Assembly: GCF_002118315.1 (NCBI RefSeq)
Contig: NZ_MTSZ01000004.1
Span: forward strand, 124,001-188,000
Origin: Kiloniella majae
Lineage (GTDB): Bacteria; Pseudomonadota; Alphaproteobacteria; Kiloniellales; Kiloniellaceae
DNA: 64,000 nt
Direction: 5' to 3'
Below are positions 1 to 64,000 of this stretch, piece by piece. Below the pieces are notes generated by a model. The model made no database searches, was not told the DNA's origin, and saw only the letters and a program-made list of their open reading frames with translations. The position numbers and the translations under genes were made by a program. The stretch's first letter is position 1. Every line of letters starts with the position of its first letter.

Positions 1-1
1 T

Positions 2-1864
2 GTGTTCGGGAACGGAATGTTGCTGTCTGATCAGACCAAGCTTGTCGGTGCCTTTAACCATCTTCATATCTTTGTTGATCCTGATCCGGATGTGACGAAA
101 TCCTTTGCTGAACGCAAGCGTCTTTTTGATCTGCCGCGTTCGTCCTGGACAGACTATAACGAGAAACTGATCTCCAAAGGCGGCGGGATTTTTGATCGTA
201 ACGCCAAGTCTTTGAAGATCAGTCCGGAAGTAAAAGCGCTGTTTGGTATTACCGAAGACGAATTGGCCCCCAATGATTTGCTTCGCGCTATGCTGAAATC
301 AGAGGCCGAATTACTCTGGTTCGGGGGCATCGGAACCTATGTGAAGCATTCCAGCGAAACCAATGGTGATGCCGGGGATCGTGCCAATGATGCCCTGCGT
401 CTCAATGGTAAGGAGCTGCGGTGCAAGGTCGTGGGTGAGGGTGCCAATCTGGGCATGACCCACCGGGCTCGTATTGAGTTCGCGCAAAATGGTGGCCGTG
501 TGAATGCTGACTTCCTGGATAATTCGGCGGGTGTCGATTGTTCTGATCACGAAGTTAATATCAAGATTTTGCTCGGTGCTGTCGAACAAGACGGTGATAT
601 GACTCGCAAACAGCGTGACAAGCTACTGGAATCCATGACTGATGAGGTTGGTGATCTGGTTTTGCGCGATAACTATCTGCAAAGTCAGGCCATCTCGGTC
701 ACGGCCAATATTGGCGGGCGCTTGCTTGACCGTATTGCCCGCTATATGCGGTCTTTGGAAAAACAAGGTCTGCTGAACCGTGCAATTGAGTTCCTGCCTG
801 ATGATGAGATGGTTCTCGAGCGCATGAAGCAGGGTCTTGGTTTTGAACGGCCAGAGCTTGCGACCCTTATGTCCTATAGCAAGATTTCTCTCTATGACGA
901 ATTATTAAGCTCTAACCTGCCTGATGATTCCTATATGGAAGATACGCTGATTGACTATTTCCCCACGGCCTTGCGGAAAAAGTTTACCAAGCAGATTGGC
1001 GAGCATCGCCTGCGTCGTGAAATTATTGCCACGGCGGTGACCAATGACATGATCAACCGGGTTGGTATTACCTTTGTCTATGAGGTGAAAGAAAAAACCG
1101 GCATGGCGTCATGCGACATTGCACGGGCCTATACCATCGCCCGTGAAGTGTTTGATATGAATTCGTTGTTCGCGATGATCGAAGGACTGGATAACAAAGC
1201 ACCTGCGTCCCTTCAGGCAACGCTCCTGGCCGAATGTGGTCGTTTGATTGAACAGGGGACTGTCTGGTTCCTGCGTCATGGGGCTCATCCGCTTGATATC
1301 CGTAAAGAGGTCAATTCCTATGGTAAGGAAGTTGGCACCATTGCGGATCAACTGGAAAAACTGCTGTCCAAGGAAAACACGGCGCTTCTGAAAAAGAAAA
1401 TCGCCAACTTCAAAGGACAGGGTGTTCCGGCTGATATTGCCAAACGGATAGCGGGTCTGCGTCTTTTGACACCGGCCTGTGATATCGTCCGTCTTGCCCA
1501 TACCCTGAAAATGCCCGTGGATACGGTTGGCAGTACCTACTTCTCTATCGGGGAACGCTACGGCTTTGATTGGTTGCGCAGTGCTGCCGGTCGTCTGCCA
1601 AGTGAATCTGCATGGGATAAACTAGCTGTAACGGCAATTGTAGATGATCTCTATGGTCATCAGGGTGAATTGACATCTCGCGTACTTGAGGCAGCTGGAA
1701 AAACCGACCGTGTCGAAGCGGCAATCAAAGAGTGGGCTGAATCCAAACGCCCACTGGTAAACCGGACGGAACAGATCCTCGCGGAATTGAACGCCGCCGG
1801 AAAGCCGGATTACGCCATGTTGGCTGTGGCCAACCGCCAGCTCAAAAACATGGTATCTTCTTAG
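2..1864 (+). CDS. NAD-specific glutamate dehydrogenase, large type (3' part)
   Basis: This is the C-terminal 620 residues of the large (about 1,600-residue) bacterial NAD-glutamate dehydrogenase, a cytoplasmic enzyme that deaminates L-glutamate to 2-oxoglutarate and ammonia. The gene enters from the left edge, so its real start lies outside; the first visible codon is an internal GTG in VFGNGMLLS. Family signatures that can be read are WFGGIGTYVK (near residue 106), VVGEGANLGMT and ILLGAVEQDGD. The frame is open to a TAG at 1862-1864 with no frameshift. A strong hairpin terminator follows 37 bases later, so the gene probably ends its transcript. Family assignment is firm from these motifs; the N-terminal regulatory half is not visible. 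Confidence 0.93.
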   Translation: MFGNGMLLSDQTKLVGAFNHLHIFVDPDPDVTKSFAERKRLFDLPRSSWTDYNEKLISKGGGIFDRNAKSLKISPEVKALFGITEDELAPNDLLRAMLKSEAELLWFGGIGTYVKHSSETNGDAGDRANDALRLNGKELRCKVVGEGANLGMTHRARIEFAQNGGRVNADFLDNSAGVDCSDHEVNIKILLGAVEQDGDMTRKQRDKLLESMTDEVGDLVLRDNYLQSQAISVTANIGGRLLDRIARYMRSLEKQGLLNRAIEFLPDDEMVLERMKQGLGFERPELATLMSYSKISLYDELLSSNLPDDSYMEDTLIDYFPTALRKKFTKQIGEHRLRREIIATAVTNDMINRVGITFVYEVKEKTGMASCDIARAYTIAREVFDMNSLFAMIEGLDNKAPASLQATLLAECGRLIEQGTVWFLRHGAHPLDIRKEVNSYGKEVGTIADQLEKLLSKENTALLKKKIANFKGQGVPADIAKRIAGLRLLTPACDIVRLAHTLKMPVDTVGSTYFSIGERYGFDWLRSAAGRLPSESAWDKLAVTAIVDDLYGHQGELTSRVLEAAGKTDRVEAAIKEWAESKRPLVNRTEQILAELNAAGKPDYAMLAVANRQLKNMVSS

Positions 1865-1900
1865 GGGTAACTTCGTTACGTTTATTTAGGACTTAAATCT

Positions 1901-1935
1901 AAAGGCCAGCTTCAATATTGAAGCTGGCCTTTATT
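1901..1935 (+). terminator. Terminator after glutamate dehydrogenase
   Basis: A perfect 32-bp inverted repeat (1901-1932, arms AAAGGCCAGCTTCAAT and its complement) ends in a short T run (CCTTTATT). It lies 37 bases after the dehydrogenase stop and fits an intrinsic terminator. Confidence 0.8.
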
Positions 1936-1971
1936 ATGGCTGATACGTATGTAAGTCGCGGTTCACATAGG

Positions 1972-2000
1972 GAAAAAGGCCGATGCAACCGCACCGACCT
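1972..2000 (-). terminator. Terminator after the YbjQ gene
   Basis: Read on the minus strand, AGGTCGGTGC and GCATCGGCCT pair around a GGTT loop with two G-U pairs, followed by TTTTT. It lies about 40 bases after the stop of the minus-strand YbjQ gene. Confidence 0.65.
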
Positions 2001-2038
2001 CAATCAAAACCCACATAATGTGTGCATACGAAGTATGC

Positions 2039-2359
2039 TTAAGCGTCTTCCAGGACCACGGCAGTACCGTTTGCGCTGACCATCAGCATGGAGCCACCGA
2101 TTGATTCGTAATCAAGGTCCACACCGATAATAGCATTGGCGCCTGCTTCCTGCGCCTGTTCGATCATATCGTCCATGGCGTGATTCTTGGCACCGCGCAG
2201 GGCTTTTTCATAACCGCCTGCACGCCCGCCGAGCACGTCGGTGACCTTGGCAAAGAAATCCTTTACGAAGTTAGCGCCGACGATGGCATCGCCGCTGACG
2301 ATACCTTTATAGGCAACGATGCGTTTTCCTTCGATGGAATCAGTTGTGACGATCTGCAT
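2039..2359 (-). CDS. YbjQ/UPF0145 family protein
   Basis: A 106-residue protein of the YbjQ (UPF0145) family, small cytoplasmic beta-alpha proteins annotated as putative heavy-metal-binding domains that assemble as oligomers. Its biochemical role is not established. Family features are the N-terminal VTTDSIEGKRI, the central GGRAGGYEKALRGAK and the C-terminal AGANAIIGVDLDYES. Length and full coverage match the family. It has no signal peptide and no membrane segment. It is a single-gene unit with its own downstream terminator, convergent with the glutamate dehydrogenase gene; nothing nearby suggests a substrate. Confidence 0.9.
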   Translation of the reverse strand: MQIVTTDSIEGKRIVAYKGIVSGDAIVGANFVKDFFAKVTDVLGGRAGGYEKALRGAKNHAMDDMIEQAQEAGANAIIGVDLDYESIGGSMLMVSANGTAVVLEDA

Positions 2360-2454
2360 GAAAGTTCCCCGTTTCTATAGTGATTTATTGAATCTGGTTG
2401 CTTCTTTATTCATGCCTTTTCTACAAGGACATGGCAATAATCAGTAGAAAAAAA

Positions 2455-3237
2455 TCACCGCGCGGCGCCAACGTATTTTTCGATGACTTGGCGGTCTTTT
2501 CCGGCGGCGCGGTATTTTGCGAGTTGCTGGTTAAAGGAATCCCGAAGATTTTGGTTATTAAATCCGACCGATGCCTCTACCTTTGGGAAAACGGCGTGGG
2601 CAGAAAATATGTTTAAGTCTCTGCTTTTGTTTTCTTTTCTGTAGAAATAATAAAAGATGTTTTCGTCCAGTACGGCGGCGGAATACCTTTCCCGCAACAG
2701 CAGTTCGGGCATGGCGCTGACATTATTTATTTCGTTATAGGAAACGGCGTTATCTGTGGCTTCGGTAAAGACGGGACCAAAATATCCTCTGGCACCGACA
2801 AAGGTCACGACGCTGTGGTCGCTCAGGGAGCTGAGACCATTGAATATATAGCCATGCCTGCTGAGGGTAAAAACGGTGGGCTTATAGTCGATAATGGCGT
2901 CAGAGGTGTAGTATCCTTCTCTGTCGTCTTGATAAAAAACAGGCACGGCAACATCGGCGTCATCCTGGGTTACCATGGCCAAAGCGCGTTTTGTTGGCAC
3001 AAAGCTGACGGTGGATCTGTACCCCATCTCATCCAGAACACCGCGCAGAATGTCCAGATCCATACCGCTTTCTTCGGTGGCAATCACATGGGGCGGATAG
3101 TCTGTGGCAACAATTCTAATTTCTTGGCTGGTACTGGCCTCTTGCCCAGAAGTTCCGCTTGCGTAGAGGATAAAAAGCAGGCTCCAAAATATAGGAACCA
3201 CCAAGCCACGACGTTTGAACAAGCTTTGTTTGAACAA
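2455..3237 (-). CDS. Periplasmic solute-binding protein, family 3 type
   Basis: A 260-residue secreted protein resembling the amino-acid type (SBP_bac_3) periplasmic binding proteins. An N-terminal signal peptide is visible (basic KRR, then VVPIFWSLLFILYASGTSG), followed by the typical opening IRIVATDYPPHVI and the segment GMDLDILRGVLDEMGY. No ABC permease or ATPase gene is adjacent, so it may be an orphan receptor or feed a distant transporter; the ligand cannot be told. The chosen start is TTG at 3237, because GGGAGG lies six bases upstream. A 13-bp direct repeat (GTTTGAACAAGCT) spans the start codon area, so the first codons are partly duplicated. Confidence 0.8.
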   Translation of the reverse strand: MFKQSLFKRRGLVVPIFWSLLFILYASGTSGQEASTSQEIRIVATDYPPHVIATEESGMDLDILRGVLDEMGYRSTVSFVPTKRALAMVTQDDADVAVPVFYQDDREGYYTSDAIIDYKPTVFTLSRHGYIFNGLSSLSDHSVVTFVGARGYFGPVFTEATDNAVSYNEINNVSAMPELLLRERYSAAVLDENIFYYFYRKENKSRDLNIFSAHAVFPKVEASVGFNNQNLRDSFNQQLAKYRAAGKDRQVIEKYVGAAR

Positions 3238-3481
3238 GCTTTTCCTCCCAAGATCAGATTTCCTGAAACAATTTTCTTTTTCGGGTACTATATAAATAGA
3301 TTATCAACTATAGATTAAACTTTGCGAGATGTCGCCCAACATAATCTTCTGCACGCTTGGTTTTTCTGCATACTATTTCTTTGGGTCGATTGGCCCTGTT
3401 GCATTATTTCCTTTAGCATGTGTTCTGTGGCGGGTCGCAGCCATAAACATCAAACGATATATTTGGGGAGGGCAGGAAAAA

Positions 3482-4156
3482 ATGATAGATTTCATGTCGT
3501 TAGCATCCATCGGACTTGCATTTTTTATTGTTGCTGTCTCTCCCGGTCCGGCAACACTGGCGAATGCCACGGTATCCATGAGCAAGGGGCGTAAAGCGGG
3601 CCTGATCTATGGTGCAGGCCTTTCCTGTGGTCTCGGTTTTTGGGGGATCGTTGCAGCCAGCGGTTTGGGCGCGGTACTGCAAAGCTCGGTTTATTTGCTG
3701 ATGATCCTCAAGGTTTTTGGTGGCTTGTATCTGCTGTGGCTGGCCTTTCAATCGGCCCGCGCGGCGATGAAACCCGATGTTGAAAAGGGAACACCGTCCC
3801 CTGATAAAAAGGATATTGTGCATAACTCGTTTATTCGGGGTTGGTTCATTCAGGGCCTCATCCTGAATCTCTCCAATCCCAAAGCTGTTGTGGCGTGGAT
3901 GGCGGCACTTTCCGTCGGGTTGGATGCCAATGCCAATGCCAATGCTAATGACGGGGTCTGGGCCTATGCGTTAATTGCTGCGACCCTGATGTGTATGGTT
4001 ATCGGTGTGTTGGTCTATGTGTTTTATGCCGTTATCTTTTCTTTTGGCGGCATCATGCGTGGTTATAAACGCTGTCGCCGCTGGATCAATGGTGCGATCG
4101 CCGGGCTATTTACCTTGGCAGGGTTCGGTTTGATCCGATCGGCCTTTATTAGGTAG
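3482..4156 (+). CDS. LysE/RhtB family amino-acid exporter
   Basis: A 224-residue inner-membrane protein of the LysE/RhtB translocator family, which exports amino acids or related metabolites using the proton gradient. It shows about six hydrophobic segments and the diagnostic N-terminal FFIVAVSPGPATLANATVSM and central LILNLSNPKAVVAWMA. The open frame extends further upstream, but ATG 3482 is chosen because a purine-rich GGGAGGGCAGG precedes it and the family always starts just before this SPGP motif. A tandem 6-bp repeat encodes an Asp-(Asn-Ala) stretch in the periplasmic or loop region between segments. The substrate is unknown; the neighbour upstream is a divergent binding protein. Confidence 0.88.
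   Translation: MIDFMSLASIGLAFFIVAVSPGPATLANATVSMSKGRKAGLIYGAGLSCGLGFWGIVAASGLGAVLQSSVYLLMILKVFGGLYLLWLAFQSARAAMKPDVEKGTPSPDKKDIVHNSFIRGWFIQGLILNLSNPKAVVAWMAALSVGLDANANANANDGVWAYALIAATLMCMVIGVLVYVFYAVIFSFGGIMRGYKRCRRWINGAIAGLFTLAGFGLIRSAFIR
3926..3949 (+). repeat. 6-bp tandem repeat inside the LysE gene
   Basis: Four tandem copies of GCCAAT (the last GCTAAT) encode alternating Ala-Asn. The unit is a multiple of three, so copy-number change would lengthen or shorten a loop without breaking the frame. Confidence 0.85.
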
Positions 4157-4363
4157 CTCTATAATCACCGTCCATAATAAGCCGCTTCTCGTGTTGTTAG
4201 GTGCTGATATCTTGCTGCGGCGTTGCACAAAGGCGATCCGGCGGCTTGTAGTCTTTTCCGCTTTCCCAAAGCAGCTAATCCCATTAAACAGAACCAGCAA
4301 ACAAACCCCGTAAACAAACCCAATAAGATCTCAACTCCCCAAAAAGCAGAACAGGCGCACCTC

Positions 4364-4912
4364 ATGGCAAAAAATGCCACCATTTATAAAATCGAACTTT
4401 CCGTTGCCGATATGGATCGTCACTATTACGAGACCCATAATCTGACCGTTGCTAAACACCCTTCGGAAACCGATGAACGTTTGATGGTGCGCGTGCTGAG
4501 CTTTGCGCTAAACGCCCACGAGCAGCTGGAATTTACCCGGGGCCTGTCTACAGAGGACGAACCCGACCTGTGGCAGAAAAGCCTGAGTGGCGAGATTGAT
4601 CTATGGATCGCGCTGGGCATGCCGGGGGAAAAGATCGTGCGCCAGTCCTGCGGCAAAGCCAACAAGGTGATGATCTATTGTTATGGCGGCTCCACAGCAG
4701 AAATGTGGTGGGAGAAGATCAAGAACAGCACCACCCGGTTTGACAATCTCGAAGTCACAAACTTCTCAAGAGAAGACACCCGCGCCCTGGCCGACCTCGC
4801 CAACCGCTCCATGCGTCTATCCGTCACCATACAGGACGGCGACGTCATGGTCGCGATTGACGACAGCACGTTGCATGTAACGCCAATTAAATGGAAAAGC
4901 GCGGCTGTGTGA
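4364..4912 (+). CDS. yaeQ: YaeQ family protein
   Basis: A 182-residue YaeQ family protein. YaeQ proteins have a fold related to PD-(D/E)XK nucleases but no proven activity; E. coli YaeQ was first noted for suppressing an rfaH phenotype. Family features are the opening MAKNATIYKIELSVADMDR, the segment HPSETDERLMVRVLSFAL, DLWIALGMPGEKIVRQ and the C-terminal DIDD-like MVAIDDSTLHV. The frame is open for 47 codons upstream of ATG 4364, but the family begins exactly at this Met, so that start is used. Length is normal. It is a stand-alone gene on the plus strand. Confidence 0.9.
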   Translation: MAKNATIYKIELSVADMDRHYYETHNLTVAKHPSETDERLMVRVLSFALNAHEQLEFTRGLSTEDEPDLWQKSLSGEIDLWIALGMPGEKIVRQSCGKANKVMIYCYGGSTAEMWWEKIKNSTTRFDNLEVTNFSREDTRALADLANRSMRLSVTIQDGDVMVAIDDSTLHVTPIKWKSAAV

Positions 4913-4994
4913 GTGTAATCATCTTTGAGATAATATGTTATCTTGGGCTTGGATCACGAGATCGGTGTAATCTGAAGCAAAGGGGTAGCAGGCC

Positions 4995-5771
4995 ATGGAC
5001 CAGAAAAATAAAAGGTCAAAGAAAGATCAAATCCGGGCCTTGCTAAAAAGCATAGAGACCGGCGATCCCGCCCCCATTGCGGTGGTGAATGAAGCAAAAT
5101 ACATTCAGCACAACCCGCAAACTCATGAAGGCAGCGAGGGCCTTGCCGCTCTGTTCAAGCGCCTTTCCAAAACGGGACCGAGGGTGAAGATCGTCCGCGC
5201 CTTCGAAGATGGCGACTTTGTTTTTGCCCATACGGAATACGATTTCTCACGCCGCAATATCGGCTTTGAAGTCTTCCGTTTCGAAGATGGCAGGGCGGTC
5301 GAACATTGGGATAATATCCAGCCCCGCCTGGGTCCCAATCCAGCGGACCACTCCATGATCGATGGCCCCACCGAAGCAACCGATCACGCCCATACAGAAG
5401 AGAACCGAAAGCTGGTACAGGCCTTTGTTGACTCTGTGCTGATTAAGGGCGACCTCGATCGTCTGACAGATTTCCTTAACCCACAGTATTTCACCGATCA
5501 CAATCCCCGCCTAGGCGAAGGGATAGATGCGTTACAACAGGAACTGGCAAGCACCCGCAAAGGACAAAGGCGCATCAACTATCAGCGTACCCACCGCATT
5601 CTGGCCGAGGGCAACTTTGTGCTTTCCATCAGTGAAGGCAGCTTTGAAGGCAAACATACCGCCTTTTATGATCTCTTCCGCGTGTCAGAAGGGAAGTTGG
5701 TAGAACACTGGGACACTACTGAAAAGATTGCCCCAAAAAGTGAATGGAAAAACAATAACGGGAAGTTTTGA
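4995..5771 (+). CDS. Double SnoaL-like (NTF2-fold) protein
   Basis: A 258-residue protein made of two tandem SnoaL-like/NTF2 domains (about residues 10-125 and 137-252). The halves resemble each other: YIQHNPQTHEGSEGLAALF against YFTDHNPRLGEGIDALQQEL, and VFRFEDGRAVEHWDNIQP against LFRVSEGKLVEHWDTTEK. This is an internal duplication of the predicted SnoaL-like polyketide-cyclase family, often annotated as aldol-condensation-type enzymes; activity is unproven. There is no signal peptide. A GGGGTAGCAGG sequence precedes ATG 4995. It is the last gene before the AT-rich island. Confidence 0.85.
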   Translation: MDQKNKRSKKDQIRALLKSIETGDPAPIAVVNEAKYIQHNPQTHEGSEGLAALFKRLSKTGPRVKIVRAFEDGDFVFAHTEYDFSRRNIGFEVFRFEDGRAVEHWDNIQPRLGPNPADHSMIDGPTEATDHAHTEENRKLVQAFVDSVLIKGDLDRLTDFLNPQYFTDHNPRLGEGIDALQQELASTRKGQRRINYQRTHRILAEGNFVLSISEGSFEGKHTAFYDLFRVSEGKLVEHWDTTEKIAPKSEWKNNNGKF

Positions 5772-5832
5772 GTGAGAGGGTATCTGAGACCTTGGGTTTA
5801 GGTGTTGTGAGTTTCTATAAACATTTTATCCA

Positions 5833-6141
5833 TTAATCTGCTAATGGCTGCAAGGTTTGAATTATTTGAGCCAATATCTCTGACTTTTCTCTACTACTAC
5901 CACAAAAATTACGAATTGCAGTTGCTACGTTATTGGGGATCGGAGCTTCCTCTGATTTTCGATAGTTTTCGATATGACGCATGATTTTTATAGCGTTCTT
6001 ACTAACTCGTTTTCCGTTTCCGCTAACCCAGTTAGATATCTGTGATTGGGGAACACCAGTTTCCTTTGAAAGCTCATTTTGACTAAGGCCTGTTTCATCA
6101 AGATATTCGATTAATTTTTTTTGAAATACTGAAATATTCAT
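5833..6141 (-). CDS. XRE-family transcriptional regulator
   Basis: A 102-residue DNA-binding protein with a Cro/C1-type helix-turn-helix near residues 16-40 (GLSQNELSKETGVPQSQISN), followed by a short C-terminal helical tail. It is divergent from the glycosylase gene with about 100 bases between the starts. That gap carries a long perfect inverted repeat, so this protein probably represses itself and the glycosylase gene. Such small XRE proteins commonly control defence or mobile modules; that role here is inference. Composition is AT-rich, like the rest of the island. Confidence 0.87.
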   Translation of the reverse strand: MNISVFQKKLIEYLDETGLSQNELSKETGVPQSQISNWVSGNGKRVSKNAIKIMRHIENYRKSEEAPIPNNVATAIRNFCGSSREKSEILAQIIQTLQPLAD

Positions 6142-6148
6142 TAGAATA

Positions 6149-6226
6149 ATTATCGCTTTTAATCGTTTTATAGGTATAATATAGATTAAAAGCGATAATA
6201 TCTAGTGTGTTATTATCTTAAAAGCA
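6149..6226. promoter_or_regulatory. Operator and promoter between XRE and glycosylase genes
   Basis: Two 16-bp arms, ATTATCGCTTTTAATC (6149-6164) and its exact complement (6184-6199), are separated by 19 bp. A partial third site with TATTATC and TTAAAAGC follows near 6209-6226. A TATAAT box (6175-6180) lies between the arms. Arms centred 35 bp apart around a promoter fit cooperative binding of the adjacent XRE regulator. Confidence 0.75.
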
Positions 6227-6244
6227 AATGACAAGGTGCCCTTG

Positions 6245-7072
6245 ATGCAAAAGGTATTCATAGAATCTGGTTATGGTTTAGTTCAGATGGATTTTCCATC
6301 TGATACAAAAGAAGTCTTACCAAGTGTGAAATGGGGCGATGCTACAGGCTTCCCTACAGTTGCTTATTGGCTTTATAAAGTACTGGAGAAACGTTTAACT
6401 GGAGATGTAATTACATACAAATTAGGTAATTCTCTTATTGAAGAAATTGGAGCCTGTCTTTTAGGTGGGCATGGAATTCCTGCTGCAAATGGTTTGGCTG
6501 CATATGAACATATGCGATCTAAAGGTGCTTTTAATGGAAAAGTATATAGCGAAAATGACCTGTATACATGGTTATCGGAACCGATTAATTTAAATGGCAA
6601 GACTTTTAAATATCGTTTTGCTAAACAAAAAGCCAAATATCTTCATTCCGCTTTAGAAAAGACCTATAAGGAGGAGGCGCCAATAATTTCGGGGAAAATA
6701 CTTCGAGATTGGTTGCTTGATATTAAAGGTGTTGGGCTTAAAACTGCGTCGTGGGTAGCTAGAAATTGGCTTGATGCTGATGATGTGGCGATTTTAGATA
6801 TCCATATATATCGAGCAGGAATTTTGGGCGGCTTTTTTAAGCCAGAAATGACTATAGAAAAAAATTATCAAGAATTAGAAGAGCAATTTATTTCTCTTGC
6901 TCAATCCATGAAGATACGAACATCAGAATTGGATGCTGTGATGTGGTATGAAATGCAAAATTCTTTATCTATTCATCGTTTATTGTCGTTGCAAGAGCCA
7001 AGTAACTCACTTGGAATCCGTCAACCCACCGACAACTGCGGTGCCAACCCCGAGCAAATTACGTTGATTTGA
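6245..7072 (+). CDS. OGG-like HhH-GPD DNA glycosylase/lyase homologue
   Basis: A 275-residue member of the helix-hairpin-helix GPD base-excision superfamily, closest in motif layout to 8-oxoguanine glycosylases (OGG). The hairpin and catalytic lysine sit at residues 161-168 (KGVGLKTA, Lys166), and the catalytic aspartate follows in VAILDIHIYRAG (Asp185), matching the Lys/Asp pair of OGG1. It would flip and excise a modified base and may cut the backbone. ATG 6245 is preferred over GTG 6236 because CAAGG lies eight bases upstream. Its 3' end overlaps the convergent nitroreductase gene by 66 bases. OGG-like enzymes accompany QueC-like proteins in type IV CBASS, which makes the pairing here notable. 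The real substrate is unknown. Confidence 0.82.
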   Translation: MQKVFIESGYGLVQMDFPSDTKEVLPSVKWGDATGFPTVAYWLYKVLEKRLTGDVITYKLGNSLIEEIGACLLGGHGIPAANGLAAYEHMRSKGAFNGKVYSENDLYTWLSEPINLNGKTFKYRFAKQKAKYLHSALEKTYKEEAPIISGKILRDWLLDIKGVGLKTASWVARNWLDADDVAILDIHIYRAGILGGFFKPEMTIEKNYQELEEQFISLAQSMKIRTSELDAVMWYEMQNSLSIHRLLSLQEPSNSLGIRQPTDNCGANPEQITLI

Positions 7073-7687
7073 TAAAGTGTTTGCTTGTTTACGACCCATC
7101 AAGCCTAACATGCAAAATGCGAGGTCAAAATTCTCAGCTATAAGGCTTTGAGTGGAGGCTAGAGCCCCAGACTCTCTGAGGGCCAGAAATTCAGCATTTT
7201 TATATTTACAATTTAATCTATCTAAATCGCAAATATACCAGATTAAATAAGCTGAATTTGGGCAATCAATTATTTTCTTACATTTTAGTTTGAATTGGCT
7301 AGGTATAGTTGTGTCGATGTTGAGTAAATCAAAAGTATGGCAGCGCGAATTATAGACATACCAAGTATCAAGTTCAAATTTGGAAATAATACAATCTATT
7401 GTATGCATTGCACCAGCAGAAGGTGTGTTGCGCTTTTCTATTGTCAGCCCAAGTTCATTTACCATTGATTTTTTAGTGCGGCTAGATTGATAGAATAAAG
7501 GACTTAACTGTTCGAGTTCTATATTAGAAAAAGTTCTTCTCGACTGCCTAGATTCTATAACTTTGGTAAAGGACTTTAAGGTTGTATCGGTAAAATAAGG
7601 TAATTTTACTCTTGAGATAATATTGTATTTTATTGCTTCTAAGGGAGTAACGTTATCTCTTATCTCGACCTCTTTATTTTTAGTCAT
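7007..7687 (-). CDS. Nitroreductase/SagB-like flavoprotein
   Basis: A 226-residue protein that resembles the FMN nitroreductase fold, nearest to the SagB/McbC-type dehydrogenase subgroup. Readable features are ESRQSRRTF (about 45-53, phosphate-binding arginines), TPSAGAMHTID (about 88-98) and the C-terminal LALRESGALASTQSLIAENF. SagB-type enzymes oxidise heterocycles in peptides; here there is no YcaO partner, so the substrate is open. ATG 7687 overlaps the QueC stop in ATGACTAA, giving an 8-base overlap typical of coupled translation; an in-frame ATG at 7705 is the alternative. It is the last gene of the minus-strand operon. Similarity is moderate, so the fold is more certain than the subgroup. 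Confidence 0.68.
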   Translation of the reverse strand: MTKNKEVEIRDNVTPLEAIKYNIISRVKLPYFTDTTLKSFTKVIESRQSRRTFSNIELEQLSPLFYQSSRTKKSMVNELGLTIEKRNTPSAGAMHTIDCIISKFELDTWYVYNSRCHTFDLLNIDTTIPSQFKLKCKKIIDCPNSAYLIWYICDLDRLNCKYKNAEFLALRESGALASTQSLIAENFDLAFCMLGLMGRKQANTLSNQRNLLGVGTAVVGGLTDSK

Positions 7688-8273
7688 TATAAAGACCAAG
7701 CTCATTTAGTGTAGAGTAATGTTTGTTACAGCCTCTACAGTTAGCGCAAGGTATATTAGCTTTATGGCATGAGTGGCTCCATGCCAACAATTCAAAGGGT
7801 ATCTTAGAGTTTTTGATTAGTTCAGTAGCAGTCATTTTAATCGCAGGTGCTTCGATCCTAATCCTTCCCTCTTGGTTCACCAAGAGTTGATTTATATTCT
7901 GTATAAATTCTGGTGTTCCATCAGTATGATATTGATCAGATTTGACTGTTCCAATCATTATTTTTTTACACTTCTTTTCAACGGCTTTCATCGCGCAGAG
8001 TGTGATTAATAATTGATTGCGAAAAGGCCACCAATCACTTTCTGGAGCTAACTCGATAGTAGGTCTGTTGGTTAAATCGCCACTTCCTAACTCAGAGCAA
8101 TCAATATCAATATTGATTAAGTTAATACTCAGACTCTGGCAAATCGCATGAGAAGCTCTCCTTTCAGCCTCAGCAGCACGTTGTCCATAATTTATGTTAA
8201 AAGCTATGTCAGGTTTATACATATAAGCTAAGGCTGTTGAGTCTAAGCCACCAGATAGTAATAGGCTTATCAT
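7680..8273 (-). CDS. QueC-like 7-deazaguanine PP-loop enzyme
   Basis: A 197-residue PP-loop ATPase related to QueC, which adenylates 7-carboxy-7-deazaguanine and converts it to preQ0 with ammonia. Seen motifs are the PP-loop SGGLDST (7-13), NYGQRAAEAERRAS, the substrate loop WPFRNQLLIT, GTPEFIQNINQLL and a Cys4 zinc site (SC, PC, NC, GC in SHSCHKANIPCANCRGC). All catalytic parts seem intact. ATG 8273 overlaps the upstream stop as ATGA, so translation is coupled to the kinase-transferase gene. QueC itself lies with queD/queE or folE, none of which is here. Diverged QueC homologues in type IV CBASS (Cap9) and Qat systems serve immunity, reportedly by attaching a deazaguanine to a protein; that role is a reasonable guess here. 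Confidence 0.85.
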   Translation of the reverse strand: MISLLLSGGLDSTALAYMYKPDIAFNINYGQRAAEAERRASHAICQSLSINLINIDIDCSELGSGDLTNRPTIELAPESDWWPFRNQLLITLCAMKAVEKKCKKIMIGTVKSDQYHTDGTPEFIQNINQLLVNQEGRIRIEAPAIKMTATELIKNSKIPFELLAWSHSCHKANIPCANCRGCNKHYSTLNELGLYND

Positions 8274-9499
8274 GTATCCAGCCACGCAAGATGATAGATA
8301 GACGATGCGAAGTCGTTAAAGATTTTACAGCCTGAGCCTTCATACATTTTTAATTCTTCATCCTTTGGGTTTTCGGCTAGAATTATCACAGGTTTATTGA
8401 TGCTTCGAGCATATCCTATCTCGAATAATGTACCAGGGTCTGTGCCGTTGAATAATGAGTACATCACATCGCAATTTTTTATAGCGTCTATATCTTTTTG
8501 CACTACCTCTTCTGCAGAGCCAATTCCGATTTCATGGTAAGGAGAAAAAACATCTACGCCGAATGATTCTATTATATGTTTGGCTTCGTTAATCATCCAT
8601 AATTCAGGTAAAGTAAAAAAAGGTCCAGCTAAATAAACTTTTTTCTTTTTTGAATTAAGTTTGATTGGATCTAAGTTTTTCTCAAATAAATTCAACCCTT
8701 CTTCATTATTCATTATTCTATGGCTAACATAATATGCTGCAGCAATACTTGACATTCTAGCTGCGTCGGTAAGGCTTAACTTTTTGATTAACCAGTAAAA
8801 AGTAAATGCGGCTACAAATGAGTCGCCTGACCCTATCGGAAATATTGTTTCTGTTTTGTAGGGAGGTACCCAGTTATTCTCGTTTTTTGAGTGAACGAAA
8901 ACCCCCCTTTGTCCACATTTAACAATTATTGCGGATGCTTTTTCTTTTTTAAGCAGCCAATTAGCCATTATCTCAATGGTGTCTACAGAAGATTTTTCAT
9001 TTATATAAAATTGAGATAACTCATTGTTATTGGTAACATATATTAAGGTCTCAGCAGTGCTTCCGGTTTCAGAGAATAATATTGGATTATAAGTATTTTG
9101 CGGGTCATAAACGGCTACTCTACATTTTACTTTCGGGGTGGTTTCAATCATTCCAAAAACAATAGCAGAATCAAATTCATCACTACTTAAATCAAATGTT
9201 GGTAACTTTCCTCGTGTAATATGAGGAGTCACTATAGGCTCTGAAAGAGGGTGGAAGTAATCAAATTTAGTAGTTTTTTTGCAATTACTAACGATAAGTT
9301 CACAATTGTTGGTAAATGCGAAAGTTTCTTCTAAAAGGGCTTGGTCATTTGCGGCAATTCTAGCGTGGAGTTTTATCGTTGTTTTAGGGGTAAGCTGAGA
9401 TAAGCAAAGCGCTGCCCTGCCTGCCGATCCTTGCAGTGTTTTATGCTCAGGCCAAGAGCAATACTCTTTGTAAGTTCCGCCTATGATATGAATATTCAT
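8270..9499 (-). CDS. PfkB-type kinase fused to nucleoside 2-deoxyribosyltransferase
   Basis: A 409-residue two-domain protein. Residues 1-275 look like a PfkB/ribokinase sugar or nucleoside kinase, with IIVKCGQRGVF (191-201) and the anion-hole/catalytic motif GSGDSF (223-228, Asp226). After a basic linker, residues 286-409 form a nucleoside 2-deoxyribosyltransferase-like domain: VYLAGPFF (288-295), DVFSPYHEIG (316-325) and GTDPGTLFEIGYA (352-364, Glu360 at the nucleophile position). Together they could cleave or exchange the base of a nucleoside and phosphorylate the sugar. It starts 9 bases after the small Gly/Ser-rich gene and overlaps the QueC-like gene by ATGA. The fusion within a QueC operon is unusual. 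The exact substrate cannot be read. Confidence 0.84.
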   Translation of the reverse strand: MNIHIIGGTYKEYCSWPEHKTLQGSAGRAALCLSQLTPKTTIKLHARIAANDQALLEETFAFTNNCELIVSNCKKTTKFDYFHPLSEPIVTPHITRGKLPTFDLSSDEFDSAIVFGMIETTPKVKCRVAVYDPQNTYNPILFSETGSTAETLIYVTNNNELSQFYINEKSSVDTIEIMANWLLKKEKASAIIVKCGQRGVFVHSKNENNWVPPYKTETIFPIGSGDSFVAAFTFYWLIKKLSLTDAARMSSIAAAYYVSHRIMNNEEGLNLFEKNLDPIKLNSKKKKVYLAGPFFTLPELWMINEAKHIIESFGVDVFSPYHEIGIGSAEEVVQKDIDAIKNCDVMYSLFNGTDPGTLFEIGYARSINKPVIILAENPKDEELKMYEGSGCKIFNDFASSIYHLAWLDT

Positions 9500-9508
9500 A
9501 ATCTTCCC

Positions 9509-9850
9509 CTACGTTGATTCTACAAATATTTTTACGGCAGCTCCAGAAATTGATCGAACTGTTGCCTTGAAGTTATATCCCTGATCTAGGCATTGTTTGA
9601 GATTATGTGCCTGACCAACTATTCCGCCTACTACATTGCCCTTATTCAAAATACGGACAACTTCGATAGAATTCATAACAGACAAATCAACTTGTAAAGT
9701 ATCGCCCAAGTTTAACTTATTCACTTCTCCAAGAACGGGGCTATTAATGTGAGTTTCAAAAGAATAATTGCCGCAATCTATACGATGCCCGCCACTTCCA
9801 CCTGAGCCAAAATTTCCACTAGATCCGCTGCCTGACAAAACTTCCTCCAT
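9509..9850 (-). CDS. Small Gly/Ser-rich protein with HIRAN-like C-terminal part
   Basis: A 113-residue protein heading the QueC operon. Residues 6-21 are almost only Gly and Ser (SGSGSSGNFGSGGSGG), followed by HRIDCGNYSFETHI. The rest (about 38-110) is beta-rich and weakly resembles HIRAN-type domains, with LGDTLQV, NVVGGIVGQAHNLKQCL, GYNFKATVRSISG and a final KIFVE strand. No signal peptide. ATG 9850 is used; a TTG at 9874 is in frame but neither has a clear ribosome site. Because related QueC-like enzymes conjugate a deazaguanine to a partner protein, this protein is a plausible substrate; that is inference. I do not recognise a named family with confidence. Confidence 0.68.
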   Translation of the reverse strand: MEEVLSGSGSSGNFGSGGSGGHRIDCGNYSFETHINSPVLGEVNKLNLGDTLQVDLSVMNSIEVVRILNKGNVVGGIVGQAHNLKQCLDQGYNFKATVRSISGAAVKIFVEST

Positions 9851-10134
9851 ATTTAATCTACGGTTTCTCGTCAAATTTGATTTGTTGAAACCACCTACAT
9901 TCCAAGTTCAATTTATGTGTGATGCTTTTGGAGGTTATGAGGAAGTTCCTAATGAAAACACTATAGTAAAAGCAATCAAATGCAACCTTTGGTGTAAATA
10001 ATAATAAACTATAAACTGATGACTATGAGGCGATAGGTAGATCAAAAGCTACAGTTTAAAATTCTGAATAAAACTTCTTTTAAGTCGTAATGATTTGCCT
10101 CATACCCTCTTCCATCTGGCACCTTGTTTAAAAA
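9851..10134. other. AT-rich leader upstream of the QueC operon
   Basis: About 280 bases without a convincing gene. It must hold the minus-strand promoter for the small-protein/kinase/QueC operon, but no clean -35/-10 pair could be picked. A short plus-strand frame here (to a stop at 10001) has no start signal and overlaps the small gene. The right edge of the island lies in this stretch. Confidence 0.5.
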
Positions 10135-10156
10135 TCCACTATGGTGGAAATTCCAC
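10135..10156. promoter_or_regulatory. Probable operator of the XRE-cupin regulator
   Basis: Alternating half-sites TCCAC (10135-10139), GTGGA (10144-10148) and TCCAC (10152-10156) form two overlapping palindromes just 22 bases before the regulator start. The position suggests autoregulation. Confidence 0.55.
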
Positions 10157-10177
10157 TAGAGGGGTTTTAGGTAAGGT

Positions 10178-10762
10178 ATGACGACAAAACGCAAGGGTGT
10201 TCCGCAGATCGGGGATAAGGTGCGGGATGCGCGCAAGGAAAAGAAGCTGACGCTGGATCAGTTGGCGAAGCTTTCGGGGGTGTCGAAATCCATGCTCTCG
10301 CAGATAGAGCGCGGACAGGCCAACCCCACCTTTGCGACGCTCTGGAGCCTGACGCAAAGCTTTGGCATGGATATCTATGAACTGCTAGAGGGCGCGCCGC
10401 GCGAGCCGGAAGTGGTCAAGATAGAGGCGGTGCCCGCGAACCTGACACCCACTATGTCCAGCCCGGACGGTAGCTGTGTGATGCGTATTCTCTCCCCCGT
10501 TGAAAACGCCGCACTGTGTGAGTGGTACGAACTGAGCTTCGAAGCCGCCGGGGCCTTGCGCTCTGCCCCCCATGCCGAAGGAACCCGCGAACACCTGACG
10601 GTGCTGTCGGGCCGGATAGAGGTTGAATCCGCTGGCGACACAGAAACCGTCGAAGCAGGCGGCACCGCCCGCTACCCCGCTGATTGCGATCACGCCCTGA
10701 TCAATGTGGGCGACGGCAACGCCGTTGCCCTGCTGGTGGTGGAACGTTTACAGGGGCTATAA
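10178..10762 (+). CDS. XRE-family regulator with C-terminal cupin domain
   Basis: A 194-residue transcription factor of the SutR/PuuR-like type: an N-terminal Cro/C1 helix-turn-helix (about residues 14-65, KLTLDQLAKLSGVSKSMLSQ) and a C-terminal cupin barrel (about 105-185, with APHAEGTREHLTVLSGRIEV). Cupin domains in these regulators sense small metabolites. The downstream oxidoreductase is on the other strand, so the regulated gene is not obvious. TAAGG precedes ATG 10178 and a palindromic operator lies upstream. GC content is normal, unlike the island just before it. Confidence 0.92.
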   Translation: MTTKRKGVPQIGDKVRDARKEKKLTLDQLAKLSGVSKSMLSQIERGQANPTFATLWSLTQSFGMDIYELLEGAPREPEVVKIEAVPANLTPTMSSPDGSCVMRILSPVENAALCEWYELSFEAAGALRSAPHAEGTREHLTVLSGRIEVESAGDTETVEAGGTARYPADCDHALINVGDGNAVALLVVERLQGL

Positions 10763-10788
10763 ATTTGGGGTTTTGATCGGATGAGCCA

Positions 10789-11859
10789 TTAGCTATCGGC
10801 GTTGACGGTCAACACAATCTTCCCGATATGTTTCTTTTGCTCGAATGATGTTTGTGCAGCGGCGATTTCCGAAAGGGGATAGGTCTCTGCGACCAATGGT
10901 TTGATTTTGTTTTCTTCGATCAGCTTGACCAGATTGCCAAAGACTTCCGGTTCCAGAACGGTACAGCCGAAAAAGCTCAAATCCTTGAGATAAAGCGTTC
11001 TGACGTCCAGCTCGACAAGCGGGCCGCCAATGGCCCCGGCCACGGCATAACGACCACCGCTTTTCATGACCTCTAACAGTGATGGAAAGGCATCTCCTGC
11101 AACCAGATCGATAGCAACATCAACAGAGTTTGCGCCCAGCGCGTCGGCATAGTTTACATCCCGACCTAGAACCTGATCGGCCCCGATTTCCAGTATTTCG
11201 TCTGCCTTGGATGGGCTGGTTATGGCAATAACGCTTGCGCCACGGGCTTTTGCCAGCTGAATAGCTGCGGAGCCAACACCACCCGAAGCCCCTGTAATCA
11301 GAACGCGATCATGTGGTTGCACGCGGGCCCTTGTGAGCATGTTTTCAGCAGTGGAATAGGAGCAGGGGAAAGAGGCAAGTTCATGGCTTTCTAGGGTGCT
11401 TGTCACCTTGTAGGCATGGCGATTACTGACGACGGCATATTCGGCAAAACCGCCATTGCATTCTGATCCGAAATACCATGGTGTCTCCAGCGTTTTTCCC
11501 TGAGCTTCGCGAATGCAGGGTTCAATCAGAACGCGCTGGCCAATACGATCCTTTTCGACGCTATCGCCCACCGCAACGATGGTGCCGCAGACATCTGCGC
11601 CCTGTATACGCGGGAACTGCAGGGCTTGTCCGGACCAACTGGCATCATCGCTATCTCCGTCACCTTTGGAATACCAGGCTGTGCGTGTGTTGATATCGGT
11701 GTTGTTCACGCCGGCGGCTTCGACCTTGATCAGAACGTCGTGATGTCCCATGTCGGGAAGGGCAAGATCGTTACGGTATTCAAGTTGATCAAGATCGCCA
11801 TGACCTTTGAGGATAACGCCAAACATTTTTTCAGGCATACTTGGTGGCAGGTTTGCCAT
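10789..11859 (-). CDS. Zinc-type MDR alcohol dehydrogenase/quinone reductase family
   Basis: A 356-residue medium-chain dehydrogenase/reductase. It has the N-terminal catalytic fold (DVLIKVEAAGVNNTD, PRIQGADVCGTIVAVG) and the NAD(P)-binding Rossmann motif VLITGASGGVGSAAIQLAKA near residue 187. The structural zinc cysteine cluster of classic alcohol dehydrogenases is not apparent, so it fits the zinc-independent quinone oxidoreductase-like branch, although a Cys-rich loop (EPCIREAQ, GSECNGGF) is present. Substrate unknown. It is convergent with the XRE-cupin gene, with 26 bases between stops. Confidence 0.87.
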   Translation of the reverse strand: MANLPPSMPEKMFGVILKGHGDLDQLEYRNDLALPDMGHHDVLIKVEAAGVNNTDINTRTAWYSKGDGDSDDASWSGQALQFPRIQGADVCGTIVAVGDSVEKDRIGQRVLIEPCIREAQGKTLETPWYFGSECNGGFAEYAVVSNRHAYKVTSTLESHELASFPCSYSTAENMLTRARVQPHDRVLITGASGGVGSAAIQLAKARGASVIAITSPSKADEILEIGADQVLGRDVNYADALGANSVDVAIDLVAGDAFPSLLEVMKSGGRYAVAGAIGGPLVELDVRTLYLKDLSFFGCTVLEPEVFGNLVKLIEENKIKPLVAETYPLSEIAAAQTSFEQKKHIGKIVLTVNADS

Positions 11860-12105
11860 GATGTCGATCCCTTCGTGGTGCTTCGTAAGTGGATATTCGC
11901 ATTCCCGATGGTGAGACGAATTGACGATAGCCCCATATATCGCACACGTAAATCGACTAAATTACCCGACCTGTAAAAACTCCATCCTGTAAAAGTTATC
12001 GAGAATTAATGAGGCAACCTATACGCAGCGCTGCAATATGAATCGGCCTCCAAATAGGCTGATATCAAAAAATCAGGCCCAAAAAAATATCAGGCCCAAA
12101 ATAAA

Positions 12106-12507
12106 TTAGGTAATACCTGTGATGAGGTCAAAGCCTTCGTCTTTCCAGCCTTCGATACCACCGATCAGCTCTTTGACCTTATAGCCCAGTTTGGCGAGGC
12201 GCACGGCGGCTTTGTTGGCACCGTTACAGTGCGGCCCTGCGCAATAGACAACGAACAGGGTGTCATCGGGATAGTCGAGCATTTTGCGGGCAATGATCTT
12301 GCCGTGGGGCAGGTTGATAGCCTTGGGGATATGTCCGACTGCATAGAGATCCGGTGATCGCACATCCAGCAAGACAAAATCCTGTTCCTGCTCGGTCAGC
12401 GCATGGTGCGTATCCCAGCAATCGGTTTCCACACGCAGGCGGCGTTCAAAGTGCAACAGCGCTTCATCCGGAGCGGCGGCGGGAACGAGGGCGACATTAG
12501 AAACCAT
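12106..12507 (-). CDS. Rhodanese-like domain protein
   Basis: A 133-residue single-domain rhodanese (sulfurtransferase fold). It contains the CH2A-like segment FVLLDVRSPDLYAVGHIPKA and the active-site loop VVYCAGPHCNGA, with the catalytic cysteine in YCAGPHC. Such proteins transfer sulfane sulfur in the cytoplasm. It is divergent from the GlxA/FtrA-type regulator gene, a common pairing, so that regulator probably controls it. Length is normal for the family. Confidence 0.9.
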   Translation of the reverse strand: MVSNVALVPAAAPDEALLHFERRLRVETDCWDTHHALTEQEQDFVLLDVRSPDLYAVGHIPKAINLPHGKIIARKMLDYPDDTLFVVYCAGPHCNGANKAAVRLAKLGYKVKELIGGIEGWKDEGFDLITGIT

Positions 12508-12575
12508 TAATCTTTCTCCAAAATCTTCGTGTTCAGTAAGTGATGAAAATGATCATAGGGCGCTTTTTTATGCTT

Positions 12576-12618
12576 GCCTATTGGCATAAATGACTATATT
12601 CATATAAATAATGCCAAT
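12576..12618. promoter_or_regulatory. Inverted repeats between rhodanese and GlxA-type regulator
   Basis: ATTGGCAT (12580-12587) and ATGCCAAT (12611-12618) are perfect complements, and TGCC-TATT-GGCA overlaps the left arm. They sit in the divergent promoter region and fit operator half-sites for the AraC-domain regulator. The right arm covers the first in-frame ATG of that gene. Confidence 0.5.
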
Positions 12619-13651
12619 TAATTCAGATAGTGAAAAATCTGCCATGAATAAAGAGTCTCGCCAAAAACCAATTCAGAAACAAACTCCGGAAGCGCCGGTT
12701 AAAAAGCCAAACCACCTCGTAGCGGCTGTGGTCTATGACGGTCTCTGTACCTTTGAATACGGTATGGTTGTTGAGGCCTTTGGCCTGGACCGGCCCGAGT
12801 TTGATAACTGGTATGATTTCACAACCTGTTCAGCGGATAGCGGGCCTTGCCGTGCCATTGGCGGGCTTCAGGTGACGGCGGAAAAGGGGCTAGAGGTATT
12901 GGAGAAGGCGGACACCATCGTGGTTCCGGGTTGGCGCTCTGTACACGAACGCCCGCCAGAGGCTTTGTTGGAAGCCATCTGGGCGGCCTATTATCGCGGG
13001 GCCAGAATCGTGTCGATCTGTTCCGGCGTCTTTGTGCTGGCGGCGGCGGGAATCCTGCGTAATCAAAAGGTCACGACTCACTGGCGCTATGCGGATCTGT
13101 TGGCAGAGACCTATCCCGATTTGCACGTTGATCCCAATGTACTCTTTATTGACGAGGGGCGAATCATGACCTCGGCGGGTTCAGCCGCAGGTCTCGATCT
13201 CTGCCTTAATATTATTCGCAGTGATTTTGGTCCGGCAGTTGCCAATAAAGTCGCCAAGCGGTTGGTCCTTCCGGCACAGCGCGATGGCGGTCAGGCCCAG
13301 TTTATCGACCGCCCACAGGTGCGTCGGGAATTGGCAATGGATGATCTCTTGGCATGGATCAGAAAGCATCTGCACACCCCACTGCGGGTGGAAGAGCTGG
13401 CCAAGCGCGCGCACATGAGCCTGCGCACCTTTATCAGGCGATTCAAGGAAGCAACGGGGCTACCCCCGGCCAAGTGGATGATTCAGGAGCGTCTGGCACT
13501 GGCCTGTACCTGTTTGGAAGAAACCGCGATGTCTGTCGAAGAAATTGCCACGCACTGTGGCTTTGGTCTCGCCGATACTCTGCGCCACCATTTCCGCGAT
13601 CAAATGGGAATCAGCCCGACGCGATACCGCCAGAACTACCAGATTATCTAG
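12611..13651 (+). CDS. GlxA/FtrA-type transcriptional regulator (DJ-1/PfpI plus AraC)
   Basis: A 346-residue regulator. Residues about 35-205 form a DJ-1/PfpI amidotransferase-like sensor (VYDGLCTFEYGMVVEAFGL; nucleophile-elbow cysteine in RIVSICSGVFVLAAAG), and residues about 240-340 form the AraC double helix-turn-helix (HMSLRTFIRRFKEATGLPPA, CGFGLADTLRHHFRDQMG). This architecture matches FtrA and GlxA regulators. It is divergent from the rhodanese gene. The start is uncertain: ATG 12611 overlaps a possible operator arm, and ATG 12644 (MNKESRQ) is a good alternative; neither has a strong ribosome site. Confidence 0.9.
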   Translation: MPINSDSEKSAMNKESRQKPIQKQTPEAPVKKPNHLVAAVVYDGLCTFEYGMVVEAFGLDRPEFDNWYDFTTCSADSGPCRAIGGLQVTAEKGLEVLEKADTIVVPGWRSVHERPPEALLEAIWAAYYRGARIVSICSGVFVLAAAGILRNQKVTTHWRYADLLAETYPDLHVDPNVLFIDEGRIMTSAGSAAGLDLCLNIIRSDFGPAVANKVAKRLVLPAQRDGGQAQFIDRPQVRRELAMDDLLAWIRKHLHTPLRVEELAKRAHMSLRTFIRRFKEATGLPPAKWMIQERLALACTCLEETAMSVEEIATHCGFGLADTLRHHFRDQMGISPTRYRQNYQII

Positions 13652-13963
13652 CCTGTTGTGGCAGCGCCACGGGCGTTAATCTGGAGTTTGAAACTAAGGG
13701 CGTGATTCTTGTGCTGAGGTTGTGCGTTGTCTCTGTGAGTCAGTTCCCGTGGTTCACTCTGTGGTGCGGGCGTTGAGCAGACAGATAGTTAACGTGTGGG
13801 CTGATTCAGATTCTTGATTACGAACTCTATGAAGAGACGACAGCTTTTATTTTTGGCGGTGTTCGTAATTTAAAAAGCTAAGGCCTCGAAGATCTCTGAG
13901 GGGATCAAGAGGTTGTGTCCTGCTGACGCAACCTAACCGAGAAGATCAGAAGCTGCCTAGTCC
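13652..13963. other. Gene-free stretch
   Basis: Some 310 bases between a plus-strand and a minus-strand gene. It holds two weak hairpins: GTGGC-AGC-GCCAC near 13660, and an imperfect stem AGGTTGTGTC/GACGCAACCT near 13910-13934 that could end the GFA gene. No frame with a start signal was seen. Confidence 0.5.
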
Positions 13964-14356
13964 CTATTCCTCTGAGCGACCTGTGTCATCACGGTCGCGC
14001 GCGTATTGTTTTGCATGGAGAAAGGCTGGCAGTGTTGCCTCACGACGAATGGTCCAGCTTTCATAGGTGGGAATCAATTGGTCAGGCGTATCCAGTGTTC
14101 CCAAATGAACTTCAATCTCGTCATCTGTCTGTGCAAAAACTGATGATCCACAGTCTGGGCAAAAATGTCGTCCCTTATAGCCGTGTGTATCTCCCTCAAT
14201 TGTAACAGCAGCCTGTGGAAACACTGCGGCGGCATAAAAAAGCGCGCCATGGTGTTTTCGGCAATCTATACAGTGACAAACACCAACCCGATAAGGCTTT
14301 CCCGAGGCCACAAGCTGGACCTTGCCGCAGAGGCATCCCCCGGTGAACTGTTCCAT
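13964..14356 (-). CDS. GFA-domain zinc protein
   Basis: A 130-residue GFA (glutathione-dependent formaldehyde-activating-like, DUF636) protein. Zinc ligands are visible as GGCLCGKVQ, VCHCIDCRKHHG and HFCPDCGSSVF. The family is a set of small zinc beta-proteins, with glutathione-S-hydroxymethyl chemistry claimed for only a few members; most, like this one, have no known substrate. Another GFA gene lies at 52.7 kb with little overall similarity. It is transcribed alone on the minus strand. Confidence 0.9.
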   Translation of the reverse strand: MEQFTGGCLCGKVQLVASGKPYRVGVCHCIDCRKHHGALFYAAAVFPQAAVTIEGDTHGYKGRHFCPDCGSSVFAQTDDEIEVHLGTLDTPDQLIPTYESWTIRREATLPAFLHAKQYARDRDDTGRSEE

Positions 14357-14444
14357 GTTACGTCTCCTTCAGGGTTGGATCGTTTGTAGATTTACTGGAT
14401 TTTGTCATGAATCAAGTTTCGAAGGTTCAGATTGTCCCTTGTGA

Positions 14445-15350
14445 CTAAAGATACACGGCACATCCGTTCTCTTCCAGTTCGTCCAGCCAGCGCGGCGGGT
14501 TACGCAGACGCGTCCAGCGCAGATCAAGTTTCCTGAGGTTGGGAAGATCCCGCAAGCTGCTTGGAAGTTCTGTAAATTTGTTTGCTCTGAGATCAAGGTG
14601 AATCAGATTATGCGCATTACCTAGTGAATCAGGAATTTTTTCAATTCCATTATTGCGCAGATCAAGAACTTCGAGATTCTCCAGATTTCCGATCGCATCT
14701 GGTAACTGTGTGATTTGATTTCCCTGCAGATAAAGCTCGCGGAGGGTGACGAGAGTACAGAGCTCATCGGGGAGAGATGTTAGCTGGTTATTATACAGCC
14801 TCAATTCTCGTAGGGCTCCGAGATTTTTCACGGCACTTGGTAGACGGTTCAGCTTGTTATCTGTCAGGTTGAGATACTGCAGGGCGGGTAAAGACCAGAG
14901 TGATTCAGGCAGGTCGCTGATTTGGCTATTGCTGGCGTAGAGGATTTTTAGCTTTCGGAGTTGCCCTATGGTCCGGGGCAAGCTTTCGAGCGGCTGATGA
15001 CTAAGGTCCAGTATTTCCATCTCTGTTAGTGTGCCGATTGAATCAGGTAAAGCCTTCAGCTTGTTACCGTAGATATACAGCTCTTTTAGCTGACGCAGTC
15101 GCTCAAGACTCTCAGGGCAACGGGTTAGGTGATTACGCCCGATAAAGAGCTTTTCCAGATGTTCGAACGACAGCAGATCTTCAGGGAGTATATCAAGCCC
15201 GCAGCTTTCGGCAGCAATATGTTGGATCATGCCGTTTTCCTGCGTGTAGCAAAGCGTGCCGTCTTCCCGGTCACTGATGTGGGGAATTTCACTGACTTTG
15301 ATCGTCTTCTGCAGGGAAGCAAACGGCCTGTGTATCGGGGGTGAAGTCAC
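14445..15350 (-). CDS. Leucine-rich repeat protein
   Basis: A 301-residue protein. After about 60 residues of unrecognised N-terminus it is nearly all leucine-rich repeats, around ten units of 23 residues of the LPxxIGxLxxLxxLxLxxNxL pattern, close to the plant/Ras-group (PIRL-like) type. No signal peptide, membrane segment or catalytic domain is visible, so it is probably a cytoplasmic protein-binding scaffold. A GTG start at 15350 is supported by AAGGA a few bases upstream. Its repeat units at DNA level are diverged, not recent duplications. Partner and role unknown. Confidence 0.9.
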   Translation of the reverse strand: MTSPPIHRPFASLQKTIKVSEIPHISDREDGTLCYTQENGMIQHIAAESCGLDILPEDLLSFEHLEKLFIGRNHLTRCPESLERLRQLKELYIYGNKLKALPDSIGTLTEMEILDLSHQPLESLPRTIGQLRKLKILYASNSQISDLPESLWSLPALQYLNLTDNKLNRLPSAVKNLGALRELRLYNNQLTSLPDELCTLVTLRELYLQGNQITQLPDAIGNLENLEVLDLRNNGIEKIPDSLGNAHNLIHLDLRANKFTELPSSLRDLPNLRKLDLRWTRLRNPPRWLDELEENGCAVYL

Positions 15351-15726
15351 CTGTTGTCCTTCTTTTTTATTCTTCTGGCTAATATAGCACGCGGCTTACT
15401 TGTAAGTAATTGTGTCACAGTAAAAACAAGACCTGATTCATGTGCTAGTCTGGTATGCCAATCTAGTGTGATAGTATTCTCTATACGAACTATAAGGGAA
15501 ACAGGAGTCTTGTTGTGGCGAGTTGATGCTCGAACCAGGGTACTGTGGCCAAACCTTACGGGCCAAGCCTATCTTGTGTTTTCTTGTGCAGCGTTTCAGC
15601 TAGATCTTGCAGTATGTTTTCAGGTCACGGGCAAAATTCCACACAGTAAGTGGCTTGACGAATCCCTTATACTAGATAATATATCTATTATATTGAACTT
15701 CCATTGAAACGGGATCGCGACGGGTT
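15351..15726. other. Leader region of kbl
   Basis: About 375 bases between divergent genes. It holds two small palindromes, TTACTT-GT-AAGTAA (15396-15409) and TGGTATGCCA (15451-15460); the second looks like a GntR/FCD-type operator (TGG-N4-CCA). These could regulate kbl-tdh. A plus-strand open frame of 117 codons has no family resemblance or good start and is not called. Confidence 0.45.
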
Positions 15727-16917
15727 ATGAGCAAGTCCATTATCAAACATCTTACGGGTGAAATTGCCACCTTGAAGGAATCAGGTCTCTACAAGGCAGA
15801 GCGGGTGATTGAATCATCCCAGTCTTCGGCGATCAAGGTGCAGTCTTCTGGTGAAGTTCTGAACTTCTGTGCCAATAACTACCTTGGCCTGTCCAATGAT
15901 TCCGGTTTGGTCGCAGCGGCGCAAAAGGCACTGGATGCTTATGGCTTCGGGCTTTCTTCCGTCCGTTTTATCTGTGGTACGCAAGATATTCACAAAGAGT
16001 TGGAAAGCCGTCTTTCCCATTTTCTGGGACAGGAAGACACCATTCTCTATTCCTCTTGCTTTGATGCCAACGCTGGCCTGTTCGAGACCATCCTCGGCGC
16101 TGAAGATGCTGTGATCAGTGATGCCTTGAATCACGCCAGCATTATCGACGGGGTTCGCTTGTGCAAAGCCAAGCGCTATCGTTATGCCAACAGTGACATG
16201 GACGAACTGGAACGTTGCCTGAAAGAGGCACAAGATCAGCGCTTCCGCCTGATCGTGACAGATGGCGTTTTCTCGATGGATGGCTATATAGCCAACTTGC
16301 CTGCGATCTGTGATCTAGCGGACAAGTATGATGCACTGGTGATGGTGGACGACAGCCATTCTGTCGGCTTTATGGGCCCAAATGGTGCCGGAACGCCGGA
16401 TTACTGGGGCTTGCGTGATCGGGTTGATATTATCACAGGCACATTGGGTAAGGCTTTGGGCGGCGCATCCGGAGGCTATACCTCTGCGAAAAAAGAGATC
16501 GTGGACTGGCTTCGCCAGCGTTCACGCCCGTACCTTTTCTCCAACTCTCTGGCTCCTGTGATCACGGCGACGACCCTTGCTGTGCTTGATCTGGTAGAAA
16601 ACGGGCAGGGCCTGCGCGCCAAGCTGGTTGAAAACAGCAACCACTTCCGCAAAGGCATGGCCGAGCTGGGCTTTGACCTCCTTCCCGGTGAGCACCCCAT
16701 TATTCCGGTGATGATCGGCGATGCGGCCCTTGCAACTAAGTTGGCAGATGCGTTGTTACAGCGGGGCATTTATGTCATCGGCTTCTCGTTCCCCGTGGTG
16801 CCAAAAGGTCAGGCGCGTATCCGCACCCAAATGTCGGCGGCCCACACGAAAGAACAGATCGACCGTGCGATAAAAGCCTTCGGCGAAGCCGGAAAAGAAC
16901 TGGGGATAATTGATTAA
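15727..16917 (+). CDS. kbl: Glycine C-acetyltransferase (2-amino-3-ketobutyrate CoA ligase)
   Basis: A 396-residue PLP enzyme of the alpha-oxoamine synthase family. It splits 2-amino-3-ketobutyrate with CoA to glycine and acetyl-CoA, the second step of threonine degradation. Motifs are [13 protein letters not shown] (Asp/His contacting PLP), [15 protein letters not shown] (PLP lysine, near residue 243) and the N-terminal [10 protein letters not shown]. Full family length. It is followed by tdh, the enzyme for the preceding step, with a structured repeat in the 105-base gap. Pairing with tdh distinguishes it from KAS-type relatives such as BioF or HemA. Confidence 0.95.
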
Positions 16918-16990
16918 CCAAATTGTTGGTGCAATTTGGCAAGCCCGACTGGGCGTCCGAGCGCAATACGCTTTCTTCAAGAAGCGGTAC
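16918..16990 (+). repeat. Structured repeat copy A (shortened)
   Basis: A 73-base copy of the seven-member repeat family, beginning directly after the kbl stop codon. It keeps hairpin 1 (CCAAATTG...CAATTTGG), hairpin 2 (GCCC-GACT-GGGC) and the last hairpin (CGCTT...GAAGCG followed by GTA) but lacks the middle module present in other copies. Confidence 0.8.
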
Positions 16991-17022
16991 TAATTAATCG
17001 GCAAAGCCGATGGAGTTTAGAT

Positions 17023-18054
17023 ATGAAAACCTTGGCAAAGTTAAAGGCAGAACCCGGGATCTGGATGCGCGATGAAGCCAAACCGGAAATCGGTCCCAAT
17101 GATGTTCTGATCAAGATCCGCAAGTCGTCGATCTGTGGCACCGATGTGCATATCTACAACTGGGATGACTGGGCCAAGGCAACGATCCCCGTCGGCATGA
17201 CCGTGGGCCACGAATACGTCGGCACTATCGAACAGGTCGGCAGTCAGGTCTCGCATCTGGAAATCGGTCAACGTGTTTCGGGCGAAGGTCATCTGACCTG
17301 CGGGCACTGCCGTAACTGTCGTGCCGGACGTCGTCATCTCTGTCGCAATACTGAGGGCGTTGGTGTGAACCGCACAGGCTCTTTTGCCGAATACCTTTGC
17401 CTGCCAGCCAGTAACGTCTTTATTCTGCCCGATGATATTTCTGACGACATCGCGGCGATCCTTGATCCTTTTGGCAATGCGGCTCATACCGCGCTGTCCT
17501 TTGATGTGGTTGGCGAAGACGTGCTGATTACAGGCGCTGGCCCCATCGGCATTATGGCGGCGGCAATCTGTCGTCATGTCGGCGCCCGCCACGTGGTGAT
17601 AACCGATATAAACCCCTATCGTCTTGAGCTGGCCAAGAAGATGGGCATCAAACACGCGGTTAATGTCACGGAAAGCTCGGTTGAAGAAGTCATGTCCGAC
17701 CTCGGCATGACAGAGGGCTTTGACGTCGGCCTCGAAATGTCTGGCAGCGAACCTGCCTTTAATGGAATGCTTGGCGCCATGAATCACGGCGGTCGCATCG
17801 CCATGCTGGGTATTCCTCCCGGACGGATGGGCATCGACTGGAACGAAGTGATTTTCAAGGGCCTCGTGATCAAGGGTATCTATGGCCGCGAAATGTTCGA
17901 GACCTGGTACAAAATGGCCGCCCTGATCCAAGGCGGCCTCGACCTGACCCCGATCATCACCCACCACTACAGCATCGACGATTTCCAACAGGGTTTTGAT
18001 ATCATGCGCTCGGGCAATTCGGGTAAGGTGATACTGGATTGGGGACAAGACTAG
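17023..18054 (+). CDS. tdh: L-threonine 3-dehydrogenase
   Basis: A 343-residue zinc-dependent dehydrogenase that oxidises L-threonine to 2-amino-3-ketobutyrate with NAD. Catalytic zinc features are [14 protein letters not shown] and GHEYVG; the structural zinc lobe has four cysteines in [17 protein letters not shown]; the Rossmann motif is [17 protein letters not shown] 17023 is chosen because ATGGAG precedes it and the family starts MKTLAKL; a small hairpin (ATCGGC-AAA-GCCGAT, 16998-17012) lies just upstream. It forms a unit with kbl. A decayed copy of its 3' region lies 1.5 kb downstream. Confidence 0.96.
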
Positions 18055-18101
18055 GAGTTTGCGATCTGAATAACGTTGGTAGATGAATGACCTGAGACAG
18101 G

Positions 18102-18140
18102 TATCTATGCAGCCGCTTTGGATTAACGGCAGCATAGATA
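18102..18140. terminator. Hairpin between tdh and the OsmC gene
   Basis: TATCTATGC (18102-18110) pairs with GCATAGATA (18132-18140), with an inner GCCG/CGGC. It lies between convergent genes and could terminate both, though the following T run is poor. Confidence 0.55.
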
Positions 18141-18158
18141 GCGTCTTGATTTTGAATT

Positions 18159-18749
18159 CTAGAGCTTTCTTCCATTTAGAAGAATCTCTGTCGAAGCCGG
18201 AACAGCATTAATAACTGTTTGCGCCGCCATACAAGCCTGTTCAGCCACATCGATCATCTTCTTGATCGTATCATCACTTTCCTTAGCCTCGATCAGAACA
18301 AAAGTCTCAATTCCCTTGGATAAACCTTCCATTTGCCCGCCCATTTCAGAAGTCATTCCCGGGATGCGAGATTGGAATTTCATTTTTTGCTCAATTTTGA
18401 TTGAAGAAATATTCAGCTTTAAACTATCTGCATAGCCTTTTAGATGTGTTAGTAGGCAAAAAGCGATGCCAGCAGCTAAGTACGATAGCGGTGCCGGGGC
18501 GCTATCGGATCCTCCAATCATTTCCCCTTCATCACATAAAAGTTCAAAAGCGCCAAATGTTGGGATATTGGGCTTTACGTAACCGCGTTTGACGAGGCCA
18601 GGACCATTAATGAGCTCTGCAATAACGTGGAGTTCAAGATCTAACCCATCTTTTGTTTTCTTTGCAGGCTGTATTTCAAATGATATGGGCGACGGCATTT
18701 TATCAATAGGCTTAACTATTGGCTGATTAATTATTGAATTTGATGTCAT
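18159..18749 (-). CDS. OsmC family protein
   Basis: A 196-residue protein of the OsmC/Ohr superfamily, which includes thiol peroxidases that detoxify organic hydroperoxides. Features are the long beta-strand start, SAPAPLSYLAAGIAFCLLTHL (conserved cysteine in AFCLLTH) and the second-helix region VAEQACMAAQTVINAVPA with another cysteine. ATG 18749 is used since AGGAG lies upstream; the frame is open further, across the operators. It is divergent from a TetR gene with palindromic operators between, so TetR repression, perhaps relieved by an oxidant or toxic compound, is likely. Confidence 0.83.
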   Translation of the reverse strand: MTSNSIINQPIVKPIDKMPSPISFEIQPAKKTKDGLDLELHVIAELINGPGLVKRGYVKPNIPTFGAFELLCDEGEMIGGSDSAPAPLSYLAAGIAFCLLTHLKGYADSLKLNISSIKIEQKMKFQSRIPGMTSEMGGQMEGLSKGIETFVLIEAKESDDTIKKMIDVAEQACMAAQTVINAVPASTEILLNGRKL

Positions 18750-18772
18750 TAGGGCTTCTCCTATAGGTTGAG

Positions 18773-18816
18773 ATACGATATCGTATCCATAAATATTCAT
18801 ATGGTACGATTTCGTA
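18773..18816. promoter_or_regulatory. Twin TetR operators
   Basis: Two copies of TACGANNTCGTA, the first in a perfect 14-bp palindrome ATACGATATCGTAT (18773-18786), the second TACGATTTCGTA (18805-18816). Their centres are 31 bp apart, about three helical turns, between the divergent OsmC and TetR genes. Confidence 0.8.
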
Positions 18817-18845
18817 TCCTTCAACAGGTGGCAAGGAGAAAATTT

Positions 18846-19463
18846 GTGGGTAAAGATGAAATTGATCTTACCGAGAAACAAATATTAAGGCGTGGCGAGA
18901 TATTGGATAGTGCGACAAAGTTATTTCTTAATGAAAGTTACGGGCGAACCACAATGGATAATGTGCTCACTCTCGTCGGGGGATCTAAACGTACACTTTA
19001 TAAGTACTTTCCTAATAAAGAAGCACTTTTTACAGCCATCATAGAACAGGTTTCAGATCGTGTATTATCTGCATTTACGCCGCTACCTCGCGAAGGTACT
19101 TTTAGGGAAGCTCTCATAGATATGGGAGCGCGCTATCTACAGGTGATGACTTCTGCGGAATGTATTTCTCTATACCGTGCAATGGTAGCGGAAGCCCCTC
19201 ATTTCCCTGATTTAGCAGATAACTTCCTTCAAAACGGGCCATGCCGTGCCAGCCAACATCTCGCGGAATATCTTCGTTCACATGCAAAAAATAATAGATT
19301 AAGAATTACCGATCCGGATCTTTGCGCAGCTCAGTTTATGGGTGCAGTAAGAGGGAACGTGCATTTTCATGCTGTTTTTAATGGACGAGTCCCAACTAAA
19401 AAAGAAACCCGGATGATCTCAGAAACAGCAGTCGAGACCTTACTCAATGGTTGGCGTAAATAA
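18846..19463 (+). CDS. TetR family transcriptional regulator
   Basis: A 205-residue TetR/AcrR repressor: N-terminal helix-turn-helix (ILDSATKLFLNESYGRTTMDN, then GGSKRTLYKYFPNKEALFTA) and a ligand-binding C-terminal domain resembling the AefR-like C-terminal type (LYRAMVAEAPHFPDLADNF). A GTG start at 18846 is chosen because AGGAGAA lies six bases upstream; frames from earlier codons would run through the operators. It most likely represses itself and the divergent OsmC gene through the twin TACGANNTCGTA sites. Ligand unknown. Confidence 0.9.
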   Translation: MGKDEIDLTEKQILRRGEILDSATKLFLNESYGRTTMDNVLTLVGGSKRTLYKYFPNKEALFTAIIEQVSDRVLSAFTPLPREGTFREALIDMGARYLQVMTSAECISLYRAMVAEAPHFPDLADNFLQNGPCRASQHLAEYLRSHAKNNRLRITDPDLCAAQFMGAVRGNVHFHAVFNGRVPTKKETRMISETAVETLLNGWRK

Positions 19464-19479
19464 ATAGTCTTTTGGGGGT

Positions 19480-19600
19480 GAGTATCGATGACCGTGAAAT
19501 GTGCGAGACGTGGTCAAAATGGTTGCTCTGATTCAAGACGCTCTGGCCCGTCCCTGATCATCACTTACCACTACAGTATCAAACTTGTGGCGTGATATCT
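19480..19600 (+). pseudogene. Decayed 3' fragment of a tdh-like gene
   Basis: About 100 bases align to the intact tdh at 17876-17975, including GTGAAATG-GCGAGAC-TGG, CAAAATGG, CTGATTCAAGACG and TGATCATCAC-TACCACTACAG. Roughly three quarters of positions agree, with a one-base gap that breaks the frame. Only the 3' region is recognisable. It probably is what remains of a second tdh copy or an old duplication. Confidence 0.72.
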
Positions 19601-19659
19601 TGAATTTCGACTGACGCCGAACAGGTTTTTCTTCTGACTTTTGACCGTTTCTATGATTT

Positions 19660-20676
19660 TCAATTATAACTTGTGTTTTGAGCATATTCAGTTGTTTGTT
19701 CAAAGGCATCGCGAGCACTAATTGCGTACCAGTCAGTACTTGTAAATAGGTGCAGTTTTTCATCTCGACCAATTAGAAAGCCTTCTAAAAAGGATTCTCC
19801 GTAATTTGGTCTTAGGGTTACTGGAGTGGCTGTTACTAATGATTCTTTGGTTTTCTTGACCAGATAAGCAGTAGAGATTGGGTCGTCATATTGCCCATTG
19901 AAAAGTAAATAATTATCTGACATAGCGAAAGTTGAGCAACCAGCTAATTCCGATGTAAAAAACTGTGTTTGAAAATTTTTGGAAATAGTACAGAAGTCAA
20001 AGTCACTGTAATAGAAGATGTGAGTACCTTTTGACGTAATGTTCATTGCATAGCAATCATCAATAATCTTTTCAGTGTCGTTAAAGCTCCAGATAATATT
20101 TCCTTTTGAATCAAAGCAGTTAACACCAGATTTCCCGATTGGTTTTGTGAAAGGAGGAACGAGAACATTACCCCAACCATAATTTCCACAAATACCTTCA
20201 TCAAAATATGAGATCCAAATATGATCATCACGATCTATCAAAACCTGCTCAATACCATCCCCGGCAAGGAATTTTAGAATTGTTTTTGTCGTGGGGTTAT
20301 AAATCATTCCGTTGTAGTCATAATCGTCAACACTCCTGTATTGGCAACGTCTGTCTACAATAAGTAATGAACCATCCGAAAAAATATCGATGATGGGGGC
20401 TAAATGAGATCTTGTTATTATAGGCGGAAGTAAAATTTCTATGACTGATGTTTTGCTCTGTTTTACAACTTTATAGTGCTTTTCTCCTGAGTTTGAATTG
20501 TCTGAACTTAGTTTTTTCTTATGTAAATAAATGGCGTCACCGTTCAATGTTATAAAATGAGAAACAATATCATAATCGTTATCGAAATTTGGAATCGTGT
20601 TAATATGTTCAAGTACGATATCTAACATAGTAATATTTTGTAATGCTTTTTGGTGTGTAGCAATTGAATTATTCAA
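19660..20676 (-). CDS. Uncharacterised AT-rich gene, beta-propeller-like
   Basis: A 338-residue protein I do not recognise. It has no signal peptide or membrane segment. The sequence is rich in short strands and repeated turn-like elements such as DGSLLIVDRR, DRDDHIWISYFDEG and DSKGNIIWSFND, which suggest a beta-propeller of the kind that senses or binds ligands. Composition is clearly AT-richer than the neighbours, pointing to recent transfer. The start is uncertain: TTG 20676 gives the longest form, while ATG 20628 (MLDIVLEHIN) is the first ATG; neither has a clear ribosome site. It stands alone, downstream of the tdh remnant. Confidence 0.65.
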   Translation of the reverse strand: MNNSIATHQKALQNITMLDIVLEHINTIPNFDNDYDIVSHFITLNGDAIYLHKKKLSSDNSNSGEKHYKVVKQSKTSVIEILLPPIITRSHLAPIIDIFSDGSLLIVDRRCQYRSVDDYDYNGMIYNPTTKTILKFLAGDGIEQVLIDRDDHIWISYFDEGICGNYGWGNVLVPPFTKPIGKSGVNCFDSKGNIIWSFNDTEKIIDDCYAMNITSKGTHIFYYSDFDFCTISKNFQTQFFTSELAGCSTFAMSDNYLLFNGQYDDPISTAYLVKKTKESLVTATPVTLRPNYGESFLEGFLIGRDEKLHLFTSTDWYAISARDAFEQTTEYAQNTSYN

Positions 20677-20809
20677 TTCTTGTTTGTGTTTTTTTGGTAA
20701 TACGCTGCTTTAAAATACATGATTAATTACCAAATCATCGTTACATTTATAATATATCCTGATATCTATTCCCCCGTGTCACAAATAAATTCTGGCTCAG
20801 GGCAAATAT

Positions 20810-21712
20810 ATGGATAATCTTTCGGCGATGGGCATCTTTGTGAAGGTGGTGAACGAGGGTAGCTTTTCGGCGGCGGCGCGGGCGGCATCACTGACGCCTT
20901 CTGCGGTGAGCAAGCAGGTTGGTCGGTTGGAAGATCGCCTTGGGGCGCGGCTTTTTAATCGCACGACGCGGCATCTTTCCCTGACCGAGGTTGGTAAGGG
21001 CTTTTATGAGCGCTGTTGTCAGATTTTGGTCGATGTGGAAGAGGCCGAGGATGCAGTGGCAAATCTGCATGCCGCGCCACGTGGAACGCTTAAAATCAAT
21101 GTTCCCGTGGCTTTTGGGCGCTTGTGGATTACCGAGCTCATTCCCGAATTTATGACCCTCTATCCCGAAATCAAACTGGATCTGAATCTACAGGACCGCT
21201 TTGTTGATCTGCTTAGCGAAGGGTATGACCTTGCTGTGCGTATCGGCGATCTGGAAGATTCCAGTTTGATCGCGCGCAAGCTGGCGGCAAACCGTCGGGT
21301 GGTCTGTGCCTCGCCGGATTACCTCAAAAAACACGGTGCGCCAAAACACCCGAAAGATCTGGAAAACCACGATTGCCTGATCTATGCCTCACGCGCTTTT
21401 CGCAACGACTGGCGGTTTGAAGGGCCGGACGGGGAAGATCTGGTCCATGTCAGTGGCGCCGTAGAAACGAACAACCCCGAAGTCATTATGGATCTGACCT
21501 GTAAGAACATGGGCATCAGTCTGTTACCCCTCTGGCTGGTTGGTCCTGCCATTCGCAAAGCCCATATCGTCGAAGTCCTGCCCGATTACCACGTCCCCGA
21601 CAGCGCCATCTACGCCATCTATCCCCCGGGTCGCCACTTGTCCCCCAAAGTCCGTGTCTTCGTGGACTTCATGGTGGAAAAATTCAACCTGCCCGAAAAC
21701 CACTTTATCTAG
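20810..21712 (+). CDS. LysR family transcriptional regulator
   Basis: A 300-residue LysR-type regulator. The N-terminal winged helix is typical (MDNLSAMGIFVKVVNEGSFS, AARAASLTPSAVSKQVGRLE, LGARLFNRTTRHLSLTEVG), and residues about 90-290 are the substrate-binding domain (GTLKINVPVAFGRLWI). It matches the DsdC/CrgA-like group often annotated as LysR with D-box FNRTTR. It is not divergent from an obvious target; the gene upstream is on the minus strand and unrelated, and two repeats follow. A hairpin terminator follows immediately. Confidence 0.93.
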   Translation: MDNLSAMGIFVKVVNEGSFSAAARAASLTPSAVSKQVGRLEDRLGARLFNRTTRHLSLTEVGKGFYERCCQILVDVEEAEDAVANLHAAPRGTLKINVPVAFGRLWITELIPEFMTLYPEIKLDLNLQDRFVDLLSEGYDLAVRIGDLEDSSLIARKLAANRRVVCASPDYLKKHGAPKHPKDLENHDCLIYASRAFRNDWRFEGPDGEDLVHVSGAVETNNPEVIMDLTCKNMGISLLPLWLVGPAIRKAHIVEVLPDYHVPDSAIYAIYPPGRHLSPKVRVFVDFMVEKFNLPENHFI

Positions 21713-21733
21713 GAGACATTGTCTCCTTTCTTT
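21712..21733 (+). terminator. Terminator after LysR gene
   Basis: GGAGAC and GTCTCC pair around ATT, followed by TTTCTTT, starting in the stop codon. The stem is short but the T tract is good. Confidence 0.5.
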
Positions 21734-21778
21734 GTTGACGCTTTGTTCTAAGTTCCGATAGAGTTGGTAAAACACCAA

Positions 21779-21882
21779 CCAAATCAAATTCTTGATTTGG
21801 CAAGCCCAAGTGGGCGCCCGCAGCGGAGCGAGGACAAGCATGCGCGGCGCTTGAGCGTAATACGCTTTCTTGAGAAGCGGTA
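21779..21882 (+). repeat. Structured repeat copy B
   Basis: A 104-base full-length copy. Hairpin 1 CCAAATCAA...TTGATTTGG; hairpin 2 GCCC-AAGT-GGGC; the ATGCGCGGCG middle module; the small stem CGC-TTGA-GCG; the last hairpin CGCTT...GAAGCG and GTA. It lies between the LysR gene and copy C. Confidence 0.85.
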
Positions 21883-21889
21883 TGAATCT

Positions 21890-21913
21890 TCTTAGCGGCA
21901 CTTGAGCGTAAAT
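21890..21913 (+). repeat. Partial structured repeat between B and C
   Basis: A fragment of the middle module (CTTAGCGGCACTTGAGCG) without the flanking hairpins. A matching fragment follows copy D at 22838-22861. Confidence 0.6.
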
Positions 21914-21925
21914 TAAACACCAAAA

Positions 21926-22031
21926 CCAGATTGATGCCCTCAATCTGGCAAGCCCAAGTGGGCGCCCGCAGCGAAGCGAGGAAAGCCTTAGTGGCGCCTG
22001 AACGAAATACGTCCTCTTCAAAAGGACGGTA
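21926..22031 (+). repeat. Structured repeat copy C
   Basis: A 106-base copy ending 26 bases before the LysE start. Hairpin 1 is CCAGATTGA...TCAATCTGG, hairpin 2 GCCC-AAGT-GGGC, the middle module is the CTTAGTGGCG variant, and the last hairpin is CGTCC...GGACG plus GTA. Stem bases differ from copy B but stay paired. Confidence 0.85.
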
Positions 22032-22057
22032 AAAAAACAAAAGGAACTCTCATTCCC

Positions 22058-22693
22058 ATGGATACCTTCAGTGTTCTTTCTACTATTGCTCTGGTGAATA
22101 TCATGGGCTGGTTATCGCCGGGACCAAACATGTTTGCGGTAATGAGTGCGTCGCTTAGCCAGGGAAGGCGTCATGGCGTATTGACGGGTTTGGGCATTTC
22201 TCTGGCGAGTTTTATCTGGGCGATCTTAGCTGTTCTCGGGGTGATTGCATTATTTGATCTTTTCCCTCAAGTGGTACTTGGTCTCCGATTGATGGGGGCG
22301 GGCTATTTGCTTTGGTTGGGGTTCAAGGCTTTTAGAAGTGTTCTTACTGTGTCTGATAGTGATATGTCGCTTTATTATTCTGATAACTCTGGTTTTAAAG
22401 CTTTTCGTTCCGGCTTTATAATCTGTGCAACAAATCCCAAGGCGGCTTTGTTCTTTGGCTCGGTCCTGACGGCGTTTGTGCCAGCCAATGCCTCAAACGA
22501 ACTGCTGATAGAAATCCTTATGGTCTGTCTTGTGTTCGGTGTGTCCGGCCATACGATTACGGCGACTGTTTTTTCTACGGACTTTATTGTTCAGAAGTTT
22601 GTTGCTGCGCGGCGACAGATTACAGGTGTCTTTGGCGCAACCTTTACCTTGCTCGGCGTTGGCGCAGCTTATGATGCCATAAGGCGGTTTTGA
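22058..22693 (+). CDS. LysE/RhtB family exporter
   Basis: A 211-residue inner-membrane exporter of amino acids or homoserine-lactone-like metabolites. Diagnostic motifs are LVNIMGWLSPGPNMFAVMSA at the N-terminus and FIICATNPKAALFFGSVLTA in the middle; about six hydrophobic segments are visible. It is preceded by repeats B and C and followed by copy D, with an AAGGAAC upstream. No neighbour indicates the substrate. It is distinct from the LysE proteins at 3.5 kb and 26.8 kb. Confidence 0.9.
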   Translation: MDTFSVLSTIALVNIMGWLSPGPNMFAVMSASLSQGRRHGVLTGLGISLASFIWAILAVLGVIALFDLFPQVVLGLRLMGAGYLLWLGFKAFRSVLTVSDSDMSLYYSDNSGFKAFRSGFIICATNPKAALFFGSVLTAFVPANASNELLIEILMVCLVFGVSGHTITATVFSTDFIVQKFVAARRQITGVFGATFTLLGVGAAYDAIRRF

Positions 22694-22725
22694 TGAAACT
22701 CTTAATAAGAATAGAGCGCATATCT

Positions 22726-22829
22726 CCAAATCAAATACTTGATTTGGCAAGTCCGACCGGACGCCCGAGCTTATGCGAGGACCAGCATGCGCGGCGTTTG
22801 AGCGCAATACGTCCTTTTGGGGGACGGTA
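22726..22829 (+). repeat. Structured repeat copy D
   Basis: A 104-base copy between the LysE and isochorismatase genes. Hairpin 1 CCAAATCAA...TTGATTTGG, hairpin 2 GTCC-GACC-GGAC, ATGCGCGGCG module, last hairpin CGTCC...GGACG plus GTA. A partial module follows at 22838-22861. Confidence 0.85.
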
Positions 22830-22872
22830 CAAATTTTCTTAGTGGCGCTTGAACGATTATAAAGGCCTTTTG

Positions 22873-23436
22873 ATGAAACTACCCACAAACACGGCACTTG
22901 TTATTATCGATGTGCAGCGGGCCATTGATGAAGCTTTCTGGTCGAAGCATGGGCCACGAAACAATCCCGATGCGGAACAAAAAATGGTGGCTGTACTGAA
23001 ACACTGGCGCGATACCAAGCGCCCGGTCTTTCATATCCGGCACGATAGTGTGCATGCTGATTCTACCTATGCGCCGGGGGCGGAAACTCATGCCTTTAAG
23101 CCCGAGGTTATGCCTCTCGCTGATGAAGAGATTATTGGGAAGACGGCGAATTCTGCCTTTATCGATACAACACTAGAACAAATGCTCCGGGATCAGGGGA
23201 TTGATCACGTTGTGATGATGGGTGTCATTACCAACAATTCTGTCGAGGCAACTGTGCGCCATGCTGGTAATCTCGGTTTTACGACCTATCTTATAGAAGA
23301 CGCCTGTTTTACCTTTGCCTTTCCCGACTATAGCGGCACCCTGCGATCAGCGCAGGAAGTCCATGATATGTCACTTGCTAATATGGATGGTGAGTACTGT
23401 CAGGTCATCAAAGCAGCACAGGTATTGCACGTCTAG
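22873..23436 (+). CDS. Isochorismatase-like cysteine-hydrolase family protein
   Basis: A 187-residue isochorismatase-fold hydrolase. The family aspartate (VIIDVQRAID) and lysine (GKTANSAF) are present. The position of the nucleophilic cysteine in VMMGVITNNSVEATVRHAGN is a serine (usual TxxCVEAT is here TNNSVEAT), so normal amidase chemistry may be absent or altered. This TNNSVEAT form occurs in a recognised subgroup. ATG 22873 is used; a TTG 24 bases upstream lies inside a repeat fragment. The cupin gene follows in the same direction 67 bases later. Confidence 0.88.
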   Translation: MKLPTNTALVIIDVQRAIDEAFWSKHGPRNNPDAEQKMVAVLKHWRDTKRPVFHIRHDSVHADSTYAPGAETHAFKPEVMPLADEEIIGKTANSAFIDTTLEQMLRDQGIDHVVMMGVITNNSVEATVRHAGNLGFTTYLIEDACFTFAFPDYSGTLRSAQEVHDMSLANMDGEYCQVIKAAQVLHV

Positions 23437-23503
23437 CGACAGGCCTTTGGGTCGATCAATGAGCATAGTTGTTTAACGACGATAAAAATAAAGCGGGGGA
23501 GCT

Positions 23504-23989
23504 ATGAAAAACTATCTAATCAAAAAACATGATGTAGAACAGATGCAGGGCACGGAAAAAGAGCATTTTCTCAACTCCAATGCTGTGCGTACAAACAAGT
23601 CCCTCGGCGATCTCACAGGTCTGACGGGTCTTGGCTTTCATATTATAGAGGTCGAGCCGGGCCGAGAGACAACGGAATACCACGTGCACTATCACGAAGA
23701 TGAATGTGTCTATGTTCTGTCCGGTACAGCAACGGCCTATATCGGCGATGAAGCCTATCAGATCAGCGAAGGCGACTTTATTGGCTACCGCGCAGGCGGA
23801 GAGGCCCACGGGATCACGAATACAAGCACTGAAACCTTGAAGTGCATCGTTGTCGGCCAACGGCTCGCCTTTGACATGGCTGATTATCCGCACAGGGATA
23901 AACGTATCTTCCGTGAAGATGGCAAACCATGGCAATTGGTGGACAAAGAAAAAATCGAAACCCCCACCGGCCCTGTGGGCAAAAAATAA
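23504..23989 (+). CDS. Cupin-domain protein
   Basis: A 161-residue single-domain cupin. The two conserved motifs are clear: HVHYHEDECVYVLSGTATAY (metal ligands His, His, Glu) and GDFIGYRAGGEAHGITNTS. Such proteins may be metal-dependent enzymes or small-molecule binders in the cytoplasm; the substrate is not indicated. A strong GGGGGAG ribosome site precedes ATG 23504. It probably shares a transcript with the isochorismatase-like gene. Repeat copy E, inverted, follows it. Confidence 0.88.
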   Translation: MKNYLIKKHDVEQMQGTEKEHFLNSNAVRTNKSLGDLTGLTGLGFHIIEVEPGRETTEYHVHYHEDECVYVLSGTATAYIGDEAYQISEGDFIGYRAGGEAHGITNTSTETLKCIVVGQRLAFDMADYPHRDKRIFREDGKPWQLVDKEKIETPTGPVGKK

Positions 23990-24002
23990 TAATTTTATTT
24001 TT

Positions 24003-24108
24003 TACCGTCTCTTGAAGAAGACGTATTCTCGTTCAAGCGCCACTAAGGCTGGTCCTCACTTCGTTCCGGGCGTGCGTTTGCACTTGCCAGATCCTTTATA
24101 GGATCTGG
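24003..24108 (-). repeat. Structured repeat copy E (inverted)
   Basis: A 106-base copy on the minus strand, just after the cupin gene. Hairpin 1 CCAGATCCT...AGGATCTGG, hairpin 2 GTGC-AAAC-GCAC, CTTAGTGGCG module, last hairpin CGTCT...AGACG plus GTA. It faces away from copy F. Confidence 0.85.
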
Positions 24109-24139
24109 TTGGAGCTCAATTCTGGGGATAAATTACCAT

Positions 24140-24243
24140 CCAAATTGCGTACTGCAATTTGGCAAGTTCGACTGAACGTCCGAGCTTATGCGAGATAAGC
24201 CTTAGTGGCGTTTGAACGAGAATACGTCCTCTTGAGGGACGGT
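24140..24243 (+). repeat. Structured repeat copy F
   Basis: A 104-base copy. Hairpin 1 CCAAATTGC...GCAATTTGG, hairpin 2 GTTC-GACT-GAAC, CTTAGTGGCG module, stem CGT-TTGA-ACG, last hairpin CGTCC...GGACG plus GTA. Confidence 0.85.
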
Positions 24244-24254
24244 ACAAAACTAAC

Positions 24255-24358
24255 CCGGATCCTATCTAGGATCTGGCAAGCCCAAGTGGGCGCCCGAGTT
24301 AATACGAGGACAAGCATGCGCGGCGTTTGAGCGCAATACGCCCTTTTGAGGGACGGTA
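24255..24358 (+). repeat. Structured repeat copy G
   Basis: A 104-base copy ending 23 bases before the inferred start of the WYL regulator. Hairpin 1 CCGGATCCT...AGGATCTGG, hairpin 2 GCCC-AAGT-GGGC, ATGCGCGGCG module, last hairpin CGCCC...GGACG plus GTA. Confidence 0.85.
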
Positions 24359-24381
24359 ACATTACTTCAAGGGAGGTCAAC

Positions 24382-25077
24382 ATTTCACGCGCAGAACGAC
24401 TTTTGAGTTTGATAGAGGAATTCAGGCGTCATCGTCGTCCTGTTTCGGGTAATGATCTTGCGCAGGCATTGGGTATATCAATCCGGACGCTCTATCGGGA
24501 TATCGCTTCATTACGGGCGCTGGGGGCAGGTATTGAGGGGGAACCCGGTGTTGGGTATGTGTTGCGTCCGGGATTCCTTTTGCCCCCGGTTATGTTCACG
24601 GCAGAAGAAGTGGATGCGCTGGTTCTTGGATCGCTCTGGGTGGCGGATAAGGCAGAGGCACCATTGGCTGAAGCCGCGAAAAAGGCGATGGCAAGGTTAA
24701 CGGCGGTTATGCCAATAGAACTTGTTGATCGTGTTGAAGCGCAATATGCCGTCGTGGGACAGAGTGAACCATCCCATCAAGAGACAGTTGATATGACGGT
24801 GGTGAGACAGGCGATTCAAAACGAACGGAAGCTGCTTGTTCACTATCGCGATGGAGCGGGAAAAAGTTCAGAACGTGTTATATGGCCGTTCTTTTTGATC
24901 TATTTTAATGGTGGACGCCTTATTTCTGCTTGGTGTGAGTTAAGGGATGATATACGGCATTTTCGCACGGATCGTATTGAAACTCTTTCTGAAATACCAA
25001 CACGATATCCCCGTCGTCGACACGACCTCATAAAGCTTTGGCGGGAAGCTGAATCGTGTGAAAACGCCTCAAAATGA
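24382..25077 (+). CDS. YafY-type WYL-domain transcriptional regulator, ATT start
   Basis: A 231-residue regulator of the YafY type: N-terminal HTH_11 winged helix (SRAERLLSLIEEFRRHRRP, then GISIRTLYRDIASL) and a WYL ligand domain (ERKLLVHYRDGAGKSSERV, WPFFLIYFNGGRLISAWCEL). There is no ATG near the expected N-terminus. GGGAGG (24371-24376) lies five bases before an in-frame ATT at 24382, exactly where the family's initiating Met precedes SRAERLL, so ATT is taken as the start. Upstream in-frame codons fall inside repeat G. It directly precedes a SnoaL-type gene that it may control. Confidence 0.88.
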   Translation: MSRAERLLSLIEEFRRHRRPVSGNDLAQALGISIRTLYRDIASLRALGAGIEGEPGVGYVLRPGFLLPPVMFTAEEVDALVLGSLWVADKAEAPLAEAAKKAMARLTAVMPIELVDRVEAQYAVVGQSEPSHQETVDMTVVRQAIQNERKLLVHYRDGAGKSSERVIWPFFLIYFNGGRLISAWCELRDDIRHFRTDRIETLSEIPTRYPRRRHDLIKLWREAESCENASK

Positions 25078-25137
25078 CTACTGCCATTTTCTGACATGCC
25101 AGCGGGTTAGTGTTCTTCCATAAACAGAGGAACACAC

Positions 25138-25629
25138 ATGACATCGACAACATTTAAAAGATTATTTTGCCTTGCGGCTTTGCTGCTTGGCACACAGTCA
25201 ATCCACGCCCAATCGCACAGTAGTCAGGAAACTCAAATCATGGAACAAAATCAGATTCACGCCACAATAGAAACAAATAACGCCGCCGTTGCCGCTGGGG
25301 ATCTTGAAGGTGTGCTCGCCACTTTTGAACCAAATGGCGTTTTGGTGGGGCAACCCGGAATGATCGCTAAGGGCACACCTGCACTACGGGAAGCTTTCAG
25401 TCAGTTTATTGCCATCAATCCCAAGATTTCCATTACAAACCATGACGTTATTCAGGCTGACGATATTGCTATTCATTCTTCGACTTGGAAAATGACAGGG
25501 TTGGCACCGGATGGTTCGACTATTGAGCAAAGCGGGTTTTCTGTCGTGGTGTTGCGCAAACAGCCGGATGGTCGATGGTTAATGGTAATAGACAACCCCT
25601 TTGCAGATCATCTTTTGCGTAAAGGCTAA
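25138..25629 (+). CDS. Secreted SnoaL/NTF2-like protein
   Basis: A 163-residue protein with an N-terminal signal peptide (LFCLAALLLGTQSIHAQS, cleavage near HAQ-SH) and one NTF2-like domain of the YybH/DUF4440 type (IHATIETNNAAVAAGDLEGV, PDGRWLMVIDNPF). It would act in the periplasm; ligand or reaction unknown. It begins 60 bases after the WYL regulator and ends before a strong terminator, so the two genes may form one unit. GAGGAA lies shortly before ATG 25138. Confidence 0.85.
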   Translation: MTSTTFKRLFCLAALLLGTQSIHAQSHSSQETQIMEQNQIHATIETNNAAVAAGDLEGVLATFEPNGVLVGQPGMIAKGTPALREAFSQFIAINPKISITNHDVIQADDIAIHSSTWKMTGLAPDGSTIEQSGFSVVVLRKQPDGRWLMVIDNPFADHLLRKG

Positions 25630-25706
25630 GTCGTTATCAAACGTTTATTATTACCCCCTTATAAAAATATTTTCTTATCGCGGGAATAAAACGCGCTCTG
25701 TGTTGT

Positions 25707-25755
25707 AACCCTGACAGGACAAGGATCTCCAATGTCCTGTCAGGGTTATTTTTTT
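25707..25755 (+). terminator. Strong intrinsic terminator
   Basis: AACCCTGACAGGACA (25707-25721) and its exact complement (25733-25747) form a 15-bp stem with an 11-base loop, followed by ATTTTTTT. Confidence 0.9.
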
Positions 25756-25777
25756 ACCGCATAAGGAACAGTCGGGT

Positions 25778-26683
25778 ATGTATTATCATCACACTCTCAA
25801 GGCATCATCGTTTGCTAAAAACGGTCTCTCAAAAGGCACGTTTTTAAGTACCTTAATTTTGGTTGGCGCCCTTGGGTTTTCAGGAACAGCACAAGCAGGG
25901 GGCAGCCTTTTCCAGAAGCTTAAAAACAACCTGGAAAACGAAGCCACGGAAGAAGTTACAAAAGAAGCGACCAAGTTACTTGGAACCGCAAAAAAAGAAG
26001 TTATAGCTGAGACAACGAAGAAAAGTGCAGCCCAACCAACCACCTCGCCTTCGACAGAAGTGGCTGCGGCGGGACAGACGCCAGAGCTTGGTACGCCATC
26101 TTCTGATCTGGTGAGCATGACCAAATGTACAGGACTAAAACCGGAAAATATTACCATTGGGTCGTTGGGGGACTATACGTTCCAGCAGGGCTTTAGCAAT
26201 GAAAAGCGGTCGGGGTTAATTAATCGTCGGGCAGGATCTTTGAGTGATGATTGTATTTTGCCTTCGCTCAATTCCCGCGAGATCGCTTATATGGAAGTTG
26301 ATGAAAAAACCTTTGATGCCTTGGGCAGTTCTAATGATTGGGAAATGCAGTGCATTAAATCAGGTAATCCGGGGGCGGGTGTCGTCGGGGCGAGTGAGCC
26401 AAAAACAGAATATCCTTACACCGTGAACGTGCTCAGTGGTAAAGACATGATGCTACATTGTGGTAATTCAGAAAATGTTGCGGAATGTGCAGAAGGCAGT
26501 AATAGCAGTCGCAGTTCCGCCTGGAAGAAAAATCTGAATGCGCGCGGCAAAACCATGCTGAGTGTAATGGCGAACACCAGTACGCTAGCCCCTGCACAGG
26601 GTGAAAAGCTTTACTGCCAGTACTACAATAAAAAATCGGGTAACAGCCTTTTTGCTTTTGAATATCTAAGACTGCAAAACTAA
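25778..26683 (+). CDS. Uncharacterised secreted protein
   Basis: A 301-residue protein with an N-terminal hydrophobic segment and signal-peptide-like end (STLILVGALGFSGTAQAGG), so probably exported. Residues about 40-110 are low-complexity and rich in Glu, Lys, Thr, Ala and Pro; the C-terminal two thirds has several cysteines (TKCTGLK, DDCILPS, MQCIKSG, LHCGNS, ECAEGS, YCQYYN) that could form disulfides in the periplasm. I do not recognise the family. It is flanked by terminators on both sides and is therefore a single-gene unit. Confidence 0.75.
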   Translation: MYYHHTLKASSFAKNGLSKGTFLSTLILVGALGFSGTAQAGGSLFQKLKNNLENEATEEVTKEATKLLGTAKKEVIAETTKKSAAQPTTSPSTEVAAAGQTPELGTPSSDLVSMTKCTGLKPENITIGSLGDYTFQQGFSNEKRSGLINRRAGSLSDDCILPSLNSREIAYMEVDEKTFDALGSSNDWEMQCIKSGNPGAGVVGASEPKTEYPYTVNVLSGKDMMLHCGNSENVAECAEGSNSSRSSAWKKNLNARGKTMLSVMANTSTLAPAQGEKLYCQYYNKKSGNSLFAFEYLRLQN

Positions 26684-26712
26684 AGCTGATTTACGGATTA
26701 ATCTCTGGATGA

Positions 26713-26747
26713 AAAAGGGTTCTGGTCTTGTTTATCAGAACCCTTTT
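26713..26747 (+). terminator. Terminator after the secreted protein gene
   Basis: A 12-bp stem (AAAAGGGTTCTG with its complement) with an 11-base loop ends in a TTTT tract, 30 bases after the stop codon. Confidence 0.85.
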
Positions 26748-26822
26748 GCAGTATCGGTTTCCAGAATTGTCTTCCAGAATATCCTCGGGAATTATCTCCC
26801 GAAATTCTTTAAGAAAAATGGC

Positions 26823-27461
26823 TTATCTGCTCACCGTGACACTGATCATCTTTAGGCCAGCAAAGACCAATGCGGCCCCGGCAAATTTATTCAATGCGTT
26901 GGCGAGCCATGCTTTTATGCCGCCTTTAATTCCAATGCGTGTAATGCGCTCACCCATATAGGCATAGGCACTATAAATCGGAATTTGAAGAGCATAGGTT
27001 GTGGCCCCCATGATCAGGATTTGCGGTGCGATTGGGCGGTTCAAATCAATAAACTGAGGTAAAATTGCCGTGAAGAACAGCATGGCTTTGGGGTTTGATA
27101 CCATGATGAACAGGCCCTGTAGAAATAAAGCCGAGCGCGTTTTTTGTCCTTTTTCTGGTGCGATATCTATAAGTGCTGACTTACTAAACAATGCTTTGAG
27201 GCCAAGATAGAGCAGAAAAGCAACACCGACCCATTTAATGGTGGAGAAGACGAGGGTTGATGCGAGGATAAGGGATGCAATCCCCGTTGCGGACAGGGTG
27301 AAGTAGATCATACCGCCCACGGCAATGCCGAGAATACCGAAAATTGCCCTCCCTAATCCGTCGCTCGCACCCTGTGAGACAACCAGTATTGCCGAAGGTC
27401 CGGGGGATGAAATCACCACAGCCGTCGTGATGGCAAAAAGAAGAATAAGCTGGAAGTCCAT
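26823..27461 (-). CDS. LysE/RhtB family exporter
   Basis: A 212-residue inner-membrane exporter of the LysE/RhtB family. It has the N-terminal TAVVISSPGPSAILVVSQGA and the central LFIMVSNPKAMLFFTAILPQ motifs and about six hydrophobic segments. It sits downstream of an AraC-type regulator on the same strand (81 bases apart), with a DUF2000 gene divergent beyond the regulator; AraC, LysE and DUF2000 are often found together. The regulator probably controls export of an amino acid or analogue. Confidence 0.92.
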   Translation of the reverse strand: MDFQLILLFAITTAVVISSPGPSAILVVSQGASDGLGRAIFGILGIAVGGMIYFTLSATGIASLILASTLVFSTIKWVGVAFLLYLGLKALFSKSALIDIAPEKGQKTRSALFLQGLFIMVSNPKAMLFFTAILPQFIDLNRPIAPQILIMGATTYALQIPIYSAYAYMGERITRIGIKGGIKAWLANALNKFAGAALVFAGLKMISVTVSR

Positions 27462-27542
27462 AATCAGGAACCTGTCGGAAAGAACTATTCGTTAGCGAAG
27501 AGAACCAGCTAACAGGATATAAGAGTTATCGTGCAAGCTTTT

Positions 27543-28409
27543 TTAATTGTTGCAATAGCTTCCCCATTGTCCGGGGCTGATTCCATAAGCCTTTTTAAAA
27601 TGGCGATTGAGGTGGCTTTGATCGGCAAACCCAACAGCGAAAGCGACGTCGGCAAGAGGTTGTGCTTCTTCGATCATTTTACGGGCAAAGTCCAAGCGAC
27701 GCATAAGTAGAAAACGGTGTGGACTTGTGCCAAATGATCGCCTGAAATGACGGGAAAGTGCAAAACGATCCATATCCGTTATTTCTTCCAGTTCCTCCGA
27801 ACGCACATTGCGGAAAGCATTTTCATAGAGAAAGTCTCTGGCACGATTCACCGCTGATATGTTGTTTTTGCCAACGAGAGACTTTGGGCCTTTGGCGTGT
27901 CGTACAAGACAATGGGCAATTTGACTGATTGTATCGTCTCTTGCCAGATCACTCAGGTTATTTTCAAGCTCGCCCAAGGCCGCAATCATAGCAGTTTGTA
28001 ATTCCGGGTCGTCAAGAATAGGGGTCTCGACAAAAGGAAGCGTAACAAAGTTTTCCCCCAAAGCATCACGAATCAAAGATGGCTCTAGATAAAGCATACG
28101 ATACAGCAATCCCTCGTCTGTACCCGACCCGCCATCATGTAGTTCATCCGGATGCAGCACGATAATCTGCCCCGGCTGACTGTACCGTCGATCCCCGCGA
28201 TAGCCAAAGGCCTGGATGCCTTGCATCGTTAGTCCCAATGCATAGGTGTCATGGCGATGTGGCTCGAAAAAATCACCTACAAACCGCGCTTGGATGCGGG
28301 ACAAACCAGACACAGAGGGTGCCGAGATTATTTGTGCAGGCTCAGGGGATCTGCACGAACGTTCAAGACGCCGATTTGCGTTTTCATTTATCTGGTTGTC
28401 TTCGTTCAC
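27543..28409 (-). CDS. AraC family transcriptional regulator
   Basis: A 288-residue AraC-type activator with an N-terminal cupin-like arm (FFEPHRHDTYALGLTMQGIQ) and C-terminal double helix-turn-helix (DMDRFALSRHFRRSFGTSPH, VAFAVGFADQSHLNRHFKKA, YGISPGQW). It lies between a LysE exporter gene (same strand) and a divergent DUF2000 gene 29 bases away, which makes these the likely targets. The family's AraC/LysE/DUF2000 grouping supports an amino-acid-linked role; the effector is unknown. Confidence 0.92.
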   Translation of the reverse strand: MNEDNQINENANRRLERSCRSPEPAQIISAPSVSGLSRIQARFVGDFFEPHRHDTYALGLTMQGIQAFGYRGDRRYSQPGQIIVLHPDELHDGGSGTDEGLLYRMLYLEPSLIRDALGENFVTLPFVETPILDDPELQTAMIAALGELENNLSDLARDDTISQIAHCLVRHAKGPKSLVGKNNISAVNRARDFLYENAFRNVRSEELEEITDMDRFALSRHFRRSFGTSPHRFLLMRRLDFARKMIEEAQPLADVAFAVGFADQSHLNRHFKKAYGISPGQWGSYCNN

Positions 28410-28438
28410 ATCAAGAACCCTGAATCAGAAAGACCATT

Positions 28439-28846
28439 ATGTTTGATACAAAAATTGCCGTTGTTTTGCGAGATAATTTACAGCCTTGGCAGGCTTTGAA
28501 CGTTACCGCGTTTCTAAGTGGCGGGCTTGCGGGCGAAAACCAGACGATCATTGGGGAGGTATATCGTGATCGAGTGGGCAATAACTACAATGCCTTGATT
28601 CGTCAGCCAATTATAGTGTTGTCCGCCTGTGAAAATACCCTAAAAAAAATCCACCAGCGATCACTTACGCGGGAAGTCAAATCCTCGCTTTATATCGAAG
28701 AGATGTTCTCGACAGGTCATGACGCTGCCAACCGCGCTGTTTTTGCAGAGTATGACCCTGAAGATGCTAAAGTTGTGGGTATTGCTCTTTATGCAGATAA
28801 AAACATTGTCGATAAAATTACAAAAGGCGCAAAAATGTACGCGTAG
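28439..28846 (+). CDS. DUF2000 family protein
   Basis: A 135-residue DUF2000 protein (peptidyl-tRNA hydrolase 2-like fold). Features are the start KIAVVLRDNLQPWQALNVTA, the middle QPIIVLSA and the C-terminal VVGIALYADKNIVDKITKGA. Function is unknown; the PTH2 resemblance is structural. It is divergent from the AraC regulator with 29 bases between starts, so both promoters overlap. No membrane or signal segment. Confidence 0.88.
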   Translation: MFDTKIAVVLRDNLQPWQALNVTAFLSGGLAGENQTIIGEVYRDRVGNNYNALIRQPIIVLSACENTLKKIHQRSLTREVKSSLYIEEMFSTGHDAANRAVFAEYDPEDAKVVGIALYADKNIVDKITKGAKMYA

Positions 28847-28966
28847 AAATTGGTTTAGGGTGATCAATTTTAGATCAGCTGCCATTTTGTATCTGTCAGT
28901 CCTTCGTCAGTTTAAAACGATAATGTCCTATTTAATCAAGACTCAAAAGCAGAGGATGTTAAAAAA

Positions 28967-29350
28967 ATGAGGGGCATGAATTGTTGGGCTGGTCTGATTT
29001 CCTTAGGGAGCATGGCTGTTCTTATAGGGGGGTGCAGCAACACAGGCGCGGATTATCGACCGATTGTTGATGGTGGTGCCAGTGCAGCATATGAAAGCGA
29101 TTTGAGCGAGTGTGCGGCAGTTGCGGATCAGCGGGGGTATTTGAACGGGGATGTTCAGAATGCAGCTTTACTTGGTACGGGTCTCGGCGCCATCGTCGGT
29201 GGACTGAGTGATGGCTGGGGCGGAGCCTTGGTTGGGGGCGTTATCGGGGCTGCCGGTGGTGCCGGAGCTGAAGCTTGGGATACACAGGATGAACGTAAAC
29301 AAATCGTGAAGAATTGTATGAAGGGGCGTGGCCACAAGGTTGTTGGCTAA
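28967..29350 (+). CDS. Glycine-zipper lipoprotein
   Basis: A 127-residue lipoprotein. A signal peptide ends in the lipobox LIGGC (cysteine near residue 23), followed by a short mature N-terminus and a glycine zipper (GTGLGAIVGGLSDGWGGALV, GGVIGAAGGAG) of the kind that inserts in or packs along membranes. It has two more cysteines (SECAAV, KNCMKG). It is likely anchored in the envelope; role unknown. ATG 28967 gives the full signal; MNCWAG three codons in is an alternative. Confidence 0.85.
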   Translation: MRGMNCWAGLISLGSMAVLIGGCSNTGADYRPIVDGGASAAYESDLSECAAVADQRGYLNGDVQNAALLGTGLGAIVGGLSDGWGGALVGGVIGAAGGAGAEAWDTQDERKQIVKNCMKGRGHKVVG

Positions 29351-29681
29351 CACTTCATTATTCTTCAGGCCTTCTTGGGAAATGCTGTGCCAACCCGAAC
29401 AGCGTTTATGGCTTGGTCAGCCAATGGCTCTGTTTCTAATTTTCCCCCAGAAACAGAAGCAAATAATGTTGATCTCCCGTGGCTGATAACCCTAGCTCCA
29501 AGGAGGCCTGATCTCGGCGGATTTATTCCAAAATAATATATTAAGCAATATCAAACAGCGTCTTGATGATTATTGCGGGTAGCCAGCAAATAAGTTTAAG
29601 GTGCGAAACAGATATCTTTTACGGCGTTTTTTTAGCTCTGCTCAAGATCGATGCTGAAAGCTTCGCGTCTAAACTCTAATC
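29351..29681. other. Gene-free stretch downstream of the lipoprotein gene
   Basis: Some 330 bases where no frame, RNA gene or clear repeat could be supported. It separates the plus-strand lipoprotein gene from the purH terminator. Confidence 0.5.
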
Positions 29682-29730
29682 CCAAAAAAATAGCTGCTCC
29701 CGAAAGATAATTTCAGGAGCAGCCTTTTTA
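29682..29730. terminator. Bidirectional terminator beside purH
   Basis: GCTGCTCC-CGAAA and TTTC-AGGAGCAGC pair (29693-29723), with a T run on each strand (CTTTTTA on plus, ATTTTTTT on minus). It terminates purH on the minus strand and possibly upstream plus transcripts. Confidence 0.85.
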
Positions 29731-29749
29731 AATTTGGTACCAATCTGGC

Positions 29750-31324
29750 TTAGTGGCGGAAGTGGCGCATACCGGTATAAACCATGGCAAGACCGGCTTC
29801 ATCGGCAGCGGCAATAACTTCGTCGTCACGCATGGACCCACCCGGCTGGATAACCGCTGTGGCGCCGGCATCGGCAGCGGCGAGCAAGCCATCTGCGAAA
29901 GGGAAGAAGGCATCGGAAGAGACAACGGAACCAATGGTCCCTGCTTCGCTTAAGCCAGCAGACTCAGCAGCTTCTTTGCTTTTCCAAGCCGCAATTCTGG
30001 AAGAATCAACTCGGCTCATCTGTCCGGCTCCAATGCCAACGATCGCTCCATTTTTTGCATAGACGATGGCGTTGGATTTCACGTGCTTGCCAACTCTAAA
30101 GGCGAAAATCATATCGGCAATTTCTTGTTCGGTCGGTTGGCGTTTCGTTACAACCTTTAGATCTGCAGCAGTAATGCGTCCATTGTCACGACCTTGCAAC
30201 AGGAAGCCGCCGGATATGGTTTTCATGTTCATGCCTGTATCTGCCGGATTTGGCATTTCACCGGTAACAAGAACACGCAGATTTTTCTTGGCCGCGAAAA
30301 TGGCTTTGGCTTCTTCGTCAATGGAAGGAGCGATAACTACTTCCGCGAAAAGGTCAGCAACTTGTGTGGCCGTTGCTGCATCCATTGTTTTGTTGGTGGC
30401 TATAATGCCACCAAAGGCACTTGTCGGATCACAGGCGAGCGCGGCTTTGTAGGCGTCACTTAAATTATCTGCCGTTGCTACGCCACAGGGGTTGGCATGC
30501 TTGATGATGGCAATTGTCGGAGCATCGAACTCAGAGACGAGCTCAAAGGCGGCATCCGTATCGTTCAGGTTGTTGTAGCTAAGCTCTTTTCCCTGTAACT
30601 GCTGTGCGGTGACAACGCCGGGGCGCGCATCAATCGACTTGTAGACCGCGGCTACCTGATGAGGGTTCTCTCCGTAGCGTAGAGATTGCTTGAGTTTACC
30701 CCCCAAAGTGGTTTCTTTCGGAAAGTCTACTTTACACTCATTCTGTAACCAGCCAGAAATCATGGAATCATACTTTGCCGTGTGACTATAGGCCGTGGCA
30801 GCTAATTTCCTACGGAGTTCTGGTGTCGTAGCTCCGCCATTAGCTTGCATCTCATCCTGCACGAGTGTGTAATCACTCGGGTCTGTGACAATCGTTACAA
30901 AACCATGGTTCTTAGCTGCTGCGCGAACCATCCCCGGTCCGCCGATATCAATATTTTCAACGCATGTATCGTAATCTGCACCAGACTTGAGCGTTGCTTC
31001 GAAGGGATAGAGATTTACGACAACCAGATCAATTGGCGTAATGTCATGTTCTGCCATGGCATCTGTGTGTGTCTTGAGATCACGTCTGGCCAGGATTCCT
31101 CCGTGAATTTTCGGATGAAGCGTTTTTACCCTACCGTCCATAATTTCCGGAAAACCAGTGTGTTTGGATACTTCTTTCACAGGAATACCTGCTTCGCTTA
31201 ACGTACGTGCAGACCCCCCTGTAGAGAGGATTTCAATTCTTTGGTCCGCGAGAAATCTACCGAACTCGACAAGACCTGTCTTATCGGATACGGAAACGAG
31301 GGCGCGACGGATGACGTCAGACAT
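29750..31324 (-). CDS. purH: Bifunctional AICAR formyltransferase/IMP cyclohydrolase
   Basis: A 524-residue enzyme for the last two steps of IMP synthesis. The N-terminal MGS-like cyclohydrolase domain has [19 protein letters not shown] and [20 protein letters not shown]; the C-terminal transformylase domain has [43 protein letters not shown] and DAFFPFADG. Full length with no lesion. It is the last gene of the minus-strand cluster; in related bacteria rpe, a heparinase-family gene and purH lie adjacent, here separated by glycan genes. A bidirectional terminator follows. Confidence 0.97.
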
Positions 31325-31506
31325 AGCAGTTCCTTGCAGCTGTCTTCCACCCCGGTTGCCCGCCAGGGCGGGAAGTAAAGATCATACAGATGAATTTTAT
31401 CATCAAGAATGATCAGTGTTGGCCGAAATTTTCTTAGGCGAAGGCACTAATAAACCGAAGGGACGTTGGATGCAATGATTTGGTATGCAGAATACTAGAA
31501 AGAAGT

Positions 31507-32364
31507 TTATTTATTTGACGCAAAAAGGTCTGTCAGCCCTTCTTCAAAATTACGGGGAGTGAGACCTAATAATTGTGTCATCTGGCTGGTGTCGATATTC
31601 TTGTCTTCCATAAGTCTCTGGACTTCTTGTGATGTGATGGAAGGTAGGAAAGGGACCCACCGAGTTAAGAGAGCCAATATTTGTACAAGTGTTTGGTTCA
31701 TTGGTATCACGGCACAATTTGAACCTGAGGCTGCAGCAATTTTCGTTATAAAATTTTTATATGTTAAAGCTTTGGGGCCCGCAATTAGAATACTTTGGTG
31801 GATGCATTGTTGTTTATCCATTGCAAGAAGAATTGCTGTAACAACATCTTCAACATGGATAGGCTGAATTAGACTTCTTCCTTTGTTGGGTAATGGAATT
31901 AGTTTAAATTTTTTAATGAATAAGGCCATTCTCTGAATGTTGTTCTCTCCTAAAGCGCCATAAATCATGGTTGGATGCAATATAGTCCAAGGGCCTTCCC
32001 AAGCTTCAAGTTGCTGTTGAGCATGATTGACTTCCTTTGCAGCTGAATCAGGAAAGGAAGTAAGATGTCGTGTTGAGCCAATTACTATTAGCTGTCTGAT
32101 TGATGACGGGCAACATTCAAGTATTGCTGATGTAAATCTGGCGTGTGCCAAATTAATAACTATATCATTGGAGCGAATTAAATCTTTGAAGCTATCAGTA
32201 TTATTTAGGTCAGCAACATATCCTCTACCAGGTAAATGAGATGTTGCGGTTACGTTGCGGGATACATTGATAATTTCATATGTATTTCGGCTTAAGCGGG
32301 TACTTAAAATTTGGCCCGTTTTGCCTGATGCGCCAAAAATAATACAGCGGGTTTTTTCTGGCAT
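31507..32364 (-). CDS. NAD-dependent epimerase/dehydratase-like (extended SDR)
   Basis: A 285-residue extended short-chain dehydrogenase. The Rossmann glycine motif is IIFGASGKTGQILSTRL, and the family segments LEAWEGPWTILHPTMIYGAL and IQPIHVEDVVTAI are visible. The usual Tyr-x3-Lys is not clear, so it may act as a nucleotide-sugar-binding or atypical SDR rather than a classical epimerase. It is directly downstream (1 base) of the CapD-like gene, so it probably works on the same lipid-linked or nucleotide sugar. Substrate unknown. Confidence 0.83.
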   Translation of the reverse strand: MPEKTRCIIFGASGKTGQILSTRLSRNTYEIINVSRNVTATSHLPGRGYVADLNNTDSFKDLIRSNDIVINLAHARFTSAILECCPSSIRQLIVIGSTRHLTSFPDSAAKEVNHAQQQLEAWEGPWTILHPTMIYGALGENNIQRMALFIKKFKLIPLPNKGRSLIQPIHVEDVVTAILLAMDKQQCIHQSILIAGPKALTYKNFITKIAAASGSNCAVIPMNQTLVQILALLTRWVPFLPSITSQEVQRLMEDKNIDTSQMTQLLGLTPRNFEEGLTDLFASNK

Positions 32365-32365
32365 A

Positions 32366-34318
32366 TCAAACTATTGCCTGGGCTTGTTCTTGTGATTCTG
32401 TTTTGGAATCGCTTATACTTTTATGAACGCCGTCGTACTCTGGAACAAGTTGTGACAGTAGCCGTATAATTTCATCGCGTTTTTTATCATGAACCAGTCG
32501 CATCATTGTTTCTAAGCTGTGAGCTAGTAATTCTTGATTCACAATTCTGGGCGTTGCAAGCTTTAGACTGTTGTGGGTCGTCGGTACCAGAGGTTCGGTC
32601 TCATGGAATAGCTCTTCGTAAAGTTTTTCACCAGGGCGGAGGCCTGTGTATTCTATTGTAATATCTTTGTCGGGCTCAAACCCGCCAAGTCGGATGACTT
32701 GCCTAGCAAGATCGACTATTTTGACGGGCTCGCCCATATCAAGAACATAAATTTTACCTGCATCTTCACTGGCTAATGCCGCCCCCATCGTCATGGTCTG
32801 TAATACCAGTTCCACGGCTTCTTTTATGGTCATGAAATAACGGGTGATATCAGGATGAGTGACTGTAAGTGGTCCACCTGTTTTCAGTTGACGTTCAAAG
32901 AGTGGTACAACTGAACCTGTTGAGCCGAGAACATTACCAAACCTGACAGTAACAAAGCGAGTATTGTTTTCTTTCTTGCCAACAAGATCCATGGACTGAC
33001 AATAGATTTCAGCCAGCCTTTTGCTGGCGCCCATAATATTAGGCGGGTTAATGGCTTTGTCGGTTGAAATTAAGACCATGGTTTTGACGCCGACACGACG
33101 ACAGGCATCAGCAGTATTTTTGGTACCTAAAACATTCGTATGAATGCCTTCTATTGGATTTGCTTCAACAAGAGGTACGTGCTTTAAAGCTGCGGCATGA
33201 AAGACAAGTTCGGGCTTGAAACGATCAAAAATCTGGTTGAGGCGCGATGTATCTCTGACATCGCCAAGAACACCATCACGTTTTAACTCAGGGTAGTTTT
33301 CAGATATTTCCATATCTATAGAATAGAGATTGAATTCGGAGCTATCCAAAAGAACGAGGTGTGACGGTTTAAATGATGAAACCTGTCTTGAAAGCTCTGA
33401 CCCGATAGAGCCCCCACACCCTGTTATAAGGGCACGTTTCCCCGAAATAAGACGTTCCATTGCTGGGCGATCAAGTTTGGCTTGTTGTCGCCCCAGTAAA
33501 TCTTCAATCGCAATAGGTTTGACTTCTATTTCAGTTCCCAGATTACTTTTAAATTCAGTCGGATTGGGGAGGCGTTCGATTGATAAATTGTTATTAGCAG
33601 CGATCTCATTGATAAGCTGCATGCTATCTCGGTCGATTATTTTTGAAATTACAATTCGCTGTGGTCTCCGATTTGCTAGGGATACTTTGTCCAAGGCTTT
33701 TTGGAGCTTGTCTAAAGGCCCCATGATTGGGAGGTTGTGTATTCGTCTACCTGCTTCCAGTCCGGTTGGATCTAATATGCCAACGATTTCGTAGGCACTT
33801 GCCGGGTCTCTTGTTATATGTCGAAGGAAAGCTTCGGCAATATCGTCAAAACCGATTAGGAAAACGGGGACTCTTAGATGACTGTCTTTTTCCATCAATC
33901 TTCGCATGCCTTGATCTTTCCATATACGATAGATCATACGTGGGCCACCGAGCAAAAAAATCAGAACAAACCAGTTTATCACGAGGGAACTTCTGGGAAT
34001 ATCTTCTAGGCGATTCCAGAAAAAGAGAACTGGCAAAAATAACAACATAATCAGCGTTGAAGCTTTTATGATGTTGAATAGGTCATTCATTGATGCGTAA
34101 CGCCAGGTACCCCTGTAGAAATCGAGCATCCAAAAAGTAGCAATTCCTATCAAGATGAAGAGGCCCCAAGCGGGAAACAGGCTAAGTGGTGGTATCGCTG
34201 CTGCGTCATTAATGTCCATGCGTAATGTCAGAGAAAGCGCAAAGGAGATCGCAAGCATGAAAAGATCGTGCGAAAATGCGATTAACGATTTATTGCGTGA
34301 AGTTATAACAAACTTCAT
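32366..34318 (-). CDS. FlaA1/CapD-type nucleotide-sugar dehydratase, membrane form
   Basis: A 650-residue inner-membrane protein of the PglF/WbpM/CapD type. N-terminal residues about 10-120 hold four membrane spans; a CoA-binding-like Rossmann region follows (VPVFLIGFDDIAEAFLRH); the C-terminal SDR has ALITGCGGSIGSELSRQVSS, FHAAALKHVPLVEANP and STDKAINPPNIMGASKR. These enzymes make UDP-4-keto-6-deoxy sugars from UDP-GlcNAc. It lies in an operon with the WecA/MraY-type transferase upstream, so it should supply the first sugar of a surface polysaccharide. Confidence 0.93.
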   Translation of the reverse strand: MKFVITSRNKSLIAFSHDLFMLAISFALSLTLRMDINDAAAIPPLSLFPAWGLFILIGIATFWMLDFYRGTWRYASMNDLFNIIKASTLIMLLFLPVLFFWNRLEDIPRSSLVINWFVLIFLLGGPRMIYRIWKDQGMRRLMEKDSHLRVPVFLIGFDDIAEAFLRHITRDPASAYEIVGILDPTGLEAGRRIHNLPIMGPLDKLQKALDKVSLANRRPQRIVISKIIDRDSMQLINEIAANNNLSIERLPNPTEFKSNLGTEIEVKPIAIEDLLGRQQAKLDRPAMERLISGKRALITGCGGSIGSELSRQVSSFKPSHLVLLDSSEFNLYSIDMEISENYPELKRDGVLGDVRDTSRLNQIFDRFKPELVFHAAALKHVPLVEANPIEGIHTNVLGTKNTADACRRVGVKTMVLISTDKAINPPNIMGASKRLAEIYCQSMDLVGKKENNTRFVTVRFGNVLGSTGSVVPLFERQLKTGGPLTVTHPDITRYFMTIKEAVELVLQTMTMGAALASEDAGKIYVLDMGEPVKIVDLARQVIRLGGFEPDKDITIEYTGLRPGEKLYEELFHETEPLVPTTHNSLKLATPRIVNQELLAHSLETMMRLVHDKKRDEIIRLLSQLVPEYDGVHKSISDSKTESQEQAQAIV

Positions 34319-34434
34319 ATGATATTTTCCTGACGGCAGTATAATGAATAGAAAGACCTATTTAGTTTCGTTTTACTTTACTGGCAATGTTCAAATATGA
34401 CCAGAAAGCATTCCCTTTGAAAATCAGGCCGATT

Positions 34435-35463
34435 TTAATTTCTTCTCTTGGTGTTGTTTTTTCTAAGTAACGCCATTGTACTGAAAACGATAATCAGAGA
34501 AATGATCAGACTGTACCAAGGATAGTCAGTACTCAGGAAAAATGCCAATGCTATTAGAGCCGTATTGCAAGCTAGAATGATCAAGGAAACGACTTTATGG
34601 CTTAGACCATTTTGGACGCCAACCTGATAACAATGTTCTTTATGGGCTTCCCAAACTTTTTGTTTTCTTACTGCTCGTTTTGCGAGGGTCAGAGTTGCAT
34701 CGCAGAGATAATAGAGGGGCAATATGAAAGCGGCTGCCCACATATCTTTTGTGATAAGGAAAATCATAAACCATCCCAGAATATATCCTAGGGGAATAGA
34801 CCCGACATCGCCCAAAAATATGGCAGCAGGTTCCCAGTTCCAGATCAAAAAGCCTAAAGTGGCAGCCAATACAAATAGGGGTAAGTAAAGGATGTCAGAT
34901 TCCCAGGAGTAGTAAGATGCTATGAGAACAAGACCTAATGTTATGCTGGATGTTTCGACACCAGTGATACCATCAATACCATCCATGAAGTTATAGAGGT
35001 TAATAAACCAAATCCAAGCCAAAGTAATGAAGAGGTAATCCAGCCATTGCGGAATTATCTCTGGGAACAATTTAATTGACTGTCCATCGTGCGTGATGCC
35101 CCATAAACTCGTACAGACAACAATAATCTGAACCAATAGACGGGATTTTGGGGAAAGGTTCTTTAAATCGTCTAACCATGAAATCGCCATAAGGGCGATA
35201 GATCCTGCAAAGATAAACCAAAATCCGGGGAGAGGTGTTGATGACGAAGCGCCATATCCAGCCCAACCAAGAAGTATGACACCCATAAGGGCAAGCCCAC
35301 CTCCGCGAGGTGTGGGGGTTGTATGGCTGCTTCTTTCGTTTGGGTTATCTAGGATGCTTTTTTTTACGAGTATTTTACGAAGCATGGCTGTGGCTATGCA
35401 TGACGTAAGCATAAAGAATGCAAATAGAGTTAGGATATGGAGGAGTTCTGTCATTGATCCCAA
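34435..35463 (-). CDS. WecA/MraY-type undecaprenyl-phosphate sugar-1-phosphate transferase
   Basis: A 342-residue multi-spanning membrane protein of glycosyltransferase family 4. Motifs are ISWLDDLKNLSPKSRLLVQ, YNFMDGIDGITGVE and the metal-binding AIFLGDVGSIPLGYILGW, with about ten hydrophobic segments. Such enzymes load a sugar-1-phosphate onto undecaprenyl phosphate to start O-antigen or capsule units. The family's cytoplasmic His loop is present as KVWEAHKEHCYQVGVQNG. It overlaps the heparinase gene by 13 bases and is upstream of the CapD-like gene, so glycan initiation and sugar modification are likely co-expressed. Confidence 0.92.
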   Translation of the reverse strand: MGSMTELLHILTLFAFFMLTSCIATAMLRKILVKKSILDNPNERSSHTTPTPRGGGLALMGVILLGWAGYGASSSTPLPGFWFIFAGSIALMAISWLDDLKNLSPKSRLLVQIIVVCTSLWGITHDGQSIKLFPEIIPQWLDYLFITLAWIWFINLYNFMDGIDGITGVETSSITLGLVLIASYYSWESDILYLPLFVLAATLGFLIWNWEPAAIFLGDVGSIPLGYILGWFMIFLITKDMWAAAFILPLYYLCDATLTLAKRAVRKQKVWEAHKEHCYQVGVQNGLSHKVVSLIILACNTALIALAFFLSTDYPWYSLIISLIIVFSTMALLRKNNTKRRN

Positions 35464-37247
35464 AGATTTGATTGATTGTTTTTTTGTGTAGACTTTTTAG
35501 TATTTACTCTGACAAGGGACCAGTTGATTTCTGTGCCGTTGGTACTCGTGATCCCTGAGAGGACGATCTGTTGACTACGGCGGATTTCACCGGATTTTCC
35601 GAGATAGATACTCGGTTCCAAAGACAGGTTTGCCCCCTCACAGGAAAATTGCCACCCGCCCCCTTTTTGTAGACTTAATAACACCGCATCGCCACCATTA
35701 ATTAACGATGCTTTGACATCGGAATGTAAGTGGAAACGTGTTGCAAATTCTTGCCGCACCTTTTCATCAAGTCCGTCAGAAAAGTTTAGACTGTCGCAGC
35801 CTTCAATCCCTTCACCTTTTGCGAGAGCGATCAAGGTACGGTTATGAAGAAGGTCAAATTTATTTTGATAGCCATCATGTGACATTTCTAGGCGAGTTTG
35901 GCCATTTTGGTCTTCTTCTCTGCGGCAGGTAACATTATCAGGGCGTTTGGCAAGACCGCCATTTGGCGTCAAGTGCGCCGAATTTGTTTCCGCGAGCGTC
36001 AGGGTTGTATGGGCAGCTGTTGCCCGGGGTATCCAGCGCCATTGAGGGTGGTTTCTGTGGACGCCACAGTTGGTAATAAGCCGTTCTCGCCCAACAGACA
36101 TTTCAAAGCTGAGAGTGCCTGCGTGCGCTGTGAGGTCATAGCCAGGCGGGGGCGGAGCCCCTGCATCCACAATTACCATGATCCGCCCGGATTGAAGTCT
36201 CTGAAAGCCACTTTGCGGTGCGGCTAACAAAGGCTGTTTTCTGCCTTCCGCTCGACGCAGAACCATGTCAATTTGCCAGCCGTGATCTTCGTTTGAATCA
36301 TTGAAAAGACACAAACCGCCATCACCATGAAGGAACATTCTCAAAACCGGAGACATGGATTCAATTGCCGAGATTATGGAGCCGGGAACTTCTTTTTTCC
36401 CGGCATGCAGTGTTGCCCGTATGTCAATAAGATGTCTTAGAACTTCCAAATGAATGTGGGGGCTTCTTTGTATGTGACCGCCATCGGGTAAAATTTGCAA
36501 AGAAAGTTCTTTGCCGAGTAGGCTTAAAGCGCGCTTTAGCCAGATATTTCCTTCGGGTAAACAAACCCCCGCGTAGAGAAGGCCTTTGATGGCGCGAATG
36601 AGTTCCACGCCCGTAAGGCCAGCAGGCAGACATGCAGAAAGATACCGTGCTTGTTTTGCAAGGCTGTCATGAATGCGTTGGCGAAGGTCAATGTCGGCAG
36701 AGCTTCCTATAAATTCATAGTGGCCAAGCCAGTTGTATAGTCGACATCCCGTTATTGAGGGTTCCCAGGTCTGAGGACGCCACTGATTGTTATCCTTAAT
36801 CCATAGATTAAGCATTTCCCGAGCTGTCCTTCGAGCCTGATCACCAGCGGCTGCACGCAAAGACCTTAACCAGCTAAAAGAATGAAATTCTTTAACCCAA
36901 TCTGGTTCTGCGCCGATGGGGTCCCAAAGAGGCGCAGGATTATTGATGATGTATCCTGCTAGTTCAATCTGCCCAGCGAGAATAGCCCTGCCTTTGTTGG
37001 CATCTCCCAGCCAGGGATCTGTTGGCGTAAAAGCCAAATTTGGAATGGCTTTGCCACTTATTATCCAGTCATAAAAAGGGCTGATAAGAAGTGGGTATTT
37101 TAATTTGTATCCGATTTTCCCGAAGATAACAGGTTTAGGAAGCCTAAAGAGTGAAGCCATACGTTCGGAAACGTTGCTCTGGCCATTTATCCAACGGCCA
37201 GAGCTTTTTTTTGTATCCGATTTATGAGTTTGGCTTTGGCCTTCCAT
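35451..37247 (-). CDS. Heparinase II/III family protein
   Basis: A 598-residue heparinase II/III-like protein. The N-terminal half is an alpha/alpha toroid (HSFSWLRSLRAAAGDQARRT, CRLYNWLGHYEF); the C-terminal half has the beta-sandwich with AHAGTLSFEMSVGRERLITN, CGVHRNHPQWRWIP and AAHTTLTLAETNSA. This branch is widespread in alphaproteobacteria beside rpe and purH and is usually described as a polysaccharide lyase-like protein, with no proven substrate. No signal peptide is seen, suggesting a cytoplasmic location. It starts 15 bases downstream of rpe and overlaps the next gene by 13 bases. Confidence 0.92.
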   Translation of the reverse strand: MEGQSQTHKSDTKKSSGRWINGQSNVSERMASLFRLPKPVIFGKIGYKLKYPLLISPFYDWIISGKAIPNLAFTPTDPWLGDANKGRAILAGQIELAGYIINNPAPLWDPIGAEPDWVKEFHSFSWLRSLRAAAGDQARRTAREMLNLWIKDNNQWRPQTWEPSITGCRLYNWLGHYEFIGSSADIDLRQRIHDSLAKQARYLSACLPAGLTGVELIRAIKGLLYAGVCLPEGNIWLKRALSLLGKELSLQILPDGGHIQRSPHIHLEVLRHLIDIRATLHAGKKEVPGSIISAIESMSPVLRMFLHGDGGLCLFNDSNEDHGWQIDMVLRRAEGRKQPLLAAPQSGFQRLQSGRIMVIVDAGAPPPPGYDLTAHAGTLSFEMSVGRERLITNCGVHRNHPQWRWIPRATAAHTTLTLAETNSAHLTPNGGLAKRPDNVTCRREEDQNGQTRLEMSHDGYQNKFDLLHNRTLIALAKGEGIEGCDSLNFSDGLDEKVRQEFATRFHLHSDVKASLINGGDAVLLSLQKGGGWQFSCEGANLSLEPSIYLGKSGEIRRSQQIVLSGITSTNGTEINWSLVRVNTKKSTQKNNQSNLWDQ

Positions 37248-37262
37248 AGGCGGATGCTCTTA

Positions 37263-37922
37263 TTACCCTTTTAATTCTTTGATATTATTTGCATAGTTGT
37301 CAGGGCCTCCGCGGAAAGTTGCCGTACCTGCGACAAGAAGGTCTGCGCCAGCTTCGACAGCGAGCGGTGCCGTTTCAAAGTTAATGCCGCCGTCAACTTC
37401 CAAATCAATATCTTTCCCAAGAGAATCAATTTTATTTCTCAGGGCTGAAATTTTCCCAAGAGCACCGGGAATGAATGATTGGCCGCCAAAGCCGGGGTTT
37501 ACCGACATAACTAATAGAAGGTCGAGGTCTTCTATAACGTGATCGACAATATCCACAGGTGTGCCAGGGTTCAATGCCAACCCTGCTTTTACGCCCAATG
37601 ATTTAATGAGCTGGATTGTACGGTGAAAGTGAGGGCCAGCTTCAGGATGAATAGTGATGATATCTGCACCGGCATCAACAAAAGCTTCGATGTAGAGATC
37701 GATAGGGGAAATCATCAAATGAGCATCAAACGGCTTTTTTGTTACCGGGCGAACAGCTTTTGTTATGGAGGGGCCAAATGAAATATTTGGGACAAAGTGC
37801 CCATCCATAATATCGACATGTATGTAATCTGCGCCAGCCTGATCCAGACGTTGAATCTCTTGTCCTAGTTGAGAAAAATCAGCGGCAAGTATAGAGGGGG
37901 CGATACGTGTAGCTTTTTGCAT
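37263..37922 (-). CDS. rpe: Ribulose-phosphate 3-epimerase
   Basis: A 219-residue TIM-barrel enzyme interconverting ribulose-5-phosphate and xylulose-5-phosphate in the pentose phosphate pathway. Motifs: IAPSILAADFSQLGQEI, YIHVDIMDGHFVPNISFGP (metal His and Asp), VMSVNPGFGGQSFIP and DGGINFETAP. Full length. It leads the minus-strand cluster down through heparinase to purH, with 15 bases to the heparinase gene. The unit is separated from rsmB by the amino-acid catabolic genes. Confidence 0.96.
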   Translation of the reverse strand: MQKATRIAPSILAADFSQLGQEIQRLDQAGADYIHVDIMDGHFVPNISFGPSITKAVRPVTKKPFDAHLMISPIDLYIEAFVDAGADIITIHPEAGPHFHRTIQLIKSLGVKAGLALNPGTPVDIVDHVIEDLDLLLVMSVNPGFGGQSFIPGALGKISALRNKIDSLGKDIDLEVDGGINFETAPLAVEAGADLLVAGTATFRGGPDNYANNIKELKG

Positions 37923-38039
37923 TTATCCGGTTCTTTTATCCGAGGAAGCGAGGCTCTGCTAACAGAGATAATTTTCTCCACTTTGGTAGCAGTATAGCCT
38001 CATCTTCGCAAGCAATTGCCAGATAATGTCTGTTGTGAG

Positions 38040-39221
38040 TTAGCTTGATATGATTTTGTCGTAGAGGGCTTTGTCTGTTGCGCCTTCTGACCCGATCAGC
38101 AATATCTGTGAGGTCATGTCGATACCAAGGCTTTTCCGAAGTGCTTCATCCTGAGCAATAACAATGATTGCAGCTAGCCCGGCCACAGCAGATTCCCCGG
38201 CAACAATAGCGGGATCATTACCGACTGGTTTTGCGAGTAGTTTCATTGAAGGAGCAATAAGCCTATCTGGGATAGACAGAAAATCGGATGCTTCTTCGCG
38301 TAAGATATTCCAGGCCAGAGGAGACGGTTCGCCACAGGATAGCCCAGCCATGATTGTTTCTTCGGTTATATAAACCGAAGTGAGCGTATCTTTGATGGCA
38401 CTTGCGTAGAGGCAGTTGGCCAAGTCTGGTTCAACAATGATAACACGCGGTGAGTCCTTTCCCCATTTTTGCCGCAGGGCCGCACAAACTGAAGCTGCGA
38501 GGCCACCAACCCCACCTTGCAGGAATACATGGCTAGGGGGTGAAGAGAGTTCCTGAGTGATTTCATCTGTCATAACGCCGTAACCGGCCATCACATCGGT
38601 TGGTGGTTGAGTATAGCTTTCCCATGATGTGTCGGAGACGATAAACCAGCCGTTTTTTTCGGCATCTGTTTTTGCAATCCGAACCGAATCATCATAATCG
38701 CCATCAATGCGAATAACATCGGCACCATAACTTCTCATCGCTTTGGCGCGTTCTTCGCTAACTTCTGCATGGATATATATCTTGCACTCGGAGCCAAACT
38801 TTTGAGCGCCCCAAGCTAGGGAGCGTCCGTGATTCCCATCTGTAGCAGAGACAAGTGTGATGGTTTTTGTTAAAGAAGCATACTTACCTGAACGGAGATC
38901 AAGCAGGGATGTCTGTTCATTAAACTTATTTCTCAGTTCTCGTTGGAGTACTTTGGCGGCTGCATAGGCACCGCCAAGGGCCTTGAATGATCCAAGACCA
39001 AATCTTGGTCCTTCATCTTTATAAAGGATACTTTGTAAATTAAGAGATTGGGCCAGGTTCTCCAAACGATGCAGAGGTGTCGCCACATAGCCATCCCAGG
39101 TCATAATTTCATTGGATGCATTTGCAAAATCTTGCGGCGTTATGACGTTATTGAAAGCTTCGCCTGTGTGGTGGGTGTAAGAAGCGTGTTTAATGGCATC
39201 AGGAGAAAATGTATCAAACAT
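38040..39221 (-). CDS. Diaminopropionate ammonia-lyase
   Basis: A 393-residue fold-type II PLP enzyme of the DpaL/YgeX type, which splits 2,3-diaminopropionate into pyruvate and two ammonia. The PLP lysine is in GLGSFKALGGAYAA (Lys80), and LVSATDGNHGRSLAWGAQ, FLQGGVGGLAASVCAALR and GLSCGEPSPLAWNIL match the family. It lies 30 bases downstream of an M20 amidohydrolase gene on the same strand. Together they suggest deacylation of an N-acylated amino acid and ammonia release. The Lrp gene is divergent from the operon. Confidence 0.93.
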   Translation of the reverse strand: MFDTFSPDAIKHASYTHHTGEAFNNVITPQDFANASNEIMTWDGYVATPLHRLENLAQSLNLQSILYKDEGPRFGLGSFKALGGAYAAAKVLQRELRNKFNEQTSLLDLRSGKYASLTKTITLVSATDGNHGRSLAWGAQKFGSECKIYIHAEVSEERAKAMRSYGADVIRIDGDYDDSVRIAKTDAEKNGWFIVSDTSWESYTQPPTDVMAGYGVMTDEITQELSSPPSHVFLQGGVGGLAASVCAALRQKWGKDSPRVIIVEPDLANCLYASAIKDTLTSVYITEETIMAGLSCGEPSPLAWNILREEASDFLSIPDRLIAPSMKLLAKPVGNDPAIVAGESAVAGLAAIIVIAQDEALRKSLGIDMTSQILLIGSEGATDKALYDKIISS

Positions 39222-39251
39222 AAATTTATCCTAGCTAAGGTAATATTAAAA

Positions 39252-40424
39252 TTATTCAGGAAGGCGATTTGCAACAAGTTGTACCCAAAAGGCCGCACCA
39301 ATTGTCAGAGCATCGTCATTAAAGTCATAATCAGAAGCATGAAGAGGTTTTCCATTAGCGCCTTCTGTTCCGTTGCCCATTAAAATAAAGCAACCAGGCT
39401 TTTTTTGGCAAAACAGAGCGAAATCTTCTGAGAATGACATGGGTTCTCGATCGCCTTCAACGTTGTCACTTATTTTCTTTGCGGCTTGAATCGCGATTTG
39501 AGTTGGTTCAGCAGAGTTAATCGTCTCAATAAACTCTGTGCTGAAGCTAAAATCTGCTTCGACACCGTGACCTTGTGTTATGCCAATCAAGAGTCGCTGC
39601 ATATGGGTTTTGATCTGCTCACGATCATCAGGCGTTCGTGCACGAACATCACCTTTCAGTACTGCCGAGCCGGGAAGTACATTTCGACGACCATCAGTGA
39701 TGAATTCTGTGATGGATACGACAGCACCACAACCCGGGTCCATTTTCCGTGCGACGATTGATTGGAATGCCTGCACTATTTCAGAGCCAACAAGAATTGC
39801 ATCGACCCCTTTTTGCGGCATGGCAGAATGTCCGCCACGTGCTTTGATTGTGATTTCAAACAGGCTTTCGCTGGAGCAAATTGTGCCGGATCTTGTCGAG
39901 AATTCACCCAAGGTGGCCCCGGGTAAATTATGGAGGCCATAGATTTCATCTACGGGAAATTTTTCGAGGAGCCCATCATTGACCATGGCGGCCGCGCCGA
40001 GGCCATTTTCTTCATTTGGCTGGAATATGAAAACAACGGTACCGTTGAAGTTTTGTTTTTCTGACAAGAATTGAGCTGCGCCTAAAAGCATTGCGGTATG
40101 CCCATCGTGCCCACAGGCATGCATTTTCCCGTTAACTGTTGAGCGATATTGATGAGAACTGATTTCTTCGATGGAGAGCGCGTCCATGTCTGCTCTTAGA
40201 GCGATTGCCTGATTTCCACCGCCCTTCTTTAGAATACCAACAACGCCAGTACCACCAATGCCCTCGTGAACTTCCAGGCCATAGGATTTGAGTTCTGAAG
40301 CGACTTTCTCTGCCGTCCTGTGTTCTTCGAACCCTAATTCAGGATGACGGTGTAAATCATGGCGTATGTCGATCATGTTTTGTTTTTGATGCTCAAATGC
40401 ATCTGGCGTGACATCAATCATCAT
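39252..40424 (-). CDS. M20 family aminoacylase/N-acyl-amino-acid amidohydrolase
   Basis: A 390-residue metallopeptidase-fold amidohydrolase of the hippurate hydrolase/IAA-amino acid hydrolase type. Metal-binding motifs are MHACGHDGHTAMLLGAA and FIFQPNEENGLGAAAMV, with LHNLPG for the third ligand region and the dimerisation domain around residues 180-290. It would remove an N-acyl group from an amino acid in the cytoplasm. First gene of the unit with diaminopropionate ammonia-lyase, divergent from an Lrp regulator. Confidence 0.92.
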   Translation of the reverse strand: MMIDVTPDAFEHQKQNMIDIRHDLHRHPELGFEEHRTAEKVASELKSYGLEVHEGIGGTGVVGILKKGGGNQAIALRADMDALSIEEISSHQYRSTVNGKMHACGHDGHTAMLLGAAQFLSEKQNFNGTVVFIFQPNEENGLGAAAMVNDGLLEKFPVDEIYGLHNLPGATLGEFSTRSGTICSSESLFEITIKARGGHSAMPQKGVDAILVGSEIVQAFQSIVARKMDPGCGAVVSITEFITDGRRNVLPGSAVLKGDVRARTPDDREQIKTHMQRLLIGITQGHGVEADFSFSTEFIETINSAEPTQIAIQAAKKISDNVEGDREPMSFSEDFALFCQKKPGCFILMGNGTEGANGKPLHASDYDFNDDALTIGAAFWVQLVANRLPE

Positions 40425-40541
40425 TTAATCCTCTTATTCTGGGGCATAAGGATATAGGGAATAGTTTACTAAATTTATTGAATTATAAATTATTGAATAT
40501 TAATTTCATAATATTAGAGCTTTTTTGAGGTGAGAAAAATA

Positions 40542-41009
40542 ATGGATGCTTTTGATTATAAAATTCTTTTTCATGTGCAAAAAGATAGCCGTATGACAGC
40601 GGAAAAGATTAGCGCTGAAATCGGGTTATCACCAGCGGCAGTTCAGAAGCGTTTGAAACGCCTTAAAGATAGCGGGGTGATCAGGGCAGAGGTAGCGTTA
40701 CTCGATCCCAAGAAAATGGGACACCCCATGACTGTTATTACTGAAGTCAGTCTTGAGCGAGAAAACCTAAATGTGCTTGATGGCTTTAAGAAGCGAATGC
40801 GACAGGCCGAAGAGGTGCAGCAATGTTATTATACAACCGGTGAAGCCGATTTTATTATTGTTTTATTGGTACGGGATATTCAGCACTATGAACAGTTTAC
40901 CCGGGAGTATTTTTTCGGAAATGCTGAGGTAAGTAAATTCAAAACAAATATAGTAATGGATTCTGTTAAAGTTGGAATGTCTATTCCTATACTTTATGGT
41001 AATAGTTAA
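40542..41009 (+). CDS. Lrp/AsnC family transcriptional regulator
   Basis: A 155-residue Lrp/AsnC regulator with an N-terminal winged helix (DYKILFHVQKDSRMTAEKIS, IGLSPAAVQKRLKRLKDSGV) and a C-terminal RAM ligand domain (VQQCYYTTGEADFIIVLLVR). ATG 40542 is chosen because GAGGTGAG lies seven bases upstream; a GTG at 40530 falls inside that site. It is divergent from the M20/diaminopropionate ammonia-lyase operon and most likely controls it in response to an amino acid. Confidence 0.92.
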   Translation: MDAFDYKILFHVQKDSRMTAEKISAEIGLSPAAVQKRLKRLKDSGVIRAEVALLDPKKMGHPMTVITEVSLERENLNVLDGFKKRMRQAEEVQQCYYTTGEADFIIVLLVRDIQHYEQFTREYFFGNAEVSKFKTNIVMDSVKVGMSIPILYGNS

Positions 41010-41329
41010 TCATTAAAATGTTTCTATAAATAACTTTATGATTACATTATTTAAAGAATTTATTTTTTATATGATATTCTATTTTTGATGCCATTAACTT
41101 AACAAAATATAAATAATATCAATGATATAAAATGACTAATTAAATAAAAAATTAGTGATTTTATTAAATTTCACTGCATTAGATCATTTGTTTAAGCTCT
41201 TTTTAAGAATTAATGCATATCATGGTATGCATGGTGGTCGTTGAATTACACGTGCTCAGAAAAAAATAATAAAAGCTGAGGGGGAAGGCGGGCTATTCAA
41301 CATTAGGCGTTAGGAGGGCCTTGAAGACG
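41010..41329. other. AT-rich intergenic stretch upstream of the chemoreceptor
   Basis: Some 320 very AT-rich bases. One inverted repeat, ATGCATA...TATGCAT (41213-41232), is visible; otherwise nothing could be assigned. It must contain the chemoreceptor promoter. Confidence 0.45.
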
Positions 41330-43522
41330 ATGGAAATCTCTAAACTGTTCGGTATGAGAATATCTAAAAAACTTCCGGTATTATTTATGGTTATATCGGC
41401 GATATCAGTTATTGCTGTCGGAGTGTTTAGTGTTTTCAATACGTCAACAACTCTGATGCATCAGGAAGAGCAAATGCTCGATGCATTAGCCGAAGCTCGA
41501 AAATCGGCACTGCAGAATTACATAAAATCAATCGAAGAAGACATCCTGATTTCTGCAGGAAATGGCTATGTTCAAAATGCAATGTCGAATTTTTCTCTTG
41601 GATTTAGAGATGAAGAGCGTCGCCATAAAGATCCGTTAAAATCACTACATGGTATTTATATCAATGACCCTACAGCGGAAGCGACGAATGCTGAGGGTAA
41701 TCCTGAAAAAATTGGTGAAAAGCATCTATATAATGGTCCGGCGATTGAGGGCTCTTACCATTCGGATCACCGCCGTTTTCACCCTTGGTTTCGTCAAATG
41801 CTTGAGGGCAGGGGGTATTACGATATTTTCCTCGTCGATGTTGACGGTAACGTTGTCTATACGGTTTTCAAAGAGCTTGATTATGCGACGAACCTGAATT
41901 CTGGAAAATATAAAGACTCTGGTCTAGCACAGGCTTTTAAAGCCGCCATGAGCAATCAAAAAGCTGGCTCAATCAATTTTATTGATTTTGCCCCCTATGC
42001 ACCGAGCTATGGTGCTCCGGCCAGCTTTATGTCGACACCGATTATTTCTACAAATGGTCTTCAAGGCGTTTTGATCTTCCAGATGCCAATTGACCGTATT
42101 AACGGTGTGTTGCAACAAAACGCCGGGATGGGTGAAAGTGGTGAGACCTATATTGTTGGTGCAGATTATCTGATGCGAAGTGATTCTCGTTTTTCAGAAG
42201 AATCAACGATTTTGAAAACAGAAGTTAAGACGGAAACAGTAACAAAAGCACTGAATGGTGAAACGGGTATTTCAATTGTCCCTGATTACCGTGGTATTAA
42301 TGTTTTATCAGCTTATCAACCACTTGATATTCATGACGTTCGCTGGGCTTTGTTAGCTGAAATTGATGAAGAAGAAGTTCTTATTCCTTCGCATACAGCG
42401 GGTTTCTATATCCTGATTATTGGTGTTGGTGTACTTGTCTTGGTTGCTCTTCTCGGTTGGTATTTTGCCCGTTCGATCAGTAACCCTATACGCCAATCTA
42501 CGTCTGAAATGCTGATGTTGGCGAATGGTGATAAGTCTTTTGATGTATCGGGTGTTGGGCGCACTGATGAAATTGGTGATATGGCTTCTGCGTTACAAAC
42601 CTTTAAGGAAAATGCCATTGAGCAAGATGAAATGGCAGAGAAAGAGAAAGAGCTGGTTGCTCTGCGTGAACAGAGGACAAAGCGCATTGAAGAGTTGGTC
42701 GCTCAGTTTGAATCAGATAGTAACCAGATTCTGACAAGTGTAGGTGCTGCTGCGTCTCAGATGAACACAACATCCGGCGAGATGTCTTCTGTTGCTCAAG
42801 ATACAGCGCTTCGTTCCAATACTGTTGCGGCTGCAGCCGAAGAGGCGTCAGTAAATGTCCAGACCGTTGCCGCAGCTGCAGAGGAGCTAAGCTGTTCTAT
42901 TGAGGAAATCAATCGTCAAGTTGGTGAATCAAGTCAAATAGCCAGCGATGCTGTTTCAAAAGCGGATGCAAATATTGCAACGATCAAAGGCTTGGAAGAA
43001 GCGTCAAACCGTATTGGAGAAGTCGTTGGTTTGATTTCTGATATTGCCGAGCAAACAAACCTCTTGGCACTGAACGCGACAATTGAGGCAGCCCGGGCCG
43101 GTGAGGCAGGCAAAGGCTTTGCTGTGGTTGCCAGTGAAGTGAAAAATCTTGCTAATCAGACGGCCAAGGCCACAGAAGAAATCAGCGGCCAGGTTGATGA
43201 AATGCAAAATGTCACCAAATCAGCTGTTACGGCAATTGAGGCAATTGGTAAAACGATTGAATCAATGAACGAGATTTCGGTTTCTATTTCTACGGCGATT
43301 GAGGAACAGGGGTCTGCAACGCAGGAGATTTCCCGGAATGTTCAGGAAGCATCAGCGGGAACGGCTGAGGTAACATCCAACATGCAAGGCGTAAGTGAAG
43401 CTTCGACACAGACCGGAACGTCTTCACAGCAAGTATTGGAAGCATCTGAAGGACTGGCACGTCAAGCGAATGAGATGCGTAAGAGCGTGGATGAATTCAT
43501 CCAAGGAATCCGCGCTGCCTAG
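41330..43522 (+). CDS. Methyl-accepting chemotaxis protein with Cache sensor
   Basis: A 730-residue chemoreceptor. Membrane span 1 is near residues 15-38 ([20 protein letters not shown]), a large periplasmic double-Cache-like sensor covers about 45-350, span 2 is near 353-380 ([20 protein letters not shown]), a HAMP domain follows, then the signalling helix bundle with [20 protein letters not shown]. It lacks the usual C-terminal CheR-binding pentapeptide. ATG 41330 is used; TTG 41321 is closer to AGGAGG but only three bases from it, so the start is uncertain. The ligand is unknown; the neighbouring amino-acid genes make an amino acid plausible. Confidence 0.94.
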
Positions 43523-43551
43523 AGATTAAGTCTTTTAGAGAGATAAATCCT

Positions 43552-44931
43552 TTAGGCAATTCTTTGAAGGCGGCAGGCGTAAAATCCGTCCATGCCGCCT
43601 TCGTCATGTCTGTGGCATGGCAAGCACCTGAGATCACCCTCTTTTGTCAGTAGCATTTCTAGCCAGTCAGCACTTCCAAGCTCTGCTGGTTTGACGGGAA
43701 CGCGCTCAAAGCTGGCTCCATTCTTTTTGAGAAAACGCTCAATCTGATACTGGCCTTCTTCAGGCTCAAGCGAGCAGGTTGCATAAACCAATGTACCGCC
43801 GGGTTTGACCATTTTGGCGCAATTTTCAAGTAGTTCACGTTGCAGATCCGCCAAGGTTTGGATGTCTTCAGGGCGTTTAATTCTGCCTAATTCGGGGTGT
43901 TTACGTAACGTACCTGTCGCAGAACAAGGGGCGTCGAGAAGAAGGGCATCAAACTCTTCTTGGGGTTGCCAGGTTGTGGCGTCGGCTTGAATGACTTCTG
44001 CGTCAAGCTGAAGGCGTTCGAGGTTTTCGTGTACACGCGTTAGACGCTTTGCCGAAGAGTCTACAGCGGTAACTTCTGCGCCAGCTGTAACAAGTTCGGC
44101 TGTTTTCCCCCCAGGTGCGGCACAGATGTCGCCGACCTTTTTGCTTTTGACAGCCCCGAGTAAAAGAACAGGAAGGCTTGCGGCAAAATCCTGAACCCAC
44201 CAATGACCTTCTTGATAACCTTCAAGGAATACTGGATCGCCCGTACCAGCAGGTAACCGAATGGAGTTGCCAGAGTTAACGACACCTCCGAGTTTCTCAG
44301 CCCATTCTTCTGGGGCATCCTTTACGGTTAGATCCAATGGAGCTTCGGCAAGGTGGCTAAGTGAAATTGCTTTGGCGGTTTCTTCACCATAGGTTTCAGA
44401 CCATTTTTTCCATAGCCAGTTTGGCAGGTTGTCCTGACTTTCATCCATCTTTGCCAGCATATCTTTGCCCTCGCGCGCGAGGCGGCGCAAGACAGCGTTC
44501 ATGACGGGTTTATTTCCACTAAGTTTTGGTCCTCTTGCAAGGTCCAGACTGGTGCTGACAGCAGCATGGGGCGGTGTGTCGAGATAAAGCAATTGGACGG
44601 CACCCAAGCGAATAATATCCCGTACATCAACCATCTTGGCTGGTAAGCGCCGTTTCATGCAGGCATTGATTGCTTTATCAATTTGGCCAAGGCGGCGCAT
44701 CAGGGTCGAAATCAACAAACGGGCAAAAGCTCTGTCGCGCCGTTCCATACTTTCAAAATCTGCCTTGTTATTATTCAAGGCTTCATCAAGGGTTTGTTGT
44801 TCCCGCATGATGTTTTTCAAAAGGTTCAGAACGAGCTTTCTCGGATTAACAGGACGGCCATTTTGAGGTCTATTACCTGTTCTATTTTGTGATCCAGAAG
44901 CTTTGGTTTGTTTATTGTGTTTTTCAGTCAT
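43552..44931 (-). CDS. rsmB: 16S rRNA m5C967 methyltransferase
   Basis: A 459-residue RsmB/Sun protein. N-terminal NusB-like domain (about 30-160, LVLNLLKNIMREQQTLDEAL) and C-terminal NOL1/NOP2/Sun SAM methyltransferase. The SAM site is VGDICAAPGGKTAELV, and the two catalytic cysteines are in LLLDAPCSATGTLRKHP and LVYATCSLEPEEGQYQIE. It methylates C967 of 16S rRNA. It is divergent from the DUF1674 gene, the usual arrangement in alphaproteobacteria, and convergent with the chemoreceptor gene. Confidence 0.96.
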   Translation of the reverse strand: MTEKHNKQTKASGSQNRTGNRPQNGRPVNPRKLVLNLLKNIMREQQTLDEALNNNKADFESMERRDRAFARLLISTLMRRLGQIDKAINACMKRRLPAKMVDVRDIIRLGAVQLLYLDTPPHAAVSTSLDLARGPKLSGNKPVMNAVLRRLAREGKDMLAKMDESQDNLPNWLWKKWSETYGEETAKAISLSHLAEAPLDLTVKDAPEEWAEKLGGVVNSGNSIRLPAGTGDPVFLEGYQEGHWWVQDFAASLPVLLLGAVKSKKVGDICAAPGGKTAELVTAGAEVTAVDSSAKRLTRVHENLERLQLDAEVIQADATTWQPQEEFDALLLDAPCSATGTLRKHPELGRIKRPEDIQTLADLQRELLENCAKMVKPGGTLVYATCSLEPEEGQYQIERFLKKNGASFERVPVKPAELGSADWLEMLLTKEGDLRCLPCHRHDEGGMDGFYACRLQRIA

Positions 44932-45138
44932 GGGCTAGGGTTTACCATGAAAATAGCGGGAAGAAAGAGCTATTTTTGCGCAGGTGCTATGTTCTTGATG
45001 AAATATTGATAATGATGCTTGTAAGGTCTTCGTTGAAAGATGCGCGACAAGATGCGTTATATCTTTTGGTTTGAAGGCTTGGCATTATCTGCGTGGCATG
45101 CCATATGAGTAGTTATGACAAGATCTTTTACGACACAT

Positions 45139-45375
45139 ATGCCTAATCAAAAAGCCAGAAAGAATCACTTTCCGGCACCGGGTGATATCGTTTCTGGCGC
45201 GAAGCGTAAAAAAGTTACACCGGATGATTTGGATAAGGCTATGGAAGCCCGACTTGAGCGTGAAAAGCAATTGATGGAAGGCTTGGATAAAAAGCCCGAG
45301 ATTGGTGGTCCAAGTGGACCAGAGCCGACACGCTATGGTGATTGGGAACGTAAAGGTATCTGTGTTGATTTCTAA
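45139..45375 (+). CDS. DUF1674 protein, SDHAF4-like
   Basis: A 78-residue DUF1674 protein. The C-terminal signature EIGGPSGPEPTRYGDWERKG is the SDHAF4 family hallmark; SDHAF4 chaperones flavinylated SdhA during succinate dehydrogenase assembly. The N-terminal half is basic and helical. ATG 45139 gives the usual length; an in-frame ATG at 45115 is the alternative. It is divergent from rsmB and followed 54 bases later by chorismate mutase. Confidence 0.92.
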   Translation: MPNQKARKNHFPAPGDIVSGAKRKKVTPDDLDKAMEARLEREKQLMEGLDKKPEIGGPSGPEPTRYGDWERKGICVDF

Positions 45376-45428
45376 GTTTGTTTTATTTGCATAGTTTCTA
45401 ATTTTTTTAGTCGGAGTAACCAAAAGTT

Positions 45429-45710
45429 ATGGAGCTTCTCAGCCCTTATCGTCGGCGCATCGATGACCTTGATGATCAGATTATGGAGCTTTTTTCTCAG
45501 CGTTTTGAGGTCATTCGCGAAGTGGCCGAGTTGAAAAACAAGCATAATATTCCGGCTGTTCTGCAAGATCGTGTAGACGAAGTCCGCGAGAGAAATGCCG
45601 AAACCGGTGCAAAAAAGGGCCTTGATGCCGATTTTGTGCGCAAGCTTTATACGCTGATTATTGATGAAGCTTGTGACCTGGAAGATCACTTGATGGGGAA
45701 TAAAGAGTAA
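45429..45710 (+). CDS. Chorismate mutase, AroQ type
   Basis: A 93-residue stand-alone AroQ-class mutase converting chorismate to prephenate for Phe/Tyr synthesis. Active-site residues appear in YRRRIDDLDDQIMELFSQRF (Arg, Asp) and VAELKNKHNIPAVLQDRVDE (Lys, Arg). No fused prephenate dehydratase or dehydrogenase domain. It follows DUF1674 in the same direction; a hairpin terminator lies just downstream, inside the end of the convergent transporter gene. Confidence 0.93.
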   Translation: MELLSPYRRRIDDLDDQIMELFSQRFEVIREVAELKNKHNIPAVLQDRVDEVRERNAETGAKKGLDADFVRKLYTLIIDEACDLEDHLMGNKE

Positions 45711-45717
45711 GTGCTTG

Positions 45718-46638
45718 TCAGCTTGGTCTGGTTCTCAAGCCAAGCTTTTTAATCGGGCGCAGGTTCACCAAGGCAACACCGATCACTGTCATAGTCATGC
45801 CGACCAAGGCTGTGGACCTGAAGGTTTCATCATAGAGTACCCACGCCATAAGGGCAGCTGTTGGGGGAACCAGAAAGAACATGCTCGATACTTTCGAAGC
45901 TGCGCCTTTGCGGATCAAGATATAGAGAAGACTGATCGCCCCGACCGAGAGAACGACTACCAACCAGAACATGGCAAAAACCATTTCCCCGGTCCAGTTT
46001 ATGATCATACTTTCAGTAAAATAAGCCAGTATACCTGTGGGTATTGAGGCGGCAGCATATTGAATGACGGCACCGGTGCGCAGGTCCATCTCGCCACAAA
46101 AACGTTTTTGATAAACCGTGCCAATGGAAATACCGAAAAGGGCCAGAATGGCAATGCTGACACCTAATGGTGTCCCGAGACCATTTTCAAGCTTTGCCCA
46201 GACAACCAGTATCACACCACTAACGCCAAGAATAAGGCCTATCCATTGTCTGGTCGTTATTTTTTCTTTTAGGAATATGCCTGCTGCAAAGGCCACCAGG
46301 AGTGGTTGAATGCCGACAATCAAGGCAGCAACACCAGCTTGAAGGCCGAGCTCAATAGAAGCAAAAACACCGCCAAGGTAGGTTGCGTGCAACAGAATGC
46401 CGGCGACGGCGATGTGTAGTACTTGCATTGGATCTCTGGGCCATTTTGCTTTCCAGATAAGAGAGATAAGCAATAGTAATCCTACGGCAAGCAGAAATCT
46501 GGTGGCGAGGAGAGTCATGGTTTCCGCGTAGGGCAGTGCCATTTTGGCAAAGACAAATCCGGTGGACCAAATCAAGACAAAGGTACAAGGCGCAAGTATG
46601 GCGAGAAGATTTGTATTTTCTTGTGACGTGCTTGTCAT
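45718..46638 (-). CDS. EamA/DMT family transporter
   Basis: A 306-residue inner-membrane protein with two EamA repeats (about ten membrane spans), e.g. LAPCTFVLIWSTGFVFAKMA in the first and ILALFGISIGTVYQKRF opening the second. DMT exporters move amino acids, nucleobases or other metabolites outward. It is divergent from a MocR-type regulator gene 190 bases away, a common pairing, so PLP- or amine-linked control of export is likely. Substrate unknown. Confidence 0.92.
   Translation of the reverse strand: MTSTSQENTNLLAILAPCTFVLIWSTGFVFAKMALPYAETMTLLATRFLLAVGLLLLISLIWKAKWPRDPMQVLHIAVAGILLHATYLGGVFASIELGLQAGVAALIVGIQPLLVAFAAGIFLKEKITTRQWIGLILGVSGVILVVWAKLENGLGTPLGVSIAILALFGISIGTVYQKRFCGEMDLRTGAVIQYAAASIPTGILAYFTESMIINWTGEMVFAMFWLVVVLSVGAISLLYILIRKGAASKVSSMFFLVPPTAALMAWVLYDETFRSTALVGMTMTVIGVALVNLRPIKKLGLRTRPS
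45720..45750 (+). terminator. Terminator after chorismate mutase
   Basis: AGCTTGG (45720-45726) pairs with CCAAGCT (45740-45746) and is followed by TTTT. The hairpin lies within the last codons of the convergent EamA gene. Confidence 0.6.
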
Positions 46639-46828
46639 GAGACTCTGCTTTTGTGCGGATAGATTACATTTTCATAACAAAGTTCGTTGTTGTACGCAGT
46701 AGCGATATTGTCAGGGTGCAATTTGTCAGGGGGCAAGCCTGAAATTTGTTTGAAGTTATATTGTAAATTGATCCCAAAAGTATAAGCTATTTTTAATAGT
46801 TATAAGGGGCCAGTTTTCGAGGTTAAGA

Positions 46829-48388
46829 ATGGTCGGAAAACCAACAAATACTCCCTTGCTGGATGTTGTTCTGGATAAAGCCAGTGAACATTCCTTGCAG
46901 CAGCAGCTTTTTACCCAACTGCGAGAGATGGTGTTAAGTGGGCGATTACAGCCGGGAGAAAGGCTGCTATCAACCCGTGCGCTTGGAAAAGAGTTGGCTT
47001 GTTCACGCAACACTGTGCTGGGGGCTTTTGATCAACTGCTCGCAGAGGGCTATCTGGAAGGGGTGAGCGGTTCGGGGACTTATATTTCGAAAGAGCTACC
47101 GGATGATATCGGCGTTGTTCCGGCGAGGCCATCTGCTTACTCTCCGTCAGCACCAGAGGTCAGGCCGCGCGGACTTTCCCGTCGGGGAGAGCAGTTGGCG
47201 ATCATGCAGAAAGAAAAGCGTGCCCATAAAAACTATCCGGCATTTTCACCGGGCATGACAGATGTTGAATCTTTCCCCTTTCCTCTCTGGGCGCGATCGC
47301 TTTCCCGTACCTGGCGATATCCAAAAGACGATCTGCTCAGGAATCCTGACCCTTGCGGGTATATACCGCTGCGCAAAGAAATTGCAGACTATTTACGTGT
47401 TGCCCGGGGAATAAAATGCGATTGGCAGCAAATAATGATTACCTCTGGTGCCCGACAGGCGACCGATTTTATGGCGCGGATTCTTTTGGATTCAGGCGAT
47501 ACAGCATGGTTTGAAGAGCCGGGTTATCCCGGATTGAAGGGACCATTACATTCAGCGGGCGTCGAAATGGCCTATGTGCCGGTTGATGAAGAGGGGCTCT
47601 CGGTTGAAGCTGGCCGTGCGATGGCAAAAAATGCACGAATGGCGGTTGTCTCGCCATCGCACCAGTATCCTTTGGGGGTGGTCATGTCTCTGAGGCGGCG
47701 GCTTGAATTGCTTGATTGGGCCGAAGAGAATAATGCGTGGATATTGGAGGATGACTATGAAAGTGAATTCAGGTTTTCCGGTAAGCCGATATCTTCTCTG
47801 CAGGGGTTGGAGGCGGAAAAACGGGGACATCTTCAGGAGGGACATATCCAGAGGGCTTCCCGAGTGGTTTATCTCGGTTCCTTTTCCAAAGTCCTGTTCC
47901 ACGTTTTACGGTTGGGGTATCTCGTCGTGCCTGAGCATTTGGTTGATGCGGTGAGTTCGGCGCGGATGTTGATGGATGAGCGTTCTTCCCTGCTTGCCCA
48001 GCCTGCGCTTGCTGATTTCATGGCAGAAGGGCATTTTTCGTCGCATATCAGACGTATGCGCAAGGTATATGCACAGCGTCAGGAAATGCTTGTGAAGGGA
48101 ATAGAAAATTATCTGTCCGAGTATCTTGTTATAAATCCCAATATCGCCGGGTTGCATATTACGGCTTATTTTACGGAGGCGGCTTGTCGTAAAACAACAG
48201 ACCGTGAGATTGTTGCCGAGGCTGATAAGGTGAATATTTCGGCCTCGCCACTGTCTCTTTTCTACAATGATAAAACGTTAGCTAGGCAAGGACTTTTGAT
48301 GGGGTACGGGGCATGTCATCAGGATCAGATTGAATCCGGCTGTAAACGGTTGGCGTCTGTGTTTGAAAAGTTGATGTCCAAGGTGTGA
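46829..48388 (+). CDS. MocR/PdxR-type regulator (GntR HTH plus aminotransferase)
   Basis: A 519-residue regulator. An N-terminal GntR winged helix (about 20-90, LLSTRALGKELACSRNTVLG) is fused to a fold-type I aminotransferase domain (about 125-515). The PLP lysine is in VVYLGSFSKVLFHVLRLGYL, and WILEDDYESEFRF carries the conserved Asp. Such proteins sense PLP or PLP adducts. It is divergent from an EamA transporter gene, the probable target. The start at ATG 46829 follows a GAGGTTAAG segment. Confidence 0.94.
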   Translation: MVGKPTNTPLLDVVLDKASEHSLQQQLFTQLREMVLSGRLQPGERLLSTRALGKELACSRNTVLGAFDQLLAEGYLEGVSGSGTYISKELPDDIGVVPARPSAYSPSAPEVRPRGLSRRGEQLAIMQKEKRAHKNYPAFSPGMTDVESFPFPLWARSLSRTWRYPKDDLLRNPDPCGYIPLRKEIADYLRVARGIKCDWQQIMITSGARQATDFMARILLDSGDTAWFEEPGYPGLKGPLHSAGVEMAYVPVDEEGLSVEAGRAMAKNARMAVVSPSHQYPLGVVMSLRRRLELLDWAEENNAWILEDDYESEFRFSGKPISSLQGLEAEKRGHLQEGHIQRASRVVYLGSFSKVLFHVLRLGYLVVPEHLVDAVSSARMLMDERSSLLAQPALADFMAEGHFSSHIRRMRKVYAQRQEMLVKGIENYLSEYLVINPNIAGLHITAYFTEAACRKTTDREIVAEADKVNISASPLSLFYNDKTLARQGLLMGYGACHQDQIESGCKRLASVFEKLMSKV

Positions 48389-48435
48389 TGCTGGGCAGTA
48401 ACATCAAGGCAGTAACATCAAGGCAGTAATTCGGG
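48389..48435 (+). repeat. Short tandem repeat after the MocR gene
   Basis: Two to three imperfect tandem copies of a 15-base unit, GGCAGTAACATCAA, lie directly after the MocR stop codon. They are non-coding. Confidence 0.7.
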
Positions 48436-48594
48436 GCTGTAATTAAGGTGCGTTGTAATAACCAAGGCCCCGTTCTTTCCTTTTTCTGCTTCCCCCTGTA
48501 CACATGAGCTTTGATTCTAAACAGGTAATTTGCAGGGCTATTGTTCAGTGCTTATGACATCAATGATTTTAGCCCTAATATTTGCGGAGCCGAC

Positions 48595-49383
48595 ATGAAA
48601 CCCTTATGCGATTTCCCCCGGGCTGTGAAAAGCCAGATTCGCTATGTGCTGACAGATATTGATGACACAGTTACGACAGACGGTCGGCTTAGTGCAGAGA
48701 GCTATGTGGCGCTGGAAAATCTGACAAAGGCCGGGTTTAAGGTGATCCCGATTACGGGCCGTCCGGCGGGGTGGTGTGATCATTTTGCCCGTATGTGGCC
48801 GGTTGATGCTGTCGTTGGGGAAAATGGCGCATTTTACTTTCGCTATGAACATCATGCCAAAAAAATGACTTGTCGCTTTTGGAAGGAAGAAGAAGAACGC
48901 GCGGAAGATCGCAAGCGTATCAATCAGTTGCGCCTGTCGATCCCTCTGGAAGTTCCGGGCGCAGGAATCGCATCTGATCAGGACTATCGGGTTGCGGACC
49001 TTGCTGTGGATTTTTGTGAAGATGTTGTGCCGCTTGGTCAGGAATCAATCGACAGGATTGTCTCGCTGTTTGAAGAGGCAGGAGCCAAGGCAAAGGTAAG
49101 CTCTATTCACGTGAACGGCTGGTTCGGCGACTATGACAAGCTATCCATGACCGAGGTTCTGTTCCGTGAAGCATATAGCCTGGAGCTGGATCAGGTTCTG
49201 GATCAGGTTGTCTTCTCGGGTGATTCGCCAAATGATGCACCGATGTTCGCGCGGTTTCCGCACTCTGTCGGTGTTGCCAATGTGAAGGACTTTGTTGGCA
49301 GAATGCCCCATGAGCCGACGTGGGTTACCAGCGAGCGGAGCGGCAGGGGATTCGTTGAACTCGCAAATATGCTATTGAGCTGA
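48595..49383 (+). CDS. HAD-IIB sugar-phosphatase-like hydrolase
   Basis: A 262-residue Cof/HAD-IIB phosphatase. Motif I is VLTDIDDTVTTDG (nucleophile Asp in DIDDT), motif II ITGRPAGWC, motif IV FSGDSPNDAPMF. The region VVGENGAFYF and the cap domain resemble mannosyl-3-phosphoglycerate or sucrose-phosphate phosphatases, but the substrate is unproven. ATG 48595 (MKPLCDF) is preferred to an open frame extending upstream. Its stop codon overlaps the start of the LysR gene (TGATG), so the two are co-translated. Confidence 0.88.
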   Translation: MKPLCDFPRAVKSQIRYVLTDIDDTVTTDGRLSAESYVALENLTKAGFKVIPITGRPAGWCDHFARMWPVDAVVGENGAFYFRYEHHAKKMTCRFWKEEEERAEDRKRINQLRLSIPLEVPGAGIASDQDYRVADLAVDFCEDVVPLGQESIDRIVSLFEEAGAKAKVSSIHVNGWFGDYDKLSMTEVLFREAYSLELDQVLDQVVFSGDSPNDAPMFARFPHSVGVANVKDFVGRMPHEPTWVTSERSGRGFVELANMLLS

Positions 49384-50342
49384 TGTCTGACTTTGACCTT
49401 GATCTGCGCGCGCTGGATATCTTTGTCACGGTTGTTGAAACGGGGGGCATGACAGCGGCTGCCCAGCACAAGGATATCTCGCAATCTGCGGTTTCTCAGG
49501 CTGTGGGTGCGTTAGAGAAAAAGATGGCTGTGCAGCTGATGGATCGCTCCGTACGTCCGCCGGCTTTGACTCCGGCGGGGCGAACCCTGTTTGAGCGGGC
49601 GAAGTCGCTGCTGGATACGGCGCGGGAAACATCCTTTCTGGTCAGGGCCTATCAGCAGAGATCACTGCCAAGGCTGAACGTGGGCATGGTTGATTCCTAC
49701 GGGACAACAGTTGGTCCTCATCTGGTGAGCGGCTTGATGGATGAAGCTGTGGAATGGTCTGTGTGGTCCGGCCTGACAAAGCTGCACTTCAAACGGCTCT
49801 TTACCCGCGAAGTTGATGTGGTGATAACCGAGGGCAGTATTCCGTCGGATGAACGCATTATCTCGCACCGCCTGCTGAAAGAGCCGTTTGTTCTGGCGTT
49901 ACCAGCCAGTTATGACAAACCGGTTGAAAGCCTGAGCCAGTTAAATCAAGATCTGCCCTTGGTGCGATACAGCTCCCGATCTTTGACGGGGATGAATATC
50001 GAGAACCATTTGAGGTCGCTTGATATTATTGCGCGGCGTCGGTTTGAATTTGATACCGCAGATACAACTTTGGCAATGGTTGCCGTCGGGATTGGCTGGG
50101 CGATTACCACACCGCTGTGCTTGTTACAGGCAAAAACACATCTGCATAATATCCGTTGTGAGCCACTGCCCGGTCCTGCTTTTTCCCGGAGTTTGATGCT
50201 GGCCACGCGCCGTCATGAACTTGAATCGCTGCAAAAGATGATAAGCGATATCTCTCGCGATACTCTTGCGCAAAAATGTATGCCGGAAATCGCGCAATTC
50301 GCCCCGTGGGTAACGGACAAGATTGAAATTGGGGAAAAGTAA
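49383..50342 (+). CDS. LysR family transcriptional regulator
   Basis: A 319-residue LysR regulator: winged helix (LDIFVTVVETGGMTAAAQHK, SQSAVSQAVGALEKKMAVQL) and a substrate-binding domain (about 95-295). It starts at ATG 49383, overlapping the HAD stop, so it is expressed with that phosphatase, an unusual arrangement for a LysR gene, which is more often divergent from its target. A short imperfect duplicate of its 3' end lies downstream at about 50473. Confidence 0.92.
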   Translation: MSDFDLDLRALDIFVTVVETGGMTAAAQHKDISQSAVSQAVGALEKKMAVQLMDRSVRPPALTPAGRTLFERAKSLLDTARETSFLVRAYQQRSLPRLNVGMVDSYGTTVGPHLVSGLMDEAVEWSVWSGLTKLHFKRLFTREVDVVITEGSIPSDERIISHRLLKEPFVLALPASYDKPVESLSQLNQDLPLVRYSSRSLTGMNIENHLRSLDIIARRRFEFDTADTTLAMVAVGIGWAITTPLCLLQAKTHLHNIRCEPLPGPAFSRSLMLATRRHELESLQKMISDISRDTLAQKCMPEIAQFAPWVTDKIEIGEK

Positions 50343-50510
50343 TCAGGCCAGAATTATCAAATCGATATCGGGCTGATTATGCAAATATAATTGTTTAGTC
50401 CAACTTTTCGTAAGACGTAAAGAAAGAAGGGTCGAATAATCTTCACCCATGATCAGATGCCTCATAAAACGGTGAGGACAAGATTGAAATCGGTGAAGAT
50501 TAACAAGGCC
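50318..50510 (+). repeat. Imperfect duplication of the LysR 3' end
   Basis: GGACAAGATTGAAAT at 50318 in the gene end recurs near 50473 as the same 15 bases, followed by similar GGTGAAGATTAACAAGGCC against GGGGAAAAGTAATCAGGCC. The second copy is non-coding. About 35 bases align. Confidence 0.65.
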
Positions 50511-50566
50511 AAAACCTTCAAACAGATATCTAACCGTTCAAGTAGATAGTAGGAACTGGGAAGTGC

Positions 50567-51124
50567 TTAGTTGGCTTCCCGCATGGATTTGATATAGCCC
50601 AGCGCGTAGTCAATACCGGACCATGCTGTCACAGCTGTTGCGATTGCCAATAGCCAGAATGAGACTTGTACCGTATCCATATACTGGCTGAAAAATCCAC
50701 TTAGAGCATAGAGGCCGACTGTCCAAACCTGTGCACAGGCCTGAACGATGGCTTTGATCTTGCCGCTGGATCTTGCGGCCATGGTAAAGCCCTGTTGCTG
50801 GGCAAAGATTCGCAGGTAAGAAACAACGATGTCCCGGGTGATGATGATGGCAACGAACCAGACAGGAATCCAGCCGATCCCCAAGAAGCCGATAAAGACC
50901 ATGGCGCGATAGAGACTGTCACTCATGGGATCAATAATCATGCCCAGTTTGGTGACCTGTCCATAGCGACGGGCGATATGACCGTCTGCCATGTCTGAAA
51001 TCTCTGCAATCATCATGACGACGATAGCCGCAAGTAAATATGATTGTGTTCCCTGTAGGAGAAGATAAATGACGACAAAGCCTGCGCCACTTCTAAACAC
51101 ACTAAGCCAATTGGGAAGATTCAT
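50567..51124 (-). CDS. CDP-alcohol phosphatidyltransferase, PgsA-like
   Basis: A 185-residue inner-membrane enzyme of the CDP-alcohol phosphatidyltransferase family with about five or six membrane spans. The family motif D-x2-DG-x2-AR-x8-G-x3-D-x3-D is present in DMADGHIARRYGQVTKLG followed by MIIDPMSDS. The start MNLPNWLSVFR resembles PgsA (glycerophosphate), but the alcohol cannot be assigned by eye. ATG 51124 is chosen over an upstream ATG at 51157 on family match. It is divergent from the DUF2062 gene. Confidence 0.9.
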   Translation of the reverse strand: MNLPNWLSVFRSGAGFVVIYLLLQGTQSYLLAAIVVMMIAEISDMADGHIARRYGQVTKLGMIIDPMSDSLYRAMVFIGFLGIGWIPVWFVAIIITRDIVVSYLRIFAQQQGFTMAARSSGKIKAIVQACAQVWTVGLYALSGFFSQYMDTVQVSFWLLAIATAVTAWSGIDYALGYIKSMREAN

Positions 51125-51333
51125 GCCGTTGCTGCCCTTTGCATGAGATAGTTTCAAGGTCCTCTGGTTTCCGCTATCTCGTGAAAGGCGGATTTTTGTC
51201 CGTGGACTATAGATAATTTTGGTTTATAACAGTCGCTAAGAGCGGTCACAAGGACGATAAAAAAAAGATCGCCAAAAACAGTACCAAAAGCGTTACCAAA
51301 AAGCGTTAATAGAGGGCGTTTGTAAAAGTCTAA

Positions 51334-51984
51334 ATGAGATTCTGGTTCAAGAAGAAAATTCACGCCCGTAATAAGAAGGAAACCATTGCCGGTTTGCTTC
51401 GTCTTCTCTATTTCCGTCTCGTTATTCCTGTTTTGCGGTCGGTTGATCAGCCTGAAATCGTTGCGCGTGGTGTCATGATGGGGCTGGCCCTTGGGATGAC
51501 ACCGACCGTAGGTATTCAGCTTTATAGTGTTTTTATTGCCTGGTGGTTTTGCCGCTACGTTATCAAATGGCAATTCAGCCTGATTATTGCCATGGCGTGG
51601 TCCTGGCTTTCTAACCCCATCACCATGATCCCGCTTTATTATCTGTACTATATCACGGGTCGATTAATGCTGCTGGATTTTGATGGCGAACAGGATTTTG
51701 AGAGCTTTTCACGGATGATGGGGGAGCATTTGACACTGGACGGGGGCATTTGGGAAACGGTGGTTGAGGTTACCCACTTTATGCTTGAGCAGGTTGGAAC
51801 TTCAATTTTGGTCGGGTTCCTGCCCTATAGTCTGGGTCTTGGTGCCTTGGGGTATTGGGTGTCTTTTAAGCTGGCAACACGCTATGCCGAAGCCAGAAAA
51901 AGGCGACTTGCCGGGTCCAGAGAGAAGCTCAAGAATCCCGACGAAGAGAACCCTGATATAGAGAACCGGGACATAGAGAACTAG
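51334..51984 (+). CDS. DUF2062 membrane protein
   Basis: A 216-residue DUF2062 protein with about three or four hydrophobic segments (GVMMGLALGMTPTVGIQLYS, LIIAMAWSWLSNPITMIPLY). Function unknown; it sits in the inner membrane. Its C-terminal tail is a short acidic repeat, EENPDIENRDIEN, encoded by an 18-base tandem duplication (51946-51981). A different 20-bp tandem repeat follows the stop. It is divergent from the PgsA-like gene. Confidence 0.9.
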   Translation: MRFWFKKKIHARNKKETIAGLLRLLYFRLVIPVLRSVDQPEIVARGVMMGLALGMTPTVGIQLYSVFIAWWFCRYVIKWQFSLIIAMAWSWLSNPITMIPLYYLYYITGRLMLLDFDGEQDFESFSRMMGEHLTLDGGIWETVVEVTHFMLEQVGTSILVGFLPYSLGLGALGYWVSFKLATRYAEARKRRLAGSREKLKNPDEENPDIENRDIEN

Positions 51985-52006
51985 TTTCCCAAGCAATAAT
52001 AAATTC

Positions 52007-52083
52007 TGAAATGAATAAACCAGCCCGGAAATAAATAAACCGACCCGGAAATGAATAAGCCGACCCGGAAATGAATAAACCGA
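52007..52083 (+). repeat. 20-bp tandem repeat array
   Basis: About four units with period 20 and consensus CGACCCGGAAATGAATAAAC lie between the DUF2062 stop and a hairpin. The units differ at few positions, so the array is recent. Confidence 0.88.
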
Positions 52084-52121
52084 TAAGAGCGAATGGGGTT
52101 TGGTTTCGCTGACTTATCGGC
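52079..52121 (-). terminator. Hairpin between DUF2062 and DUF1344 genes
   Basis: CCGATAAG (52080-52087) pairs with CTTATCGG, with inner AGCGAA/TTCGCT. On the minus strand a weak T-rich tract follows (TTTATTCATTT), so it may terminate the DUF1344 gene. Confidence 0.6.
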
Positions 52122-52162
52122 CTATTCAAGTAACTAAGTGTGCTTGGTTAACAAGCTGTTAT

Positions 52163-52417
52163 TTAAGAAGCTGGCGCAATGTTGGTAACCAGGTTTTTAC
52201 CTTCTTTTTCATCATAAGTCAGAACAACTTCTGTACCAGGCTCCAGGCCTTCTACTGTCAGGCCGTTAACAAGCTCCATCACAGTACCGTTTTCAAGGAT
52301 AATTGTGTTTGTTGCCGGGTCCGCAGTCATAACGCGACCTGTCATTTCGGCTGCACTTGCGATTGATGCAGATGCGATAAGACCAAGAGCGATAACACTT
52401 GAAAGTAATTTTTTCAT
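52163..52417 (-). CDS. DUF1344 secreted protein
   Basis: An 84-residue protein with a signal peptide (KKLLSSVIALGLIASASIAS, cut near ASA-AEM) and a DUF1344 domain (GRVMTADPATNTIILENG, VEGLEPGTEVVLTYDEKEGK). DUF1344 proteins are small periplasmic beta proteins of unknown role. ATG 52417 is chosen since AAGGAACAG precedes it. Single gene on the minus strand. Confidence 0.88.
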   Translation of the reverse strand: MKKLLSSVIALGLIASASIASAAEMTGRVMTADPATNTIILENGTVMELVNGLTVEGLEPGTEVVLTYDEKEGKNLVTNIAPAS

Positions 52418-52721
52418 TGTCTGTTCCTTTGTTGACAAATTGAGTGTGTCGATAAGCAAAAGTTAAGTTGTCGCCGGGCATTTGAGAAGGAACAAGAAGA
52501 AGACAAAGTTGGGTGCATCTTTCGAGCATTCCTGTGTCAGAAAAAAGGTAAGTGTCTGAAATATGGCAATTATCTGTGTTAGCGATCATGATTTCTTATG
52601 AAAGAAGGCAGAAGGGTGACATTTTGTCTGTTGCTTGCCATAATTTAGTAACTTTTATTATGCAAGTTACTAAGCCTTAATTAGAAACAATGATCACAAA
52701 ATATAATTACTGGAGACAGAA

Positions 52722-53147
52722 ATGACTGAAATAATCGAAGGAGGATGCCTATGCGGGCAAGTTCGATATCAGGCGAGTTGTACAAAGCCGCTTGTTAAAG
52801 TGAATTGCCATTGTCGCGATTGCCAAAAATTAAGCGGTAGCCCTTATGTTGCTGTGATGGGCGTGCCGGAAAACAGTTTTTCTGTCACCGGCGATTTGAA
52901 TTGCTTTGAGCATCAGGGCGGAAGTGGTGGTACGATGAAAAGCTATTGCTGTTCGAAATGTAACAGCCGAATCTATGGGACGCCGGAAATTGCCAAAGGG
53001 ATGGTTTTGATTGTCGCAATGAGTCTGGATAATCCGGAATTTTATTCAGCTGATGCAGATATGTTTGTTAAACAGGCTGTATCCTGGGATATGATGAACA
53101 GTGAAATTCCAAAGTTTGATGGCAGTATGTTTCGACGAGGGGGATAA
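52722..53147 (+). CDS. GFA-domain zinc protein
   Basis: A 141-residue GFA (DUF636) protein. Zinc ligands appear in GGCLCGQVRYQ, VNCHCRDCQKLSG and YCCSKCNSRIYG. Like the GFA gene at 14 kb it has no proven substrate. A DUF2461 gene starts 2 bases after its stop, so they are co-transcribed. GGAGACAG lies just before ATG 52722. Confidence 0.9.
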   Translation: MTEIIEGGCLCGQVRYQASCTKPLVKVNCHCRDCQKLSGSPYVAVMGVPENSFSVTGDLNCFEHQGGSGGTMKSYCCSKCNSRIYGTPEIAKGMVLIVAMSLDNPEFYSADADMFVKQAVSWDMMNSEIPKFDGSMFRRGG

Positions 53148-53149
53148 AA

Positions 53150-53845
53150 ATGAGTACTGACTTTACGGGTTTTCCCAAAGCGGGGTTTGAGTTTCTCGAC
53201 GATCTAAAAGAAAATAACACCCGGGATTGGTTCGCCGAAAACAAAGCGCGATACCGGGAAACGTTGCAAGATCATCTGCTGGATTTTATTCAGGCAATGG
53301 TCGAGCCGCTTGCTGAAATTACCCCTCATTTTGTGGCCGATGCCCGTCGCAATGGCGGGTCGATGTTCAGAATCCACCGTGATGTCAGATTTTCGAAAGA
53401 CAAGCGGCCCTACAAAGAACATGCGGCGTGTCATTTCCGTCATTCTTTGGGCCGGGATGCCCATGCACCGGGTTTTTATGTTCATCTGGCAACGGATGAG
53501 GTGCTGTATGGCGGTGGGATCTGGATGCCGCCAAGTGATGCACTTTATATGATCAGACGCGCAATCGCTGATCGCCCAAAAGAATGGGAAAAGGTTTTAT
53601 CGGACCCCAAAATACGCGATGTTTTCGGTGAAATCGGCGGCGATGGACTCAAGCGTCCACCAAAAGGTTTTTCAGCAGATGAGCCACATATCAAAGACCT
53701 TAAGCGAAAAACCTTTTTCCTCATGCATCGGACAACTCCAAAAGCAGCTCAACGTCCAGAGTTTTTAAGCGAGGTGGTTGAAGGATTTAAAACGGCAGCG
53801 CCCCTGATGAGATTTCTGTGTAAGGCCGTTGATGTTCCTTTTTAG
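53150..53845 (+). CDS. DUF2461 (TIGR02453) family protein
   Basis: A 231-residue DUF2461 protein. Family features are FLDDLKENNTRDWFAENKAR, FRIHRDVRFSKDKRPYKEHA and GGGIWMPPSDALYMIRRAI. The function is unknown; no membrane or signal segment is seen. Two bases after the GFA gene, so the same transcript. Normal length. Confidence 0.92.
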   Translation: MSTDFTGFPKAGFEFLDDLKENNTRDWFAENKARYRETLQDHLLDFIQAMVEPLAEITPHFVADARRNGGSMFRIHRDVRFSKDKRPYKEHAACHFRHSLGRDAHAPGFYVHLATDEVLYGGGIWMPPSDALYMIRRAIADRPKEWEKVLSDPKIRDVFGEIGGDGLKRPPKGFSADEPHIKDLKRKTFFLMHRTTPKAAQRPEFLSEVVEGFKTAAPLMRFLCKAVDVPF

Positions 53846-54329
53846 ATGTACCAATCAGAATGCTTAGGTGTAACGACCTGCAATCATCCATCTCAAACGA
53901 CAATAAATTGTGACTAATAAATCAGATCATGATTTATAGCTGCTTAGTGCCAAAAGCAGACATTAGCTGAATTTTAAGCGAACGACAGCTCCGAGCCCTT
54001 TTAATACCTGCAACATAGCTTTGCGCACTGATATTTCCGGCCCAAAGCTGCCGTTCATTCTAACGACCTATGCGGCAGTGAAGCTTCCCCGAACCAGACA
54101 AGAACTGATTAGAGCAGCAACACACGAACAACCGCATGCTGTCGCTACTTGACTACTAGGCAAGACAGTAGAAAGTGAAAAGGCAGGTGACTTAGAAACT
54201 AAAGGCACCTCACGGGAAGGCTTAATAAAAACTTCCAAAGTCTGGTTCAATGAGTGATAGATAAGCTGCTGAATGCGGAGTCCGTGCATGACGATTTATT
54301 GACCAATCAAGTGATAAAGAGAGAAATGC
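53846..54329. other. Gene-free left flank of the methyltransferase island
   Basis: About 480 bases with no supported gene. It holds the inverted repeat at 53980-54056 and is the left edge of the accessory island. No tRNA or integrase is seen. A minus-strand open frame here lacks any family match and start signal. Confidence 0.5.
53980..54056. repeat. Long imperfect inverted repeat
   Basis: GAACGACAGCTCCGAGCC (53980-53997) and GGCCCAAAGCTGCCGTTC (54039-54056) pair at 14 of 18 positions plus G-U pairs, with a loop of about 41 bases. The arms look like the palindromic intergenic elements found in alphaproteobacteria. Confidence 0.6.
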
Positions 54330-55190
54330 TTGAAATTTTCGAATGAGTTAAATGAGATCCAAGACGCCACGGTGGCTGGAATTTCAGTTATGCGCGATAG
54401 CATTAGCCTTGCCCTCGGTGAACATCTGGATGATCAACCAAAGTTCAAGCGAACCGTATGGGGGCTAGTTCTGTATCAGTCCGAACGAAGTCAGGTAGTT
54501 TCTTACTTGGCCAGTTCGAACTTTGTTTGGGATGCAGAGATGATTCTCAGGTCCTTCTACGAAGCCAACGTGAAGATTTGGTACTTGTGCAGCCTTCAAG
54601 GGGCGGACCGGGAAGCTGCGGTCGAGGAATTTTGGGGAGCCTTTCTCGATGTGCATGCACACAAACGAAGGGTAAAAGCGGGGTTGGTAAAATCCGTCTC
54701 CCAAAATTTACGCCGAGAGTTCCATACAAAGATTTTCAGCGCGTTGGAGGATGACAAGATCAACCAGTTTTATGAGGGTAACAAAAAAGATCGTCGTGAC
54801 GTTGAACAACGTTGGTCGTTTTCATCCTTGATAAAGAAGCTGGAAACGACACCCAAGAATATCTTGGATTTTTCGAGCATTCGCGCACTTGAACATTCGT
54901 TTGGATTACAAAGTCATTTACTGCATGCAGATGTTAGCGCTTTGGATCTTATGCATGACCGCAAAATCCGTTCAGCTGAGGAACTAGAAGCGTTGACTGG
55001 TTCCCACGTATGTCGAATTTTTTCTGATCAAATTTCAATCTGGGCGATGACATCGATTGCCGTCTGGTCGGCGACAGGCACCAAGTGCCCGAAGGGGGAT
55101 GAGATAGCGAGTACTGTCGATAAAGTACACAAACTCATACGCCCGTTTTCAGAAAGATTCGAAGCATCTCAATCTGATTCTTACCAGTGA
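54330..55190 (+). CDS. DUF5677-like protein
   Basis: A 286-residue, mostly helical protein that resembles DUF5677 proteins (EMILRSFYEANVKIWYL, LSSH-like GLQSHLLHADVSAL). DUF5677 proteins occur in defence-type islands, but their activity is unknown. A TTG start at 54330 is used; no better codon exists nearby, the next ATG being at 54390. It is convergent with the HAD-like gene of the methyltransferase operon, with only 18 bases between stops, so it is a probable member of the same island. Confidence 0.65.
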   Translation: MKFSNELNEIQDATVAGISVMRDSISLALGEHLDDQPKFKRTVWGLVLYQSERSQVVSYLASSNFVWDAEMILRSFYEANVKIWYLCSLQGADREAAVEEFWGAFLDVHAHKRRVKAGLVKSVSQNLRREFHTKIFSALEDDKINQFYEGNKKDRRDVEQRWSFSSLIKKLETTPKNILDFSSIRALEHSFGLQSHLLHADVSALDLMHDRKIRSAEELEALTGSHVCRIFSDQISIWAMTSIAVWSATGTKCPKGDEIASTVDKVHKLIRPFSERFEASQSDSYQ

Positions 55191-55208
55191 ACCGAATACA
55201 CGCTGCTA

Positions 55209-55667
55209 CTAAAAATTTCCCACATCGCATTGAAGGCACATGACGCCATTTCGCCGCCACATGTCTACAACTTGTTGTCTGTCGTCCACGACGAACTCGA
55301 TCAATTTCCCCTCTGAGATTAGGCGATCGTGAATATCTTGTTTTACGCGATGGTCAGCGCGGTAATCTCCATCAGCTCGCATAACAAGGCGACCAAATGG
55401 GATTTCATTCCAAATTAGCCAACGTTCTGTAATACTGCGGTATCGCTCGCTTCTCCCAGACGCCAAAATTAATTCATACCGCCCAGCAATCCATAGAGTC
55501 ATATAGAGGCTAACAACTGGTGCATTTGGCGTATCATCGCCCATCAACTCATTGAATTTGCTCCAATTTGGTGGATCAGCTTCTAGATAAGGCCTGCGAT
55601 GGTTGATATCAGCTAGAGTTCCATCGACGTCAAAAACAACGACGTTTTTCTCTTGTTCTTTAGTCAA
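55209..55667 (-). CDS. HAD-family phosphatase, PNKP-like
   Basis: A 152-residue HAD protein resembling the 3'-phosphatase domain of T4 polynucleotide kinase: motif I VVVFDVDGTLADINHRRPYL, motif II LILASGRSERYRSITERWL, and a late IEFVVDDRQQVVDMWRRNGV. It may remove 3'-phosphates or other end phosphates from nucleic acids. The start TTG at 55667 overlaps the receiver stop in TTGACTAA, with AGG upstream. It is the last gene of the four-gene minus-strand operon. Confidence 0.8.
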   Translation of the reverse strand: MTKEQEKNVVVFDVDGTLADINHRRPYLEADPPNWSKFNELMGDDTPNAPVVSLYMTLWIAGRYELILASGRSERYRSITERWLIWNEIPFGRLVMRADGDYRADHRVKQDIHDRLISEGKLIEFVVDDRQQVVDMWRRNGVMCLQCDVGNF

Positions 55668-56598
55668 GCTTACCTGCGGCGATCAGATTCAGCAGCTCCT
55701 TTAAGGCGTCTTCACACGCAATCATTTCCTGCCTAAGCTTACCAAACTCTGCGTCGCCATAACTGATATTCTCGTGACCCTCAAAAACGACCTTTCCGTC
55801 CTTTTCGATTGCACGCGCGTGCCCCAATCTGTTGCGATGGTCTAACAGATCAGAATAGCCCTGAGCAACTTCGCGCTGAGGGCCAACTTCGGGGCATTTT
55901 CGTTTAGATCGAGTCACACTATTCAGGACGTTAAATCGTGATTTGGAGGGATATCCATGGCTCGACAAAATCTTTCGAACGTCTTCTTCGGTCTGCATTT
56001 TGCCGACGTCTTCGGAAAGCGAAGTTTGCATAGACACCAATTTATCAAGAACTTTTTCACGTATTGCGCTCTTACTATCACCTTGAAGCTGACCCCAGCG
56101 GGTGGCAATGGCATCAATTACATGCCGATCGCAATTCGCAACTGATGCCATCGCAAGTCCGCGCATATTGTTAGTGTCCATCACCTTTTTTATCGTCGTT
56201 TCGATAACTCTCATGATGTTGGTTGATATGTCTGTGTCTCGGTTAAAGTAGTACACTCCATCTGATGTTCTACTCTTATAGAGAGCGTCGCGTAGCACGT
56301 TCATCTTGCTAACCGAATAGAATACTACTTCCGTAAGAACTTTGTGGTCGTGTCTAATTTGACGGATCAACTCGTCACCATTCACGTCTTTCCCACCTGT
56401 TTTCTGGAGGTCGAAGTCCATGAGGATGAGATCAATCTTCGGATCTGAAACAAGCTGGGGGAGGTTTTCGCCATTTGCTTGATTATCAACAAACAGTCGA
56501 AAACCAAGGTCATCCATTTTCAACTCAAGTATTTCTTGAACAGGCTCCAGCCAATCAGACTTATCCTCAAACCATAGAATTGAATAATCAAGCTTCAT
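55660..56598 (-). CDS. Receiver-domain protein with uncharacterised C-terminus
   Basis: A 312-residue protein. Residues 1-122 resemble a response-regulator receiver: acidic pair in LWFEDK (Glu11, Asp12), phosphoacceptor in DLILMDFDL (Asp61), and Ser95 in VVFYSVSK. The invariant lysine is not found where GVYYFNRD stands, so phosphorylation signalling may be altered. Residues about 125-312 are helical and of no known family, with no DNA-binding domain visible. Its start overlaps the GHKL gene by ATGA, so it should be made together with that ATPase. Confidence 0.75.
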   Translation of the reverse strand: MKLDYSILWFEDKSDWLEPVQEILELKMDDLGFRLFVDNQANGENLPQLVSDPKIDLILMDFDLQKTGGKDVNGDELIRQIRHDHKVLTEVVFYSVSKMNVLRDALYKSRTSDGVYYFNRDTDISTNIMRVIETTIKKVMDTNNMRGLAMASVANCDRHVIDAIATRWGQLQGDSKSAIREKVLDKLVSMQTSLSEDVGKMQTEEDVRKILSSHGYPSKSRFNVLNSVTRSKRKCPEVGPQREVAQGYSDLLDHRNRLGHARAIEKDGKVVFEGHENISYGDAEFGKLRQEMIACEDALKELLNLIAAGKLD

Positions 56599-59102
56599 TT
56601 CGCAAATTCCATTTTGAAAGTAATTTTTCTGTCATCATCTACTACAGCGGATAAATGCCCGCCCAACTCAGCTACTAGTTCCCTAGCATGATTTAATCCG
56701 AGCCCTGAGCCATTGGTTGTCGTAACACCTTTTTTGAAAATTTCCTTTGGATCATCAAACTTTTGATGCAATCCAATTCCATTGTCCTCAATTCCTATCA
56801 AAATAGTATTTTTCTTAGGGCTAGAAAGTTTGAATTTGATTTTTTTGGCTTCAGCCTTCTTCGAATTATGAACAAGATTATCGATAACGATGAATAGCTC
56901 GATTGGCCTGAAGGTAAGTTCAAACGCGGAGGCGTCATTCTCTACAGTCATGTCAATGCCGTCTCCCGTAAAAACGGAGCAAATATTTTCAATGTATTGT
57001 GGGATAAACAAAGATAGGTCTGCTGTTGTTTCGTCGCCATCCAGCGTAAAGTTTGCCTTAGTTGAAAAATTCACAATCGACTTAATTTTGTTGTTTGAAA
57101 GTTCGACGCGATCGACAAATATTTGCCGATCAGTTTCGAGGAATTTGCCCTTCGAGATCTTAATCCGTGCAAGGTTAATCTGTTGAGTGATGGCGTCTGA
57201 ATACCCACCTATATGATGTAAGTAATTGACAAGGCTCTGAAAATCGTTTGTATCAAGAGCCGTGAAAAAGCTGACTTTCTTCTCCGCATCCGCCGCCTTT
57301 TCTTCGGCAGCTTTGGCTCTTTCTTCAGCATGCTCTCGGCCAGCCCGTTCGTCATTGGCTTGTTGCTCAGCTTGTCTCTTCGCTTTTGCCTCTGCTTCAG
57401 CTTTCTCTTCTGCAACCTTTCGTGCTTCTCGTTCAGCTCTTGCTTCAGCCTTGGTTCTTTCTTGTGCTTCAATCAGTTCGGCGTGGCGCCGTTGAGCCAC
57501 CCCAAGCTGTTCAATGAGGTCAGTGTCCTTGGTTCTTTCAGCAACGTGTTCAAGTGCCTTCATCGCCAGAGAAAAGTCTGAAGATTTCTCATCAAGTATT
57601 TTCAAGAATCGTGGAGAATAGCTTACGATCTCGACATCTGGGCTCTTCGTTAGTCCAGAAACAACTTTTATTATCCTTGCCCGTGCAACGTCGGTTTCCA
57701 TCCCGGCCAAGTCGAGACGACTTGTGTCAAGCTTATCAATCCAATTAACGTTGACGACGTATCTTTCCAATAGACGTATACAGTACTGTATAAAGAACTT
57801 TTCAAGCTCCTCGTACTCAGGTGTCCGGATCAACCCCCCGTCACGGCTTGTAACCTCTCGGAACACTGGGCGTCCGTTGCCAACAACATCAATCCTACCA
57901 ACGACTTCTCTTGTACCTAAATATCGAGAGCGCCCTTGGTTCTTTCTTGTGTCCAGTCCAAACGTATCGACTCTAGGCTCACCTATCGGAAAGACCCTAA
58001 ATCCTTCATTGAACAGAAAGACGTGACCAAATTGCGTACTTTGCTGCCCCATGAATCTAGTGAAAACCTGCCTCGCAGCAGTGTTCAGGTAGTGAACTTC
58101 AACATCCACCGATGTTCCCTTGAGCCCTGGGAAGTCGTTTGGCTGAACAAATTCAACAATTAGTTCGCCTCGGTCATAGAGTCTGCTCCGGACCTTGTTA
58201 CCATCCTCTATTAGGGATACTTCTACGTTAGTTGTATGCTTTGAAATTTTCTTGAAAACAAAATTCTGGACCTTGCCGTTAACCACATTCATGTAGTGGG
58301 TCGGAATATGGTCGATGGCTTCAGTTTCGCTTGAAAAGTGTTCTCCAAGAAAATCTTCTATTATTTTTTGATGCTCTTCAGAGGCAATAACCTTTTTGTC
58401 AGCCTCCAGTTCCTTAGACGAATGCAAGTAAACCTGAAGGTCATTCTTTATACCAAACGGGTTAACCAACTTTGCTAAAGAAGCTTTCAAAGAGAGGATT
58501 TTCGAACGGGGCCAACTTGATCTAAAACCTGAAATTCTTAGTACCGTACCATGGCGAAATTTGGTCGTCAGAATAGGAGGTAATGGAACAGAATCTTCTT
58601 CAGAGCTCTCTACGGGAATACTCTCAAACTCTTTTTCTGAGTTGCCCTCGAAGTTTGCCCAATTCACCTGGATCAGCGAAATCTTACCATTTTGCTGGTC
58701 AACTGCTCTTGTATACAGATCCAACTTGGCTCCAAGTCGGTCACATGAGAACCTTCCTATCCCCTTATTTCCAGCAAACCCGCGCCGATGGCGAGTGATG
58801 CGGTCCCTAAAGTCATCAGTTAGGTCAGATAAGGCGTTGATTTCACCTTCTTCGCGATCCGTCCGCTTGGCTGAAAAGCCCAGAAAAAGCCACTTCTCTT
58901 CAATTTCCTTAGGCGACATTCCTTTCCCATCATCGATGATGAAAATTTCATCTTCTTCGAATAGGATATCAACACGAGAAGCCACTGCATCGAACGAATT
59001 TTTGACCAATTCAAATATGGCTACAAAATCGTCAGTGATAAGTTCACGACCAACTATGTCCTTCAGGCCAGTGCTGATTTTGAAATGGAATGGGGGACTC
59101 AT
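56595..59102 (-). CDS. Dual-GHKL ATPase / histidine-kinase-like protein
   Basis: An 835-residue protein with two GHKL ATP-binding domains. The N-terminal one (about 20-120) is Hsp90/MORC/MutL-like: FELVKNSFDA (N box), DDGKGMS, GNKGIGRFS. A coiled-coil rich in Ala, Glu and Lys spans about 520-610; an H-box-like NYLHHIGGYSDA follows near 626; the C-terminal domain has the kinase-type FIVIDNLVHNSKKA, IEDNGIGL and GSGLGLNHARELV. ATG 59102 overlaps the methyltransferase stop by ATGA. The combination suggests a nucleotide-driven clamp or sensor linked to DNA. Exact function unknown. Confidence 0.82.
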   Translation of the reverse strand: MSPPFHFKISTGLKDIVGRELITDDFVAIFELVKNSFDAVASRVDILFEEDEIFIIDDGKGMSPKEIEEKWLFLGFSAKRTDREEGEINALSDLTDDFRDRITRHRRGFAGNKGIGRFSCDRLGAKLDLYTRAVDQQNGKISLIQVNWANFEGNSEKEFESIPVESSEEDSVPLPPILTTKFRHGTVLRISGFRSSWPRSKILSLKASLAKLVNPFGIKNDLQVYLHSSKELEADKKVIASEEHQKIIEDFLGEHFSSETEAIDHIPTHYMNVVNGKVQNFVFKKISKHTTNVEVSLIEDGNKVRSRLYDRGELIVEFVQPNDFPGLKGTSVDVEVHYLNTAARQVFTRFMGQQSTQFGHVFLFNEGFRVFPIGEPRVDTFGLDTRKNQGRSRYLGTREVVGRIDVVGNGRPVFREVTSRDGGLIRTPEYEELEKFFIQYCIRLLERYVVNVNWIDKLDTSRLDLAGMETDVARARIIKVVSGLTKSPDVEIVSYSPRFLKILDEKSSDFSLAMKALEHVAERTKDTDLIEQLGVAQRRHAELIEAQERTKAEARAEREARKVAEEKAEAEAKAKRQAEQQANDERAGREHAEERAKAAEEKAADAEKKVSFFTALDTNDFQSLVNYLHHIGGYSDAITQQINLARIKISKGKFLETDRQIFVDRVELSNNKIKSIVNFSTKANFTLDGDETTADLSLFIPQYIENICSVFTGDGIDMTVENDASAFELTFRPIELFIVIDNLVHNSKKAEAKKIKFKLSSPKKNTILIGIEDNGIGLHQKFDDPKEIFKKGVTTTNGSGLGLNHARELVAELGGHLSAVVDDDRKITFKMEFAK

Positions 59103-60349
59103 GTAGGTGATACGCTCTCTTGGCCATGGAGTACTGATAAAACTAGTTTTCCCAGAGCTTCGGCCATTAGAGGCGGAACGGCGTTTCCAACCTGCGTATA
59201 TCTGGGGCACTCGTCCTTCCGTCTGGCCCCGCCAGTCGTATATTTCCCATGAAACGTAAACCAGTCTGGGAATGATTGAATTCTGGCGCTTTCTCTGACT
59301 GTCAGTATCCTTGGCTCACTGTAGTGAAGGAGATCATCAGGAAGCGTCGTTATTGTTTTTGACATTTGGTCAGGATGTAGGGGAGTAAAACACTGCTTCT
59401 TCATATTATAGTGGTCCCTAAATTCTTTCGATAGTGTCGAGCCTTTAGGGCATTTTTTTAGTATATCGTTGAAGCGAATAACCGTGTTCGGTCGGTGCCT
59501 GGCGAGCCGCAAGCTATTTGGAGTCGATCCATTTCGTGCACCCCTTCGCATCAATTTTTGGAAAGGCGTAGGCGATGTAGGTGGGGTATATCTGATTTCA
59601 TTGAAGCCAGATGTCTCTTGGCTTTCGGCAACTCCACATACAGCAACTTCGATGTCGGATATTGCTTCTCTGACTGTTATTTCATGCCCGTTTAATCCAC
59701 AGTTTTTTCTGAATGCTGAAGCGAATTCTTCTAATTCATGAAACGGGTCTTTTGAGTCCCAATCCAGCTTAAGATCGCTGCGAGCGGCAAGTAGGATGAA
59801 TCTAGGTCTTGGTTGCGGCACACCAAACAAGGAGGCGTTTACTACTTTACTGAATACCTGATACCCACCCCACTCGAAGCCTTCTAATTGCTCCCGGATT
59901 TTATCAGCGTGCACATCGCCACCAGCATCATCGAAAGATGAAGAAAAACCTCTCACGTTTTCAAACAGTAGGTATTTAGGTCGGACTATGTCAACAAGCT
60001 GAATGTACTCGTCCTTGAGCTTGTTTCTTGGATCCTTGGCGTTTCGTTTCCCTGCAAACGAATAGCCTTGGCATGGGGGTCCACCCGCAATCAGATCAAT
60101 CTGCCCTCGTAGTTTCGGCAGATAATACCCGTAGTCAGATATCAGCGTTGAAGTCGTCGTTGGTTCTTGAGGGAGCCACTCGGGCCAAGAAAACCGAAGT
60201 TTCCTGCGACCGATCAGGTTTGCCTTCAATGTCGCAAACGCATCTTCATTCTTCTCTATTGCAAACACACCGTCCCAGCCTGCTAAGAGCAGGCCAAGTG
60301 AAAGACCGCCGCAGCCGGCAAATAGATCTATGAACTTGGGCTTAGTCAA
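59099..60349 (-). CDS. DNA cytosine-5 methyltransferase
   Basis: A 416-residue C5 DNA methyltransferase. Motif I FIDLFAGCGGLSLGLLLAGW, catalytic motif IV GGPPCQGYSFAGKRN, motif VI FENVRG and motif X QVGNAVPPLMAEAL are all present, with the variable target-recognition region at about 210-330. It should methylate a specific cytosine; the site is unknown. No restriction endonuclease gene is next to it; the next gene encodes a GHKL ATPase. It leads a coupled minus-strand operon of four genes. Confidence 0.95.
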   Translation of the reverse strand: MTKPKFIDLFAGCGGLSLGLLLAGWDGVFAIEKNEDAFATLKANLIGRRKLRFSWPEWLPQEPTTTSTLISDYGYYLPKLRGQIDLIAGGPPCQGYSFAGKRNAKDPRNKLKDEYIQLVDIVRPKYLLFENVRGFSSSFDDAGGDVHADKIREQLEGFEWGGYQVFSKVVNASLFGVPQPRPRFILLAARSDLKLDWDSKDPFHELEEFASAFRKNCGLNGHEITVREAISDIEVAVCGVAESQETSGFNEIRYTPPTSPTPFQKLMRRGARNGSTPNSLRLARHRPNTVIRFNDILKKCPKGSTLSKEFRDHYNMKKQCFTPLHPDQMSKTITTLPDDLLHYSEPRILTVRESARIQSFPDWFTFHGKYTTGGARRKDECPRYTQVGNAVPPLMAEALGKLVLSVLHGQESVSPT

Positions 60350-60916
60350 ATGTGTTTTCCGTTCAATCGGGCTGTATTATCTAGCGTTGGTGTCGAATGG
60401 CCTTTTTGTCAATCTAGTGTAAGAACATACCTCAGGCAACTCATGGTGAAAGGTTCTCAATCATTTTTTGCAGTTAGCACGTATGGCATTTGCAGTTAGC
60501 ACGTATGGCAACAGACTTCATGGCAATAAAAACAATTCAATTAGACTCAACATGCCTTCAAATTGTTTTTTTCAAAAGCCATCAAAAATATCTGCTTTAC
60601 GTGGGGGGCTAGCCATACCTTATGCACTTGCAGCGAATAGCTGCTTCCCGCCCAGTTAAGCGATTGGTCGATATTTGAGTTTAGTCACTATGTTCTAAGA
60701 ATTGTGGTTCCGCCATCTGAACGGTGAGGACCGCTTTGGGTTGGTTGCGGAAGTTCGGTAACAATTCAAACATTATATAAAATTAATTGATGCACAACCT
60801 TTGGTGTTATTGCGCTTGTAAATTAATCGGTCGTTTTCTTAACGCTGTAGTCGTTTCAAAAGCCCGATAAGTGCGGTTTGAAGCTCTGATGATTGCGGTT
60901 CGTTAAAGCTAGTTGA
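60350..60916. other. Gene-free right flank of the methyltransferase island
   Basis: Some 570 bases with no supported gene. It holds the methyltransferase promoter, the 22-bp tandem repeat at 60467-60510, and a segment (about 60715-60740, GAACGG...GCTTTGGG) recalling an arm of the inverted repeat at the left flank. No tRNA or recombinase. Confidence 0.45.
60467..60510 (+). repeat. 22-bp tandem duplication
   Basis: Two exact adjacent copies of a 22-base unit beginning TTTGCAGTTAGCACGT (60467-60488, 60489-60510). Non-coding. Confidence 0.9.
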
Positions 60917-61282
60917 TCAATCGGGAGATTCGTTCTTGGAAGTTCCTTTGTTCAGCGCATCCAATGGTATCTCGGTATTCTCAATATGTTCCAGCCCCCA
61001 GGTTGTCACTTCGCGTATGAGCGGGCGGAGACCTTGTCCCTTTTGAGTGAGGTGATATTCATAGCGTGGTGGGTTATCCTGATAGGATGTTTTTTCAATA
61101 ATACCTGATTGCTCAAGGCGCTTGAGACGATCAGCAAGAATGTTTGTCGATATCTTTTCTGGAGAACTCAAAAATTCTTTGTATTGGCTTTTACCAAAAA
61201 ACATCAGGTCACGAATGATGAGAAGGGTCCAGCGATCACCCAGAATTTCCAGTGTTTGGGAAATAGGACAGGTTGATCGCAT
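60917..61282 (-). CDS. HxlR family transcriptional regulator
   Basis: A 121-residue HxlR winged-helix regulator: CPISQTLEILGDRWTLLIIR, FFGKSQYKEFLSSPEKISTN and LADRLKRLEQSGIIEKTSYQ are family hallmarks. It is divergent from an NmrA-like gene 213 bases away, which is its probable target, a frequent arrangement in which HxlR proteins control quinone or aldehyde responses. The only cysteine (CPIS) could be redox-sensitive as in QorR-type members. Confidence 0.93.
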   Translation of the reverse strand: MRSTCPISQTLEILGDRWTLLIIRDLMFFGKSQYKEFLSSPEKISTNILADRLKRLEQSGIIEKTSYQDNPPRYEYHLTQKGQGLRPLIREVTTWGLEHIENTEIPLDALNKGTSKNESPD

Positions 61283-61350
61283 TGGTCGCTTTCTGACGAG
61301 AGTTAGATGGCGATTTTAATCGCTGTTGAAGAGAGAAAAATCAGCTCATA

Positions 61351-61361
61351 GATAGTCTATC
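61351..61361. promoter_or_regulatory. Possible HxlR operator
   Basis: A small palindrome GATAG-T-CTATC lies in the divergent HxlR/NmrA promoter region. Weak evidence by itself. Confidence 0.3.
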
Positions 61362-61495
61362 ATTTTACTGGGTTCAAAATAAAAACAATATCCTCGCCAA
61401 CAGTTCTAAAAGAATACCTTCGTGCGTCTTTTTGTTTCTTGATTGCCCGGATCAGGAGAGAGATAAGGATACGTCTAATCTAAAGGGAGTTTGAG

Positions 61496-62440
61496 ATGTA
61501 CCTTGTTGCAGATGCAGGTGGCCCCATTGGACGCGCGGTAACAGAACAGTTAGTTGGACAAGGACAATTGGTTCGGGTTTTAACTGCGGATGCCGCCTGT
61601 CGTGATTTATGGCGTGGGCGTGGGGTTGAGGTAAATGAAGGTGACCCCAAACATGCAGCCAGTTGGACAAAGGCACTTTCCGGGGTGCAGACACTCATTG
61701 TTATCTTCCCGCCCTTTTTAAGTGAAGAGGGTTTGTTGGGCACTGTGGATGACTATCGATCAGCCTTGATAGATGCGCTTTCTTCCGGTGGTTCTGATTT
61801 TCGGGCTGATCATGCGCGAGAGATAAAAATTGTGCTGTTATCAGCTATGGGCGCAGAAAAAAAACTTGGTTGGGCGGATACGCTCGGGCAGTTGGAAAGC
61901 GATCTCAAAGACATTTGTGAAGACCTGACGATCATCCGGACTGCTTTTATTATGGAAAATCTGGCGTCCGGGATGGCGATGGCCAAACACCATTCTGTTC
62001 TTCCCAGCTTTTTTATTGAGAAACAAAGCTATGCGATGGTGGCACGAAACGATCTTGTCAACATTCTGGTATCGGCAGCTCTTGACCCGCTTGCAGGGTA
62101 TAGTTTGCTAGAGCTGCATGGGCCAGAAGCCTATAGTCTGGACGATATCGTTGAAGCCGGACGTAATGTTCTGAATAAACATATCGCATCTCTGTCGTTG
62201 CCCGAAGATGACTGGCTCCAGATCATGATGGATCAGGGACTGGACGAGAGTGCTGCTGTGTTGTGGCGTGATTATTATAGTCAGATGAATCAGGGAAATA
62301 TCACAAGTGATCCAAAGGCAACCCCGATTGCCGGGGAAAGCAAGTTATCGGATGCTCTATTTCAGGTTTGGAAGGTGATGCGTCAAAAAGAACGCGCGGC
62401 AATCGACCCGGATAAGAAGGTATATGAAGGCTTGGTTTAA
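61496..62440 (+). CDS. NmrA-like NAD(P)-binding protein
   Basis: A 314-residue NmrA/atypical SDR protein. The Rossmann start is MYLVADAGGPIGRAVTEQL, then VLTADAACRDL and VEVNEGDPKHAASW. The N-terminal Gly-x-x-Gly motif is intact, while the catalytic Tyr-x3-Lys is not evident, so it may be a redox-sensing NAD(P)-binding protein or a quinone reductase-like enzyme. GGGAG lies before ATG 61496. Divergent from HxlR, which likely regulates it. Confidence 0.88.
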   Translation: MYLVADAGGPIGRAVTEQLVGQGQLVRVLTADAACRDLWRGRGVEVNEGDPKHAASWTKALSGVQTLIVIFPPFLSEEGLLGTVDDYRSALIDALSSGGSDFRADHAREIKIVLLSAMGAEKKLGWADTLGQLESDLKDICEDLTIIRTAFIMENLASGMAMAKHHSVLPSFFIEKQSYAMVARNDLVNILVSAALDPLAGYSLLELHGPEAYSLDDIVEAGRNVLNKHIASLSLPEDDWLQIMMDQGLDESAAVLWRDYYSQMNQGNITSDPKATPIAGESKLSDALFQVWKVMRQKERAAIDPDKKVYEGLV

Positions 62441-62458
62441 AAAGAGTATATAAACCAG

Positions 62459-62496
62459 GTACAGAGTTTAGATTTATGCGCCGATAAACTCTGTAC
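62459..62496. terminator. Hairpin between convergent NmrA and phosphatase genes
   Basis: GTACAGAGTTTA (62459-62470) and its exact complement (62485-62496) form a 12-bp stem with a 14-base loop; no clear T run, so a role in termination is not certain. Confidence 0.5.
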
Positions 62497-63046
62497 TCCA
62501 ACTGTCTTTACCTGAAGTTGGAGGGTGTATGAGAAGCGGGCATGCATTTCCCAAGTCGATGTCATGGGTGATATTTGCTGCCTCTGCGATGGGCCAAAAA
62601 ACAGCGCGGTGCGCCACGATGAGGGGCACACCGTTGTTGTTCAGAATATCATTTACTACGTTGAGCACCCGGTTCGAGAAACTGAGATAGTTTTCTGCAT
62701 CTTTGGGTGTTACTCCCTTTCGCCAATTGGCATCGACTTCCGGGTCTGTTTTAAGCTGGCCTTCTAAAGAACCATAATGGCATTCTTGTAGCGCCAATGA
62801 TTCAAGCAAAGACACTTTGTGGATCTCATTAATGATTTCTGCGGTCTTTTTTGCTCTGCTCAACGTGCTGGTATAGATCGCAGTAATATCTTCGTTCTTT
62901 AGAAGGGCCTGTGCCTGATATGCCTGTTGAATGCCTTCGTCGTTAAGCGGGATGTCACGCTGTCCCTGATAACGCTTTTCTTTGTTCCAGTCCGTTAGAC
63001 CGTGCCTAAGAAAATAGAAGGGTTTTTCAAGTAGCATTTGGGGCAT
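62474..63046 (-). CDS. Histidine phosphatase family protein
   Basis: A 190-residue phosphoglycerate-mutase-like phosphatase. The catalytic histidine is in FYFLRHGLTDWNKEKRYQGQ (RHG motif) and the second histidine in PLIVAHRAVFWPI; IYTSTLSRAKKTAEII and LQECHYGSLEGQL also fit. Substrate unknown; it could act on phospho-metabolites or proteins. It is 25 bases downstream of the ferredoxin-fold gene on the same strand, and convergent with the NmrA-like gene. Confidence 0.92.
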   Translation of the reverse strand: MPQMLLEKPFYFLRHGLTDWNKEKRYQGQRDIPLNDEGIQQAYQAQALLKNEDITAIYTSTLSRAKKTAEIINEIHKVSLLESLALQECHYGSLEGQLKTDPEVDANWRKGVTPKDAENYLSFSNRVLNVVNDILNNNGVPLIVAHRAVFWPIAEAANITHDIDLGNACPLLIHPPTSGKDSWSTEFIGA

Positions 63047-63071
63047 TTATCAATTCTGATCAAAGTATCTG

Positions 63072-63386
63072 TCAGGAAAAATTTACTAAGCCTGACTCTT
63101 GATGGGGTGTCAAAACATCTATCTTCAGGCTGCTCATATCAATAAGAGGGATAAGGTTTTGCAGCGAGTGTTTGCTCGCCATCAAATCGTTTGATTGATG
63201 GGCATCTTCTTTGGTGTCCCAATAGTAAATATCCATCCACAAACCGTCATCATCTTTTGAGAGGGACTGATACCTGAATCCGGGTAGTCTTTCGAGGTCG
63301 GGAACCATTGCCTGAACGGCATCAATCATCTGTTGGTCCGTTACGTTTGGTGCCGCTTTCCAGCTCACAATCTCAACAACATACAT
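63072..63386 (-). CDS. Dimeric alpha/beta-barrel (ABM-like) protein
   Basis: A 104-residue protein with a ferredoxin-like fold resembling antibiotic-biosynthesis-monooxygenase-type dimeric barrels: VVEIVSWKAAPNVTDQQMID, LPGFRYQSLSKDDDGLWMDI and WDTKEDAHQS. Such small proteins may be oxygenases, but no cofactor residue can be assigned. It is divergent from the LysR gene at the right edge and upstream of the histidine phosphatase, so the two minus-strand genes may form one unit. Confidence 0.75.
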   Translation of the reverse strand: MYVVEIVSWKAAPNVTDQQMIDAVQAMVPDLERLPGFRYQSLSKDDDGLWMDIYYWDTKEDAHQSNDLMASKHSLQNLIPLIDMSSLKIDVLTPHQESGLVNFS

Positions 63387-63446
63387 CGTCTTGTCCTTTG
63401 GGTTCGTGTAAATGACGAGGCATCATATTGCTTAAATAAACGAGAA

Positions 63447-63461
63447 CAATTACCATAATTG
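63447..63461. promoter_or_regulatory. Possible LysR box
   Basis: CAATT-ACCAT-AATTG, a 5-bp inverted repeat of LysR-box style (T-N11-A related), lies in the divergent promoter of the LysR and ABM-like genes. Confidence 0.45.
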
Positions 63462-63491
63462 ATAAGTGTTTATTCTCATTTTGGAACGAAT

Positions 63492-64000
63492 ATGGATTCA
63501 TTTCAGCGCGCTTTGATTTTTAAAACGGTTGTGGAAAATCATACGATGGCAGCGGCGGCACGCATTATGAACGTCAGCCCGTCGGTTATCAGCAAACGGA
63601 TCACAGAACTGGAAGCTGCGATGGGGGTGCAGCTGTTAAGGCGAACCACTCGCCGGATAACCTTAACCGAGGCCGGAAGCAATTTTTACCATCGCATGGT
63701 TTCTTTGCACGGTCAGTGGCAGACCTTGTTGGATGAAACGCAGGATCTGGGGCAAAATCCGCGGGGTCGTCTTACGCTTGCGGCACCTTCGCCCCTGTTG
63801 AATAGGGTCTTGTTGCCGGTTCTGGGATCTTTTTTGAAAAGAAACCCTGACATTGATATTGAATTAAAGTCTGCTGCGTACGAAACCCTGCCTATGGCGG
63901 GGGTTGATCTTTCTCTGGCACGGCAGATTGATGATTTTGATTCCATGGCTTATGTGGGGCGGCGGCTCTGTCGCTATTATAATCAGCTTTTTGCCAGCCC
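63492..64000 (+). CDS. LysR family transcriptional regulator (5' part)
   Basis: A LysR regulator running off the right edge; 169 complete codons are visible. The winged helix is typical: MDSFQRALIFKTVVENHTMA, IMNVSPSVISKRITELEAAM, LLRRTTRRITLTEAG. The start of the substrate-binding domain follows (GRLTLAAPSPLLNRVLLP). No stop codon before the window end. ATG 63492 opens the frame. It is divergent from the ABM-like gene, which with the phosphatase may be its target. Confidence 0.9.
   Translation, partial: MDSFQRALIFKTVVENHTMAAAARIMNVSPSVISKRITELEAAMGVQLLRRTTRRITLTEAGSNFYHRMVSLHGQWQTLLDETQDLGQNPRGRLTLAAPSPLLNRVLLPVLGSFLKRNPDIDIELKSAAYETLPMAGVDLSLARQIDDFDSMAYVGRRLCRYYNQLFAS

Follow-up and report, generated by a model that had tools for sequence, protein, structure and literature searches.

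Enzymes related to QueC act on protein N-termini in two defence systems, as shown for type IV CBASS and proposed for Qat. A QueC-like gene in an AT-rich island of Kiloniella majae raises the question of whether the genes around it form a further system of this kind, a plain queuosine pathway, or a set with another chemistry. The window analysed here is a stretch of 64,000 nucleotides (contig NZ_MTSZ01000004.1, positions 124,001 to 188,000), and coordinates refer to it.

An acquired island with six genes

Annotation with Pfam and NCBIfam profiles gave a gene content of xre, ogg and a minus-strand operon for a small Gly/Ser protein (SGP), a PfkB-NDT fusion, a QueC-like enzyme and a SagB-like flavoenzyme:

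5779..10100, no strand: acquired AT-rich island; gene GC 0.36-0.40, flanks 0.50-0.53
5833..6141, minus: XRE-family regulator (HTH_3 PF01381, 2.2e-7)
6149-6164 / 6184-6199, no strand: perfect 16-bp inverted repeat between xre and ogg (sequence search)
6245..7072, plus: OGG-like HhH DNA glycosylase (Ogg-HhH PF22175, 2.4e-15; frame open from GTG 6236)
7007..7687, minus: SagB-like FMN dehydrogenase (TIGR03605, 2.8e-12; ORF reaches 7705)
7680..8273, minus: QueC-like PP-loop enzyme of the PF06508 "Cluster 4" type, 197 aa (PF06508, 4.3e-25)
8270..9499, minus: PfkB-type kinase fused to a nucleoside 2-deoxyribosyltransferase, NDT (PfkB 2.1e-12; Nuc_deoxyrib_tr 4.8e-16)
9509..9838, minus: SGP, 109 aa, with a floppy tail bearing the N-terminal tag MSGSG and a predicted domain of HIRAN-like type (alignment, AlphaFold, Foldseek)

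An earlier note, made from the sequence alone, had described this AT-rich island with its XRE regulator, OGG-type glycosylase and minus-strand operon, and all six genes are present. Its account of an operon joined by ATGA or 8-base overlaps holds for the PfkB-NDT/QueC junction (ATGA) and the QueC/SagB overlap (8 bases), but a gap of 9 bp lies between SGP and PfkB-NDT. Start codons were corrected to ATG 8273 for the QueC-like gene, ATG 7687 for the SagB-like gene and, for SGP, to TTG 9838 (MSGSGSSG...) in place of the earliest possible start in its frame; this TTG, behind a Shine-Dalgarno GGAGG at 9848-9844, is most likely the true start. The 16-bp inverted repeat, of which no second copy with up to 3 mismatches occurs within the window, is a probable XRE operator.

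The island sits at a variable site, with yaeQ/SnoaL on one side and a gene for an XRE-cupin regulator on the other. In a genome of the same genus (G007, L243) the equivalents of window positions 4918 and 10106 lie only 44 bp apart, while another genome (G004) keeps SnoaL, followed by 2.9 kb of different DNA; PfkB-NDT was present in one of the 58 genomes searched, the window's own.

The predicted enzymes keep their key residues. PfkB-NDT contains both the conserved Asp of GxGD and the Asp/Glu of DxGTxxE, which we take to be catalytic. The catalytic Lys and Asp of the glycosylase, previously noted as intact Lys166/Asp185, carry those numbers if translation starts at ATG 6245 (K169/D188 from GTG 6236), and they are retained in 95/95 aligned homologues; profile matches in the PDB are the N-glycosylase/DNA lyases 3fhg and 3fhf. 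The gene first called nitroreductase-like is present and was refined by TIGR03605 to the SagB type, with a score (46.5 bits) under the cut-off of that model (78.4) and with the CyaGox and BmdC oxidases as PDB matches.

The QueC-like enzyme departs from preQ0 synthases

The QueC-like protein carries SGGxDS, YGQ, WPFRN and CH(x)5CxxCxGCxK motifs, with H-x-D-G replacing YPDC in the pocket. The window protein has HTDG at this place and all of the commonest forms of the system have H-x-D-G, versus YPDC in 13/13 canonical QueC proteins. The TIGR00364 equivalog score (76.6 bits) falls below the cut-off of 150.3, and the QueC-like proteins of the system (n = 106) group as one clade. The earlier note had allowed for an operon always found next to queD/queE/folE; no such family recurs adjoining the system among the neighbour clusters of 101 loci, and the host of the window encodes canonical queC and queE together on a separate contig. 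Canonical QueC (preQ0 synthase) and the queuosine pathway were rejected because of pocket motif, score, clade and these neighbours.

In Cap9, the Asp of YPDC reads the base edge, according to the passages of PMC13279940 on this enzyme, and this Asp is retained within H-x-D-G. His replaces the base-stacking Tyr here and Gly replaces the Cys, so a base other than 7-carboxy-7-deazaguanine (CDG) may be used. Among 20 host genomes chosen for diversity, QueE, the source of CDG, gave no match in two (G060, G076) and a weak match in two more (G063, G069), and three of these four (G063, G069, G076) have the QueC form of the system. A second QueC of canonical strength was missing in 5 of the 16 QueC-form hosts examined, likewise chosen for diversity.

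A small tagged protein is the most constant partner

Loci were picked by PfkB-NDT alone where enough flank was available (n = 82: the window plus plasmid, genome and viral loci). The genome loci are the best 80 of at least 306 relatives, so the set leans towards the type of the window; within it SGP was found in 81 loci, QueC in 80, OGG in 74, SagB in 67 and all five core genes in 66, which makes SGP the most constant partner of PfkB-NDT. The gene arrangement is conserved, far from chance, in keeping with the earlier suggestion of a separate module and with co-occurrence of these genes in other genomes.

An M-[S/G/T]-G start occurs in 103/108 SGP copies adjoining QueC versus 78/2347 control ORFs, a count that accepts any in-frame start and excludes the rhizobial loci, where SGP was not found. 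A like rule passes 19/109 QueC, 16/112 PfkB, 2/84 SagB and 2/92 OGG frames, those of QueC and PfkB probably because of their LSGG and GG motifs. Residue 2 of the tagged copies (n = 104) is Ser in 89, Gly in 12 and Thr in 3, and the five QueC-linked copies without the tag lie in four loci (L013, L021, L058 and two in L141). The Gly/Ser stretch varies beyond its first residues, while two Cys are invariant in 109/109 proteins.

In the AlphaFold model of SGP the tail is floppy (pLDDT about 60) and the domain ordered (88-97). Foldseek ranks 1-10 were lp_0118 and HLTF HIRAN structures (probability 1.00, E 2.4e-3 to 1.2e-2, TMq 0.54-0.64), with identities of 10-15% and none at E 0.001 or better. The window SGP matches no Pfam or NCBIfam model, and a Pfam search of 74 SGPs gave 11 families, each in a single member (best E 0.0056). 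SGP may resemble the HIRAN domains of HLTF and Rad5 in predicted fold (TM about 0.6 to HLTF) and differs from them in being free-standing, with a tagged tail and the two invariant Cys. It is probably a small DNA-binding protein and the likely, putative acceptor of a base. The earlier note had listed the small Gly/Ser protein in the operon; neither of these roles was foreseen there.

The system is patchy, mobile and, at 14 loci, near defence genes

The PfkB-NDT system occurs in fewer than 2% of genomes from two phyla and one order (7/395, 7/398 and 4/291, chosen centre genomes counted in) and also on plasmids: it is patchy, mobile and horizontally spread across several phyla. The largest non-core neighbour clusters, each named from one scanned representative, encode a Dam-type methylase (37/101 loci), an HTH protein and an HD dGTPase-like protein (11 loci). 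A phage origin was rejected, with 4 of 50,697 records of a phage collection matching over the NDT domain only; in IMG/VR the full PfkB-NDT protein was found in 8 of 18 matches.

On the gene set of the window, PADLOC returned its QueC model (3.3e-22), weak HTH models and nothing else. The earlier note had proposed looking for conserved gene order near defence genes. At 14 loci, 53 PADLOC families were matched in 115 neighbour genes versus 5 in 115 control genes of the same genomes, figures that count families and not genes, since one gene can match several (25 of the 53 were listed). These loci represent 14 of 19 hosts, the other 5 lacking a control stretch; the neighbour genes are all 115 called, and the control genes 115 of 154, from a random 120. 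Five MTase_II members are among the PADLOC matches and may be the Dam-type partner itself.

Relationship to known QueC-containing systems

The earlier note places OGG-like enzymes in type IV CBASS; in the one such locus examined, Pfam recognised no OGG and no TGT. To our knowledge, PfkB-NDT and SagB are not components of CBASS. Both systems have a small QueC-like enzyme, a partner protein (starting MGGS in CBASS, MSGS here) and an enzyme of base-exchange type (TGT-like Cap10 in CBASS, NDT here). As a positive control, the Pseudanabaena CBASS cyclase, two genes after QueC, begins MGGSGGGF, and the passages of PMC13279940 on these tails report conserved starts MGGS in type IV CD-NTases and MGTS in QatB. 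However, CBASS has a CD-NTase where the core here has a HIRAN-like partner, the pocket is YxDC there and H-x-D-G here, and the acceptor residue is Gly2 there, whereas residue 2 here is mostly Ser (89/104), on a protein that is not a CD-NTase. As the earlier note had said, neither CD-NTase nor Qat partners were matched among the nine window proteins scanned; nor was a CD-NTase matched in the scanned representatives of large neighbour clusters (101 loci). TGT had no match in the set of the window, TGT-like proteins being seen in four rhizobial loci only. Membership of type IV CBASS was rejected, with no CD-NTase or TGT-family Cap10 matched among the window proteins scanned.

In qatABCD, the passages of PMC13279940 on this system pair a QueC relative with QatB, whose tail is disordered and whose N-terminus bears a conserved motif. 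A QueC relative and a partner with a disordered, tagged tail are thus common to both, but the 197-aa QueC-like enzyme here is without the extensions of QatC (about 400 aa), the KAP ATPase (QatA) and TatD nuclease (QatD) are absent, and SGP is predicted to be beta-rich and HIRAN-like whereas QatB is all-helical. With none of QatA, QatD or the QatC extensions matched in the set of the window, membership of qatABCD was rejected.

The enzyme does belong with PF06508 Cluster 4, for which the relevant passages of PMC13329287 (July 2026) give the signature CH(x)5CxxCxGCxK and a PfkB-PF05014 neighbour in about 89%; both are present here. The same passages, as far as they treat this cluster, do not mention a small tagged protein, OGG or SagB. 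"Undescribed", as the earlier note had it, was therefore overstated for the QueC/PfkB-NDT pairing, which is already in print; of the whole system, no description was found in CC-licensed PMC text.

A proposed nucleobase-protein conjugation mechanism

We consider it reasonably probable that these genes form a mobile system against phages that works by conjugating a nucleobase to a protein. The best reading is a third QueC-type defence system in which the QueC-like enzyme would put a nucleobase on the N-terminus of SGP. In the best supported step, it would activate a carboxylated guanine-type base with ATP, host CDG being the simplest candidate, and, once Met is removed, couple this base to the amine at the N-terminus of SGP. 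Tagged SGP, through its HIRAN-like domain and flexible tail, would then go to DNA ends or damaged DNA. More weakly, NDT may transfer 2-deoxyribosyl to or from the base and PfkB phosphorylate the sugar; the tag would then turn into a protein-borne deoxynucleotide or be taken for one. More speculatively, OGG, often with a Dam-type methylase, could act on the same base in DNA, and SagB, or in its stead an HD dGTPase-like, Mrr nuclease or AAA/DUF4435 gene, could be an accessory or effector. Conjugation as the best-supported proposed mechanism, together with the defence genes at 14 loci, agrees with the deazaguanine-conjugation defence module that the earlier note had put forward. If true, this would be a third such system, across several phyla, with an acceptor resembling a small DNA-end-binding protein and a deoxyribosyltransferase-kinase as partner; the purpose of a protein-borne base would become directly testable, and Cluster 4 would gain a proposed role.

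Purine or nucleoside salvage, with PfkB-NDT and the QueC-like enzyme processing odd nucleosides for metabolism, is the function guessed for Cluster 4 in the passages of PMC13329287 that treat it, and the conserved motif residues of the kinase and NDT domains and the HD dGTPase-like neighbours would suit it. We judge it improbable for a system that is found in so few of the genomes drawn, that is located on plasmids, in a variable site and amid defence genes, and whose most constant partner is a tagged protein of no known enzyme family.

Less probable still is a RiPP/TOMM-like modification, in which SGP would be a Gly/Ser-rich precursor and the QueC-like ATPase, together with the SagB-like dehydrogenase, would cyclise and oxidise its residues. 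A SagB-type dehydrogenase is indeed encoded, and the Gly/Ser-rich N-terminus and invariant Cys of SGP would fit a precursor; against this, no YcaO-type match was found among the nine window proteins scanned, the SagB score is below the curated cut-off, and SagB was not found in 15/82 loci (genome loci again the best 80 of at least 306 relatives). The variability of the Gly/Ser stretch and the predicted folding of the remainder of SGP into a domain also speak against it. We hold equally little expectation of a restriction-modification-like system that places deazaguanine or another base into host DNA while OGG removes wrong bases. Deazaguanine DNA modification has precedent in other systems (PMC13329287, in the passages on them), and OGG accompanied by the Dam-type methylase would be in keeping with it, but a TGT-type protein was not recognised in the set of the window and the N-terminal tag and HIRAN-like protein would be left unexplained.

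Variants exchange individual modules

A PurA-like gene, named from one scanned representative of its cluster, replaces QueC in three loci (L063, L086 and L092), two of them in Hymenobacter. SGP is without the tag in two of the three, and that of L092 starts MGGGG. The four rhizobial loci encode a TGT-like protein, OGG, QueC, a small TIR protein starting MGGG and a PfkB protein with eroded NDT motifs. The PurA-for-QueC swap and the eroded NDT beside a TGT-like protein hint at base-protein chemistry.

A more specific version of the conjugation mechanism, which we think rather unlikely as a whole, would have the QueC-like enzyme tag SGP with a deazapurine, to which NDT adds 2-deoxyribose and PfkB a phosphate, giving a protein-borne nucleotide. 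The HIRAN-like domain would present this tag at DNA ends, where it would be fed to, crosslink to or poison phage DNA synthesis or repair. The PurA-like form would, in parallel, build a different purine-protein bond, with ligases (QueC, PurA) and base-exchange enzymes (NDT, TGT) interchangeable in a general immune chemistry. Viral PurA-like proteins share up to 45% identity with the PurA-like replacement.

Genes and genomic setting of the island

The system in the window consists of a minus-strand operon and a convergent glycosylase gene, next to a regulator:

5833-6141, minus: XRE-family regulator (xre), divergent from the OGG gene
6245-7072, plus: DNA glycosylase (OGG), convergent with the operon
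7007-7687, minus: SagB-like FMN dehydrogenase, operon gene
7680-8273, minus: QueC-like enzyme, operon gene
8270-9499, minus: PfkB-type kinase fused to nucleoside 2-deoxyribosyltransferase (PfkB-NDT), operon gene
9509-9838, minus: small Gly/Ser protein (SGP), operon gene

The 3′ ends of OGG and SagB overlap by 66 bp, and the xre-ogg gap holds a 16-bp inverted repeat that is perfect and has no close match elsewhere in the window. The segment is AT-rich and absent from relatives: a search of 58 genomes found PfkB-NDT in one, that of the window; 44 bp replaces window positions 4919-10105 in a same-genus genome, and two further relatives carry 2.9-3 kb of unlike DNA at the site. The canonical queC and queE of the host lie together on a separate contig.

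A conserved five-gene system

Searches used PfkB-NDT alone as the query, and the other genes were counted afterwards around its matches. Among 82 loci with enough flank (the window included; genome loci from the best 80 of at least 306), SGP was found in 81, QueC in 80, OGG in 74, SagB in 67 and all in 66; genome loci alone, drawn from the same best 80 of at least 306, gave 64/64, 62/64, 60/64, 57/64 and 57/64, respectively. Besides the genome relatives, the query matched 42 plasmid records (36 covering at least 80% of the protein) and 18 IMG/VR loci (full protein in 8); the 82 loci combine the window with plasmid, genome and viral ones. The operon genes abut or overlap, with median spacings of -4, -14.5 and -35 bp in 62 loci with five separately called genes, where the use of longest frames overstates overlaps and a two-copy locus accounts for one extreme value. 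OGG is downstream and convergent in 46 of these loci and placed otherwise in 16. The OGG Lys and Asp, which the earlier note saw intact in the window, are both kept in 95/95 homologues. The PfkB motif Asp is kept in 113/113, and the NDT motif retains Glu in 111/113 and Asp in 107/113. In a tree whose single CBASS row drew a long-branch warning, the 106 rows of QueC from this system group together with support 100/99 as one clade.

Hosts include Pseudomonadota, Bacteroidota, Verrucomicrobiota, Myxococcota, Cyanobacteriota, Melainabacteria, Thermodesulfobacteriota and one haloarchaeon, whose locus has no OGG or SagB nearby. Incidence is low (7/395, 7/398 and 4/291 genomes drawn, centre genomes counted).

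SGP carries an N-terminal tag ahead of a predicted HIRAN-like domain

In QueC-bearing loci, 103 of 108 SGP copies have a start codon directly ahead of Ser/Gly/Thr and then Gly; among 2347 unrelated ORFs of comparable length, 78 pass this rule, and a like rule is passed by 19/109 QueC, 16/112 PfkB, 2/84 SagB and 2/92 OGG frames. Residue 2 of tagged copies, including one PurA-linked copy, is Ser in 89/104, Gly in 12/104 and Thr in 3/104. The tagged start in the window uses TTG and has a good Shine-Dalgarno sequence. At one locus (L141 6900-9399), PfkB-NDT is flanked by two SGP copies, neither with the standard tag.

No convincing Pfam family was found for SGP among 74 members, and two Cys are invariant (109/109). 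Its AlphaFold model (mean pLDDT 87.2, pTM 0.71) has a confident domain after 20 low-confidence residues. The ten best fold matches, lp_0118 (3k2y) and HLTF HIRAN domains (some of them DNA-bound), have a probability of 1.00 and E values from 2.4e-3 to 1.2e-2; none reaches 0.001. HIRAN domains bind DNA 3′ ends.

Proposed chemistry

A QueC relative acts on the N-terminal end of a partner protein in type IV CBASS and is proposed to do so in Qat (PMC13279940, PMC11996544), the partner proteins starting with MGGS (CBASS cyclase) and MGTS (QatB) (PMC13279940). A CBASS cyclase that we fetched, encoded near its QueC, begins MGGSGGGF. By analogy, the QueC-like enzyme would place a nucleobase on the SGP N-terminus, and on balance we consider such tagging probable. 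Against this model, the SGP acceptor residue would be Ser in most copies, whereas that of CBASS is Gly2. In the QueC-like pocket, the canonical Tyr is His and Cys is Gly, with Asp retained. QueE had no match in 2/20 hosts and a weak one in 2/20, three of these four having the QueC form. Given these pocket changes, the mostly-Ser acceptor and the QueE gaps, the base may therefore be other than 7-carboxy-7-deazaguanine, the QueE product. A VUT family gene with a queuosine-salvage annotation (L014 10465-11040), possibly for base import, lies downstream of the genes for the QueC-like and SagB-like proteins in one locus.

Two replacements of parts

A PurA-like enzyme occupies the QueC position in three loci (L063, L086 and L092; PF00709, 1.8e-40 for L063). 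It retains PurA motifs such as GDEGKG, but the loop that holds aspartate in PurA reads FQGEFR against TTGRSR in the aligned PurA (comparison for L063 and alignment of the three loci), as if the enzyme used another amine. The accompanying SGPs start with MSKR in two loci, whose hosts have no QueC match, and with MGGGG in the third, whose host has a canonical QueC. At least 80 IMG/VR loci (L145-L224) encode proteins 35-45% identical to this PurA-like enzyme.

The second replacement is found in four rhizobial loci with OGG, QueC and a protein resembling TGT, the base-exchange family of Cap10:

L143 3195-7244: TGT-like/OGG/QueC/TIR set, joined by a SLATT gene
L017 9252-13313: TGT-like/OGG/QueC/TIR set
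L009 9467-12359: TGT-like/OGG/QueC/TIR set
L226 6001-9164: TGT-like/OGG/QueC/TIR set

The TGT-like protein scores above the Pfam cut-off in two loci and more weakly in two, and is TIR-fused in three. Where it is present, the NDT part of the PfkB protein erodes (DxGTxxE intact in 0/4; Asp changed in 3/4, Glu in 2/4) and the tag is on a different partner: searches of three of the loci (L009, L017, L143) recognised no SGP, and a small ThsB-type TIR protein begins MGGG (MMGGG in the L143 frame). These sets look like a further tagging system, with a TIR protein in place of the CBASS cyclase. We read both replacements, each seen in few loci, as one chemistry with exchangeable parts.

Relation to published work

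PMC13329287 describes the QueC/PfkB-NDT pair as PF06508 Cluster 4, with a guess at purine salvage. The CC-licensed PMC literature searched yielded no account of the full five-gene system, its tagged HIRAN-like protein, either replacement or the setting among defence genes.

Defence context

Proximity to defence genes, a check proposed in the earlier note, was seen in the loci tested: 115 non-core neighbour genes of 14 loci matched 53 PADLOC families at ≤1e-20, versus 5 families for 115 genes taken from arbitrary regions elsewhere in these genomes. The first 25 families listed include type I restriction, AbiE, AriA/AriB, BrxA, PrrC, dGTPase and PprPIWI. A Dam-type methylase accompanies the system in 37/101 loci. 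On a Synechocystis plasmid (L012 4471-6947), multiubiquitin-domain and ThiF-family adenylyltransferase genes lie directly upstream of the system.

The window also holds a second defence-like block (55660-60349, minus), in a region where GC skew goes negative (55-59 kb), and a separate WYL gene:

54330-55190, plus: DUF5677 protein adjoining the block, no PADLOC match
55660-56598, minus: 312-aa protein, no PADLOC match
56595-59210, minus: 871-aa protein, HATPase_c_3 and HATPase_c matches
59099-60349, minus: C5-type DNA methyltransferase, PADLOC MTase_II 7.6e-79
24346-25077, plus: WYL-domain protein, PADLOC WYL 1e-56
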